Assembly: GCA_023105745.1 (NCBI GenBank)
Contig: JALGQZ010000011.1
Coordinates: forward strand, 22,656,975-22,720,974
Source: Austropuccinia psidii
Lineage: Eukaryota; Basidiomycota; Pucciniomycetes; Pucciniales; Sphaerophragmiaceae
Reading direction: 5' to 3'
Length of the DNA stretch: 64,000 nt
Part shown: one piece after another, positions 1-64,000 of the stretch
How positions within the stretch are numbered: the first letter of the stretch is position 1
Layout: each line of letters opens with the position of its first letter
Position numbers and translations under genes: made by a program
Notes under the pieces: model-generated
What the model was told of the DNA's origin: nothing
The model's database searches: none
Seen by the model: only the letters and a program-made list of their open reading frames with translations

Positions 1-623
1 ATTACCTTCTCAATTTATGGAAATTATTTGAATTCAACCTCTTCACCTTATTTGGGGACCCAAATGAAGTCAGAAAAGCTGAATCAGAATTGGATTCTTT
101 AAGAATGAAAGAAGGTGGGCATGTATCTTTATACATTTCCTATTTAAGAAGTCTTGTCTCAAGCATTGGAGATTGGGGTGAAAGAGCTCTTATCCATCAT
201 TTCAGGAAGGGGTTGCCATCCAGGATTTTGGATCAATTGGCCTCCCATCCTTTGAGAATCGACTCTCTTCAAGACTTAATGGACATTACCTTGGAGCTTG
301 ATACCAGATACCATGAGAGGCAAAATAAAAAGAGTAATCATCAAGAGAAGAAGCCAGAAGCCTCAAAGTCAAATTCTTCTCATCCTCAAAGTTCTTCAAG
401 CTCAAGTCAAAAGAAAAAGAAGAATTTTCAGAAGAGGGACAAGCCCCATTATTCTTTATTGAATAAAGACTTCAAGTTGATGAATTCAAAAAAAGAAAGA
501 AGAATCAAGGAGGGTTTATGTACCTATTGTGGTGGGAAGCATAGTCTTGAGTCCTGTTTCAAAAGGCCTCAAAACAAGCTTACCCAACCATCAGGCAAAT
601 TTCCCAGCCAGGAACAATCCTGA
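1..623 (+). pseudogene. A1 Gag, 5'-truncated by window edge
   Basis: The frame is open from base 3 to the TGA at 621-623; the first internal ATG is at 90. The first part is the helical Retrotrans_gag capsid-like region (FNLFTLFGDP, then RMKEGGHVSLYISYL and LIHHFRKGLP). A Lys/Ser-rich linker follows, then the nucleocapsid knuckle CTYCGGKHSLESC at about 523-561. Its spacing is C-X2-C-X3-H-X4-C, one residue shorter than the usual X4 before His, so nucleic-acid binding may be atypical. In the family this protein forms the retrotransposon particle. No stop interrupts the visible part; it is listed as pseudogene because the element around it is broken. Confidence 0.85.
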
Positions 624-778
624 GTGAAGATTGTGTTGTCTTCAATGGTCTTCACTGCTTTCCATCCAGAGCATAATTGTGCATTCTGAATACTGGTGTC
701 AAAGATTGTCTTAAATTCTTTGTTTTTTCTTCTCTCTCTGATATGTTTGACAGTATTCTCATTGATTCTGGTGCTACT
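624..778 (+). pseudogene. A1 Gag-Pol linker and start of protease
   Basis: After the Gag stop, about 155 bases lead to a decayed protease start. Codons just before the junction read ILIDSGAT, the catalytic D-S-G motif of retropepsins. The frame then hits the G LTR at 779. The matching continuation (NSFIAKQFVHKY) begins at 2994, so the enzyme was cut at its active-site loop. Confidence 0.75.
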
Positions 779-2988
779 GTGGTATACCTATACCAGTTTA
801 GCTTAATGAACCAATATAAAAAAAAAGAAATAAACATCATAATCCAAAGAACCTGATTGTGTAACCTTAAAAACTCATATTCTATAAAAAAACAAACCAA
901 AACAAAACAAGTCAAGTCAGTATTCTACTGATTTAATGAACATTTTAATTCAAGAAAAGAAAAACCCCTTATTTAATTTTTTGGATTCTCATTTTGTGTA
1001 AATTTTTCAACAAAATAATAATAATAATAATAATAATGAAATAAATTATGAGAGCTGTGTTATTGTAGTATTGCATGGGAATTAATTTCTCTTATTGGTG
1101 GAAATTGTACAGTTGTGGTTGGTTTTAATTCAAAATATTTTGTGGAAGCCTTATTTAGTTTCTTTTGTTAAGAAGAGTATTGAGATGAGCTCTGTTTGAA
1201 TTAAAAAAAATTTATTATTATTCTGAGTTAGTTAAGGTATATCTATTTTATTTTGATTTCATTCTATTTTTTGTTATAGAATAGTAGTATTATGGATTAT
1301 TTTAAGTATTCTATTGTGCTGATGATAGTGGAAGGGAATTGCTTTAAATTTTAATGGTGTAAATAATTGAGTTGATTAGTAGTGCTGATTATTATTAGAA
1401 AAAAATATATAATTAAGGATGTATAGTGTAAAGGGTGTCAAGAGTGATGAGTGGAGTGAAGGTATAAAACCTTATCTTGGTGGTAGTAAATTAGCTATGG
1501 GTTTATAAAATGCTTAGTAATCCAGGGGAAATTAAAGAAGAGCTAGTATTCATATGCATATGCATGAAACAGTTTGTGAAAACCCTAAACCCTAACCCTA
1601 TTCCCCCTAAAGAATATAAATAGTTGAACTTTTTTCCTCTCCAGACCTTTTCCCATCTGGAAATTGTAACTTCTACTTATTTTTTCCAAATCCCTTATCT
1701 AAGAGGTTAAATTAGAAAATTGTTTGATAAATTAAGCTTAGTAATTGAGGTTCGTTGTTGACATAGATCAAGAGAACCAATAGTGTGAAAAGATTTTAAT
1801 TCATCCCTCACTAGCAGGCAGACTAGTAATCATAATAATTAGGATCTTGACACTTGAAGCTCAAGAGTAAGGCATCTCTGGAGTTTAGTGATTAAACCTT
1901 AAAAGTAATTTTTAGAGAGTTTTAAAATAAAACCATCACTTTAAAGTAATTTTCTCAGAATTTAAAATAAAACCTGAATTTTTCAAAGTAATTTTACTAC
2001 TTTTAAGCTAAAGTAGAACCCCTTAAATCAGCTCAATTTCATCAAGATACATATACAACTACAATAAAACCCATCAACAACCTCAACTAAATTATTCAAC
2101 ATAATCAACAACATTTTCACATCCCTATTCACCTTAATCACCTATCCATTCAGAAGTTATAAGTAACAATTTTCATATTTTACTGGAAATATATTTCTTT
2201 CAGTAATAACCTATTACCAAATTAATAACTTTACATTAAATTAATACTACTCCTATTCTACAATCAATATTCAAAACCAACAGCTTACCATTGTATAAGA
2301 CCAAAGAATTTGTTGAACTAATAAGCTATAAATTTATTATTTTTTTATAATCTCACAAACATATCACATATTATACTATAGTAGTTGATTTTTTTAGGTT
2401 ATATATATAGCTCAACACCCAGTCCATTTAGCTTATTTTACCTGAATATATTTCAATTTATTTTTCCCTTAAGAATCATATACTGTTATAAGTAATATCA
2501 CGTGCTATTTATTTCTCTCTTATATTGTAACTGTCTGTACTATTTCACTTAAAAAAAACACAAAATATATATATATATAAGGGTTTTGTTTGGATTGTTT
2601 AATAGTAAGAATTGTCTTATTCTTTTTTTATTTATTTGATTTATTATATTTTGTAAAATTATTTCGGTGTAATCCAACCAGATTTTCTGGAAGTTTTAAA
2701 AAGTATTTATTTATTAAGGTTTTAACTAACCATTGTTTTAAGTAGAGCAAAGTCTGATTAGAGATTGTTGAGTCTAATATTTTCTGATCACGCCACTATC
2801 AATAATAAAATTGATTTGGTGAACTCAGTAAAAATAACTTAGCATATTAGGAAGGGCAGTCTAGATTATTCTAGCACACAAGCAGAGCAAGGGTTACAAG
2901 TCCCAAACGGAAATTCAAAACTGTTTTCTTGTAATTTCCCCTTCCAGGTACTGCCTCATTTTATCCCACACACAGAGGAGTTCCCACA
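779..2988 (+). mobile_element. Solo LTR of family G, inserted in the A1 protease
   Basis: The segment starts TGTGGTATACC and ends TTCCCACA, giving TGTGG/CCACA inverted ends. It is flanked by CTACT (774-778) and CTACC (2989-2993), a 5-bp target duplication with one substitution. Removing it rejoins the protease frame of A1. It is 2210 bp, has no Pol coding, and contains a TATA-like box (1613-1623) with a CT-rich stretch after it, so it reads as a solo LTR. Its start and the segment after the TATA box resemble the 3' LTR of element E (59865 on), so the two may belong to one superfamily. Small repeats inside: an AAT microsatellite near 1014-1036 and a degenerate 41-42-bp direct repeat at about 1898-2000. 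Confidence 0.85.
1580..1623 (+). promoter_or_regulatory. Telomere-like CCCTAA repeat next to TATA box in G LTR
   Basis: AACCCTAAACCCTAACCCTA at 1581-1600 is about three CCCTAA/CCCTAAA units. The TATA-like AATATAAATAG lies at 1613-1623, some 13 bases further on, and a CT-rich start region follows. This geometry suits an LTR promoter with an upstream element. Promoter function is inferred from position only. Confidence 0.5.
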
Positions 2989-4361
2989 CTACCAACTCAT
3001 TTATTGCAAAACAATTTGTTCACAAATATTGTTTGACCATTTCAGAACTCCCAGAGAGGATTCCCCTTATTATTTTTGACTCCTCAGAGTCTCCTTCTCT
3101 ATTTCTGACTCACCATACTAAATATATGGTTGATCTCCCTTCCTTCCCAAGCTTTGAATGGGAATTTTTAGTCATTGATACTCCCAAGGGAGAAGACCTC
3201 ATATTGGGCTTTGACTTTCTCAATCATTTTAATCGATCTATTGATTGGAGGAAAGGGCTGATAACCTTTAATGCTGATCATAAGGACTATCATGATCCTT
3301 CAAAATCTTTCAGTAATGACTTTTCTTCTGCCAAATCATGTGCAGCTCTGGTTGGTGATTCTAGAACACCATCATGTCCATCTTCTGTCTGTATTCCTTC
3401 CCTTAATTCCCATCAGTCATTACTATCATCTAGAGATGAAGTCTTCAAAGAGATTCAGGATGTTGGAGAAGATAATTCTGTATCTTCACTCCATCTCTTC
3501 TTTGGGAATATGGACCTTCCTCCTTCATCTTATTTTGACTCCCTGGAGGAGTTGTGGGATGAAGAGGAAGAGCCAGAAGAAATAGAAACCATGATGAAGG
3601 TTGTTCCTTCTGTTTATCATGAGTACTTAGGTGTATTCTCCAAGGTGAAAGCAGAAAAATGTCCTCCTCACCACACCTGTGATCATCATATTGAGCTGGA
3701 GGGGTCTCTACCTCCAGCTGGGGTGATCTACTCTTTATTAAACCAAGAGTCAGATACACTCAGGGCCTACATTTCAGAGAATGTAGAGAAAGCTTTCATC
3801 TGGCCAAGCTCCTCTTCAACAGGAGCACCTGTCCTCTTTGTCAAAAAGATAGATGGTGGCCTCTGTTTGTGTGCTGATTACCCCAAACTCAACGATGTTA
3901 CTAGGAAGAACAAATATCCTGTTCCTCCTATGAATCAGCTTCTTACTGTTCTCAATGGTTCTTCTATCTTCTCCAAGATTGATTTGCATGGTGCATATAA
4001 CTTGCTCAGAATCAAGGAGGGTGATGAACATTTGACATGTTTTAGAACTAAATATGGCAGCTATGAGTATTTGGTTATGCCATTTGAGCTCACCAATGAT
4101 CCTGCCTCTTTCCAAAACCTTCTCAATGATATTTTTTATGATCTTCTTGATATTTATGTTGTGGTTCATTTGGATGACATTATGGTCTTTTCCAAATCTG
4201 AAGAAGAACATGTCACTCATGTGTCCACTGTTATTTACAGACACAAAGCCAATAACCTCTTTGCTAAGGCCTCCAAGTGCCTATGTCATGTTTCTAGTGG
4301 AGAGTATTTGGGTTATTTTGTTTCTTCTGAAGGCCTCAATATGGACCAAGAAAGAGTGTAG
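2989..4361 (+). pseudogene. A1 protease remainder and reverse transcriptase
   Basis: An open frame runs to the TAG at 4359-4361. The first 100 or so residues finish the protease, including the conserved DLILGFDFL segment. An acidic linker (DEEEEPEEIE) follows, then the RT palm: VLFVKKIDGGLCLCADYPKLN, YPVPPMNQLL, FSKIDLHGAYNLLRI, SYEYLVMPFEL and VVVHLDDIMVFS. The polymerase motif is HLDD instead of the usual Y-[LIV]-D-D, and MPFEL replaces MPFGL. Both are signs of decay at sites that are nearly invariant. The internal TTG near 3033 is not a real start. Confidence 0.85.
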
Positions 4362-5155
4362 CAAATTCTCAATTGGCCACCTCCAAGAAACCTCAAGGCT
4401 CTTCAATCATTCCTTGGCTTTGCCAACTTTTACCGCCATTTCATCAAGAATTATTCAAAGAAGATTAGTTAACTCACAAGTTTCCTCAAGAAAGATTCCC
4501 GTTTTCCCCTCAATGAGGAAGCTCTTAGACAGTTTCATCAACTCAAAGAGGCATTCACCATTTCTCCAATCCTTTCTCACTTTGATCCTTTTCTACCCAC
4601 CATTGTAGAGACTGATGCATCAGATTATACCTTGGGTGCTGTACTGAGTCAGATTTCTGACTCAGAAAAGCATCCCATTGCATTTGATAGCTTCAAGCCT
4701 CTCCCAGCCAAGCTCAACTATGAGATTTGGACAAGGAACTCCTTGGAATAGTCTGGGCTCTCAAGCACTGGAGAGATTTTCTCCTTTCACTTTCTTCCTC
4801 TTTTGAAGTTCTCACCAATCATTCCTCACTTCAATATTTTATGTCATAAAAGATTTTCACTTGCCGTCAAGCCCATTGGGCTGAATTTCTCTCTGAATTC
4901 CACTTTTCAATCACCTACCTCCCTGGCTGCTTGGCTACCATTCCAGATGCATTGTCACGTCTGAACAACATTTACCCAGAGAGGGGGGAAGATTTCATCA
5001 GCAAGAATCCAATGAATTATCAAAAAATAATCAAGCAAGATGAAATTCAAGCCTCAAAATTCTCTGCAGTCAAGGTGAAAGGTTTTTCAAATTTGATTTA
5101 ATCAATTTGGAAGGAATTATGGCAAGATTCTCAATATAGAAGTATTCTTCAAGAT
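4362..5155 (+). pseudogene. A1 RT thumb and RNase H, frameshifted
   Basis: Translation across the TAG at 4359-4361 continues with [20 protein letters not shown] and [13 protein letters not shown], the RT connection. After more stops it reaches TIVETDASDYTLGAVLSQIS, the RNase H active-site strand with its first Asp, around 4600-4660. A frameshift near 4735 scrambles the rest. Near 4945-5010 a different frame reads DALSRLNNIYPERGEDFISK, the usual RNase H end and spacer before integrase. No intact enzyme is possible. Confidence 0.7.
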
Positions 5156-6265
5156 TTGGGTAAAGGTAAATCTGTCCAAGATTATTCTCTTGATTACTCT
5201 TCCCAACTTCTTCTGTTCAAAGATTGGGTGGTGGTACCAAATGACCCCACAATTCAACTCAGAATACTTCAAAAAAGGCATGATTCTCCCCTAGCTGGAC
5301 ACCCTGGCCAAGAGAATACTCTCAAACTTGTCAAGCGGGATTTTAACTGGCCTGGCATGACTCAATTTATCAAGGATTATGTATCATCCTGTCAACAGTG
5401 TTCAAGAAACAAAAATATTCACCAAAAGAAGTTTTGACTCCTCAAACCTCTTCCAATTCCAAATGGTCCTTGGATTTGTCTTTCAATGGATTTCATCACT
5501 CAATTGCCACTTTCCAATTCCTTTGACTAAATCCTTGTCATAGTGGACAGATTCTAAAAAATGGCAGTTTTTATTCCAACAATATCTTCAAACACTTCAC
5601 TGGATTTGACTCATTTATTCATCAAGAATATTTTCTCAAAGCATGGCCTTCCTCCAAGCATTGTTAGTGATAGAGGTTCTCTTTTTGTTTCTTCCTTTTG
5701 GACCAATCTTTTTCAGCAGCTCAAGATTTCAAGAGATCTGTCAACTTCCTACCATCCAGAAACTGATGGACAGACAGAGAGGGTAAATCAGATACTAGAG
5801 CAGTACCTTTGGATGTATGTCAGTTATCATCAAGATGATTGGAACACCTGGCTCCCTCTGGTTGAATTTGCCTACAATAACTCTGACCACTCTTCAACAA
5901 AACAATCACCATTTGTCACTGTTTATGGAATAGACTCACATTTTGACTCAGTTCACATTACTAAAGATACTCCTGCTGGAAAGTTATCAACAAAAATCCA
6001 ATCAGTACAGCAAGATGTCAAGAGAGAACTTGAATTTGCCATAAACAGGTTTAAGAGGTATTCAGATAAAAGTAGAGCAAGTACACCCGTTTTCAATCCT
6101 GGTGACATGGTATGGTTTTCTTCCCAGAACATCAAATCAAGTAGACCCACCAAAAAACTATCTGAAAGATGGTTGGGTCCTTTTCCAATCTTGACAAAAG
6201 TCAGCACTCATGCCTACCACCTCAATGGAATTCCATCCACCCAGTCTTCAATATTTCACTCTTAG
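5156..6265 (+). pseudogene. A1 integrase, split by stops
   Basis: The first open part (to 5437) holds the zinc-binding HHCC module: HDSPLAGH and CQQCSRNKN. The core follows with ITQLP near 5500, IVSDRGSLFVSSFW (second catalytic Asp) and HPETDGQTERVNQILEQYL (catalytic Glu). Stops lie at 5435-5437 and around 5527-5556. The C-terminal part (WLGPFPILTKV, HAYHLN) loses frame near 6220. The family enzyme inserts cDNA into chromosomes. Confidence 0.85.
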
Positions 6266-6540
6266 AACCAGTCAAGACATCAACAATCCCAAATAGGCAT
6301 CAAGAGCCTCCTCCTCCAATCATCATTGAAGAAGAAGAGGAATGGGAAGTCTCTCAAATACTTGACTCAAAGCTTAAGCGAGGCAAATTATGGTATTTGG
6401 TGGAATGGAAAGGTTTCAGTCAAGACTCAGAAAGATCCAGTTGGGAACCAACTGAAAACCTCAAGAATTGTCCTGAACTGGTCAAGGATTTCAATTCTTT
6501 ATATCCTGACAAGCCAGGACCCAATTCTTCAAGAGCTTGA
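6169..6540 (+). CDS. A1 integrase tail with chromodomain
   Basis: This frame takes over from the integrase after a frameshift near 6200-6240 and runs to the TGA at 6538-6540. It contains VFNISLLEPVK, an acidic EEEEEWEV strand, LVEWKGFSQD and SSWEPTENL. That is the chromodomain fold seen at the end of chromoviral integrases, with the aromatic cage residues W/Y still present. In chromoviruses this domain is thought to steer integration to heterochromatin. The ORF start is not a real initiation site; it is the last domain of Pol. Confidence 0.85.
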   Translation: MVGSFSNLDKSQHSCLPPQWNSIHPVFNISLLEPVKTSTIPNRHQEPPPPIIIEEEEEWEVSQILDSKLKRGKLWYLVEWKGFSQDSERSSWEPTENLKNCPELVKDFNSLYPDKPGPNSSRA

Positions 6541-6960
6541 TTCTTTATGGTGCTTGGTGGGGAGAGGAATTACAAAAAGTAAGTCCCACTCCTGGTATGC
6601 ACCTTTAGGGGTATTCTACCTTTTCTTGTTGTAAGCCTCATTTTGGCCACTCTGTGAGCACTCTTCAATTTTTGGACACAGATCTTTGGCCTGGCTTTCA
6701 ACATCAATTCCAAAAAATATGGGAATTTTCAGTTGGGAAAATGGACCATTCCCTTTATTAGTTTCTTTCCAAGTCTTTCCAATTACAATTCATTCCTTCA
6801 ACAATTTGATTTCTTTTTATGGCACTGGCAGGAGTGGTAATTACCAAAAGTAAGCTCCTCTCCTGGTGTGCACTTCCTTGAGGGGTCTACAACATTTCAA
6901 AGCATCACCTTGGCCACTTTGTGAGCACCTGGCATCAAATTTCTCTTTCCAGGTCCTTGG
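6541..6960 (+). repeat. A1 post-chromodomain tandem unit with two intron-like segments
   Basis: Two diverged copies of one unit lie after the Pol stop, offset by 271 bases. Each has a TTTATGG(T)GC(T)TGG exon-like start, a donor (GTAAGT at 6579; GTAAGC at 6850), shared blocks such as CTCCTGG and GGCCACT.TGTGAGCAC, and an acceptor (ACACAG ending 6681; TTTCCAG ending 6952). Both putative introns are 103 nt. The same doublet is present in A2 at 53207-53310 and 53508-53608. Splicing is inferred from sequence. Confidence 0.6.
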
Positions 6961-7314
6961 CCAATTTCAAAATCAATTACCAACCTCTGTGATGAATATT
7001 GGAAACTCCTCAAGATTCATTTCTCTTTTTTTTCTTTTCTTATTTTAATTTTCATTCTTTTATCTTTTTTTATCTTAAATTTTCTCTTATCATGTCAAAT
7101 TTCACGTCAAGATTATCATTCATTTTATTCATCATGAAATCTTGAAGCCCATGTCAAAAGAAGATCAAGCAAGTCCCACGTCATATGCCAACATTTTAAT
7201 ATCAGTATCAAATTCATTTTTCTGAAAAGAACTCCTCATTATCCCTCACTCAAAAACCTTTCCAATAGCCTCAACAGGCTCACCTTGTATTGGTGCTCAG
7301 GAGCTCACCATCTC
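6961..7314 (+). other. A1 3' untranslated stretch, no gene seen
   Basis: T-rich sequence (7020-7080) and a Lys-poor noncoding stretch lie between the intron-like doublet and the polypurine tract. The antisense gene found in the equivalent place in A2 is absent here. The last 40 bases (TGGTGCTCAGGAGCTCACCA) closely match the A2 sequence before its 3' LTR. Confidence 0.6.
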
Positions 7315-7328
7315 AAGGTGGGGGGCAG
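7315..7328 (+). other. A1 polypurine tract
   Basis: AAGGTGGGGGGCAG sits directly before the LTR TG at 7329. This is the expected primer site for plus-strand DNA synthesis. Confidence 0.8.
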
Positions 7329-8848
7329 TGTCACAACCATGGAAATCCACCCTCTTGGACCTTAATATGGCATATCCATGCCATATCTAATATATGGCAA
7401 TTTGGCAATATCCATAATCATTGGTCAAACTGGCCATTATCATGTTTTATGGCCTTAATGGTCATTTTATCATCTAGGGTCAACCTGGCCCCTTCAACAT
7501 CATCAAGCCATTCTAGGCTGTCTCTTTGCTTCTGGGAATCTTGGGCATTTTCCATACAACAGGGAAAATACAGCCCAAAAGCCTGTATTTGGCTTTTTAA
7601 GCTTTAAATACAGTTTCAGCACTTTTGCGCATTTGGCTGTATTAAGCCATTTAGGCCATATTTCTCATGTATTATGTGAAATATGCCCAAAAGGCCATAT
7701 CAGGCCTTTTGGGGCTTAACTGCCAGATTTTTGCATTTTGCGCACTTTCCGCAAATACAGTTTTAAATCTGTATTAGCTGTATTTATCCAAAAACCAAAA
7801 AATTCCCAAATCACTCAAAAAACACTTTATCACCTCTGAAGCCTTCCAAAACCCAAATTTTATTTGTATCCTCCTGACATCACCTCAAAAGACCTTTGGC
7901 CCATTTCAACCTCCAATAACTAAAAGTGCCATATATGGTGTTATACCCCATTATGCATCTTTTTTCAGAAGCAATCCAATGGTGGAAATTTCAAATGGGT
8001 ATTTCAACTTTTCAACAGGTCATCAAGGCACACCTTGCAAAGGATTCATCAAGGCTCAAGGGAAAGTGTCATAATCCCAAATACCAATGATGCCATCAAG
8101 CAATCACGGGTTATTCTCACTCACAGTATTCCTCCAAGGGAATTCAGGCTGTTCATTCTCAAGGGATATTCAAGAGGCAGTTTCAAAACAATGTGTCAAG
8201 CTTCAATTCTCCACCAATCCACCTTGGCAACCCAATTCATTCATTACAGTCTTAATTCATCAAGACCTGTATTTTTCATTCATAAACCATGGGAATATCA
8301 TTCAACCCAGTTCATTTCCCAATCTGGCAAGGTATACACTTCATTAAGCTGTCAATACAGCTTCAAGGATTCAATACAGACCAGCTGTCAGCCTGAAGGA
8401 GTTAAGCTCTCAGCGTTTCACATATACCAGCCTCCTTTGACCCTGGGGGGCCTTTCCCCCAGTTAATTGATATATTTTGATTTTATTTTATCTTTATTTA
8501 TCTTATCATTTTTGTTAGGTGAATACTGATATTATCAAGTCAGTCATTTAGCACCTTTTGTCTTTTCTTTCTTTGCCTTTCAATGGATATTTGTTGGTCA
8601 TATCCTTACTAATTCCATTGTTCATTTTGGCAGGTTGAAACAGTGATTAAGGACTTACTTGGTTGGCTCTTCGGCCATTTGGCTTCCCATTTCTCTTATC
8701 GCATCTCATATTTGTACTTGCATTATTCTTAGAGAAATTCAATTCTTTATTTTTATTTTCTTTATTCTTTTGGAGTCTTCCAAGTGAGTTCCCTGATTGC
8801 TGAGTGCCAGGCCACTCTTGTTTTTTCTGTTCAAGAGCCCCTGTGACA
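7329..8848 (+). repeat. A1 3' LTR (1520 bp)
   Basis: It begins TGTCACAACC and ends CTGTGACA, so the ends are a 6-bp inverted repeat TGTCAC/GTGACA. It aligns at both ends with the solo LTR at 32288-33918 and with the A2 LTR at 55979-56713. It holds about nine AATACAG/CTGTATT motifs, TTTGCGCA motifs near 7626 and 7737, and the conserved hairpin at 8443-8462. Sequence after it (GGTAT...) is D-type leader. Confidence 0.9.
8443..8462 (+). promoter_or_regulatory. Conserved LTR stem-loop (A1)
   Basis: CTGGGGG pairs with CCCCCAG around a 6-nt loop, followed by TTAATT and preceded by a CATATACC motif. The same stem with a compensating base pair is found at 33537-33555 and 56327-56345. Role unknown; it could be an RNA structure in the R region or a 3'-end signal. 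Confidence 0.55.
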
Positions 8849-8879
8849 GGTATATGAAAATACCTCTAAGGCTCACAAT

Positions 8880-9512
8880 TCCAGAGTTTCCCCCAATTCC
8901 CCAGGTTCTGTACCAACAACCTTTGACGTGAACACTGAGCCTGAAATTATTCAAGGTAATATTTCAAGGTTAGAACCACTTTCAAGTGGAATCCATAGAG
9001 ATATATCAGTCCCACTAAAAAACTGCTACAGAGAATCCAAGGAGGAAAATTTCTGAATATGTTGAAGCCTTTCGCAGGGGGCCATGAACTCTTACTTACA
9101 CATCAAAGGTTTTCTGTGTAAGGAGAAGAAAATAGAACTCTTACAAGGATAGAGTCTATTTTCTTTCAAAGACAAGGTCAATACAATGAAGGCTTGGTTG
9201 GAGAACCAAATTCTTGTACCCATAGACCAAAAGAAGGAGCAGGAAAAGTTGCCAGATTTGGAGAAAGAAGGCCCAGTTGTGTCAACTAGCTCCATAACAG
9301 TCCAAAGACAAGTCCAAAGGAGCTCACAATAAACAGAGAGGTCCCAAGAACAATCAAGGCAAAGGCAATTGGGACAGACCTTTTTTACAAGGGTACAGGA
9401 TTCCCAAATTGGAACTTTCTGACATGGAAAGTGTTTCCATTATGGCCAGAACCTTCATGGAGCTTACAGCCAAAGAACAGGAAAAGATCAACAGGACCTT
9501 TCCATGCAAATG
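8880..9512 (+). pseudogene. D2 pre-Gag leader with two overlapping frames
   Basis: It corresponds to 36049-36705 of D1. One frame reads KPFAGGHELLLTHQ; the overlapping frame reads HIKGFLC and later WLENQILVPIDQKKEQEK and IPKLELSDMESVSIMARTFM. Both frames now contain stops. It is the third copy in the window of the overlapping-frame arrangement described for B1 and D1. Confidence 0.65.
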
Positions 9513-9764
9513 ATGAATGAAATTAGATATATTCAATCCATTTTTTATGTTAAATTCAATGATTTTTTTGATATAACTAAATAAATTAACATAAAATATC
9601 AATGACAGAACCTTCACTGAATGGTGAAAAGTACTAAATGCAAGGCTTCAATCAGTTTCCAACACATGTGACATAATTGAGAGTAAATCTCAGGTGAAAA
9701 ATGATGAATTGGATAATCTTTCAATGATAGCAATTAACAGCTCACAAACTTTAAATAACATGTT

Positions 9765-10569
9765 TTGGATATAGCTCATCACACTAATCTCTTTGCCACA
9801 CATTTACAGAGAAGTTATAATGAAAGACAGAAATTAAAGGAATACAAAATTGCACAAGTGACCCAAATTCACAAGAATTATGATCCTGAGTCACATATGC
9901 CAAGTCATTCCTCAGGTTTAACAGAAGGAAAACTATCATTGAAAGTAATTCTGACCCCTTTTATGGGAAAAATGAAATCTCTGCAAGAGATATTCCCAAA
10001 ATAGAAGAATTGCCAACATGATCTGGTGAAGGGGAATTCAACCATATTGTTCTCATTAGAACAATTGGTATGTTGGAAGAATATTTTAATATACGTGATG
10101 AAATGATAGTGGGAAAATTCAACTCGTTTTTTACCAGAATTTCAAATAGATGGTATTACAAGATGAGACAAGAACATGGAAGACATGATTGGATTTGGTG
10201 GAATCTAGAATAATTTCCAAGTGGGCCAACAATTCCTGGAGATTCAAAAGGGAAAAATCTTTTGAAAGTTCCATTTTCAACTCAGACAAAGAGAAACCAC
10301 TTACTTGGTTTCTCAAACAAAAATACAGATTATCTACTTTCCACCCAGATATTTCTGACTCCATGATTGATATGAAAATATTATCAAGATTTGGAGGAGA
10401 TCTAGAAAATGCTATCAAGTGCAGATTTGTAGAGCCTTGTTCAATGGTGGATTATATGAATGCTATGGAAGATATCCTTTCTAGAACAAGAATTGGTAAA
10501 GCCTGGACTAGAAGTCCTATAGAGTCCAAGATTGTTCCAAACACTTCTAGGGAGTATAGAAGACCTTAA
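9765..10569 (+). pseudogene. D2 Gag
   Basis: Two main open pieces (9765-10004 and 10189-10569) plus a linking frame cover the Gag core. Recognisable blocks are HTNLFATHLQRSYNERQKLKE, KIAQVTQIHKNYDPESHMP, EGEFNHIVLIRTIGMLEE and MKILSRFGGDLENAIKCRF, each with a clear counterpart in D1. Frameshifts lie near 10004 and 10200. It would have formed the particle capsid. Confidence 0.8.
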
Positions 10570-11372
10570 AGACCTGTATACAAGTGCCATAAATGTGTGA
10601 GTACCTCAAATATAGCAAGTAAATGTATCAAATATACTAAAATAAATGAATTTCAAGTCATTTATGAGGTTCAGTGTGCTGAGGAGAAAGAAGATTCTGA
10701 TCAAGATTCTGTAATCTCTAAGGACTATCTTATTTAGAAAATCAAAACCTTTTTTGAAGTAAGTGAAATCCATACTCATTTTCCACAATATAGTGAAGAC
10801 TTCTGTAACCTGATCAACATCCAAGAGGCTGTAATGTAAAACTAAACCTTCTATAGGAAAAGGTTACACTTCTGGAGCATCTTGTATTACATCAATCTTG
10901 ATGAATGGAGTTGAAGGCAAAGTCAATTTGTACACAGGGGAATTTTGAACTTGTGTAGGAAAATACTACCTTTGAGTCATTATTCCACATTGGAAAAATC
11001 ATCTATTACCAATAGAAAGTGTACAATTCAGTAGTTCCAGTAATAATTGGTACCCTTTGGGCATATTAGATGTTAACCTGATATTTTTACACCCTGCAGC
11101 AAGTGTGAGAATGAAAACAGAGATAGTAGTAATGTAAAATTTTACTTCTTAAACTATCATTCTTGAAAATGAATACCTAAATAGTTATATTATTTAAATC
11201 AATAGCCATAAAGACAAATAGCTTTTCATTGGAAAGAACAGGAGAAAAACATTTTCTCTTTCCAATATTTCCAAACAAATATTAGTATTTTCTTCAAATA
11301 AAGGTACAAATAAGGAGGAATTTGTGTAAAATCAACTTAGTAAAACACAAATTAATCCAGCATTGTAAGCCA
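10570..11372 (+). pseudogene. D2 zinc knuckle, linker and protease remnant
   Basis: CHKCVSTSNIASKC at about 10583-10624 keeps the cysteines, but the histidine of the D1 knuckle is Asn. Around 10921-10945 the protease motif reads NLYTGEF where D1 has NLDTGKF, so the catalytic Asp is Tyr. A stop follows at once. The rest is the linker to RT. Confidence 0.75.
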
Positions 11373-11831
11373 AAATGAGGCAAGAGCTTATTAATGTGTT
11401 ATACACATACAATAATGGTTTTGCTGTAGATACTGAACCATTATGTGCTATTAGAGTGTATAAAGTTTCTATTACTCTTAATATTGACATACCATACCCT
11501 CCAGTACCTAGAATATCAGCTTACCCAGAAATACACAGAGATATGGAAGCCTTGGAAAAAATATCCAAGAGTTAATACAACTTATTGTACTGAGAAACAT
11601 AGGCCCTTTCTTGGCATGAGGATAAATCAAGGATGGTTGGGGATTTTAGAGCATTAAATAACTACACAGTTTCAGATAAGTATCCAGTTCCTAGAATTCA
11701 GGAAGCCTTGACCTAGTTATATAAAGCCAAGTACATAACTTCAATTGATGCATCAAAAGACTTTCACCAGAATTTCTTGATGCCTCAAACCAAGAAATTA
11801 CTTGGAATTATCACTTTCTGTGGTATTTATG
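11373..11831 (+). pseudogene. D2 reverse transcriptase fragment
   Basis: The open piece 11375-11575 contains MRQELINVLYTYNNGFAVD and the YPPVPR block before RT. A second frame continues with [20 protein letters not shown] and ITSIDASKDFHQNFLMPQTK up to CGIY at about 11829, where the element ends. The YxDD region is not present. Confidence 0.75.
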
Positions 11832-13050
11832 TGGAAGAGGTGTCTATGAAACTCTTAATGATATTACTATTGATCAAGAGTAATATTAATTTTCTTATTC
11901 AATAAAATTAATCAACTTATTATAGCCACAATGCAATGATTAATTACTTAAATATTTCTTTTACTTGCTATACACTACTAGTGATTATAAAAGTGAGCAG
12001 AAATTGGCTACTAGAATCAATTACAAGAAGTATTAATAATAAAATTTCTTATTAAAAGAATATAAGATTCCTTTGATGTATAATTATCTTTTGCAAGAAT
12101 AATTATAAATATAAATCTTGAAGAAAGATATTAATAGAGAAAACTTTAATAATTAAGTGAAAAAACTCACTAATACTCCAATAATACCTTGAAAAGAAGA
12201 ATTGGAATTATTTGATGGATTAACTTTGGATTTAGAAGATCAAAATTTCCTTATAGCAATAACAACATAATGTAATATTAAAATACTATTGGAAATAGTA
12301 TATTTCTATTATTTCACATCTTTATCATTTATTTATGAATATTGAAAAAATTAAGACAATAATTAGCTAATACTGAATTCTTGGTACTAAACCTATGATG
12401 GAACAACAAGAGGATCTGATAGAAACAGCAAGGGGAAGCCTCTTTTAAGTCAAAAACAGTGCACAGAGGCGTGCCATGGATCATAATGAAAAACCAGTGA
12501 GTGAGAAACCATTGATACTCTTTGGATAATGGGCTGCATCACCTTCTTTCATGTAAGATTATCATAATTACTTAATTAACTCATTTCATGTGACTACCAA
12601 CCCATTTGTGGTTAAGAAATAAAGTATTAATAACTTTAAATCTTCTTTTATTTCAAAAGAATTATCAATTTCCAAAATGTATAAATTTTATTGGAAAATA
12701 CACCACAGATTGTATTTTCTGTGAATTTTTGAATATTCAGTGTTTCACATGGAATTGTCCAAAAGGGACTGTAGGTAAATATTTTCATTTGAATCATGAA
12801 GTAATAATTGTTTTTGGTTTTGATATAGATTTTTTATTTCCCCATTGGTCCTGAAGGTCTCAGAAGGAAGTTTTTACCTTACTTCTATGTAGAATTGCAA
12901 ATACCACTGTGGGAACTCCTTTTTGTGTGCAATAAAATAAGGTAGTATCCTGAGGGGGAAATTATTTGAAAGTTTTTTTTGAATTTCAGAATTGTACAAT
13001 AACCATGGTTGCTCAGGTGTATCAGCTTCCCCTCTAAATAATACTGAATA
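11830..13050 (-). repeat. Inverted D-family LTR, 5' part lost or too diverged
   Basis: The plus strand from TGTGGAAGAGGTGTCTATGAAACT reads as the reverse complement of the D1 LTR end. Matching blocks continue in order: ATACACTACTAGTGATTA, AGAATCAATTACAAGAAG, the GGCGTGCCATGGA block near 12472, CCATTTGTGGTTAAGAA and TTCTATGTAGAATTGCAAAT near 12880. I lose the match between about 12960 and 13080 and do not find the far LTR end. It interrupts D2 in the opposite orientation. Confidence 0.75.
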
Positions 13051-13080
13051 GTCAGCCTACATAGAATCACAAAATAAAAT

Positions 13081-13600
13081 AAGATTCTTTATTTATTAGA
13101 TAGAGAAGACTTGTCAGTAGTCTCTAAATCAGACCTATCAACAACACTACAATCAAAACTCTGATTTAAAACTATAATTTTTGACAAGGTAAATACTAAT
13201 ATTTTACATTATAAGACTAATAATGTTTTTTATGTTAATTATAATGATTTTTTTAATACTAAAAATAAAGCTACTAGATTTGATACTAAGAATACTTCCT
13301 CAATAATATTTGTTACATTTTTTTATCACTACTAAGCCTTTAATAATACCAAGCTTCTGAGAAAGGCTACTGAGATTCTCAATACAGTTATACTATTATT
13401 ATTCACTAATACTAAGCTACTGAGAAAGGCTACTGAGCCTTTGGTGACAAAACCACTACTTCTCTAGATCTCCTGCTAGTTTGGGGATGGTTTTTATCCT
13501 CAATGGTGGGGACTTGTTTTTTTTAGAAAATGAGGGACAGAAGACCTCTATTTATACCTTTTGGGCCATCATAGAGCTTCTCAAAACAGAGTACTTAGAA
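13081..13600. other. Noncoding, with a 67-bp-spaced direct repeat
   Basis: No gene seen. AAGCTTCTGAGAAAGGCTAC (about 13349) recurs as AAGCTACTGAGAAAGGCTAC (about 13416). A TTTATACC element near 13552 has no supported role. Confidence 0.5.
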
Positions 13601-13696
13601 TAATCACAGTTGAGATGTTTTTGGCTGGTGAGATGTGTAGTTTTTGTGTACACACATGTTTTCTGAGAGAATTTCTCTGGTGGTATTTTTTTATAA

Positions 13697-14010
13697 GAAT
13701 CTCATGATGTAGTTGAGATAATTTGGCTGGTGAGCTTTTCTTTTTGCCAAGAAAGTGGGGAAAATACAGCTTTTCACAATTGAAATTTCTTTTAGTCATA
13801 TGATGTCTTTGAGAGAAATTATCTGGTGACTTTGTTATGTGTTTGCTGAAATAATTTGGCTTGTGGTGTTTTTTCCATCAAAAGCAGGTGATGTTATTGA
13901 GATAATTTGGCTGAGGGGAGTTAATTTTTGCCAAGAAAGCGGATAAACTACAGGTTCTGACAAGTGAACTTTCTTCTAGTCATATGATATCTTTGACAGA
14001 ATCTAGCTGG
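13697..14010. repeat. Imperfect tandem repeat, period about 187 bp
   Basis: The block from GAGATAATTTGGCTGGTGAG (near 13713) through TTTTTGCCAAGAAAG, CTTTTAGTCATATGAT and TCTTTGA recurs from about 13899 to 14005 with the same order of sub-blocks. TTTGGCTGGTGA also occurs near 13619 and 14139, so the array may be longer and decayed. No coding. Confidence 0.6.
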
Positions 14011-14449
14011 TTACATCTTACTGGAAGTGGAGAAAGTGTGGAAAATACAGCATCTGTTATTGAGTGAACTGCAATTAGATTTGAAAAAAAAGTGTGGAAA
14101 TTATGGTTTTCAACGTTGATATGTAATTTTAAATAAATTTGGCTGGTGATTTAATTTTATTATTCCATCATTTCTATCAAAGGTTAAGTGTATTATCATT
14201 GCTAAGCAAACATTTGATCTTGGTAAATCCATTTTAATTTCTTTCATAGCCTTGGGGTATTTCTTTTAACTGTATTTAAGTGGAGAAAATAGATTTATGA
14301 TGCTGTTCTCAATACAAATATATAGAGCTGTTTTGAGTTTTCCCTCTATTGAACTGTGTAGCTTTGCTATGGATGATGAAATAAGTTGGATGAATTGGTA
14401 TTTTTTACTTTAATTGAAATTATTCTGGTTGAAACTTCAACATTCTTTA

Positions 14450-15170
14450 TTACACCCTAGGACTTCTTGACAGTTTGGTCTACCTAGTTCCATTGCTGTG
14501 CAATTTTGATTTCCTTCTCTGGCATTATTCTGCAATTCTATGCTCATCTCTTAAACTATTCCCAATTTTGATTGTATTCTGTGGAGTTATTCTAAAATTT
14601 GATTCCATAATTCTGTCTCTGGAGCTATTACCTAATTTCTATTTTCATATCTGATATTCTGCTCCATTTTCATTCTCTTTCCCGGAGTTTTTCTGAAATA
14701 TATTCCATAATTCCTCTCAAACTCCTCAATTTTATTCCAATTTATTCTTCAAAACTCTACAGTTTTATTCCTGTCTCTGGAGGTATCACCTAATTCCTAT
14801 TTTGATTTTATGAATTTGTTCCACATCTTCATTTTCATGCCCAAAGTGATTCTGGGATGTGTCCACAATTATTCAGTCCTATGTTTCTTCCCTGAAATTT
14901 TGTCATGCTTTTATTTCAATCACCAGGGCTATTCCACAATATCTTACCTAGCTCCTCCCAAGTGCCTCAATTTTATTCCAATTTCTTCCAGAATTCCACA
15001 ATTTTGTCGCCATTTCTTCTCTGAAATTCCACAATTTATTTACTATCTACAGAGCTATTCTGCAACTTCATTGCATAATTCCTCCCAATTTTATTTCCTT
15101 TTATACATTTTTCCTGCTATTTGTCCCTTATTCCTCAATTATCATTATTTTCAAATTATTCAGTAAGCTT
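14450..15170. repeat. Pyrimidine-rich degenerate minisatellite
   Basis: About 700 bp is strongly biased to C and T on the plus strand. Short phrases recur irregularly: CTGTCTCTGGAG followed by TAT.ACCTAATT.CTATTTT at about 14606 and 14772, plus many ATTCC and TTTTATTCC repeats. The long open frame here is a by-product of the composition, not a gene. Confidence 0.5.
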
Positions 15171-15724
15171 GAGGCTGATATAATTGGTATGGAATATGTG
15201 AGGTGTGGATATGAGACTTTAATTAAAAATCAAGTACTTTTCCTGTCCTCAAAATCTGTATAAGGTAAAAAAATTCTTAAAAGTGGTATGAAATAGTATC
15301 TTTAAGAGAAAACACACCAATTTTATTGTTTTTAACTTTATAAGTATAAAACAATAATTTTATAAAGATTTATTGTTTTCCCAACAATAAAAATGTATCC
15401 CATAAATTCTCTAAAAGAGATAGTTCATGCTACAGTAGAAATTTCTTCAAGAGAAATTTCAATTGGAATCAATTGAGAAAAGAACTCCAAGAAGTTAATT
15501 AAGGACAAAAGTCTTTAAAAAGATATTTAAAGAGAAAACACACCCAAAAGTGACCAGAGTGAATTTGGAAACAAAGTGACAAAGCTAACAGTGATGAAAG
15601 GTGCTTTAATTCACTTATGGGGTGGTTCAAGGGGTAAAACTGATTATAATAATTTTTCCATGTGGTTAAAAAGCTTAAAATGATATAAAAAAGGTGGTTG
15701 AAATCTTTTATTTATTGGTTTAAC
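15171..15724. other. Noncoding stretch before B LTR fragment
   Basis: AT-rich with no recognisable coding. AGAGAAAACACACC occurs twice (about 15307 and 15531), and TTTATTG...CAATAAA forms a small inverted repeat near 15370-15395. Confidence 0.4.
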
Positions 15725-16785
15725 TGTCAGGCTGAGTTGATGATAAAAGTATTAAAATGTATTTGAAACTTTTAACTATGACTGTGACACGGTAAAAAAG
15801 GATTGAAAAGAGTTATAAGAGCTAAAGATGTTTTAATTTAAGAATAAAAGGGCTTTACTATATGAAATATAGTGGTGATGAGTGCTGTTGAAAGCCCTGG
15901 GTGCAGCTTTACCTGTTGTGTAACAATAATAAAAACTACAATGATTAATATTATAATTATACCTGTTTATTACCCAAGAGTAAAACTGTTTTTGACAGTT
16001 TACTACGTAGGGTATTCAAGAGCAGGATGAGGAAAGCATTTCTGGCGGTGAAAAGCCTCCTTTTTATCCTGAAATGGGGTGGAAGGGCTGTTAGACCTTT
16101 CCACATAGAGGAAGTGAAGATTTTTCACTCTCTGAGACAGGCTTGTGGTTTGCAAGGACCTGTATATCCTGTATTGGGCTCAGATGTGGTTTTGAAAACA
16201 CATCTGGGCAGTTTTCACCAATACAGGGTGAAAATTTTGATCTGGGGACCACATAGCCCTCTTCTGACGTCTATGATGCATAGAATGCTGTACAGAAACT
16301 GTATGGGACCCCGGTATTGACTGACTTATGAGGTAGTGAAGTATAAACATGCTTCTTTGTCAGTTTGACACCTCATAATCATGGTTCTGGGATATTATCC
16401 CAGGGCAAAGCTGTATTGGTCAGAATGTGAGATTTTGACCTTAAAACAGCTATAAATTTGTCAATTCTTGAGATATCAACCTCAACGCTGAACCAGTGTG
16501 TAGCCCTGTATGTGTTCTACACAATGGTACCTTATTTGATATGGTTATCACTAAATATGGCAAAGCTATGCCATGTACAATATTTTTATACACATGCGTG
16601 GTTTAGGCAAAAATCTGTATTCAGCTTGTTTGCCCCATAACTTCTGCTATAGTTGAGATATGAGGAAATGGATGACACCATCAGATATCCCCGATTATGC
16701 TCTTTCCAAAAAGACCCCACTTTAGGTATCTCACCCTAGAACTGTAGAAGCTAGATGAGAGGTGAATGGTTTGTTCCCCACAAGA
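15725..16785 (+). repeat. B-family LTR fragment 1 (3' end missing)
   Basis: Starts TGTCAGGCTGAG and follows the B1 LTR block by block: TAGTGGTGATGAGTGCTGTT, CCTGGGTGCAGCTTTACCTG, TTTACTACGTAGG, AGCAGGATGAGG, ACACAATGGTACC and GATGAGAGGTGAATG. Similarity stops near 16785, about 370 bp before the LTR end. It is much more diverged from either B1 LTR than those are from each other, so it is an older insertion. Confidence 0.85.
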
Positions 16786-16800
16786 TGCTGAAATTTAAAT

Positions 16801-17470
16801 CAAATCAGAAATGAATAATGATAAATACTCTGAAGACTCATTGGATGAACTTAAAAATAAAATTATTGACTGTTTCAAAGATTAATAATTTTTAAAGGAA
16901 TATGATAGAGAAGAGTCTAATCAAGCTGATGAATTCCAAATATGTGAAATTTCTCAAGATTCTCCAAAGAAGAAAATAAAGCACTATTATACTCATTAAA
17001 ATGCTTGGGAGGCCTAAATAAATCATGAATATTTAATAGAAATAAAACCAAGATTTTCTCCAGATTTCAAGCTAGAATAAAGTTTGATAAAAGTTGAAGT
17101 CTCACCATTGCAGAAGGATCTCATGAAAACTCTTCTGTCATACAGTTTAAACCCACAAAGCCCATGAAAGATTGATAAAGAAAAAAAATTCTCTTTGATG
17201 CAGAAAGTTTCTTAAAGTACCATGATAAAATTTCTGAATTGGAATTACCAACACCTGAAGAAGAACCAGATTTCATAATTTTTCAATACATTGAGTTCAA
17301 ATATATATGCTTTGAGGGTCCATCAATAATAAAACTAGGAAAATGGCTGATGAATCTTCCAGGATATGACCTGTCTAAATTAGACTTCATGGAACTACTG
17401 AATGAGGAAGGAATTAAGGAAAATTTGGAAAACAAATACTGGGAGAAAATATTTTCCTTTAATGAAGAAA
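16801..17470 (+). pseudogene. Host coding remnant, left part (probable retroelement Gag)
   Basis: Degenerate coding with several stops and frame changes. The best piece, 17239-17470, reads LPTPEEEPDFIIFQYIEF, GKWLMNLPGYDLSKLDFMEL and KYWEKIFSFNEE, then is cut by B1 at 17471. After the B1 duplication the same frame continues with TRKALDLYKVWTQEDFN from 27155 to a TGA near 27233. So this is the tissue B1 inserted into. I do not recognise the family with certainty; Gag of element E is my best guess. Confidence 0.5.
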
Positions 17471-18891
17471 TGTCAGGTTGAGTCTATGATAAAGGTGTAT
17501 ATAAGTATTTACAGGCTTTAACTATGACTGTGACATGGTAAAAATAGCTTTAAAAGATAATAAAGTTGATAATAGATGGTAGAATTAAGGTATTAAGGGC
17601 TTTACTATAGAGATATAGTGGTGGTGAGCGCTGTTGAAAGCCCTGGGTGCAGCTTTACCTGTTGGTTTACAATAATAAAGACTACAATACTTTTAAGTTA
17701 AGAGTATACCTGATTATTAACCAAGAGTAAAACTGTTTGGACAGTTTACTACGTAGGTTATTCAAGAGCAGGATGAGGAGAGGTTTTTGGCTGTGAAAAG
17801 CCCTCTTTTTATCCTGAAATTGAGGTGGAAAGGCTGCTAGACCTTTCCACATAGAGGAAGTGAAGATTTTTCACTCTCTATGACAAGCTTGTGGTTTGCA
17901 AACAGCCTGTATACTCTGTATTAGGCTCAGATGTGGTTTTGAAACCACATCTGGGCAGTTTTCACCAATACAGGGTGAAAATTTTCATCTGGGGACCTCA
18001 CAGCCTGATTCTGACGTGTATGACGTGTAGAATGCTGTACAGAAACTGTATGGGACCCCAGTATTGACTGACATATGAGGTATTGAAGTAAAAACATGCT
18101 TCTTCGTCTATTTGACACCTCATATTCATGGTTATGGGATATTATCCCATGGTAAGGCTGTATATGACAGCAGGTGGGATTTTGACCTTAAAACAGCTAT
18201 AGCTTTGTCAGTTTTTGAGATATTAACCTCAAAACTGAACCAGTGTGTATCCCTGTATGTGTTCTACACAATGGTACCCTATTTTGTATGGTTATCATTA
18301 AATATGGCAAAGTTATGCCATGTACAAGATTTTTGTACATATGTGTGGTTTATGCAAAAAGCTGTATTAAGCTTGTTTGGCCAATACCTTCTGTTGTAGT
18401 TGAGCTATGAGGAAATGAATGGCACCATCAGATAGCCCTGATTGTGCTCTTTCCAAAAAGACCCCACTTCAGGTGTCTCACACTAAAACTGTAAAATTTA
18501 GATGAGAGGTGAATGTTTTGTTCACCCTTATTTGGTCTGAATTTGACCATAACTCAAGTAATACTGGTGCTAGCTCAGTTTGGCTGGTACCATTGGATAG
18601 CCCTGGCTTAGAGCTTCATTTTGAGTACCCATTTGATGGGGTTAAGCCTCTCCTTCTAGATTTTAGATGAGAGGTGAAAATTAAGGTTTATGCTCAGCAA
18701 TAACTTTGTTATTTCTTGTCCTATGGTGATGAGACTTATATTTTCAGGAAGAGGTGAGTTTCCTCTTTTGTTTGATACCTTTTGAGCTAATTTGGCTCAG
18801 TTCCATGTTTTGGTGGTATTTTGGCTATACCATTGGTTTATGGTATTTTGGCTGTCATGCTTGTGCTCTGGTCTTGAGTCACAGGCTGACA
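17471..18891 (-). repeat. B1 3' LTR
   Basis: 1421 bp, TGTCAGGTTG to AGGCTGACA on the plus strand. It is the downstream LTR because coding runs on the minus strand toward it and the polypurine tract adjoins it. Confidence 0.95.
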
Positions 18892-18911
18892 TACCCTCCC
18901 TCTGAAAAAGG
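18892..18911 (-). other. B1 polypurine tract
   Basis: On the minus strand the sequence is CCTTTTTCAGAGGGAGGGTA, directly before the 3' LTR. Purine-rich AGAGGGAGGG is the likely primer. Confidence 0.75.
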
Positions 18912-18915
18912 CTCA

Positions 18916-19317
18916 TCATTGATGAGACTGTTCAGTCCTCCTAGAGGCTCTGAATCTCCTTAAATGAAGGTTCCCATCTGGTATGGCATCCTCTGCCAAC
19001 CATTTTTCTTTGTCAGCTGTCTGGTTCTTGAATCTGACTAGATATTGTCTCTGATCCTTCCCATTAAGTCTGATTTTTCTGGCCCTGATGACTTTACTCA
19101 CAGGTCCCTGAGAGTCTTCTATTTCCACTATTTCTGGTGGAGTGATGTTTTTCTTCCTGGAGGGGAATTTATCCTCCCCTGTTTGGAAGTATGGTTTGAC
19201 CAGGCTTACTGGAAAGACTGGGTGTTTCCTAGAAAACTCCTCAGTGAGCTTGACCTCTACTGCATTCTTCCCTATCAACTTAATGATAGTGAAGGGCCCT
19301 ACAAATGAGTCTCTCAT
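18916..19317 (-). CDS. B1 Pol C-terminus with chromodomain-like module
   Basis: 133 codons, apparent start [16 protein letters not shown], which is really the integrase C-terminal barrel. Then [40 protein letters not shown] and LAEDAIPD, the three strands and start of the helix of a chromodomain-like fold. It overlaps the end of the long ORF by four bases. In D1 the two parts are contiguous, so the split here is a single-base loss upstream and not a programmed frameshift. It lacks the canonical aromatic-cage pattern of A1, so group-II chromodomain is a fair label. Confidence 0.85.
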
Positions 19318-22300
19318 TTTCTTGGGTCCTTTGAGATTGTTAAATTCAGTGTAGACACTAACACCTGGTCCCCTTCCTTGAAGTCAGGTTCCATATGTGA
19401 TTTGTCCCACCTTTGCTTGTTATACTCTTTGGCCTCAGCTATGCATTTGGCAGCAGTATCACAGGCTTTCTTCCACATATAATGGAAGTCTTTGGCTGTG
19501 GGGTGGATGGTCAGAAGATTTTTCTTCAAGTGATCCACAGGTAACAGGGGGTTCCACCCTTTCTCTACCAGTGCAGGTGTTTTTCCTGTGGTAGAGTTCT
19601 GGCTTGTATTATAAGCCAGTTGGACTGCTGGTAAGAGGGTGACCCAATCATGGGTGTATCCCTCATGGTCCTTGTATTTCATGCCATAGGCACAGAACCT
19701 CCTGAGGATGTCCTCCATTGTTTGGATCATCCTCTCAGCTAGGCCATCTGTTTGTGGATGGTAAGCTGTGGAAAAAGCTAGCTTGGTGCCAAGCATGTCA
19801 TATAAATTGGTCCAAAATTTAGATGTGAATTTTGGGTCCCTGTCACTAATTATTATCTTAGGGACTCCACAGGTGGATATGATGTTATTCCAAAATAACA
19901 GAGCAGTGTCCATGGCTGTGTCTTCTTTATGGCATGGTAGACATCTCATGCTCTTGCTGAACCTATCAACTATGATTAGGCAGGCATTGTAGTTTTCTTT
20001 GCCCCCTGGGACAAGTCCTGTGACCCAGTCCATGTTGATGGTTTCCCATGGGTGTTTGGGTTCTTCTATGTGTTGAAGCAACCCATATTTCTTCCCATGT
20101 TTTCTATTTGCCTTTTGGCATCTTTCACAAGTGTTGATGTATTCACTCAACTCTTGCTCCCACTTGGGCCACCAAGCTGTGCTTGCTACCCTCTCTTTAG
20201 TCCTGTCCTCACTCATGTGTCCCATATAGGGGCAGTCATGGCATTCCTGCAGGATTAAGGAGATGTGGTCTCTGTCTATCACTGTGAGTGCACTGGTGTG
20301 CTTTTCTCTGTGATAAATCAGGCCATCTATAAGGAAGAATTTATTGCCCTCATAGGCCCTCAACCAGGGTTCCTCCAGCTGGGTTTCCAGTTCTGGGCTC
20401 CTGTATTTTTGTTGAAGGAGTTGGAGTAGTATGCTACACTGTTGGTGTTTAGCATAAGATTTCAGTACTGCATTGAAAAATTCATTGTGCAGTTCTGAGG
20501 AACTTATTCCCAGTATGGGGGTTTCTGTCCCTTCTGAATCAGTGTTTCCACTGTCAAGGGTACCACTCCCTGGTGCCCATTCAGAGAATCTGAAGTTCTT
20601 CTTCCTATGTATTTCCATAAAATGGATAGGAAGTTTTGCAGCAACTTCGGGGTCATAAGCTGGATTGCTTTTGACATTCTCCAGTGGCCATCTGCTAAGG
20701 CTATCTGCATTGGTATGGCTTTTACCTTCCTTGTATATGATGGTCATGTTCCCTCTATACTCCTGGATGGCTATTTGCCATCTCAGCATGTGTCTATTAG
20801 TAGTCTTCATGTTTAGTAAAGACTTCAAGGCTGTGCAGTCTGTGTAGACTTCAAAGACTGCACCCTCCAAATAATAATGGAGTTTTTCTAGAGCCCAGAC
20901 TAGACATAGACATTCTGTCTGGGTGGCCCCATACCTGGCTTCTGAATCTTTCAGCTGCCTGGAGATGTAACATATTACACCTTCTCTTGGTTCACCATCC
21001 ACAATTTGTCTTTGGTGAAGGGCTGCTCCCAAGCCTTGGCTGCATGCTGCATCTATATATAACTTGAATGGTAGTTCAAAGTCAGGCAAGATGAGCACAG
21101 GTGCATTTGTGAGTTCATATTTGATCCTCTCATATGCATCCCTCCTTTCCTTGGTTATTTCAAAAACTACATCCTTTGAGCATAACTTGTATAAACTACT
21201 AGTTATGTGTGCAAAGTTCTTAATGTGGTTTCTATAGTAGCTAGCAAACCCAAGGAAAGATTGCATCTCTTTGATGTTCTTTGGTACTGGCTTTTGCAGT
21301 ACTGCTGCTACTTTGTTCTGGTCAATTGCCAGACTAAGGCCTGAGACTTTGTGTCCTAGAGCTAGTAGCTCTTGTTGGCCAAAATTACACTTTTTAAGTG
21401 AAATTTTCAGATTGATGGGTGTACATTTACTTAGGACTCTGTCTATGTATTGTACATGGTCTTCCCACGTCTCTGAGTATATAATGATATCATCAATATA
21501 CACTACCATCCAGCCTTCCATTATTTCTTCTTGAAATATGGTGTCCATCATCCTTTGGAAGTGGGCTGGTGCATTCTTGATGCCAAATGGCATACTGGTG
21601 TACTCATATATGCCAATATGGCATATTATTCTGAGCAACTTCATGGAGTTTGGTTTAACTCCATTTTGGTGGAAGCCTTTCATACAATCCATCTTGGTTA
21701 TGTATTTGGCTTTGGCTAGCTTATCCAAGGCATGAGGTATCCTTGGTATAGGGTACCTGTCTGCTTTTGTGTAGTTATTCAGGGCTCTGAAATCTCCACA
21801 CAATCTAGACTTGCCATCATGCCAGGTGATCAGGACAGGAGTGGTGATTTCCACTATTTCATTATGTCCAATCTTCCTGATGACATCCATGTCCAGGAGT
21901 TCATTGATGTGTTTTTCAGTTTCTTTCCTGGTTTCCAGGCTTGCTGGATAAGGAGGTCTCCTCAGCATGGGTGGATAAGGTCTTTCCACATCCAGATATA
22001 GTTCTATATCATTGCCTTTAATCTTGCCTAGTGGTTCTTCACCAATGGCAAATGCTGGTCTGTTTTTCCTCAGCATCTTCAGTAAACTTAGTTTTTGTTT
22101 ACTGGTGAGGGTAGTGCTAAACTGTCCCTCCTTGAATTCCTTCAAGAGTTCTTCCAGTGGGTCTTGTGAAGATATGTGGTATATATCAAGTGAAAATTTC
22201 TTTTCCTTGTTGGTACCAATGGTAATGTGCCTGTTTTTACTGTTGTAAATATCTATGCCATACATCCTCTGGTAATCTGTTCCCAGTAAAAACCCTTGGA

Positions 22301-23933
22301 TGTGGGCATCTTCAAGCACTACAAACTCTGGATTGAGTCTGATATTACCCTTCCTGTGGGGTATAATTTTCTCTTTGATAATTGTCCCAATGGAAGTCAT
22401 CTTTCCTGATGCACTTTTAAAGCTCTTTGCCTTAGTGGGCAAGAGCTGTTTTTCCCAGTTTGGGAAGTGGTTATCCAGATAATTTCTGGCCACTATTGAG
22501 CAATGTGCTCCACTGTCAATGATCAGTGGGTGCTGAGCATTGTCAATACATACAGTCATTTTTGTGGCTGTTCCATGTATATATGCCATTCCTTTGGTTG
22601 GTGTAACCAGGAATGTTTGTGCATCTTGTGTGTGTTTGCACAAGTTCTTGTTGGCAGTGTCCTGTGGCATGCCTGCTTCCAACTGTATATCCTGGATTTC
22701 CAATGGGGTTTCCTCTTGGTATTCCACTAGAGATTCCTCTCTTGGGTCTTGATCATCATCAGATGGTTCTCTGATGGCATCTCCCATAGAGTCTGATTCA
22801 GAATCCTCTGTTGGAGGTTCTTCTTCAGGAACTTTTTCTATAGCATAGACTTTTTTCTTTGCCTTTGGACAGTTGTTGGCATAGTGGTCTGTTGAACCAC
22901 AATTGTGACAAGAATTCTTTTTCTTTGCCACTTCTGCCACTCTTTCTCTGGGTTTGTCTTTAAACTCCACTCTGAAAGGTTGTTTCTCTTTGAAACTACT
23001 GCTTCTATATGGGGTGAATTTCCCTATATTAGTCCTCTTCCTTATGTCTTGTAAGGTATTGGCTATGTCATCTAGAGTGCAATTTTGGTTGCATCTGCAT
23101 TTTACTGCATGCTCTAGTTCTCCTGGCAGTTGTGTCAGAAGTTTGTGATTCCTCATCTGGATGTTCATCTGAGGATCAATGGCTTTAAGTCTTTTAGACT
23201 GTCTGAGACACCACTCATATGGATCTTTGTCCACAGAGTATTTGTCATTTTCAAATGACATGGTCTTTTGACATATCCAAGTTCCATTACTGTACTTTTG
23301 GATTATTTGACTCTTCCACCATGGCCAGTTTCTTCTGCCATGGATTTCTTTCATCTCTGTGTACCATATACTTGCATGACCTTTAAATGCAGTATTCAGT
23401 CTAGCAGTAATCCAGTAAACTGGTATTCTGGGTACATCAATGAATAGTCCATCAATATAATCTATGAGTTCCATATGATCATATTCTCCTGATCCAGAGA
23501 ATTTGGGCCAGTTTGAGGCCTCAGGAAGCTGTTTCAAGGCTTCCTTCTCTGAATAAGACATGCCATCTCCATCCTGGTATCGTGATGGAGATCTTGCCTT
23601 GTTCAACATCATGGCATCTGGTTTGATGTCATCTGGTTGATATGGATTCTCCATAGCTTGGCCTTGTGGTTGGGGCTTTAAGCTATGGTAGGCATTAAAC
23701 AATTTGTTAATGTCTTGATCCAGACACTCCCTGTCCCTTGTGCTGTGGTGTTGTTCTTCAAAGACTTGGTTCAGTCTTTTGTTGGATTCTTCAGAGGCTT
23801 TGCTCAGTTGAGCATATCCTTCTTGAAGATTTTTAACTATTTGTTCCAAGGAGGCTTGAGTTTGTCTCATCCTTTCTTGGCTAGCTTTAATTTCTGCAAA
23901 TTGCTTTGCAGATTGTTCAGCATATTGGGACAC
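19314..23933 (-). CDS. B1 Gag-Pol polyprotein, 1539 codons
   Basis: One uninterrupted frame. Residues 1-70 form a coiled-coil ([20 protein letters not shown]). Gag capsid spans about 130-300 ([20 protein letters not shown]). The knuckle [14 protein letters not shown] is near 340, C-X2-C-X4-H-X4-C. Protease IIDSGAHC is near 473. RT spans about 640-830 with YIDDIIIYS near 811. RNase H has [15 protein letters not shown] near 959 and [10 protein letters not shown]. Integrase HHCC ([16 protein letters not shown]) is near 1231; the catalytic residues lie in [16 protein letters not shown] and [11 protein letters not shown]. All catalytic residues are present. The listed start is GTG; the frame continues upstream, so it is internal. 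The end KDPRK is out of frame with D1 because one base is missing near 19341-19345. Confidence 0.97.
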
Positions 23934-24770
23934 TTGTAACCACAGTGTATCACTGTTGATGTTACTCTCAGATGTGACAATGTTATTTTCAGTCTGAGTG
24001 GGGGTAATGTTTCTATTACTAGGACTACTGATTCTAGAGTGGTTTACAACTACTTCTGGTTCTTGTGTACTTCCTTTACCAAATCCAACAGCTTCTGGAT
24101 CATGGGGTCTGATTCTTTCCTCCTCTGGTTGAAGGAGGCTTTGTTCTTGCCCTTGTTTCCTTGTCTTCTCCTAGAAACTTCCTGGAATTGTGAAGAATGG
24201 TGACTCTTGGCCACTGATCTGCTGGTGTCTGAATGGTGTGAAGCCACTGGAGAGTTGATTTGGCCTGCTCCTTGTGAACCTGAAGGAATCTGAGTAGGCC
24301 CTGTCTGGGTCAACTGTTCTTCTATAGCTAGGATAGTGGCTTTATTCTCCCTTATCCTCTGTGCCCTTGCCTCCAGGAGTCTGTGCTGCCTGGTAGGATT
24401 CCAACCCTTGGTGATTACCATAAGGTCTTTGAAGTCTATCTCTTTGAGACAGATCTTCTGGCAACTTGATCCCAATTCTGCCCAGTGAGTTGCTAGGTTG
24501 AACCTCTTGTTGTCCATGCTCCATTGAAATAAATCTTTGAGGAGTTGGTGGATCTGAAGAACTTGATCTATATCCTTCCAGTCCTCTGGTTTGAGGTTTC
24601 TGTTGAATTGGAGTGTGAATGGCAAGGTTTATATTATCTCCCTCATTGTTTTGCCATCCACCACTGTGTCCAGGGTGTCCTCTTTCAGGTCTTCTGGTTC
24701 TGGACAGTCCTCCTCTATCCTCTGGCTGGTTCCTTTGGAAGCCAACGTCTCTGAGGTATACAGGGGACAT
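23934..24770 (-). pseudogene. B1 polyprotein-frame N-terminal extension, two stops
   Basis: The Gag-Pol frame runs upstream of 23933 through [17 protein letters not shown] and [14 protein letters not shown], then to an ATG at 24768-24770 (MSPVYLRDVG). It is broken by TAA at 24342-24344 and TAG near 24170. Composition is rich in Arg, Pro, Ser, Gln and Gly without hydrophobic cores, typical of an overprinted or disordered region. It shares most of its DNA with the frame at 24050-24625. Confidence 0.7.
24050..24625 (-). CDS. B1 overlapping-frame leader protein
   Basis: 191 codons open without a stop in a frame different from Gag-Pol. The upstream end is a TAA just before a TTG at 24625; the first ATG is at 24517 ([16 protein letters not shown]). 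The protein looks globular and helical: [40 protein letters not shown] and [20 protein letters not shown], then a Ser/His-rich linker and a basic end ([27 protein letters not shown]). It resembles a matrix or capsid N-terminal domain in character, but I recognise no Pfam family. Position and relation match 36154-36705 in D1. How it would be expressed is unknown. Confidence 0.65.
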
Positions 24771-24771
24771 A

Positions 24772-25128
24772 TCAGTGTTTGCAAGCAGTCAAAAACTTTA
24801 TGTTCTTTGGGTATTTACCTTTGAATGTGCCTTGTACAAATTTACTGTCTGCTGACTTGGGCAGTTTGCCTTTGGAAGTTACAACTGGGTTAATAATTGT
24901 AATCTTTCCTGTACAAGTGGTTAAGGTTGGTTTACCTTGTATGGATGCAGAGTTTTGTGGTTTTCTACTTCTCTGAGTGGCTATTGGTGTCCACTTCTTG
25001 GCTGTGATGAGACCTTCACTGTGCCTCTTTCCTTTGCCCTTGCTGCCCTCTGGTTCTGATGGTGTCACTGGTGTGTTGGCCTGTGACTGGGTCTCAAGTG
25101 GGATGTAATTTTCTTCCACTGAAATCAA
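24772..25128 (-). CDS. B1 first leader ORF (low complexity)
   Basis: 118 codons in the third frame, ending one base before the ATG of the next leader ORF. Rich in Lys, Ser, Thr and Pro (SEPEGSKGKGKRHSEGL, PVVTSKGKLPKSADSK), with no Met after the TTG start, so true initiation is unclear. An acceptor-like TTGATTTCAG lies just at its start on this strand, so it may be a spliced exon. No family recognised. Confidence 0.35.
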   Translation of the reverse strand: MISVEENYIPLETQSQANTPVTPSEPEGSKGKGKRHSEGLITAKKWTPIATQRSRKPQNSASIQGKPTLTTCTGKITIINPVVTSKGKLPKSADSKFVQGTFKGKYPKNIKFLTACKH

Positions 25129-25693
25129 GGCAGAAAAGGGAGGACTTATGTCAGTTAAGACTTCTTAAAAAATGCTGGTTTTGCACGTCTAAGATTGGCC
25201 TCTGGGCTTGTATGTTACTACAATGTGCCCTGTATAATGACAGTGTAATTGAATCAACAATTTCACGTCAGAATTACAGCTTTTGGTACCCTGTCACACT
25301 GTTTGTGTGCCAGTATCCCACAGATACACTTGTGGTTTTCAAGTGTATTCTGTACAAGTGGTTTTGTATAAGTTATTGAGTTAACAATACACTCAATCCA
25401 TGCCTCAACTGATGGTTTTTCAGTCAGAGGTGTCCTTCTTCAGTCAAGAATACAGGACTTTATTGATGGCTTATGTGTTTTTATATACAAAACACGCCAA
25501 AAATAATTAAATTCAGTGGGTATTAGCCACGTGAATAATACTCTTATAATATGAGTATGTATATAAAAAGGATCAAAATATATATAATATATATATTTAA
25601 ATGAAGAAATTACGCCTAAAAAAGATAAAACATCGGTTGATAAGTCATAAAAAGAGAAAAAGACTTACTTATAAGGTCCAAAAAAGTTTTAAA
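25129..25693 (-). other. B1 5' leader, noncoding
   Basis: No supported ORF between primer site and first leader ORF. Parts are AT-rich, with TATATATAATATATATA near 25579. Confidence 0.5.
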
Positions 25694-25713
25694 TCACGGC
25701 CAGGCCCCCAAAA
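25694..25713 (-). other. B1 primer-binding site
   Basis: Next to the 5' LTR the minus strand reads TTTTGGGGGCCTGGCCGTGA. It starts with a TGG able to pair with tRNA CCA. D1 has the same core, TTTGGGGGCCTGGCC, in the same place. Which tRNA, or whether priming is by another route, cannot be told from the window. Confidence 0.7.
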
Positions 25714-27149
25714 TGTCAGGTTGAGTCTATGATAAAGGTGTATATAAGTATTTACAGTCTTTAACTATGACTGTGACATGGTAAAAATAGCTTTAAAAGA
25801 TAATAAAGTTGATAATAGATGGTAGAATTAAGGTATTAAGGGCTTTACTATAGAGATATAGTGGTGGTGAGCGCTGTTGAAAGCCCTGGGTGCAGCTTTA
25901 CCTGTTGGTTTACACTAATAAAGACTACAATACTTTTAAGTTAAGAGTATACCTGATTATTAACCAAGAGTAAAACTGTTTGGACAGTTTACTACGTAGG
26001 TTATTCAAGAGCAGGATGAGGAGAGGTTTTTGGCTGTGAAAAGCCCTCTTTTTATCCTGAATTTGAGGTGGAAAGGCTGCTAGACCTTTCCACGTAGAGG
26101 AAGTGAAGATTTTTCACTCTCTATGACAGGCTTGTGGTTTGCAAACAGCCTGTTTACTCTGTATTAGGCTCAGATGTGGTTTTGAAACCACATCTGGGCA
26201 GTTTTCACCAATACAGGCTGAAAATTTCATCTGGGGACCTCACAGCCTGATTCTGATGTGTATGACGCGTAGAATGCTGTACAGAAACTGTATGGGACCC
26301 CAGTATTGACTGACATATAAGGTATTGAAGTAAAAACAAGCTTCTTTGTCTATTTGACACCTAATATTCATGGTTATGGGATATTATCCCATGGTAAGGC
26401 AGTATTGGTCAGAATGTGGGATTTTGACCTTAAAACAGCTATAGCTTTGTCAGTTTTTGAGATATTAACCTCAAAACTGAACCAGTGTGTATCCCTGTAT
26501 GTGTTCTACACAATGGTACCCTATTTTGTATGGTTATCATTAAATATGGCAAAGTTATGCCATGTACAAGATTTTTGTACATATGTGTGGTTTATGCAAA
26601 AAGCTGTATTAATCTTGTTTGGCCAATAACTTCTGTTGTAGTTGAGCTATGAGGAAATGAATGGCACCATCAGATAGCCCTGATTGTACTCTTTCCAAAA
26701 TAACCCCACTTCAGGTGTCTCACACTAAAACTGTAAAAGTTAGATGAGAGGTGAATGTTTTGTTCACCCTTATTTGGTCTGAATTTGACCATAACTCAAG
26801 TAATACTGGTGCTAGCTCAGTTTGGCTGGTACCATTGGATAGCCCTGGCTTAGAGCTTCATTTTGAGTACCCATTTGATGGGGTTAAGCCTCTCCTTCTA
26901 GATTTTAGATGAGAGGTGAAAATTAAGGTTTATGCTCAGCAATAACTTTGAGCAGGAATAACTTTGTTATTTCTTGTCCTATGATGATGAGACTTATATT
27001 TTAAGGAAGAGGTGAGTTTCCTCTTTCTTTTGATACCTTTTGAGCTAATTTGGCTCAGCTCCATGTTTTGGTGGTATTTTGGCTATACCATTGGTTTATG
27101 GTATTTTGGCTGTCATGCTTGTGCTCTGGTCTTGAGTCACAGGCTGACA
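25714..27149 (-). repeat. B1 5' LTR
   Basis: 1436 bp. It differs from the 3' LTR mainly by substitutions and by a short duplication (AATAACTTTGAGCAGG near 26940-26956). Confidence 0.95.
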
Positions 27150-27154
27150 AGAAA

Positions 27155-27618
27155 CAAGGAAGGCTCTTGATTTGTATAAAGTTTGGACACAAGAAGACTT
27201 CAATTTGAATTATATGGAGCTTGTTGTTTGATGGATTTGATGGGAATTGTATGCATACCTCTTTATAGAGAAAGAAGAAGGATTAATCAGAAACTTCAAA
27301 GGTAAAGCCTTAGAAGAAAGGAAGAAAGGAATGAAAATACTGGGAGAAATAGCCAAGGATGTATTTGTGAATACAGGTATTCATAAAAAATAAAATTTTC
27401 AAACGGGTTTCATGAATTGAATATATTTGTTATGCACATGTAAAAAAAAGTGAAAGTTCAAAAAAAACCAAAAAAATTAAAAATAAATATGAGTGAAGAT
27501 TTGGGTATGAAACAGTTCTAGATGTAAAAGTATCATAAGGCCATTTTTGGATTAAAAAATTGGGTTGGGGGTCTGTTTCTTATTCCACCTCAAATGGTTT
27601 AAGTTTTTGGGATGAAAT
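27155..27618 (+). pseudogene. Host coding remnant between B1 and C1
   Basis: Continues the frame of 17239-17470 for about 26 codons, then stops and frameshifts. Later pieces read YAYLFIEKEEGLIRNFKGKA and ERKKGMKILGEIAKDVF. From about 27400 on it is mostly noncoding. It ends at GAAAT, the C1 target duplication. Confidence 0.5.
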
Positions 27619-29789
27619 TGTAAGGTTTGTCTATGAAACTCTTGATAATAGTAGCAATATCAAGAGTACTATGACTGTCCTCAGTAGAAATATATAATAT
27701 AACAAAATATTATAACCACAAATTTAAATATAATTATTAAAAATAATTATATAAAAAAAATCAATTTAATTATTATTAGGAAAAATATAATAATAAAAAA
27801 AATATAATAATTATAATAAATTATAATTATTCTATTATTGTTATAGTCACTGACAGTTATAACAATAAGAAGTGTAAAGCTCTTAATGAGGCAATTACAT
27901 GTGGAAAATAAGAGTATTAACCACTTATAAATAATATAAATATTATTTATAAAGGAATTAAAACACACACTGTGCAGAAATAATTCTTATAGAAGAAAAT
28001 TCTATATAAAAAAAACTAATACTAGATAAAAAAGATATAGAACTTTAGAGAAAACCTACTTATAATATTTACTTAATACAACAACTCAAACAACAAAAGT
28101 TATCATATTAAATAATAATTATAAGGCAAAGACACGCCAAAAATCAATATTTTTAAAGATAAAACAACTTTTTATAATAAAAATTATGATTAAAGAGTTT
28201 TTAAGAGGAATTTGTGGATTTAAAAGATATTTAAGATGATTAATTTTATATAATAAAATATATTATTGGTGATTACAACAATAATCTAAATTTTATGATT
28301 TCAATTCTTTAATTTTAATTAATAAATAATAAAATAACTTGAGAATTACTTTAATAATAAGATTTTATAAATAATAAAACTTTACCTGTTTAAATTTCTA
28401 ATATGATTGGATTGTTAATGAATGAATGGACAAAAACAGTGATGAAAAGACTCTTTTTATGTCTTCAAATCAGCTCTCATGATTCATAATGAATATAGAG
28501 GGCGTGCTCAGGTAAAAACTGAAAAACCATACTTAAAAACAAAGTTCTTAGCTTAAGGCAACTTGTTTTTAATTCCAATTTAGAGTTACCAGTGTTATTC
28601 TTAACTCCATGTAACTTTAATCCTCATTTAAACTAATTACTTTAAGTTTTCAATATAAATAAACTTATTTATATTAAAGTTAATCACATGAGCAACTTAA
28701 AAATAGAGTTTCAAGCAGAAATCTCTTAAACTCAATTTTTAATTAATTTTTAAAGAAATCATAATTTTCTTTAAGCTTAATTAAAAGAGTAAATTTCAGG
28801 CTAATTCCCCAGGAAATTTATTTATAAAAGATACTTAAAATTTAATTTATATGTAGATAATATTAAATTGTAAGCTGTGTGAAATATCCAAGCAAATCCA
28901 TTAAGAATTGGATTTTTAATGAATTTTTGAAGTTATTGCTATTTTTCCACATAAAATAGCAATACACACCAAACCTTAAGTTTTGATAAGGTTTCAATGC
29001 TTGAAACCTTAAAGTTTTAAGCTTAATTAAGCTTTGACAGTTCTTAAAACCTTGATTTCAAGTCTGCATATTGGGATTTACCCTTTGGCAGCTTGAAATT
29101 CCTGTCCAAATTTGGATAAAACCATTTTAAACCTTAAGGTTGGATCAAAGTCTAATCTTAAAGTTTAAATAAGGTTGAAAATCCTTCAATACAGGTGGAC
29201 AACGTTTATTGAATCCTTGCAGATCCAAAAAGTTGGGTACCCCAGCTCTATTTGGTCTTTTTCCTTTGTCCCACCTTTCTGCATGGATTTTGCCCTTTTA
29301 TTTATTTAAAGCCATACTATGGCCTTAAACCCTTTTAAATTGAGCTCACACAGGATTTACATTCTGTATGGCAAATCCTTAGCCAATTCAGTAAATATAC
29401 ACCACACCTCAATTTTAACTAAAATTTTGGTAAGTTTGCATAAACCTTATGCAACTTTAAATTTAAGCTTATCTAAGCTTAAATTTAACAATTTTAAAAA
29501 AATGTTAAAAAAGTTACATTAGTACTGTGAGATTCTTAAATCTTCTAATAACATAAGAAATAAGTGTTTTTGGGTATAACACCTTATGGGTGTACCCTAG
29601 GTTATTTTTGGTGTAGAATCCAAAAATGACATAATATTTATAACTTTGTTTATCCAAAAAAAAGTTATACTTATTTTTTGTTATTTTTTATTTTACATTC
29701 AATTAAAAAGTCTGTTGAAGATAATTTTAACTGTGTATAAAGTTATTTGTGGCCTTATGGGTATGTTATACATACCTCACAGGTTCACA
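27619..29789 (-). mobile_element. C1: solo LTR of family C
   Basis: 2171 bp between perfect GAAAT duplications (27614-27618 and 29790-29794). On the minus strand it starts TGTGAACCTGTGAGGTATG and ends CATAGACAAACCTTACA. It aligns along its length with C2 (49765-51168 plus 56719-57422). It has no Pol and no second LTR, so it is a solo LTR left by recombination. It contains a conserved inverted repeat at 27838-27868 (ATTGTTATA...TATAACAAT) and one near 29645-29675. Confidence 0.93.
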
Positions 29790-29794
29790 GAAAT

Positions 29795-31776
29795 CCTTGG
29801 GAGTTTCAATATCAATTTCTATTCAAAAGCACTATCAATATCATTAATTTTAAGACCTATTGAGAAGATAAGAGTAAAAAATTTAATCATATAATAATCT
29901 TCAATGAAATTAACAAACAGTTCAAGATTCCAAAGCTTGTATTCTATGGGGATGAATTGTGAGAGGATAAAGAAATTTTGGAACAAAGGAAATTGAAGAT
30001 GCAATATGAAGAATTTACTTTTGAATATGAAGAATAACCTAAAGTATTTTAGTAATCAAGTCACTAATAAAGAGAAGAAAAGAATAAATTGGAAAAAAAT
30101 AAGGCTCTTATTTGAGGAACTTAGAGTTTTGGAGGAAAAATTATCTTATTATAATCATCACTTAACAAAAATGAGCAAAATAAAGCTGAAATCAATTCTG
30201 AAAACCTCCAACTTACATCATTGAAAAAAAAAGAGAAGAAAGTTGGTAAAATTCAGTTGAAATACTCAAGTACAGTATTTTGGTAGTGACTTCCTGTCTT
30301 ATCAAATATGGTTAATTCTATGAAAAATATTATACTTAGCTTATTTACTGAATCTACCTTTAGTAAGAAGCAATTATAATTATACATATTTTTTTAGAAT
30401 CAAGAGATCATTAGCAACATTTTTTTCATATTTTAACTTTTAAAACCATCATGTTTGAAACTGATGAAGCAGATAATACCCTCTGGACCTATTGGCCTGA
30501 CTTGGAAAAAATGAAGAAAGCCAAGACCTATGGATTAGCAATACTTTCCAAGGATTTGAAAATGAATAGCAAATATGGTGCTTACCATTAATTGACAAAT
30601 TCAAAATAACAAAGTATACATCATTCTATTTATTGAATTTGAGGTTATTTTTGCAATTGAAGAATTACCTCAAATCCAAATTGAAGATACATGGTACCAG
30701 CTGCCTGGATCAAGACTAAAAAACTGTAGTTAATTCATAGATTCAACTATGATTTGATAATAGAAACATTGTTAATGATTATTGGAATAAAAAATTTTAT
30801 ATGGAAGAAGATTTAAGGAAAAGCTTATATTGGGGTACAATGAAGGTTCAAAGATGGTTTCTTGTTGAAGAATATCAATTGGATGGTGGAAAAACTGAAT
30901 GGAGAGGAGATTTCTATATAGATAAAAAGGGATTGGATTTATATTTAGAGGATAAATCTTTACAGCTAATAATTATTTATAAAAATCACAAGTTCTGTTT
31001 GAACAAAGCAGAATAGGATTTTTATGGAAAGAAATTATCATAAGCAAAATTGACATGATGAAAAGGAAAGATAATCAAGAATGTTTGAAGGAAATTAATA
31101 TTCAGAAAAATAAAGGTATGGAATGGCCTTAAAATTCAATTCAACTATTTATTTAATCTTGCTCTTCTTCTATTATAAGATAATACATCAAAGAAGATAT
31201 GAACATATGCAAGGACCAATGATACATGATTGGCCCAGCATGGCCTTAAACTGCAAATTTAATTTTTGAATTTTCTGTAATAGTATAAAAAAATTATAAA
31301 ATATAATCAAAAACTATACTCATAATCAACCAATCAATTAAAAAGATCTATATATAACTAATAAAGTAATTAACATTAAGAATTTAGATGGAATTTAGAA
31401 GTGAAGTCTGTGGAAAAAACATTTTGAAGTAGTAAAAAAGGAATTACAACAAAAGTCTCCGGTTATCAAATTTATCCAGATAGAGTTTTTAGTTTTTTTT
31501 CTGTAATAGTGTCAGCAGTATCTTCTATTTCAAAAATAAGGGGGGTTAACTATTTCTTATACTACCCAAAACACACAAGTTACTATAACTTTTGGTAGAA
31601 AGTGGGAATTTAATAATTAAGCATAATTTTAGAGACTTGTTCAATGAAAATCAATTCAATTAGTTGAATTGAACAAATCAACATTAATATACTACTCAAT
31701 TATAATTTATTGAAACTTACTTTTCATTAATGAAGTACTTAGAGGTTTACCAGATTATCAACCTTATAAGTCATTC
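29795..31776 (+). pseudogene. Host coding remnant between C1 and D1
   Basis: After the duplication the frame continues as DEILGSFNINFYSKALSISL, suggesting the host was coding there. Further pieces are Lys/Glu-rich (RKLKMQYEEFTFEYEE near 30000), FETDEADNTLWTYWPDLEKM near 30450 and KVQRWFLVEEYQLDGGKTEW at 30841-30900. The end, INEVLRGLPDYQPYKSF near 31730-31776, continues across D1 into 43662 as PFIGSKFLIIALFQRKMVD. Many stops; function not recognised. Between pieces it is AT-rich and empty. Confidence 0.45.
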
Positions 31777-32287
31777 TGTGAGCCTTGAGGTGTATTTTAC
31801 ATACCCAAATAGGCCACAATTATCTTAAAATCAAATTCTGAACTATGCATAACCCATCAGTCATTCATATATTCAAAATTCATCATTTTTGATTTCAGAA
31901 AACATGAATAACTTTTTACTGAGTAAGTAAGTCCATGGATTTAAGGCCAGATTTTGATTCTACACAAAAATTCACCTAGGGTAGCTCCATAGAGTGAATA
32001 AGCTCAAATCAACTCTCTGAGGTGGTAATATGGAAAATACTTCAATACCACATCATCAATACCACATAAAAGATCCGCAATTTTTTTTTCTCTATTTCAC
32101 CCCGATATAATGAGATTGTGGGAAACCCCATATTACATTTACACTAATAATGGTGTTATGCATGTTTTGGGCACTTAATATTATGGTATTATTACATGCA
32201 CTTTTGGTACACCCATAGTGGATATCTCACTTGAAGCTTGAATTTCTATTTTGAAGTAAAAAATAGACAAGGGGGGACAAAATACAT

Positions 32288-33918
32288 TTTCACAACCACA
32301 AGTAATGACCCTCCTTCTTGGGTGTTGTGGAAATTCAGCGTGGAACCAAGTTGGGGCCAATTGGCCACACCATATCTTTTATGGCTGATTGCCCTCCTTT
32401 GGTGTTCTATGGCCATTTGGCCATAGAACCTTCCCCTGGCCTTTCATGTCCTCAGGCCATATTCTTCCATCATTGGCCTCCCTGGCCAATTTCCATATCC
32501 CCAACCCCCAGGACTCTATCTTTGTTTTTGGGCCTGGGGGTGTCCCTTTGTCTCCTAGGGGGTTCTGGGCCCCCTATCCATAACCACCCCTTTTCATTAG
32601 GGGGTCCAGGGCCTAAATGGCCTTTTTGGGCCATTTAGGCCCCCTACAGCCTCTACAACCTGTGGGATGTAATTCATCACCGCCCGCGGTGCGTAGGCCA
32701 CGTACGGCGGTCCGTGGGCCAATCAGGCCCCTTTTGGCCTAATCCAATGAGGCCAAAAAGCGGGCAGCCCACTAGCATCCAAGGCCAGGTGGGTCCCAAA
32801 CCACAATTGGGCCCACCTGAGCCATTTTTGGCCCCAAATCCCATGAAGACCCTCAGGACCCATTTTGGCCAAGGATCACCATGGAACACTTTTCAGCCCA
32901 TGGCCTCTGGTAACCACCAGAGGCCACCAGATCAGCTCAGCAATCCCTCCCCTCAGCTCAAGGGGGATTTTCCCATTCTCCATGCATCCCGTACTCAAGG
33001 TTGCAGGAGTGCTGCTTATATGGTATGATATACCATTATGCACCATGTTTGCTCAGAAATTTAATGGTGAGGTTTTCCTGACCAAATTCCATGATTCCAA
33101 ATCAAGGTCCCAAAATCCAACGCCCATTTTGAAGGAGATCTCTTCAGCTCATCAGTCTGGCAATCCATGGCGGCTATCAGAAGACCATTCAAGGACCCCA
33201 ACCACCTGGCCCTGCAGGAGTTGGGTTGGCAATTATCTCAGGATTATTTAAAGGGTCCTTCTCAGAGGTTATTCATCATTCAATCAGTTGTTAAGGCAGA
33301 AAGTACCTCAATACTCCTTGGACAACTCAATTGGTCCATACAGGCAGAAATCAATTATACCTGTATGTCCTTGACCCAATCAGGCCAATGCATATTCCAC
33401 TGTGGGAATTCAATCACAGAGTTCAATTCTCAAGATGTCCAGAACTGTATTGGCCCAATTCAGACAATACAGCTCGTGACTCACCTTCCAGCATCAGCCC
33501 CTCAGCTTTTTACATATACCGGCCACCTTTCATCACCTGGGGACTTTTTCCCCAGTTAATTAATATATTCAATTTACTGATAATCTTAAGTTAGTCATTT
33601 GCACCTTTTCTTCTTTTCCTGTCAGTGGATATTGGTGGTCATATCCTTTACTAATTCCATTTCCTTTTCTGGCAGGTTGAAACAGTGAATTGGGGATTCA
33701 CTTGGTTGGCTTCTTGGCTTTTGGCTTTCTTATTTCTCTGGCCATTGGCTTCACTTGCTCTTTCTTATCTTTGACATACTTGTCCTTATTCTTACTCTTA
33801 TCCTTTTTTAAGAAATTCATTCTGCTTCATCTTTTTATCCTTTTGGAGCCTTCCAAGTGAGTTCTTGATTCATGAGCTCCAGGCCACTCTTGTTTTTTGT
33901 CCAAGAGCCCCTGTGACA
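32288..33918 (+). mobile_element. Solo A-family LTR inside the D1 5' LTR
   Basis: 1631 bp, starting TTTCACAACC (G to T at the second base) and ending CTGTGACA. Flanks are TACAT (32283-32287) and GACAT (33919-33923). The D1 3' LTR has the empty site (GACAAAAGACATC at about 42239-42251), so both ends are certain. It is GC-rich in part (32380-32900) and shares the late LTR blocks with A1 and A2. The ORFs that cross it are not genes. Confidence 0.96.
33537..33555 (+). promoter_or_regulatory. Conserved LTR stem-loop (solo A)
   Basis: CTGGGGA pairs with TCCCCAG. The A-T pair replaces the G-C pair of the A1 and A2 stems, so pairing is kept despite base changes. Confidence 0.55.
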
Positions 33919-35333
33919 GACATCAAAGAGAGCCAGGGTACCCAACTTCTGAGGCCTCTGAGGCATGGACAGCTCCAAAACTTGGATCCATGGCTGACCT
34001 TGGCCCAAGTAGTAAACTAAAACCTTTTGGGAACTTGGTTACCATGTTACAACTTCAGTAAATCATAAGAAAAAAGCAAATAACCTGCTATTTTGACATG
34101 CCAAGGAGGTAAAGAGCAACTTAGACTCCTGTAACCATGTCAATTCTTAATTAATCTCCATGGTTCAACCCCAAATGACTAATTGAAGCCCTTTTTGGAC
34201 TATTATCCATTGATTTACCTCATAGTAACCAGCCATATACTGCTATTTGCAATTCTACATAGAAATGAGCTAAAACTTCAAAAATTCATTAAAAATACAA
34301 TTCTCAATTAATCTTTCTCAAACTCTTAAAACCAATTTAGAACTATATAATTCATATAAAAACCAAAAATAATTATAATTCTATTTGTAAAATTGAAAGG
34401 TTTACTTAAAGTCCATTTTTGATGATTCCACATGAAACACAGAATCTTTAAAAATTTACAGAAAATACATTGTGTGATGAAACTTCCAATAAAATTGATA
34501 AATTTGAGAAATCAATGATTATTTTGTAATAAAAGGATATTTACAGTTGTTACTCCTTTTATTCTTAACCATAAATGGGTTGGTATTCATGTAAAAGCCT
34601 CAATTAAGTAATTATGATAATCTTACGTGACAACAGATGATGCAATCAATAATCCAAAGAGTTTTATTGTTTTCTCACTCACTGGTTTTTCATTTTGCTC
34701 CATGGCACGCTTCTGTGAGCTTTCTTAGACTTAACAGAGGCGTCCTCTTGCTGTTTTTTCAAAAGAATCACATTATTATATTACACCTGTATTACCAACA
34801 AGTAAGTATTAGTTTAAAATATTTCTTAAGTGTTTTATTCTTTCATAAATCAATCAGAAAGACGTGAAATCATAGAAATTGACTATATATTGTTGTAATA
34901 TTGTTATAAATCAATTTTGATTCATTCAATCCACAATTCCACGCCAAATCCCTCTTTACTATTATCTTCTAAAAAGGTTCATTGGATTAATAGTGAGTGA
35001 TTTATCTTAATTCTTAAAGTTTTTCTCTCGCAATGGTTTTCTTCAAGAATTATCTTTATAATTATTCTTGTCAAAGATAATCATATATCAAAATAATTTG
35101 ATTCTTTTAATAAAAGAAGTTTTTATTATTAAATTCTTCTTGTAATTGATTCTAGTAGACAATTACCGCTTAATTTTTTTCTAATCACTGGTAGTGTATA
35201 ACATGTAAGAGAAAAAATTCTTTCATTATTTGATTGTGGTTATAAGAATTGGTATTATTATATTTAATAAGAACAGTCATAGTAATGTTGATTAATAGTA
35301 ATATTATCAACAGTTTCATAGACACATCTTACA

Positions 35334-35353
35334 TTTGGGGGCCTGGCCATGAT
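35334..35353 (+). other. D1 primer-binding site
   Basis: TTTGGGGGCCTGGCCATGAT directly follows the 5' LTR. It matches the B1 site with one change in the shared part. Confidence 0.7.
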
Positions 35354-35927
35354 TTTTGAACCTTGTACCCTTAACTGATATATTTTTAAGTTCTAAAATA
35401 TATTAATTCAATAAATTTTTTTCCTTCAATTTAAAGTTAAAAGTATTTTTGTTTTTGAAATTTTCTTAAAATATTTGTCATTGAGGAATTTGGTTTAATT
35501 TTATACTGTTTTTACATGTGGCTTTTTAACATCCAAAAATGTATAAAATTATTCTTTGAGTTTCTCTGAATTACTTTTGATTCAAAATCTTAAATTTTAA
35601 TTTTTTTCCTTTAAAAAGAATAGTTTTTTTTAATATTAAAAAAAATAATTAAAAATTTATAAAAAATCTTCAAAATATCTTAAAAGTATAAAAAAAATCA
35701 TAAAAAATCATAAAAATATCTTAAAAGTATAAAAATAATTTTTCTTGTACTATGCAGCTTGTAACAGACTCAGTAAAAGATACATTACCAGTCCAGAATC
35801 TGAAGACAGTATTGAATTGCAAATTGCTAAAAGAGGCACTTTATTCAAAACAGAATAATCCAAACGACCACCAAAAGGTGTGTGTTTTCTGTTTTCAATT
35901 CTTATTTTATCTTGAATTGACGTGAAA
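35354..35927 (+). other. D1 5' leader, noncoding
   Basis: AT-rich, with a run of AAAAATC and ATAAAAATA repeats at 35640-35740. No supported gene. Confidence 0.5.
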
Positions 35928-36782
35928 ATGGTGCATACCAGAAATGGAAGCAAATATTCAGTCCAACCAGATGGATGTGGACAAGGAGGAAGCAAGACCA
36001 AATCCAGAAGTGTAAAATCTTCCTCAAGAAAGACAAATAGGGAGGATGCCAGAGTTTCCCCCCATTCCCCAAGGTTTGTACCCACAAACGTTGACGTAAA
36101 TTCTGAATCTGGACTGATTCATGATAATATTTTAAGGGCTGAACCACTTTCAAGTGGCAGCAATAGAAATTTATCAATGCCAATACAAAGATTGGTTCAG
36201 AGCAGCCAAAGAAGAGGAGTGGGAAATATACCCAAGCCTTTGGCAGGGGGCCATGAACTCCTACTTACACATCAAGAGCTTTCTGGGTCAAGAGAAGACC
36301 ATAGAACTCTTAGGAGGTTGGAGCCCATTCTCTTGAAAGGACAAAGTCAAAAAGATAAAGAATTGGTTGAAGAACCAAAGTCTTTTATCCATAGACCAGA
36401 AGAAGGAGTTGGAAATGACTCCAGCTTTGGGAACAGAAGGCCCAGTGGCATCTACCAGCTCCAAACCAGCTCCAGAAGTATCCAAAGACAAGCCTAAAGG
36501 ACCTCAGAAGAGTAAGAAAGGTCCCACAAACAATCAAGGCAAGAGCAAAGGCAAAGCCAATTGGCACAGACCTTACCCACAAGGGTACAGGATTCTCAAA
36601 TTGGAGCCTTCAGCCATGGACAGTGTTTTAAATATGGCCAGAACTCTTATTAAATTCACAGCCAAAGAGCAGGAAATGATGAACAGTACTTTTCCACGCA
36701 AATAAAAGATGAAATACACTTTATTGAATCTATTATTGATGCAGAACTTGGAAAACTTGATGCAAAGCTATATAAAATAATA
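35928..36782 (+). pseudogene. D1 leader in the polyprotein frame
   Basis: ATG at 35928 (MVHTRNGSKYSVQPDG). Open to TAA at 36498, then more stops before the Gag core at 36783 in the same frame. The sequence is Ser/Arg/Gln-rich and looks disordered. It overlaps the more protein-like frame at 36154-36705. Confidence 0.65.
36154..36705 (+). pseudogene. D1 overlapping-frame leader protein
   Basis: In a different frame from Gag-Pol. First ATG at 36253 (MNSYLHIKSFLGQEKTIELL). One TGA at 36334-36336 follows GGWSPFS. Then VKKIKNWLKNQSLLSIDQKK, a Pro/Lys-rich linker, WHRPYPQGYRILKLEPSAMD and MARTLIKFTAKEQEMM, closing with TAA. It has helical, hydrophobic blocks, in contrast to the overlapping polyprotein frame, and D2 preserves the same blocks. 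I know no named domain. Confidence 0.6.
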
Positions 36783-37571
36783 TTGGACATGAGTGAATTA
36801 AAAAGAAATGACAAGAAGTATACTGAATGGTATCACTTGACAAATGTCAAACTTGATTCGATTACCAATACATGTGACAGAACTGAGAGTAAATGTCAAG
36901 TTCAGAATGATGAAAGGGAAGATCTTTCCATTTTAAATGTTAATTATCAACTTAGAATTCTGAAAGATCATGTCTTGGAAATAACTAAAAATACCAATCA
37001 GTTTGCCAAACATTTGGCAAAAAGTGACAGTGAAAGGCAGAAGTTAAAGAATAAAATGATTGCAAATGTAGAGCAAATTCATAAGAACTATGAACCACAT
37101 ATGCCAAGACATTCTACACCTTTGACTGAAGAAAAACGTTCTGTTAAAGGAAGTTTGACCCCATTCTTAGGAGAAAATGTTATCTCTGCAAAAGATATTC
37201 CCAAATTGGAAGAATGGCCAACATTCTCTGGTGAAGGTGAATACAACCATATTGAGTTCATCAGAACTATTGATTTGTTGCAAGAGGATTTTGATATACC
37301 TGATGAAATTATAGTGGGCAAATTACACTCTCTGTTTACCAGAACTGCAAAGAAATTGTATTACAAGATGAGGCAAGATTGTGGAAACCATGATTGGTCT
37401 TGGTGGAAATCTGAAATGATTACCAAATGGGCCAATAATTATTGGAGGTTTAAAATTGAAAATGCTTGTGAAAGTGCCATTTTTAACTCTCAAAAAGATA
37501 AACCACTTACTTGGTTCTTCAAGAAAAAGACAGATTATCTGCTTTATACCCAGATATGTCTGACACTATGA
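36783..37571 (+). pseudogene. D1 Gag core, part 1
   Basis: Open for 262 codons with no real start. A coiled-coil-like Lys/Glu region comes first, then LEEWPTFSGEGEYNHIEFIR and WSWWKSEMITKWANNYWRF, homologous to residues 130-220 of the B1 polyprotein. A frameshift near 37540-37560 moves coding to the next ORF. Confidence 0.85.
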
Positions 37572-38116
37572 TTAATATGAAAATATTAAGAAAATTTGGA
37601 GGAGAACTTGAACATGCTATCAAATGCAGATTTGTAGAACCCTGTTCAACAGAAGACTGCATTAATTCCATAGCAGATATTATTACCAGAACAAAAATTG
37701 GTAAAACTTGGACTAAAATTCCTGTGGAGTCCAAAATGGTCCCAAATATTTCCAGAGAGGACAGAAGACCTGAAATACCTGTCTTGAAGTGTCATAAATG
37801 TGGAAGCACTTCACATTTAGAAAATACTTGCACCAAAAAGACAAAAATCAATGAAGTTCAAGTCATTGAAGAAGTTCAGTATACTGAAGAAAAAGAAGAA
37901 TCTGTCCTAGATTCTGCAGTATCTGAGGATACACCAGTAGAGGACTATCCCATTGAAAAAATTACAGCTTTCTTTGAGGCCACAGAAGTCCATACTCACT
38001 TGCCACAGGACAGTGAGGATTGTCATAACCTGATCAATATCCAGGATGACAGAATTTGTAAAACCAAACCTGCTGAAGGTAAAAAATACACTGCTGGAGC
38101 ATCTTGTATCACATAA
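37511..38116 (+). pseudogene. D1 Gag core, part 2, with zinc knuckle
   Basis: Continues after the frameshift: YPDMSDTMINMKILRKFGGE and CRFVEPCSTEDC. The knuckle CHKCGSTSHLENTC (37790-37831) has canonical C-X2-C-X4-H-X4-C spacing. An acidic linker (VQYTEEKEESVLD) follows. It ends in a TAA just before the protease. Confidence 0.87.
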
Positions 38117-38841
38117 ATCCTGATGAATAATATTGAAGCCAAATTGAATTTGGATACAGGCAAATTTTGTACTTGTGTAGGAAAATACTATCTTCAAGCG
38201 ATACTCCCTGGATGTAAAAATAATCTATTACCAATGGAGGGTAAAAATTTAGTGCCAGTAATAATATGTACCCTTTGGGTATATTAGACACTAATCTTGT
38301 ATCTCCACACCCAGCAGGAAGTGTTAGAATGAAGACTGAGATTTTAGTAATGGACAATTGCACATCTCAGCACATCATTCTTGAAAATGATTACTTGAAT
38401 ATTTATGGTATTGACATCAATAACCATAAAGACAGATATTTCACAATTGGATATAACAAAGGACAAAAATCTGCTTTTTCCAATATGCCAAAGCAAATAT
38501 CTGTGATATCTTCTGTTAGAGACACTTATAAGGAAGAATTTGTGTCTACTCAACTTGTTGAAGCACAAATTAATCCATCATTATCACCAAAAATGAGGCA
38601 TTATCTTATAGATGTATTATACACATATAAGAATACCTTTGCCTCTGATAATGAACCATTAGGCGCTATCAAAGGGCATGAAGTTGATATTAATCTTAAT
38701 ATTGACAGACCATATCCTCCAGTACTTAGCAGGCTAGCTTATCTAGCCAGTCCCAGAGCTAGAGAAGCCTTGGAAAAACATATCCAAGAGTTGATCCAAC
38801 TTGGTGTACTAAGGAGAGTAGCCCATAATGAGGAATTTTAA
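38117..38841 (+). pseudogene. D1 protease and linker to RT
   Basis: LNLDTGKFCTCVGKYYL holds the catalytic Asp (D-T-G codons 38153-38161). A frame change near 38265 leads into the open piece 38266-38841: ILENDYLNIYGIDINNHKDR, MRHYLIDVLYTYKNTFASD and ALEKHIQELIQLGVLRRVAH, as in B1 before RT. It ends at a TAA just before ITWNNDKSR. Confidence 0.82.
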
Positions 38842-39510
38842 GTGACAAAACCTGTTATTATTACTTGGAATAATGATAAATCAAGGATGGTTGGAGATTT
38901 TGGAGCATTGAATACCTACAGAGTCCCAGATAGGTATCCGATTCCTAGAATTCAAGAAACCTTGACCCAACTGTCTAAAGCCAAGTATATAACATCAATG
39001 GATGCATTGAAAGGCTTTCATAAAGATTTTTTGATGCCTAAATTTAAGAAATTACTTCAAACTATCACTCACTGTGGTATTTATGAGTATCTTAGAATGC
39101 CATTTGGTATTAAAAATGCACCATCTCATTATCAAAGAATGATGAATACCATCTTCCCCACATAATTATCTGAAGGATGGCTTATCATTTGTTCTGATTC
39201 ATGGTACTTTAACCATGAAAGACTTGCAAGGGTGCTTCACAAAGTTGCAGAAGTGAATATGAAAATCTCACTTCAGAAATGCAATTTTGGTTTTGAATAA
39301 GTCAAAGCATTAGGGCATAGTGTTTCTGGTTTAAGCGTGGGTATTGACAAAAATAAAGTGGCAGCAGTGTTACTTAAGCCAATACCCCAGAGAAAGAAAG
39401 AAATGATGTCTTTTATAGGATTTGCCAGTTATTATAGGCAACACTTGAAAGACTTTGAAATTCTAGCCAAATCACTCTATAGGATCTGTGATTAACAAAC
39501 AGTATTTGAG
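38842..39510 (+). pseudogene. D1 reverse transcriptase, active site lost
   Basis: [39 protein letters not shown] and [19 protein letters not shown] are clear. After the TAA near 39165 the sequence reads EGWLIICSDSWYFN where B1 has [11 protein letters not shown], so the two catalytic Asp residues are gone, apparently through a short deletion. The thumb ([28 protein letters not shown]) follows with further stops. Confidence 0.85.
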
Positions 39511-39984
39511 ATGACACAGGAAAGAATTAAAGCTTATAATAAGATAAGGAAAGCTCTTACAGAAGCACCTTTACTCCTCATGCCTGACTGGAATATACCT
39601 TTTAAATTGTACATTGATGCATGTGGAGATGTACTTGGGGAAGCCCTACATCCAGTCCAAATTATTGATGACAAACCTACAGAAGGACCAGTTTCTTACA
39701 TCTCAAGACAAATCAAACCAACAGAAGCCAGATATGGTGCCACAAAAATGGAGTACTTATGTTTGGTATGGGCACTTGAGAAATTACACTATTATCTTGA
39801 TGGCAGTATTTTTGAAGTGATAGCTGACTGTAATTCCATGAAATCACTGCTTAACATGAAAACTCCCAACAGACATATGTTGAGATGGCAAATAGCTATT
39901 CAAGAATATAGAGGAAACATGACTATGGTTCATAAAGCAGGAAACATTCACAAAATTCTGATGGACTTAGCAGGTGGGCATTAG
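39511..39984 (+). pseudogene. D1 RNase H
   Basis: Blocks [38 protein letters not shown] and [16 protein letters not shown] correspond to the D, E and D sites of RNase H in B1. A frameshift near 39950 ends it. Confidence 0.85.
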
Positions 39985-40016
39985 CCAATACTCCTGATAA
40001 TCCAGCTCATGTACTT

Positions 40017-40808
40017 TTGGAAGCAGAACCACATATTCCAATTGAAGTAATTAACATAGCTGATATTGGGACTGAATTCTTTGAAGAAGTCAGAGAATCT
40101 TATAAGCAAGACAAGAATTGCTATATCTTGACTTCCTTAGGGGATAAAGACTGCAAAGATACATCTTTAGTCAATAAACTGGATGAAGTTTGGAAGAATT
40201 CCTATTCTGATGGAAGATTTCACTTGTGTGATGGGATTATTTACCACAGAACCAAACATTCTTGGGTAATGACATTGTGTAGCAGATTGCTTATCAATAC
40301 CATGATAGCAGCTACTCTGGACACCTGTCAGAAGACAGAACATGTGACAAAGTAAAGAACGGTGTATGGTGGCCATCTTGGAGAAAAGAGACCATTGAAT
40401 ATTGCCATACCTGTGACAGATGTCAAAAAGCAAACAGGAGTACAGGCAAGAAATTTGGACTTATGATCCTAATTCAAGAACCAAAATCCCCTTGGGAAGC
40501 TGTTCACATGGATTGGGTCACAGCACTTCCTCCAAATGGTGACAAAAGCTATAATGCTTTTTTAGTCATTGTAGACAGATATAGCAAGACTCCCATATTC
40601 TTACCATGTCATAAAGGTTACACAGCTATGGATACAGCTCTTCTTCTATGGAGTAGAGTTATTTATCATACAGGATTAATTAAGAATATCATAAGTGACA
40701 GAGATCCCAAGTTCACATCTGCACTTTTTACCAATATTCATAGATTGTTTGGCACTAATTTATCATTTTCTACAGCATATCACCCTTGAACAGATGGGCT
40801 AGCAGAGG
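40017..40808 (+). pseudogene. D1 integrase, zinc-binding part and core
   Basis: Pieces 40017-40355 and 40463-40789. The HHCC part is scrambled by a frameshift near 40300, but CHTCDRCQKAN survives in another frame (about 40405-40435). The core has HMDWVTALPPNGDKSYNAFL, VDRYSKTPIFLPCHK and [13 protein letters not shown], with both Asp residues. A TGA at 40787-40789 falls in the HPQTDG block. Confidence 0.85.
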
Positions 40809-41600
40809 ATGATTCAAACTTTAGAAGACATGATCAGGAGATTTTGTGCTTATGGGTTAGAATTCAAAGACTCAGATGGCTTTACCCATGACTGGTGCAC
40901 TCTGATACCTGCATTAGAACTGGAATATCAGACATCAGTCCATTCTTCCACAGGTCAAACTTTTGCTATGTTAGAAAAAGGATTTAACCCAAGACTCCCA
41001 GCAGATACACTGAGGAAAGACTTGATTTACATTCATCCTACAGCTTCCAGTTTCAAGATAATGCTTGATAAATTGAAACATAATGCAAAAAAAAGTATGA
41101 ATGATGCTTTTGACTATGCAAAGCAGAAGTGCAACAAGAGTCACAAAGTACCAGACTTCAAAGTAGGGGACTTAGTTCTAGTTTCAACCTTGAATTTTAA
41201 TAATATCAAAGGCCCAAAGAAACTTAAAGATTCTTATATAGGACCTTTTTTTATTGTTGCCTTACATGGTACCAATGCAGTTCAAGCGGAATTAAGTGGT
41301 GAATTAGAAAATAAACACCCCACCTTTCCAGTAAGTCTGATAGAATGTTATCAACCAACTAAGAAAGAATTGTTTCCTTTAAGAAGCCCAACTCCTTTTA
41401 CTGTGCCACCAGTGAAACAGAATGAAGACAAAAAATAAAGAAAGTAATTGAAGAGAGGAGACTTAGGGGTAAGAATCAAACAGAATATCTTGTCAGATAT
41501 AAAGATCCAGTACATGAAGATGAATGGATGGCAGAATCAGAAATACCTGACTCAGATAAACTCTTAAGAAGATTTAGACATGAAAGAAGGCCACAAACCT
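40809..41600 (+). pseudogene. D1 integrase C-terminus and chromodomain-like tail
   Basis: IQTLEDMIRRFCAYGLEFKD contains the helix after the catalytic Glu; the Glu itself sits just before, next to a one-base change near 40806. Then VPDFKVGDLVLVSTLNFNNI and YIGPFFIVALHGTNAVQ. After the TAA at 41438 another frame gives KKVIEERRLRGKNQTEYLVR and DEWMAESEIPDSDKLL to a TGA near 41600, matching the B1 tail. Confidence 0.83.
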
Positions 41601-41734
41601 GAATATGTCTACAAATGTGCTTTAAATTACTTGATCTGAGTAATGAAAATAGGTTGGAAAGTGGACATTAACCCCCTTTGGGGCCTTTTTCTTCTTTACA
41701 CCATTGATAAAATTGTGGTACAATTTTATTTTTT

Positions 41735-41746
41735 GGTGGGAGGGAA
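41735..41746 (+). other. D1 polypurine tract
   Basis: GGTGGGAGGGAA directly precedes the 3' LTR start at 41747. Confidence 0.8.
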
Positions 41747-43656
41747 TGTGAGCCTTGAGGTATATTTTACATATCCAAATAGGCCACAATTATTTTAAAA
41801 ATAACCTCTGAACTATGCATAACCCATAAGTCACACATATATTCAAAATTCATCATTTTTGATTTCAGAAAAGATGAATAACGTTTTATTGAGGAAGTAA
41901 ATCCATGGATTTAAGGCCAGGTTTGGATTCTATACAGAAATTCACCTAGGGTAGCTCCATAGAGTAAATAAGCTCAAATATACTCTTTGAGGAAGTAATA
42001 TGGAAAATACTTCAATACCACATGAAAGATCTGGAAAAACCTTTGTTTTTCTCTATTTCACGCGAAAATAATGGGAATGTGAGAAATCCCATATTACATT
42101 TACACTAATAATAGTGTTATGCATGCTTTGGGAACTTAATATTATGGTATTCTTAAATGAACTTTTGGTACACCCATAGTGGATATCTCACTTGAAGCTT
42201 GAATTTCTATTTTGACGTAAAAAAATAGACAAGGGGGGACAAAAGACATCAAAGAGAGACAGGGTACCCAGCTTCTGAGGCCTCTGAGGCGTGGACAGCT
42301 CCAAAGCTTGTATCCATGACTGATCCTGGCCCAATTAGTAAGCTAAAACCTTTTGGGAACTTGGTTACCATGTTACAACTTCAGTAAATCATAAGAAAAT
42401 AGCAAATAACCTGCTATTTTGACATGCCAAGGAGGTAAAGAGCAACTTAGACTCCTGTAACCATGTCAATTCTTAATTACTTTCCATGGATCAACCCCAA
42501 AAGACTAATTAACACCCTTTTTGGACTAGTATCCATTGATTCACCTAATAGCCACCAGCCATATAGTGCTATTTGCAATTCTATGCAGAAATGATGTAAA
42601 AACTTCAAAAACTCATTCAAAATACAATTCTTAATTAATCTCTCTGAAACTTCTAGGACCAATTAATTACTTCATAGTTCATATAAAAAACAAAAATAAT
42701 TATACCTTTATATGTAAAATTGAATGCTTTACGTACAGCCCATTTTTGATGATTCCAGGTGAAACACAGAATTTTTAAAAATTTACAGAAAATACATTCT
42801 GAGATGAAATTTCCAATAACATTGATAAATTTAAGAAATAAATGATTATTTTGAAATTAAAGAAAATTTACAGTTGTTACTCCTTTTATTCTTAACCATA
42901 AATGGGTTGGTATTCATGTAAAAGCCTCAATTAAGTAATTATGATAATCTTACGTGACAACAGATGATGCAATCAATAATCCAAAAAGGTTTATTGTTTT
43001 CTCACTCACTGGTTTTTCTGTTTGCTCCATGGCACGCCTCTGTGAGCTGTCTGAGACTTAAAAGAGGCCTCCTCTTGCTGTTTTTTCATAAGAATCACAT
43101 TATTATATTACACCTGTATTACCAACAAGTAAGTATTAGTTTGAATTATTTCTTAAGTGTTTTATTCTTGCAGAAATCATCCAGAAAGACGTGAAATCAT
43201 AGAAATCAACTATATATAGGTTTAATATTGTTATAAATCAATTTTGATCCATTAAATCCACAATTCCACGCCAAATATCTCTTTACTATTATCTTCTAAA
43301 AAGGTTCATTGGATTAATAGTGAGTGATTTATCTTAATTCTTAAAGTTTTTCTCTAGAAATAGTTTTCCTCAAGAATTATCTTTATAATCATTCTTGCAA
43401 AGTATAATTATATATTAAAATAATTTCATTATTTTAATAAAAGAAGTTTTACTATAAAATTCTTCTTTTAATTGATTCTAGTAGACAATTACTGCTTACT
43501 GTTATAATCACTGTTAGTGGATAACACGTAAAAGAAATAACTCTTCAATTATTAAATTGTGGCTATAATGATTTTTATTATTATATTCCATAAGAACAGT
43601 CATAGTACTGTTTATTAATAGTAATATCATCAACAGTTTCATAGACACATCTTACA
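41747..43656 (+). repeat. D1 3' LTR
   Basis: 1910 bp, TGTGAGCCTTGAGG to CATCTTACA. It keeps the empty site that dates the solo A LTR in its partner as a later event. Confidence 0.94.
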
Positions 43657-44160
43657 AATTCCCTTTCATAGGGTCCAAATTTCTCATAATTGCACTTTTT
43701 CAAAGGAAGATGGTTGATTGTTGAAAAATTCATGTCTCAATTTCAAGAATTATTTCAAAGTAAATTTCAACAAGATAATCAGAAAAAGAATATGGAATTA
43801 GTATTATGTTATAATGTAACAAATGAAGACCTTTTTTGATGAACTTACCAATACAAGAGTACAGTTTAAATGATTATCAGAACTCTCACACTTACAACAA
43901 AGGAATTCTTCATTCTTCAAAACACCCAAGAAAAAATCCTCAAAGATTTTCCCAAACTACAAGAAGACTAGATATTTTACAAATAAGGAAAAAGAACTTG
44001 AATAATTTTATGTAGAATCAACCCTCAAAAACATTATGGAGAAACTTATTTCAATATTCTAGAAATGAAATCAGAATTAAATACTCATTACACCTACATG
44101 ATACATACAGACACAAAGCATACACACAAACATAGCACATACATGGAATTCAGATCACAA
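43657..44160 (+). pseudogene. Host sequence after D1, decayed coding
   Basis: The first 60 bases extend the host frame that D1 broke. The rest has many stops, and I find no domain. A CA-rich stretch (ACACAAAGCATACACACAAACATAGCACAT) lies at 44111-44142, followed by GAAAGGGGGA, which could be a purine tract. Confidence 0.35.
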
Positions 44161-47000
44161 GAAAGGGGGACCAGACTTTTAATTTAACTTTATTTCTTTC
44201 ATTTAATTTTTAATTATCTATTCTAATTTTCTTTAAAAATAATTAATAAAAAAACTGGTCATTCCCCTTGCTTTCAAAAAGAAATAAAAAAGCAGGCAAA
44301 AAAAATCAAATAAAATCATTTTAAAGTAATTTATTGCATAAATATGAGATTGTACTTAATAATATAACATTTTAACAGTATAAGTATCATAATACTATAA
44401 TATTCAAAAGAAATTAATATTATAATACTATATGCTTCTAAAAGGATAAAATATCATAGTAGCATATCATAATGATATAGTTAAAATTAATAATAATAAG
44501 GATATAACCCTTAAAAATATACCAATAATATATTATTGAGTTAAAATGTAGATATTTAAATAAATAATGACCTTGATATATATATGAAATACAAATAAAT
44601 AAAAATATATAGATCCAACTGGTCCGGTTGAAACTTTATAAATTTGTTTTTGAATTAATTTCAATTTAGGTATGCAGAAATTATATATCAATATAAATGA
44701 ACAGAACATAGTTAAAAAAGTCATATATATATATATAGAAGAAACATCAGGAATTATTAATTCTTCAAATAGATAAAAAATTACATAAAAGGTCACTCAA
44801 AATGAAGACATAAAATGAAGATAAACTGTTTTAAAATGATGAAAATACCTTTTTCTTTCATAGTAAAATAAAAAACATCACATTATTTTACCAAAACATT
44901 GATATGCATTAATTATTAAATTGGCTTTTAATTAGATTTTTGTTAATAGTTCATTCATCACATGATTTTTCTTTTCAACTTATTGAATTATATCAAGATA
45001 TATCACATGATATATTCTTTTAAGATTTCTTTTATCACATCATAGTTAGGGCGCACACAGCTTACATCTGCACAGGAGGAATTCAAGCACATATTGTATC
45101 AAATTAAATGAAATTATTTTGCCTTTTTATATTAATAACATGATTCCCTTTAATAAGATGATTTGGATTCAAATCACGTGATTTAAAAGCAAATAATTTT
45201 CATCTGTATTATCTCAAAATGTATCACATAGTATTAGCAGAAAATCATCTACTTAACATGGAGCTCATAATTCTTAGTAATTGATTACTTCATCACATAA
45301 TCAAGAGTTTTTTATTGACTATTACTTACTAAAAAACTACTTGGAAATACAAAAAAAATGAAAATGTCACTATTTCATAACCATTACTAATCAATTGAGT
45401 AAATTTCATATTAGATAAAGAAGCTATCATTATTTTTATACTAAGTTAATCTCATGAATCACATGTTAATATTTGAAAATTGAAATTCACTACCTTCTAT
45501 TTTAATTGAAGCTTCAAAATAATACAAACATTTAAGTTTAAATTCATCGCAATGGAACTGATGAATCCAAACAAAGCAATAAAAACACAGGAGTTCTTTC
45601 TATTTCTAATTCAGATGGTACCAACAGCTTTGCTTCAATTATACTATTGAAAAGATGATTTTAGATTACATTTAAAATAATCAAGCATTGTCTTTTGGTA
45701 AAATCTAACAGTATAATATATAGTTATTCAAAAAAATAAGAATTAGATTGAATATGAATACAAATTAAAAACAAAGCCCTATTGAGCTTATTCAATAAAT
45801 TGGAATTAGATTAAGCTTTAAGCTGAAATGAATTCTACATCCTGAACCTTTATCAATAGAAAACCTTAAGATTTAACTAATTAATTAAACGAAATTCAAA
45901 TAAATGATGGAAAATAGTCAAAATATTATTATTACTTTATTAACCACTTTTCTTACAACTTGATATTGAAAAAAATAAGTTTAATATACATATAGGAACT
46001 TTGTATCTATTGAAACAATTAAAATAATTTGTTAACTTTTGATTGAAATTAAATATAAATATAGAAATTCAATTACAGAAGTTCATTAATTTAATGAATT
46101 AGACTTCAATTTATAATTGAATAAATCTCAACAGAATTGAAACTTATTGAATTAGCTATAATTGAATAAATATTCAAGCCACAATTTCCTTACACCATGA
46201 ACACTACTGAATTGGAAACTTGAAATTAAGTTATCAATTTTACATCAATTGAAAACAATGACATCTCCATATGAATCTATCATTTTGATATAATTCAGGA
46301 CTTTTATTTAGCCTTAGTAGTCAAAAGAACACATTAAATTACCTATCAGAGCCTTATATAAATTCAAAATAGAAAAAATTCAGAAATAAATTTGAATCTT
46401 TTATTCCATAGAACCATTTATTTCTTATTTAAAATACTGTAACAAATTAAAATTCATTTCAAATCAATGGAAATAATATATTGTTTCGATTGAATCAATT
46501 CAAATTTACAAGCCACCTATTCTACTCACACTTGAGCTCTCTCAATCCATTAAAAAAACGAAATTACAACCATTGTAAAGAAAACATAATAAATAATGAT
46601 GTTGCTAATTTAACATATTATTAAAAGTATTTTTAGAGGCTTTCTTTAAGATTGATTAGCAATAATAGCTTCTAGATTTACTTTAAAGAGTTATTTACTA
46701 TACAAAATAATATTTTTTTACTTGAAATTTGATTAATAATAATATACAATTTTCGTATATGATGTATTTTTAGTTAAACTTTATAGAAATCTTCTTTTTT
46801 GTCAAGCTATCTATTATAACTGAAAGAGAAGAAGCAAAGCCTAAAAATTATCTTGTTGAGTTTGAGCTTGAAAATATATAGACTATATTAGTTTCTTTGA
46901 AAAGGATAAAATTAAGATATGTATACATCTTATACAAAAGTATCATTTATATATCTCATTAACCTTGGACATTTTATAAACATAAATAGATTGATTAACC
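44161..47000. other. Very AT-rich noncoding stretch
   Basis: About 2.8 kb with no credible ORF, LTR end or repeat that I can define. Many ATCACATGAT-like and CATCACAT phrases recur at 44890-45430. Confidence 0.4.
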
Positions 47001-49041
47001 ACATAATGAATCAGTTTTTCTATAAAATATGTAATAGACTTGGTCCTCTATGACCTAGAACTTCAAATTTTCTTTTTTATTTAATTTATTATTATCAAAA
47101 TATATTTATGACTATATAGTTCTAAATAGAAACATTATATTTTACAGTTAATTAAATGATCTTCTCATTGTTGATATATTTCTTAGCAAATAGGCTTTAG
47201 ATTGAAAGTAGAATCTTCAAGTCAAGTATGGTCCCCTATGACCCCAAACTGGAAGATCAAATTGAAATTCCTTTCTTTTCATATTAAAATTATATGATTA
47301 GCAAAATTATAAGTCCACCAAGACTATAAAGTGGAATTCCACTTTATTGTCATTTCTCACACAATAAATGTTCAAAGTCCACAAAAACGATAAATTGGAA
47401 ATTTCTCATCAATCATTTTAAAATGAATGAATGTTCAATTATATAAGTCCACCATGACCTTAAACTGGAAATATTATAATATTACTACTAAAAAAGGAAA
47501 TCTATGGAAAAGTAAAAACAATAAAAATAAACATCAGATATATATATATCATCAATACAAAAAAGAAGAAAAAATAAAGATTATCAATCACTTAAATATT
47601 ATAAATATGAATTTTATTATAATTATCATTACTGAAAAAAATCTCATTCAAAAAAGAGATGCTTGAATGGTCTTCCTGCTCTAGGTGGAACTTGGACAAC
47701 TGGTCTGTATATACTTAAAAAATACATATAGACCAAGAAGCCAAGTTCAGACCTGGTCTGATTACGTAATATGACTCTGAATTGATTAAAGCTATAGCCT
47801 TGTAGATTTCCACTATATAGTGTGAGGCCACCACAAAAATTCAACCCTCTTATGAGTATGAATAAGACTCAAAATCATCATCATAATAATAAAAATAAGA
47901 AAGCTAACAATTTTAAATTCATGAAGAAAATATAAAAAAAATAAAAGTAAAAATACAAACAAACTAGAGAAATCAACTACAGCAATTTAAATGAAGAGGG
48001 GATCTTATCCCACACCTGAATATTAATATTACAAATAAAAAGAAGAAATATGAATACAAAAGATATTTTAATAGGATCTTTGAGGCTCAATAATTATATG
48101 ATAAGTTTTTATAAGAGTGATTGGAAGATGATAAATAAAGAAGCATTTTTTTGAAGATCATCATCAAACAAACATCCTGAAGGCACATTCAACTCTAAAA
48201 TTATGAGAATTTCTTTCAATATATAAAATTGGAAATTCAATGGAACCATGAAAGGATTAGTGGAATGTTAAGTCCTTGTATGAATTAAAACTAAAGGGGT
48301 GGCACATCTGAGGGGTTCTAATATATTTATTTATTTTATTCAATGAAAGGAGTAGTGGTATTAAAGAAATAATGTGAAGAAAGATAGGTTAGTTTTGAAA
48401 TGGTTCAAATAAAACCATCAAATATATGTGATAAGCTGGGAAAAGAATAAAATATTTAATGAAGAAGGACAGAAGTCCAAAATTAAACTATGAAATAATA
48501 ATTTTTAATGATCAAAAAAAGATGAAATCCATATCTAGAAACCCAAGAATTGTATGAATTATTAAGCCTCAAGGTAGCTCAAGTGTTAATTAGCAGAATA
48601 GATCTTTCGGACTTGAAAAACCTACCCTTGAATCAAGTAAAATTGAAGACCAGGAGGTCCTCAGCATTACGGGAAACTGCCCCCTTATGAAGAAATTGAC
48701 AAGGGAATTTTTTGTCCTTTCATGAAATAAAAAGGCAGGATTTTGTATATATAATGTACAGGGTATGCACACCTATGTTGCAGGGTCCTGTATGACCTAA
48801 AACTCCAATCTCAATTATATGGAAAGAAAAAGATGAAAGAAGTGAAGATTTATATTACTTACTTAGTTATTAAAAAAAGAAAAGAAATAAATAAAACAGA
48901 AGAAGTGATATTATATCAATCTTAACATATCCTGTTGAAAATAATAATAATAATAATAATAAAGGGGAAAACAGAATCATTTCTGTGATATTACAAAGCG
49001 TATTACCAAAATAGTGCAAAAAAGTATAAATCAGTACTTAA
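47001..49041. repeat. AT-rich stretch with dispersed GTCC..ATGACC motif
   Basis: A degenerate phrase near GTCCACCATGACCTTAAACT occurs at about 47043, 47231, 47311, 47373, 47447 and 48785 (GGTCCTGTATGACCTAAAAC). A 9-bp-stem inverted repeat GGTCTGTATAT...ATATAGACC lies near 47702-47735. AATAATAATAAT is at about 48941-48963. No gene supported. Confidence 0.45.
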
Positions 49042-49764
49042 GAGGGTTAAACCAGTCATTGATCCTATGCCAAAAAAAATAAATCCTCCTTTGGTAAGGC
49101 CACCATTAGCAAGAGACCATTATAATACACCACTATCATAAAAACCACCTAGATTTATGGTCACATCAAAAATAACACAAGAAAGATTTGAACTAATAGA
49201 TTTTGGGCCACCTGGATGGCTTTCAAAAGAAAGAGGTCTGTTGATGGGTGTCATAGTTTTAAGAGGAAAATGGATTGCATTAAGTTCAGAGGAAAGGGGT
49301 TTACTGAAACATTTGTATGGAAAACCCTACAAACTACCCATAATACCCCATACACCTTGGAAAAAGAAGCCAATGTTACTCCAGTTTATTGAATTCATAA
49401 CAGAAAGGATTAGAACAGTCTCATATGAGTATTCTACCTCTAGCAATATAATTCCAGTATTTTGTGCTTCAAAGTCAAATGGAAAACTCAGTATTGTCCA
49501 TGACTTAAAGGATCTTAATAAGGTAACAATTGAATATGCAGAATTCCCACCACATGTTGGAGAATTTGTAGATGTATTTTCAGGAAGAGCTTTTTATGGA
49601 CTTGGAAATATAATTGGAGGATATGATGAAAGATAATTAGACATTTCCACAAGACCCTTAACCAAATTTGAAACACCATTTGGAAGGCTACAGCTCACAA
49701 GACTACCACAAGGAGAAACCAATTTTGTAGCAGTTTATCAAGCTCAAATGACTTTGATAATTTA
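49042..49764 (+). pseudogene. Element E Pol, left half (reverse transcriptase)
   Basis: Translation reads RVKPVIDPMPKK, then FMVTSKITQERFELIDFGPP, LSSEERGLLKHLYGKPYKLP and VFCASKSNGKLSIVHDLKDL (RT motif 1), then RAFYGLGNIIGGYDER. A TAA at 49634-49636 follows, after which STRPLTKFETPFGRLQLTRL and PQGETNFVAVYQAQM complete the fingers and palm. It is cut by C2 at 49765 and resumes at 57423. This Pol type differs from A, B and D. Confidence 0.82.
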
Positions 49765-49884
49765 GGTGAGCCTGTGAGGTATGTTTGACATACCCATAAG
49801 GCCACAAATAACATTATACACAGTTTATTTAGTCTTAAATAGACTTATCAAATAAATTTAAAACAAAAAATAACAAAAAATAAG

Positions 49885-49914
49885 TATAACCTTTTTTGGA
49901 TAAAAAAGGTTATA
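49885..49914 (+). promoter_or_regulatory. 13-bp perfect hairpin in C2 LTR
   Basis: TATAACCTTTTTT pairs fully with AAAAAAGGTTATA around GGAT. C1 has the same position with AACTTT/AAAGTT, so a C-G pair has become T-A with pairing kept. Role unknown. Confidence 0.5.
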
Positions 49915-51168
49915 ATTATTATGTTATTTTTGGATTCTACTACAAAAAGATCTAGGGTAGACCCATAGGGTGTTATACCCAAAAATGAATATTTCTTAAG
50001 TTATTGGAATATTTAAGAATCTCATAGTACAATTGCAATTTTTTGAACATTTTTTAAAAAATTGTTAAACTCAAGCTTAAATAAGCTTGAGCTTAAAGTT
50101 GCATAAGGTTTATGCAAACATACCAAAATTTTAGTTGAAATTAAGGTGTTGTGTATATTTAATGAATTGGCTAAGAATTTTCCATACAGAATGTAAATCC
50201 TGCGTGATCTCAATTTAAAGATATTTAAGGCAATAGTATGGCTTTAAACGAATAAAAGGGCAAAATTCACACAAAAAGATGGGACAAAGGAAAAAGAACA
50301 AAAAGAGTTGGGATACCCAACTTTTTGGATCTTCAACACTTCAATTAAGGTGGTAAACCTGAATTGGAGTATTTTTAACCTTATTTAAACTTTAAGATTA
50401 GACTTAGATCCAATATTAAAGTTTAAACTGGTCTCATCCCAATTTGGACAGGAATTTTAAGCTGCCAAAGGGTAAGTCCCAATATGAAATCTTGAAATGA
50501 AAGTTTTGAGAGCTGTAAAAGCTTAATTTAGCTTAAAACCTAAAATTTACAAGTAACAAAACTATATCAAAAGTTAAGGTTGAGTGTCTATTGATATTTT
50601 ACATGGAAAAATAGCAATAACTTCAAAAATTCATTAAAAATCCAAATCCCAATGGATTTTCTTGAAATTTTCACACAGCTTACAGTTAAATGTTATCTGT
50701 GTATACATAAGATTTTAACTCCCTTTTTTGAGCAAGTTTTATTTTTATACATCCTGGAAAATTACTCTTTTAATTATACTCAAAGAAAATTAAGATTTCT
50801 TTAAAAATCAATTAAAAGTTGAGTTTAACAGTTTTTTGATTGGAGCTCTATTTTTAAGTTGTTCACGCAGTGAGCTTTAATCTAAATAAACTTTTTTTAT
50901 ATTAAAGCTTAAAATGATCAATCCAAAAGAGGATTGAATTTACTTGGAGTTAAGAATAACACTGGTAACTTTAAATTGGAATTAAAAATGAGTTACCTTA
51001 AGCTAAGAACCTTATTTTCAAGTATGGTTTTGCAGTTTTGACCGGAGCACGCCCTCTATATTCATTATGAATCATTAGAGCTGCTTTGTAGACATAAAAA
51101 GAGTCTATTCATCACCGTTTTGTCAATCAATCATCATTATTCCAATCATATTAGAAATCTAAACAGGT

Positions 51169-51572
51169 TGTCACAATTCTGTCTGCCAGACCTCAACAAA
51201 GGGAACTCTTGCCAAAAAGGCTATTAAACCGGTTGAAAGACCGATTAATACTGGCAAGTTGTAGATCACATTCCACCATGTGACAGTACCCCTGGGTTTA
51301 GGGCACTGCATCCCAAAGTGCATGTAACTGATGGTATTACCCATGTCTCCCTCATGGAGTTACATTAGTCACAACAGGAGCCTACAAGGAACCCCCAAGG
51401 AGCGGAACCCTTGTATGCCAATGGAGTGGAAAACCCAGCAATTTCTGGTTGTTTGATTGAGACCACCTCTTTTCTCCAACCGGAATCGAACCCATGATGT
51501 TGGTAACCAGTTTATTGTCACAATGCTGTCTGCCAGACCTCAACAAAGGGAACTCTTGCCGAAAAGGCTATT
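51169..51572 (-). repeat. GC-richer SINE-like segment with partial direct repeat
   Basis: A 57-bp block (TGTCACAATTCTGTCTGCCA start, 51169-51225) recurs with two changes at 51516-51572, so the segment is 1.16 copies of a 347-bp unit. On the minus strand it has GGTTCGATTCC (51487-51497), an exact Pol III B-box or tRNA T-loop, with TGGCAGACAG about 43 nt upstream as a possible A-box. Base composition is near even, unlike the AT-rich surroundings. A tRNA-derived SINE is the best reading; a full tRNA fold cannot be made. Confidence 0.5.
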
Positions 51573-53171
51573 GTCACGTTGGGACAACATTTACCCAGAG
51601 AGGGGGGTGGATTTCATCAGCAAGAATCCTCAAAATTTCATCAAGTTCTCAAGAAAAATGAAATTAAAGAGTCAAGATTCTTTTCAATAAAAGTTGATAT
51701 GTTTTCAGATGTAGTTGATCAAATTCAAAGACAAGTATGGAAAGACAAAGATTATAAGGAAATCCTCAAGAAATTAGCAAGAGGAGAATCAGTCCCAGAC
51801 TATTCTCTTGAACCTCAAGCAAAATTATTATTGTTCAAAGATAGAGTAGTCATTCCAAGCAATCATGAAATTCAATTGGACATTCTTCAAAAGCATCATG
51901 ACTCACCATTGGCTGGCCATCCTGGCCAGGATAAGACCCTCAAGCTCATCAAGAGGGATTTTTATTGGGCTGACATGAATCAAATCATCAAGGACTATGT
52001 GTCCTCATATCAGCAATGTTCAAGAAACAAGAACATCCACCATAAGAAGTTTGGACTACTCAAGCCTCTTCAAATTCCATCTGGTCCTTGGAATTCTTTG
52101 TCAATGGACTTTATCACTCAATTGCCCTTGTCAAGCAACTTTGATTCAATTTTAGTAGTTGTAGACATATTTTCAAAAATGGCAATATTTATTTCAACTT
52201 ATTCAACAATCACTGCTTTGGACTTAGCTCAAATATTCATTAATCATGTCTTTTCCAAACATGGTCTTCCAATCAGTATTGTCAGTGATAGAGGTTCATT
52301 ATTTGTTTCATAATTTTGGACTCAATTGTGTCAGCAGCTCAAGATATCGAGAGATATTTCAACTGCCTTTCACCCTGAAACAGATGGACAGACAGAGAGG
52401 GTAAATCAGATTCTAGAACAGTATCTTTGGATGTATGTCAGTTACCATCAAGATGACTGGCACACCTGGCTCCCTCTGGCTGAATTTGCCTATAATAATG
52501 CAGAACATTCATCAACAAAACAGTCACCATTTTTCACCATTTATGGAAGAAATCCCAGCTTTGATTCAATTCAAATTTCTCAAGATACACCTGCTGGAAA
52601 GTTATCATCAAAACTCCAATCAGTACAGCAAGTTGTCAGAGAAGAATTAGAGTCAGCAATAAAGCGTTTTAAGAAGTATGCAGATAGAAATAGAGCAATT
52701 TCACCAGATTTCCAACCTGGGGACAAAGTATGGCTAGCTTCCAAGAACATCAAGACAGCAAGACCCAACAAGAAACTTTCAGAAAGATGGTTGGGAACCT
52801 TTGAAGTTCTCAAGAAGATTGGCAGCCATGCATATCACCTCAAGTTGCCTCAACAATGGAAGTCAGTTCACCCTGTCTTCCATGTGTCCTTGTTACAGCC
52901 AGTGAAGCAATCAACTATCCCAAATAGACACCAATTGCCACCACCTCCAGTAATAGTGGAAGAGCAAGAAGAATGGGAAGTGGCTCAGGTTCTGGACTCA
53001 AAACTCAAGAGAGGTTCATTATGGTATTTAGTTGAGTGGAAAGGATTCAGTGAAGACCCAGAAAGAACAACTTGGGAACCAGCTTCCAACCTTACCAACT
53101 CCCCAGACCTTGTCAAGGATTTTCACACTATGTATCCAGACAAGCCTTGCCCAAATGCCTCAAGAGTTTGA
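51573..53171 (+). pseudogene. A2 integrase with chromodomain, one stop
   Basis: One frame from about 51579 to the TGA at 53169-53171, broken only by a TAA at about 52311. Blocks: NIYPERGVDFISK spacer, HHCC (HHDSPLAGHPGQ, YQQCSRNKN; the first Cys of CxxC is Tyr), SMDFITQLPLSSNFD, SIVSDRGSLFVS, TDGQTERVNQILEQYLW, WLGTFEVLKKIGSHAYHLKL, and a chromodomain with EEWEVAQVLDSKLKRG, LVEWKGFSEDPERTTWEP. The Tyr in the zinc site and the stop make it inactive. Confidence 0.9.
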
Positions 53172-53620
53172 TTTATGGTGCTTGGTGGGGATTGGAGGTT
53201 ATGAAAGTAAGTTCCTCTCCTGGCATGCAACTTTAAGGGGGTATTCTACCCAAATTTGTTGTAAGCATCACCTTGGCCACTTTGTGAGCACTTGTTGATT
53301 TTTTGGACAGGTTCAGAAGGCCTTGCAACATCATACCCTCAAGATTTAGACCTTTCATCAAGATATGGCCCAATCTTTTCTCTTATTTTATTTTCTTTCT
53401 TTAATCATGCCATAAATTATCTTTAAAGACATTCATTACCACAATTCATGTTATGGCATAATTTCTGTTCCATTTATGGTGCTTGGTGGGGAGTGGAAGT
53501 TATGAAAGTAAGTTCCATCTCCTGGTATGCATCCCTGAGGGGTCTACTTCTTGTAAAACATTACCTTGGCCACGCTGTGAGCATCAAATGCTTGATCTTA
53601 TCTTTCAGAACATTTTGGCC
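53172..53620 (+). repeat. A2 post-chromodomain doublet with two intron-like segments
   Basis: Unit 1 starts TTTATGGTGCTTGGTGGGG and has donor GTAAGT at 53207 and acceptor GGACAG ending 53310 (104 nt). Unit 2 has donor GTAAGT at 53508 and acceptor TTTCAG ending 53608 (101 nt). The offset is 301 bases. Boundaries and internal blocks match the A1 doublet. Confidence 0.6.
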
Positions 53621-53869
53621 AAGATCAAGCAACTCACCACAAGGAGGACAACCCTCAGGCATTTCTTATTTCTATTTCTTTACTCTCTTTTTCTCTCAAT
53701 TCTTTTTCATTTTTATTTTTTATTTCATTTTCTTTTACTTGTATGATTTATTTTTCATTTCTTGTTTCAAAAGCAGCAATCATAACTCCCATATCTTGTT
53801 TGGGGAGTCAATTTATTTAATAATCAAGAGCAAACACTAGTAATGGTAAAGACCAGCTACAGATAATTG
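53621..53869. other. T-rich spacer downstream of both genes
   Basis: Lies between the doublet and the 3' end of the antisense gene. T-rich on the plus strand at 53660-53760. Probably shared 3' untranslated sequence of the two converging transcripts. No gene. Confidence 0.45.
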
Positions 53870-55047
53870 TCATCGAAATTTCTTCAAGGCTTCTCTAAAC
53901 TTAACAACCATGTCATCTTTATAAGCAACTGCCTCCCTGGCCAAAGTAGCAGTGGGCTCCCCTGGAATAGCACTCTTCATAGCCTTATCAACAAACATCT
54001 CAGTCAAAGAATCAACTTCAGCAAATAGAGAGGTTACCACCTTCTTTTTCACCCTTTTCTGATCAGTGAAGTTGCCAGTAATATTCCAGCGGCAACGGGT
54101 TTCAAAGATTGATTCAGGTTCTGGAGACATTGGGTCTCTAGAAGTGCTGGCCACTGGTGGTTGGATGATGGTAGAGGTGGAAGCAAGTGTGGAGGGCCTG
54201 GTTGGGTATCTAATTGGAAGTTGAGGTGGTTGGGAGGACCTGATCACTTCATTATTGGTGGTACTGGCTTGGACTGGGGATTGTGAGGTGGATTGGATTC
54301 TTCTTTTCTGGATTGGGGTAGTCATTTCAAGCTCTTCTCCATCAATCTCATCACTGCCTTCAGCATCAGTATCAATTTCATCTTGAACCACCAAATTTCT
54401 CTTCAATTTTCCAAGTCTTCCATCTTTTCTGGTGACCAAAATGGGAACCTCTGGGGCCACTCCAATGGGATTTCCTTGGGGGTGAATTGATCCTACAATG
54501 GCTACCCAGGAGCCACTGGTATTATTCAATTGTTGGACACCTCTCATTCCAGATCCAGTCACTGAAGAAGAAGAAATGAAAACATAGAAGTCAGTAACCC
54601 ATCAATTTTATGGCCAATCAACTCACAATTGGAGTGACCAGAGGTGGAATCAGAGGTGGGAGGTTCATCAACAGGAGCTTCCAATCCAAATCTTCCACCC
54701 TTCTGAATGCTGCTCCATAATCTTCTGGCATTTTCAGGAAAGCTATAGTGGGCTTGGGAACAATTTCTTTTTCCAAGATTGCAAAATTGACACCTGGTGG
54801 ACCTAGAAGTAGCAGATTCCACACAAGGAATCCCTTTCCTCTTACAATTGGTGCAGGGTGGCTCAATAACTCTGAAAGATTTAAAACCATTATAGGTTTT
54901 CTTGATGTCCCAAATCTCTGTAGGGGCCATACTCTCTTCAGAAAGCTCCCTCAAGTTATCAAAAATACCAGGACCATAAAGTACAGAAGGTGGGGAATCA
55001 GAGTGATTGGAATCACAAAGGGAAGTCAGCCTTGAACTCCTCTTCAA
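53870..55047 (-). CDS. Antisense two-exon gene, Zn(II)2Cys6-like protein carried by A2
   Basis: Exon 1 is 55047-54627, exon 2 is 54561-53870, about 370 residues. The 65-nt intron (54626-54562) has GTGAGT donor and CTTCTTCAG acceptor; 65 is not a multiple of three, and splicing joins the two open frames. Residues about 63-94 read CTNCKRKGIPC then CQFCNLGKRNC, spacing C-X2-C-X6-C-X10-C-X2-C-X6-C, which fits the fungal binuclear zinc cluster, though Lys/Arg placement is not classical. Next is PENARRLWSSIQKGGRFG, a conserved-looking block. Exon 2 has VAPEVPILVTRKDGRLGKLK, an acidic stretch, a Ser/Thr/Pro linker, a basic QKRVKKK and a helical end (LFAEVDSLTEMFVDKAMK). No stop in 370 codons. An alternative start is the Met at 54930. 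I recall similar hypothetical proteins, many copies, in Austropuccinia. A1 lacks it. Confidence 0.75.
54562..54626 (-). other. Predicted intron of the antisense gene
   Basis: 65 nt, GTGAGT at the 5' end, pyrimidine-rich TTCATTTCTTCTTCTTCAG at the 3' end. Read through, exon 1 stops 29 codons later and exon 2 would lack its upstream frame. Confidence 0.7.
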
Positions 55048-55964
55048 GTCAAAATTTCAAATTCAAGACCAAGAGAATTATGGACCATTGCAAGTCAGCA
55101 AGGCATTTATGCCAATTGACCAGTCAAGGAGGGGATAAGAAGAAAGACATTCAAGAAGAAATCAAGATCAAAAAGAAAAAAACTTCTTCAAATGGCCCAA
55201 TTGTCCAATTTCATGAATTTATGCACTTTGGCACAAATGGCCATATCAGACCTCAAAACTTCAAAATAGCTCAGTTTTATCATTTTTATCAAAATATGCT
55301 TAATTATGCATATTGGCAAATTTGCACATTTGTGCACTTTTGCGCAAAAGGCTTCAAAAGGCCTTTTTGGCCAATTTCATCATAATTGCGCATTTGCACA
55401 CTTTGCGCAAAAATGCGCAAAATGGCCAGAACACTTTATAAGGCTATTTTTCATCATTAATCAAATTTTTTCAATTTTTTCACCAATATATGCCATTATG
55501 GCATATATGTGCATTTGCGCATTTTGCGCATTTTTGTGAAAATTGGCCAAAATCCCCTTTAATCACAAAATCAAGGATTTTGGCCAGGACTTCTGAAATG
55601 GTCTAAAACCTCAAGTATTGGCCACTTTATGCCAACACTCTCAAGATTAAAATTATGATGAAATCAGGTGTTCTTGGGACATAAACCCAGGTCACCCACT
55701 TTTCAAAAGCCATGAGGACTCAAGAAACGTTTGGTGAAGACACTCAAGACAAGAATGAAGGAATTTTGAAGTAAAAGAGGGAATTCAGAATCATGATCAA
55801 GAGGAAAATACCTACAAGTGATCAAATGAAGATTTTGTTTGAGTATTGATTGAAGAAGAAAGTTTAATGGGATAAATTTAAGGAATTGGGGGAAAGAACT
55901 GTATGGATTGTTTGCAAGCTCATCAAGACTCACTTTACTTATGGTGCTCAGAGCTCACCACTTT
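55048..55964 (-). promoter_or_regulatory. Upstream region of the antisense gene with TGCGCA palindromes
   Basis: No ORF supported. Six TGCGCA palindromes lie in 55341-55530, several inside TTTGCGCAAA or TTTGCGCATTT, with related TTTGCACA and AAAAGGCCTTTTTGGCC. A TATA-like CCTTATAAAGTG is on the minus strand at about 55433-55444. Promoter role is inferred from position. Confidence 0.4.
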
Positions 55965-55965
55965 C

Positions 55966-55978
55966 AAGAGGGGGATAA
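55966..55978 (+). other. A2 polypurine tract
   Basis: AAGAGGGGGATAA immediately before the LTR TG at 55979, preceded by GCTCAGAGCTCACCA as in A1. Confidence 0.8.
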
Positions 55979-56713
55979 TGTCACAGCCAAGGAGGCAGGG
56001 GCATTACCAATCATATCCAACAATCATTACTTCATTGATACCCCTCAAAACCCAATCAGCAAGGGGGTTTCATTCAACATTCTCCAAATACAGTTTTCAG
56101 ACCTCAATACAGTTTCATACAGGCAAGATCCAAATACAGGATTCACCAAATACAGGCCTGTAATCAATACAGGCGCAAATACCTGTATTGACTGTATAGC
56201 TTGTATTGGATTCATCAATACAGGATTCAATCCCACATCCAACTTCTTGCAGCATACAGACAAGTATCTCAACACTCAAACTCCAAGGCTGGTATTTCTC
56301 ACATATACCAGCCCCTCTTCACCCACCTGGGGGTTTTTCCCCCAGTTAATTAAAATATTGGATTTATTATTTAATATTATTTTATTTCTCATTAAGAAAT
56401 ATTATTTTATTAATTATTAAGTTAGTCTTTGCCTTCCCTCACCTGTTCAGTAGAGTCCTGGTGGCCATATCCTTTATTAATCCTTTTCTCTTTTCTGAAC
56501 AGGTTGAAACAGTAGTACAGGATTATTTGTGGTTGGCTCTTTATTATTGCTTTTGCTTTCCTCTCATATCTTTTAATTCTTATTATCTTATGACTAGGAA
56601 ATTATTATCTCATTTCATTACTCTTATCAATTGGTACCTTATTCTGAGCCCTCCATAAGTAAGTCTTTTCACTGAGTGCCAGGCCCTCTTCACTTAGAAG
56701 AGCCCCTGTTACA
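55979..56713 (+). repeat. A2 3' LTR, short form (735 bp)
   Basis: TGTCACAGCC to CTGTTACA (GTGACA with one change). It matches the ends of the 1520-bp A1 LTR but lacks about half of its middle. AATACAG or CTGTATT occurs eight or nine times in 56087-56223. The hairpin CTGGGGG/CCCCCAG is at 56327-56345. Confidence 0.9.
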
Positions 56714-57422
56714 CAGGTAAAGTTTTATTAAATATGAAATCTTATTATTAAAGGAATTCTTAAGCTATTTTATTCTTTATTAATTTTAAATTTGATGAAT
56801 TGAAATCATAAAATTCAGATTATTATTGTAATCCCAAATAATATTTTTTATTATAGAAAATTATTCTCTTAAATATCTTTCAAAATCCACAAATTCCTCT
56901 TCAAAACGTTTTAATCGTATTTTTTATCATAAAAAGCTGTTTTACCTTTTAAAATATTGATTTTTGGTGTTTTTTTAACTTATAATCATTACTTAATATA
57001 ATAATTGTTGTTGTTTGACTTGTTATATTAAATAAATATTATAAGTGAGTTTTCTTTAAAGTTCTAAATTTTTTATCTAGGATTAGTTTTTTTATAAATA
57101 ATTTTTCTATAAGAATTATCTCTGCACAGTTTGTGTGATGATTTCTTTTATCAATAATATTCTTGTATCGTTTTCAAGTGGATTGAGATTAATATCTTCC
57201 ATGTGTAATTGTCTCATTAAGAGCTTTACACTTCTTATTGTTATAACAGTCAGTGACTATAACAATAATAGAATAGCTCAATTTTTTTAATATATATTTA
57301 TTTCAATAATTATATAAATTTGTGGTTATAATTTTTAATTATGTTATATTTTCTACTGAGCAAACTCACAGTACTCTTGGTATTTGTTACTATTATCAAG
57401 ATTTTCATAGACAAGCCTTACA

Positions 57423-59761
57423 CTTCAAGAAGAAATACCAGAGAATGTAGGAATTCTCATTTATGATGGAGGGAAAAAAGGTTCAAGATCAACTTATAAT
57501 AATGAAACCTTACAAGAAAATAATTTCACAAGGTTCATTTGGTAATATGCAGTTACATTAGAGAGAATATTATTCAGAATTGAAGAGGCAGGAATTACCA
57601 TATCAGGTATCAAATTTGCATTCTGTGTGCCGGAATTGAATAACGTAGAGCCTATAGGTTCTTTGAATGGAAGAAAAACTTAAAAGAAGAAAATTAATAA
57701 AATACAAAGCTGGCGAAAGTTCCTGTATAAAAAGGAAGTAAGAGGCTTTTTGTGACTTTGTGCATATTTTAGAATGTGCATTCAAAATTTCTCTCAGATT
57801 GCAACACCACTAAGAAGATTAACAGGAGATGATGTAGAATTAGAATGGAATTATAAACTTTATCAAGCATTTAACAAGTTAAGACAAATTTTAGGGGAGT
57901 TAATAACATTAAAATTTTTGATTATCAAAAGGGAGAAGGGAAGATTAATTTAGCAGTGGAATCAGGCTATATGGCTGCAGGAGCAGTATTCACTCAAGAA
58001 GAGAAAGGAAAAGGCATATGAGTTCTTTCTGAATCAATCAAATTCTCAATACTGGAATCAACGTACTCACAGCCAATTCTGGAACTATCTTGAGTTGCCA
58101 AAATGCTTAAGAAACTCAAAAAAGTACTTTTGGGACAGCACTTTGAGCTACAAGTAGATGAAGAAGCCTTGATTGAAATGATAAACTCACCCTGTTTGCA
58201 CAATTCCCCAATGGCCAGATGGGTTCCATTTATTCAACTGCTATCTTTTGACTTAGCTCATAAGCCAGGGAAGACCTTCACAACTCCAGATGGACTATCA
58301 AGAAGACCTCAGTCAGAAGACAAAGCAGAAGAAAAATCTTATTTTTGTTAAGAAGAATAATGGATGAAACCTGATGCAAGGTTTGGATCAAAACATAATA
58401 ATATGATAAAATTGGAAGGAATAAAACTACCATTAAAGAAACAAGGATTTTGGAAAAGAATTTCAGAATACTTGAATATATTGAAAAGGCTATAAGGAAG
58501 TAAAGAGGAGGACTTCAAAAAAATTAAAAGTAAGTCATCAATTTTTTTTTTGAGGATGACCAACTCAAAAGAAGAAATATACCAAATTTGCCAGTAGTTG
58601 TTCCAAGTCATAATTCTCAAAGAATACTATTATAATAATTAAATGAAGAAATGGGACACTGAGGGGAAAGCGAAACATACAGAAGAGTTGAAGAAAGATT
58701 TTTATGGGAAGGAATGAAGAAGATACTCAAAGAATGGGTCAAATCTTGTAATTATTTTCAAAAGAGAAGGAATTATCTTCAAAAAGAGGAGGGAAGAATC
58801 TCAGTCACCTCAAAATTATTTGAAAGAGTCAGTATGGATGCAGTAAATGTAAAATCAGGAATATGGAAATATTTAGTAATGGCCACGGATTATTTCTCAC
58901 AATGGCCAGATACAATTGATTGAGTAAAGCTTAAATAAAATTCAGTATCAGAATGGTTCACTTCTGAATGTATTTTCTGGTATGGTGCCCCAAACAAGGT
59001 CATAGTAGATGGAGAGCCTGAATTTGGAAAGGAATTACAAGATGCAGTAAAAAAACAGGTTCAAAGATAAGGGTAACAACACCCTACTACCCTGAGTCAC
59101 AAGGAATGGTAGAAAGGGGGAATAAATTATTGAAGGATTTATTGGTGAAGATGTGTGGTGAAAATGGTTCAAGATGGAAGGAATACTTACCTTTGGTTAA
59201 ATTGGCTGACAGAATATCAACCAAAAGAGCAACGGGTTAATCCCCATTTGAGCTTCAATTTAGTTGAAAGGAAGTACTACCAATAGGCATTGAAAAAAAA
59301 CATACTTATCAATTGAATGGCACAAACTCCAATCAACAGAAGATTTTTTGAAAGCAAGATCTGAACAGCTATCATGAAAAGAGGAAATGAGAAAAAGGGC
59401 AAAAGAAAAATTAAAAAGACCAGGGAGGATTCAGTAAAATATTAGGACAGGAGACTATCCCATCAAATAATAAAACCACTTCATCTAGGTGAAATTGTTC
59501 TTGTATAAAATAAAGCATTAGTCACAATGGGGATTATTTTTCAATAATAGATGGGATGGACCCTATGGAGGTTTGAGAAAAATCAACAATGGTCCATGTG
59601 AATTGGAAGAATTGGATGGTACAAAGCTAGAAAGAAGGCTTACAGCAAGTCAAATAAAAAAGTTCTATCCAAGGGGAGAAGAGTTGGACTCAGAGGAAGA
59701 AGAAGAAGAGGAAGCTGAATATGACTCTAAATATGAAGATGAAGAGAACTTTGATGAATAA
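57423..59761 (+). pseudogene. Element E Pol, right half (RT end, RNase H, integrase)
   Basis: Starts with LQEEIPENVGILIYDGG where family RTs have F-I-D-D-G: one catalytic Asp has become Tyr. Then RILFRIEEAGITISG, RNase H blocks (NLAVESGYMAAGAVFTQEE; LGQHFELQVDEEALIEMINS at 58127-58186; HKPGKTFTTPDGLSRRP), integrase (EEMGH near 58650, ERVSMDAVNVKSGIWKYLVM with first Asp, VDGEPEFGKELQDAV with second Asp, YPESQGMVERGNKLLKDLL with Glu) and the tail CELEELDGTKLERRL, ending in a Glu-rich run and TAA at 59759-59761. At least ten frame breaks. Confidence 0.82.
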
Positions 59762-59850
59762 AAATCCTTTTATTCTAAACAAAGGGGGCATATCTGATTG
59801 CTTTTTTTGAAAAAAGTGAATTAACACCTTTAATTCTGGGGACAGAATTA

Positions 59851-59864
59851 AATGGATAGGGGGG
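59851..59864 (+). other. Element E polypurine tract
   Basis: AATGGATAGGGGGG directly before TGTGGTATTCC. Confidence 0.7.
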
Positions 59865-60414
59865 TGTGGTATTCCTTAACCTTTCTCCCAAGGCTCAAAT
59901 ATACAAGCATTATCAAAGCTAAAAATTTAAACAAAAATATCTAATATATATATTCAAAGCAATTAAAGATATAAAGAAATAAAATAAAATAAAAAGTTGC
60001 AATTAAAGATAATTATATCAGAATCGCAAAAATAAGTATTCTACTTGAATCTACATTGAATTTCATCTATAGTAACATATTTCCTCAACCCCATCACAAA
60101 AAAACTCCCTAGATATCCTGGAATAAATAAAAATCATAAAACTATACACTCTAGACTAGGTAAATGAATATTCTTAAAAAGAATGCAGCTTTTTAAAATA
60201 TTCAATATGAATAAACATGTGTAAAATTACATTAGTGATACCATTACTATTACAAAATCATATGTTACATTTATTGACATAGAAACCACACACTTAAGTA
60301 TAAGCTAACATAGTGTTACATTGTTCAATCCCCACTTAAATTCCCATAACCAAAAAATTACACATATCATTGACAAATTGAATTTCACATAGAAAAACAA
60401 TCAACTAAATACAG

Positions 60415-60934
60415 CTCAAGGCTGCACAGAAGATGAATAAAGTTACTAGAGATAAGAATACAGTTTGAAAAAATGGTGCAATATCTGAATCAAATGACGC
60501 AATGTAGAAGTTTTTTTCCAGCAAAATTTGCTCAAGGCTGTACATTATAGGAATAAAGCTTATTTCAAATACCATTTATCTCAAAACAAATATGGTGAAA
60601 TGAGCCAAACATATGGTGCAATACTTTGATAATATTACACCATTTTGAATTCAAACACCAGAAAAATTCTCTCAAAGTTGTGCATAGTAAAAGTAAATTA
60701 TAGTTGAAATATCAGTATAATTCAAAAGGATATGGTGTAATCAACCAAAAATATGGCTTAATATCTTGATCAAATGACACCATTTCATATTTAACCTCTA
60801 GAAAAACTGTTTCAAGGCTGTGCACTGATAATAATAAAGTTCACAATGGTGAAATCAACAAAACATATGGTGCAATATTTTTATCAATAAACACAATTTT
60901 CAATTTTCCCACCGGAAAGAATTCCTCAAGGTGG
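60415..60934 (+). repeat. Tandem array in U3 of element E LTR
   Basis: Four diverged units starting with a CTCAAGGCTG-like phrase at 60415, 60531, 60671 and 60811, with a partial fifth at 60925 (spacings 116, 140, 140, 114). Each holds TATGGTGCAATAT...GACACCAT, in which TGGTG and CACCA face each other. The array ends about 50 bp before the TATA box, as enhancer repeats do in retroviral U3. Confidence 0.7.
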
Positions 60935-60985
60935 AATTTTTTCAAGTCTCTTGTTTTTGGAATGCTCTATGGAGGACTAAAAAGG

Positions 60986-60995
60986 TATAAAAAAG
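60986..60995 (+). promoter_or_regulatory. TATA box of element E LTR
   Basis: TATAAAAAAG, followed by a CT-rich run (CCTCTCTCCCTTTTTTCCCC), a common layout at LTR transcription starts in fungi. Confidence 0.6.
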
Positions 60996-61140
60996 GGCCT
61001 CTCTCCCTTTTTTCCCCATTTTTCTGTTTCAGACATTAATTTTGAGGATCAATACATCCCTTCTCTAGTAGGATAATCTAGTATTGTATTAAGAAGATAA
61101 GTAACTACGCTCAGTATCTTATATTATTATTCATGAGACC

Positions 61141-61626
61141 TTACATGCTTTTATAAATTTATGGCCAAAACAGGTAAGTGAACTATTTTTTTAAAAAAAT
61201 GCAGGGTCAGTTTTGAGCCTTTTGCCATATTTTGTCTGACATGGGAGTTCAATATCCCCAAATGTTTTGGGAATTTTTTTCTTCCCAAACTTCTCAAATT
61301 TGGCCAATTTGACAAAATGGAATATTCTTTTAAAAAAATTTATTTAATGTTCCCACTTATGAAATTCCATGATTTTCTTTTTGAAAATGGAGGCTTCAAT
61401 CTTGCAAATGAAAAACCAGAAGCCCATAATTTTGGGGAATTAGTTTGGACCAACAAGTAAAGGCACAAAAAGGGTTTTTGTCATGTTTTTAATATGACTA
61501 TTTTTGAGTACAAAAGTGCCACATGTTTGACAAAAAATGAAACTGAGGTAGGATTTAAGCAATAAATAGGACTGAGGAGGGGGATAAAGGGCATAAATAG
61601 TATATAAAAAAATCCATCAATCTGAA
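61141..61626. other. Noncoding stretch between E LTR and OTU pseudogene
   Basis: No ORF or repeat supported. May include the true end of the E LTR. Confidence 0.4.
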
Positions 61627-62726
61627 TCAACCTCCAAAATAGTTGGGTTTTTCTGAGGGGGGAGGAATATTTGACAAATATAACATCCTGTGTTTCTTAA
61701 GTTTATCTTTCCACACCAGGGCTTGTTGTTGGGCATGAAATTCCCAATTATCAGTAATTGGGGGGACTATATAAGCTCTAGTAATGATGATATTCAAAGG
61801 TAAAGAATGAGAACAGCTATCCAAGAGGCACATGAGACTGCGTGGATTATCATTTGGAGGACAGAAATAAGGGAAAAAAGAGAAAGATTGGGGTATTGAG
61901 TAAAAAACAACTGGTCTTTGATACTTATTTGAAATTGCATCCCCCATATCAAGCATGGACATCCACTTGCTATTTGGAGCCTGGACAACATCTTCATACC
62001 ACCAAATTCTGTCCAAATAACAGTTTACTGAGGGAATAAAAGTGTTCATGGCTTCATAAAGGTCTTGATTTTTTTTTGAATTTCTTCAGCCAAGTCACCT
62101 CTGGCATCAGCCCATTGATCTTGAGTCTTGTAAATGAAGTGGGATACTGTTCCATAGCCACAGTTTCCATCACCCTGGACATTGATTGCCTTAAAGGTGT
62201 ATTTCAATATAAACTTGGGAAAGTCTTCTGAGCCAGTTACCTGATAATATTTGGTAAAAAAATGAATGAATATTCAAATAAGCAAAAAATACATTAAAAA
62301 GAATCAGAAACTCAATCAGAGCTTGGAGCATTCATCACTTGTGTGATAATTGCTTTGACAATGCTCACAGTTCAAGTAAATTGCATCATATATCTTCAAA
62401 ACCTGTGGCAGGCTTGTGGGACTTTCTTTGTGAGGTTTTGTTACCCATTTCCAAGCTTCTAGACCTTCTAAGGGTGACTACTGATTTTCCATATTCATTC
62501 AATTCAGCTTCTGAGGGTAGTGAAGCCAATGAGCTTATTGATTTTGGTAATGAGGCCTCAAAATCTTCAGATGAATCCACTTCAATTATTGGTGAGTGTG
62601 CAAATGACTGTGATCTTGATGTTGTTGTACTGGTCACTTTTGATGGGGGTCTTCCTCTTCTTTTGGATTCACTTTCAATGATTTCAAATCTGAATGGTTC
62701 TCTCTTATTGTTATTTTTATTCTTAT
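61627..62726 (-). pseudogene. OTU-type cysteine protease with AT-hook and zinc knuckle, broken
   Basis: Reading on the minus strand from 62726: SKRRGRPPSKV (AT-hook core RGRP), a Ser-rich linker (SPIIEVDSSEDFEASL), then after a frame change near 62384 NCEHCQSNYHTSDEC, a C-X2-C-X4-H-X4-C knuckle. A probable intron ends at TTATCAG near 62247. Then FKAINVQGDGNCGYGTVSHF, with the OTU Asp-Gly-Asn-Cys active site (DGNC codons 62171-62160), and DQWADARGDLAEEIQKKI. A frameshift near 62050 leads to KWMSMLDMGDAISNKYQRPV, VFYSIPQSFSFFPYF and the end at 61627. The usual catalytic His region is altered (SCSHSLPL). The 5' end is cut by a B LTR at 62727. OTU domains linked to AT-hooks and knuckles occur in rust-type mobile elements as I recall; a host gene is the alternative. 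Confidence 0.72.
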
Positions 62727-63290
62727 TGTCAGGGTGACTCTATTATATAGCTGTACAATGACAAAGAAAAGCTATAACTCTGAGTGTGACACGAAATTAA
62801 AGATGATAATTAAGATAATAGAGGGTAAAAAGGGCTATACTAAATGAATTTAGTGATGGTGAGTGCTGCTGATAGCTCTGGGCTCAGTGTTTTCCTGTTG
62901 GTTTACAATAAAAAACCTTACAATACTTAAGTTTAAAGTATAACCTGTTAAATTGTAAGGGTCACACTTCTTTTAAGAAGTTATACCACGTAAGAATACT
63001 AAGAACAGGATGCTGGATTAGCTTACTGGTGAGGCAAAGCCTCCTTTTATCTTGTTCTGGGGTAGTGGGAGGTGTTTTACCTCTGCACACGACCACAGAG
63101 TGAAAATGCTCACTACTGTGGGCTGGTTTGTGGTTCTACACACTCAATAAAGACTAGTATGGGGTGGAAATGTGGTTTTAGAACCACAAGTAGTGATTTT
63201 TACACAATACAGGATGAAGATTTTCACCAATGGAGTTTACAGGTGTGTTCTGGTGCTTCTGGTGGATCAGAAGCTGTGGGGTGACAAAAC
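62727..63290 (+). repeat. B-family LTR fragment 2, truncated
   Basis: Begins TGTCAGGGTGACTC and follows the B LTR order: GGTGAGTGCTG, TTTTCCTGTTGGTTTACAATAA, ACCACGTAAG, AACAGGATG, GGCAAAGCCTCCTTTTATC and ACAATACAGGATGAA. It is more diverged from B1 than fragment 1 and stops near 63290. It cut the OTU gene. Confidence 0.75.
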
Positions 63291-63544
63291 TGTCCGTCTG
63301 TCCTTTTTTTTTTCCAAAAAAAGTAGGTGCTTTTTTTTAATAATAGAAAGACTAAAGATCACAATTTCTTATTTGTCGTAGGCTCTCTAACTTAAATCAA
63401 TTAATTATATTCAAATTTCCATCCATTTCAAAATAAATTTGTATTTGTAGCAAAATATTTCAAAAAAAAAAAATAAAATGTAAATAATTTTTTTTAATTT
63501 AGTAATTAATTGAGTAAAGTGGCCAATTTGACTACCATCTGGTG
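63291..63544. other. A/T-run-rich spacer before the transposase
   Basis: Holds poly-T and poly-A runs (63303-63311, 63331-63338, 63463-63472). It may contain the terminal inverted repeat of the Tc1 element, but the partner end lies outside the window. Confidence 0.35.
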
Positions 63545-64000
63545 GGAGCCCCATGCTGCAAAATGACATCCCGCATTTTGTTGGGCATTGACTGGATCAA
63601 TGCCCTGAAATAATCTTTGGGAATTTCATTCCAGGCAGCCTGCACCGCGATTCATAGTTTGGGTAAGGGTTTTGGGTGGAATTGTTTGTGAACAATCACT
63701 TTCATCTTCTTCCATGCATTCTTAATAGGATTTAAATCGAGGTAATTTGATGGCCACTGAAATTTGACAATGCCTTGAGAGTCTTTCCATTGGCAAGATA
63801 AGAGAGAAGTATGAACCAGCGCATTATCTTCACAAATCATAAACACTTGACATTGTGGCTCCTGTTGCTGTTGTTGCAAGTGATTGTAAAAGGGTAATAA
63901 CCCTATCAAATAGACATTGTCAATGAAACCTTGGGTTTGGCATGCATTTGGGCCCATAATGATGAGTGATGATTGTTCAGTATCATAAAAGCCTGCCCAA
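63545..64000 (-). pseudogene. Tc1/mariner transposase C-terminal part, inactive
   Basis: Continues past the window edge. The minus strand reads NACQTQGFIDNVYLIGLLPF, ICEDNALVHTSLLSCQWK (second catalytic Asp) and WPSNYLDLNPIKNAWKKMK. The third catalytic residue should be Glu in the P-I-E-N block, 34 residues after the Asp (DD34E), and is Lys here (AAG for GAG). After a stop at 63652 the frame goes on with IAVQAAWNEIPKDYFRALI and QSMPNKMRDVI, the usual end. Cut-and-paste function is lost. Confidence 0.88.

Follow-up and report, generated by a model that had tools for sequence, protein, structure and literature searches.

The 64,000-nucleotide stretch of the Austropuccinia psidii genome analyzed here (the window) raises the question of what a retrotransposon does with a gene that lies on the strand opposite to pol, and whether the cysteine-rich product of this gene is, as the first-pass annotation had proposed, a regulator that the element carries for itself or a transcription-factor-like protein captured from the host. 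The retrotransposon, A2, is itself an insertion, as its copy interrupts an older AT-rich element whose uninterrupted counterpart lies in reverse at ~28384. Homology to the uninterrupted element stops at 51168 and picks up again at 56709, a 5-bp duplication, CAGGT, flanks the insertion (51164-51168 and 56714-56718), and the GC content is 0.34-0.45 across A2 vs mostly 0.20-0.31 in the flanks (0.35 at 49.0-49.7 kb). Because A2 sits inside an older element, any pol-like sequence at 49-51.1 kb lies outside A2, and an element reaching to 49-51 kb could be ruled out as the carrier of the gene, since that stretch belongs to the older element. The antisense position between chromodomain and 3' LTR was correctly assigned at first reading; the upstream half of pol that A2 as first described would take in is older sequence.

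Within A2, the order of features is integrase, chromodomain, spacer, antisense gene, intergenic stretch, polypurine tract, and 3' LTR (Table 1). The integrase and chromodomain are all that the window copy retains of gag-pol, the rve match falls below its Pfam cut-off in the first piece, and the nonsense codon that had been reported for the integrase is present at 52313. A ~120-bp near-duplicate block follows just after the chromodomain (53166-53294 and 53467-53583) and is likewise double-matched in 20 other copies of the family. At the left end of A2, homology to all 20 of these copies begins at 51571. The first 402 bp of the insertion (51169-51570), which the family copies do not match, have a 58-bp direct repeat at their two ends (51168-51225 and 51515-51572) and contain a minus-strand stretch that resembles a tRNA B box; this segment may be a fragment of a TRIM or SINE. 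Helenus elements have been reported from Austropuccinia (PMC10886601). Elsewhere in the window, another element probably has its LTR pair at 31777-35336 and 41747-43656; the two are ~88-90% identical, and the left one contains ~1.6 kb of extra sequence.

Table 1. Coordinates of the A2 insertion and its antisense gene in the window.
Feature	Position	Strand	Basis or remark
A2 insertion, TG...CA ends	51169-56713	+	flanking homology break and target-site duplication
Integrase (H2C2, rve), SH3_Tf2-1, chromodomain; stop at 52313	51573-53171	+	Pfam matches
Exon 2, including C-terminal helical part	53870-54561	minus	open frame
Intron, 65 nt, GTGAGT...CTGAC...CTTCAG	54562-54626	minus	predicted from splice signals
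Exon 1	54627-55056	minus	open frame
Six-cysteine region, C-X2-C-X6-C-X10-C-X2-C-X6-C	54760-54855	minus	all six cysteines in 37/38 genome copies
Remnant TGCGCA array, six sites	55309-55543		sites at 55341, 55387, 55404, 55414, 55516, 55525
Polypurine tract, AGAGGGGGATAA	55967-55978	+	identical letters precede the LTR in 20 other copies
3' LTR, TGTCACAG...CTGTTACA	55979-56713	+	directly after gene and array in 20/20 copies

The open reading frames of the window include two on the minus strand, 54559-55056 and 53870-54601, which join into 373 codons without a stop once the predicted intron (54626-54562) is removed, in agreement with the earlier claim of ~370 codons across a 65-nt intron. The predicted intron contains a branch-like CTGAC, the A of which lies 29 nt from the 3' end of the intron, and a pyrimidine tract before CTTCAG. 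In 9 of the 60 junction-crossing gene models of A. psidii MF-1 that were listed (of 95), the intron is 66 nt long and is read through in frame, so that splicing would be unneeded for an open frame in those copies and needed in copies with 65 nt. The usual start methionine, at 55039-55041 and present in 37 of 38 copies, is missing from the window copy, which argues that this copy is partly decayed; its next methionine (54928-54930) would give a protein of 331 residues. A location of the gene inside the LTR was ruled out, as the polypurine tract and LTR start (55967-55979) lie beyond it. Searches for tRNA genes and for Rfam families at gathering score found none, and tblastn revealed no second copy of the gene in the 64-kb window, only weak short matches.

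In the genome at large (1.015 Gb, in line with the gigabase genome reported for A. psidii (PMC8063080)), the gene stretch has 1,017 candidate places. Forty scored candidates, the window's own included, have the full length to within two bases, with 100% identity for the window's own and 96-97% for the others. All 20 copies retrieved together with their flanking sequence, which were selected for their similarity to the gene, have integrase-chromodomain (at 93-97% identity), reversed gene, intergenic stretch, and 3' LTR in identical order. For one copy (L021) only the first 360 bp of the 3' LTR were matched, and in one of the 20 the LTR start after the polypurine tract is changed. The check called for at first reading, whether copies exist elsewhere and sit antisense in the same slot of A-type elements, is passed by these similarity-chosen copies, in which the gene has the position of an antisense additional reading frame between pol and the 3' LTR. 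The gag-pol region of one copy, L010, was matched in Pfam by Ty3_capsid (27.6 bits, just under the 29.1 cut-off), RVP_2, RVT_1, RT_RNaseH, rve, SH3_Tf2-1, and Chromo, a domain order that assigns the host element to the Ty3/gypsy chromoviruses. L010 and L011 lie 92 kb apart on one contig (C9) and share a stop at codon 89, equal match scores, and equal array positions; they are likely a segmental duplication.

The intergenic stretch between the gene and the 3' LTR has a feature of its own, an array of the palindrome TGCGCA. The window contains eight TGCGCA sites vs 0.83 expected, all of them in A1- or A2-type elements, and six of the eight fall at 55341-55530. The 20 other copies have 7-30 sites each between gene and LTR, amounting to 334 in the 20 intergenic stretches vs 1 in the remaining ~177 kb of those loci. 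Successive sites are 8-11 bp apart in 258 of 314 spacings, the short ones with a mean of 9.3, and across the 314 spacings the six-base core is kept while the spacers vary. In 19 copies, the first site lies 248-286 bp from exon 1 and the last site 433-470 bp from the LTR, such that the length of the array varies while both of its edges stay near-fixed relative to gene and LTR. Genome-wide, a triple TGCGCA pattern was found at 25,041 places on each strand (as the pattern is palindromic, both strands give identical sites), and its backward control had no genome-wide match.

The array is also where CpG survives. In the array stretch, the observed/expected CpG ratio is 0.48 but falls to 0.04 when TGCGCA is masked; the gene and the LTR have ratios of 0.047 and 0.043, respectively, and the gag-pol side has 0.10; 334 of the 354 CpG dinucleotides of the array stretch fall inside the palindromes. 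In A. psidii, transposons carry CpG methylation, younger ones more, and CpG has been lost genome-wide (PMC12774611). That the array almost alone keeps its CpG suggests either that it is protected from methylation or that its sites are selected for.

Arrays are also found where the gene is not. In a sample chosen by array (the eight such loci that come first along contig 1), seven of eight loci are without the gene, namely five A1-type LTRs (L029, L030, L031, L034, and L036), which have a phased TGCGCA array inside the LTR with the same palindrome and phasing as in A2-type elements, and two gene-deleted A2-type elements. No antisense gene was found in the five sampled A1-type array elements; likewise, A1 in the window lacks the gene, as had been noted, its chromodomain being followed by polypurine tract and LTR at ~7328, and its LTR (7328-8849) has two TGCGCA sites, at 7626 and 7739. 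The gene is present in one of the three A2-type loci of this sample (L033, 95.9% identity, with a one-base gap). The other two, L032 and L035, have different internal deletions of the gene, both gene ends being kept in L035 (BLAST) and the 3' end in L032 (BLAST; the 5' end was recognized by eye in the sequence), and both retain the array. Two different deletions that both keep the array are what would be expected if the protein acts in trans, and the two loci are candidates for derivatives served in this way. As the array occurs in A1-type LTRs too, it is a cis element common to at least two related families, with the gene known from one only.

The same observations bear on the strongest alternative to a self-encoded regulator. 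Since seven of the eight array loci lack the gene, a host factor could be the reader of the array, which would then be an enhancer or promoter recognized by a host transcription factor and used by two or more related LTR families; the antisense protein would do another job, such as nuclear entry or contact with RNA or chromatin, and would not read the array. This reading accounts for the five A1-type loci, in which the array resides in the LTR, no gene was found, and palindrome and phasing are identical. It fits less well with the 20 A2-type copies, where the array occurs only beside the gene, at near-fixed distance, and the ~9-kb remainders contain a single TGCGCA elsewhere. We regard it as possible but on the unlikely side.

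Whether the gene itself is maintained was addressed with a set of 38 similarity-chosen copies (37 fetched copies and the window; L048 was dropped for length). The frame is open to codon 372 in 32 of the 38, GT-AG and CTGAC are kept in all 38, and all six cysteines are kept in 37. With the near-duplicate L011 excluded from the variant counts, the 110 nonsynonymous and 32 synonymous variants private to one copy give an omega-like ratio of 1.20, similar to that of dead copies; the counts are 6 and 4 for variants in two copies (0.53) and 15 and 15 for variants in three or more copies (0.35; Fisher p = 0.0034 for private vs three or more). Within the cysteine region, the shared variants are 0 nonsynonymous and 3 synonymous. 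A smaller set of 20 genome copies and the window gave 65:18 private vs 11:13 shared variants (p = 0.004) and a pooled pN/pS of 0.48-0.55, with bootstrap limits of 0.30-0.93 over two kappa settings. Among 120 MF-1 proteins, shared amino-acid variants are conservative, with a mean BLOSUM62 score of -0.10 vs -0.91 for private ones and a neutral one-step expectation of -0.41 to -0.48. Of the 38 fetched copies, L048 is the only one with an indel in the gene; the gap in L033, of the array-chosen sample, is a second case. Selection among copies, which had been set as a test, is thus evident in an omega-like ratio for shared variants of 0.35 rather than ~1, and the gene seems to have been kept working by evolution. 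A chance open frame was ruled out by the homologs, the common slot, and this constraint.

The conservation of the cysteines holds among these close copies (37 of 38) but not among the MF-1 gene models, where only 29 of 86 have all six and the six cysteine columns average ~0.84 vs 0.85 over all sites. Cysteine-to-phenylalanine changes recur in 10-15 MF-1 models at three of the six positions. In the MF-1 homologs P0001-P0120, the commonest class of inferred change on the sense strand of the gene is G-to-T, with 365 of 9318 opportunities, C-to-A for comparison having 273 of 12163; many of the cysteine-to-phenylalanine changes can be attributed to this G-to-T excess. The loss of cysteines in the MF-1 models is likely due to decay of dead copies, although relaxed constraint may have a part in it.

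The gene could also be a passenger that hitch-hikes in one master lineage with no current role, next to an array that is a slippage-prone minisatellite. The many decayed MF-1 copies, the gene-deleted derivatives, and the range of array size from 7 to 30 are consistent with this notion. The constraint on shared variants described above argues against it, as do the retention of the six-base core between variable spacers, the restriction of CpG almost entirely to that core, and the presence of the same core at a different place in A1-type LTRs, and we consider it improbable.

After the six-cysteine cluster, the protein has a middle part of basic and acidic character, and its C-terminus is helical. 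The consensus of fungal Zn(II)2Cys6 factors (PF00172) is C-X2-C-X6-C-X5-12-C-X2-C-X6-8-C, and the spacing of the gene product, 2, 6, 10, 2, 6, is present as first described and fits it in both cysteine number and spacing. The score, however, is below the curated Pfam cut-off of 21 bits, at 9.8 bits for the window protein and 11.8 bits for the MF-1 homolog P0007. Weak Zn_clus matches occur in 23 of 44 members, with a best E of 0.028 and with profile positions 18-34 of 39 matched in the two members shown. The earlier designation as Zn(II)2Cys6-like accordingly stands for the spacing and not for the Pfam score, and the resemblance is one of spacing, with family membership not claimed. No other fungal transcription-factor domain was found by Pfam, and in the 35 members scanned no match had an E below 0.028. 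Searches of the PDB gave single-sequence matches at E 0.34 and 0.97 and none with a profile, and no relatives were found in IMG/VR. An AlphaFold2 model of P0007 reaches a pLDDT of ~80 only for two C-terminal helices; the cysteine region is below 50 (44 sequences), too poor a model for a fold search.

Protein searches in three size classes returned 200 homologs at E <= 0.001 in the middle class, of which at least 120, all those listed, are A. psidii MF-1 models, as well as two homologs of 397-1261 amino acids, both A. psidii models, and 32 shorter matches, all 32 from A. psidii. No homolog outside A. psidii and no attached transcription-factor body was found among the matches listed (120 of 200 in the middle range), and the gene is, judging by these matches, likely absent from other rusts. 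The first-pass suggestion of a captured host transcription-factor-like gene finds no support in these results. It would be in keeping with the fungal-type cysteine spacing, the weak Zn_clus matches in 23 of 44 members, and the intron-like stretch. Had a spliced host mRNA been captured by retrotransposition, the gene would be without an intron and in sense orientation. The intron and the antisense orientation are therefore unexpected for a retrotransposed host mRNA, no listed match (2 long, 32 of 32 short, 120 of 200 middle) comes from outside A. psidii, none has a transcription-factor body, and host capture appears very improbable. About as improbable is the notion that the antisense transcript matters through double-stranded RNA control of the sense RNA, with the frame incidental: antisense RNA control has been discussed for plant elements (PMC7264820), but the shared variants are constrained at the protein level, 37 of the 38 fetched copies are free of indels in the gene (L048 and, in the array-chosen sample, L033 have one), and the array is left unexplained.

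Taken as a whole, the data are best explained by a self-encoded antisense DNA-binding regulator that reads the TGCGCA array, a reading we favor tentatively, at somewhat less than an even chance. It brings together a protein under selection, a cysteine cluster of a DNA-binding type, and phased palindromes by the 5' end of the gene. According to this proposal, a family of Ty3/gypsy chromoviruses that has been active recently in A. psidii encodes, in addition to gag-pol, an antisense accessory gene with one intron, which would be expressed and spliced to give a seemingly lineage-specific and most likely nuclear DNA-binding protein, with its cysteine cluster presumably binding zinc. The protein would probably recognize the dense TGCGCA palindromes, ~9 bp apart, between the gene and the 3' LTR, in an array that begins roughly 250-300 bp upstream of the gene's own start. 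Once bound, it would control its own promoter and the adjoining LTR, or keep the stretch free of CpG methylation, and it may also act in trans on gene-less relatives that retain the array. A palindrome would suit a dimer, and the two C-terminal helices of the model could serve pairing. Known zinc-cluster factors mostly read CGG triplets, not TGCGCA. Also counting against this proposal are the Pfam Zn_clus score under the cut-off, the lack of a PDB profile match, and the pLDDT below 50 in the cysteine region, as well as the choice of the copies in the selection test by similarity to the gene and the intact six cysteines in only 29 of 86 MF-1 models. Of the idea that the element carries its own regulator, the part that concerns the gene as a standing component (the same slot in 20 of 20 copies, and constraint) has held up; the regulator role is strengthened by the array and weakened by its occurrence without the gene.

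A more specific and fairly unlikely form of the proposal is that of an anti-silencing system of the element's own, in which the protein binds the TGCGCA palindromes and keeps them unmethylated, hence the sole retention of CpG there, and which is exploited by gene-less relatives, as a convergent counterpart of plant VANC. For A. psidii, 5mCpG calls from HiFi reads exist (PMC12774611). VANC of the Arabidopsis VANDAL elements is likewise an element-encoded protein paired with a short motif repeated in noncoding parts; its motifs change in copy number by tandem duplication, and VANC6 also affects a gene-less motif holder, AT9TSD1 (PMC5735166, PMC10398659). A motif that is dense in the noncoding part of the element and rare elsewhere is what is observed here as well (334 vs 1 in ~177 kb). 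VANDAL is, however, a DNA transposon with a different protein, the VANC21 motif YAGTATTAY is non-palindromic and without CpG, and binding and methylation loss have been demonstrated for VANC (PMC5735166, PMC10398659), whereas the A. psidii counterpart is proposed from sequence.

In terms of layout, the locus is reminiscent of several known systems. HBZ is a bZIP protein of a retrovirus. As an antisense gene for a nuclear regulator near the 3' LTR, HBZ of HTLV-1 (mentioned in PMC11963269) is an analogy of layout only. Antisense accessory genes in Ty3/gypsy elements are a known kind, as several such genes have been described, and in Retand an antisense protein with predicted DNA binding occurs together with tandem repeats (PMC11963269). 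In the plant elements with antisense genes, as in the similarity-chosen copies here, the same slot and antisense orientation are found in most copies. For the TRP28 proteins of Retand, DNA binding is a prediction, and about half of the elements have tandem repeats in that region (PMC11963269); gene23 of Grande is driven by a promoter of its own and yields a nuclear product (PMC7264820). The plant elements differ in that they encode other proteins (no transposase 28 match was found among 35 members here at E <= 10), and the excerpts of the two sources mention no CpG-bearing palindrome array (PMC11963269, PMC7264820). The Boty-like elements of Botrytis cinerea are likewise fungal Ty3/gypsy elements with an antisense gene, brtn, in the same place (Zhao et al. 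2011, cited in PMC8365987, PMC7264820); brtn is from an ascomycete, and no array is mentioned in the excerpted accounts (PMC8365987, PMC7264820). Searches of the open-licence PMC literature turned up no rust element in which a cysteine-cluster protein goes together with an array of CpG palindromes.

What antisense accessory genes do in LTR retrotransposons is described as undetermined (PMC7264820). The gene of A2 has a concrete candidate for its target in the dense and phased palindromes beside it, and their array also marks related elements that could be served in trans. In the very transposon-rich genome of A. psidii, methylation and CpG loss have been proposed to act as a brake on transposons (PMC8063080, PMC12774611). 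If the anti-silencing form of the proposal is true, a retrotransposon family would have escaped this brake with a DNA-binding protein of its own.
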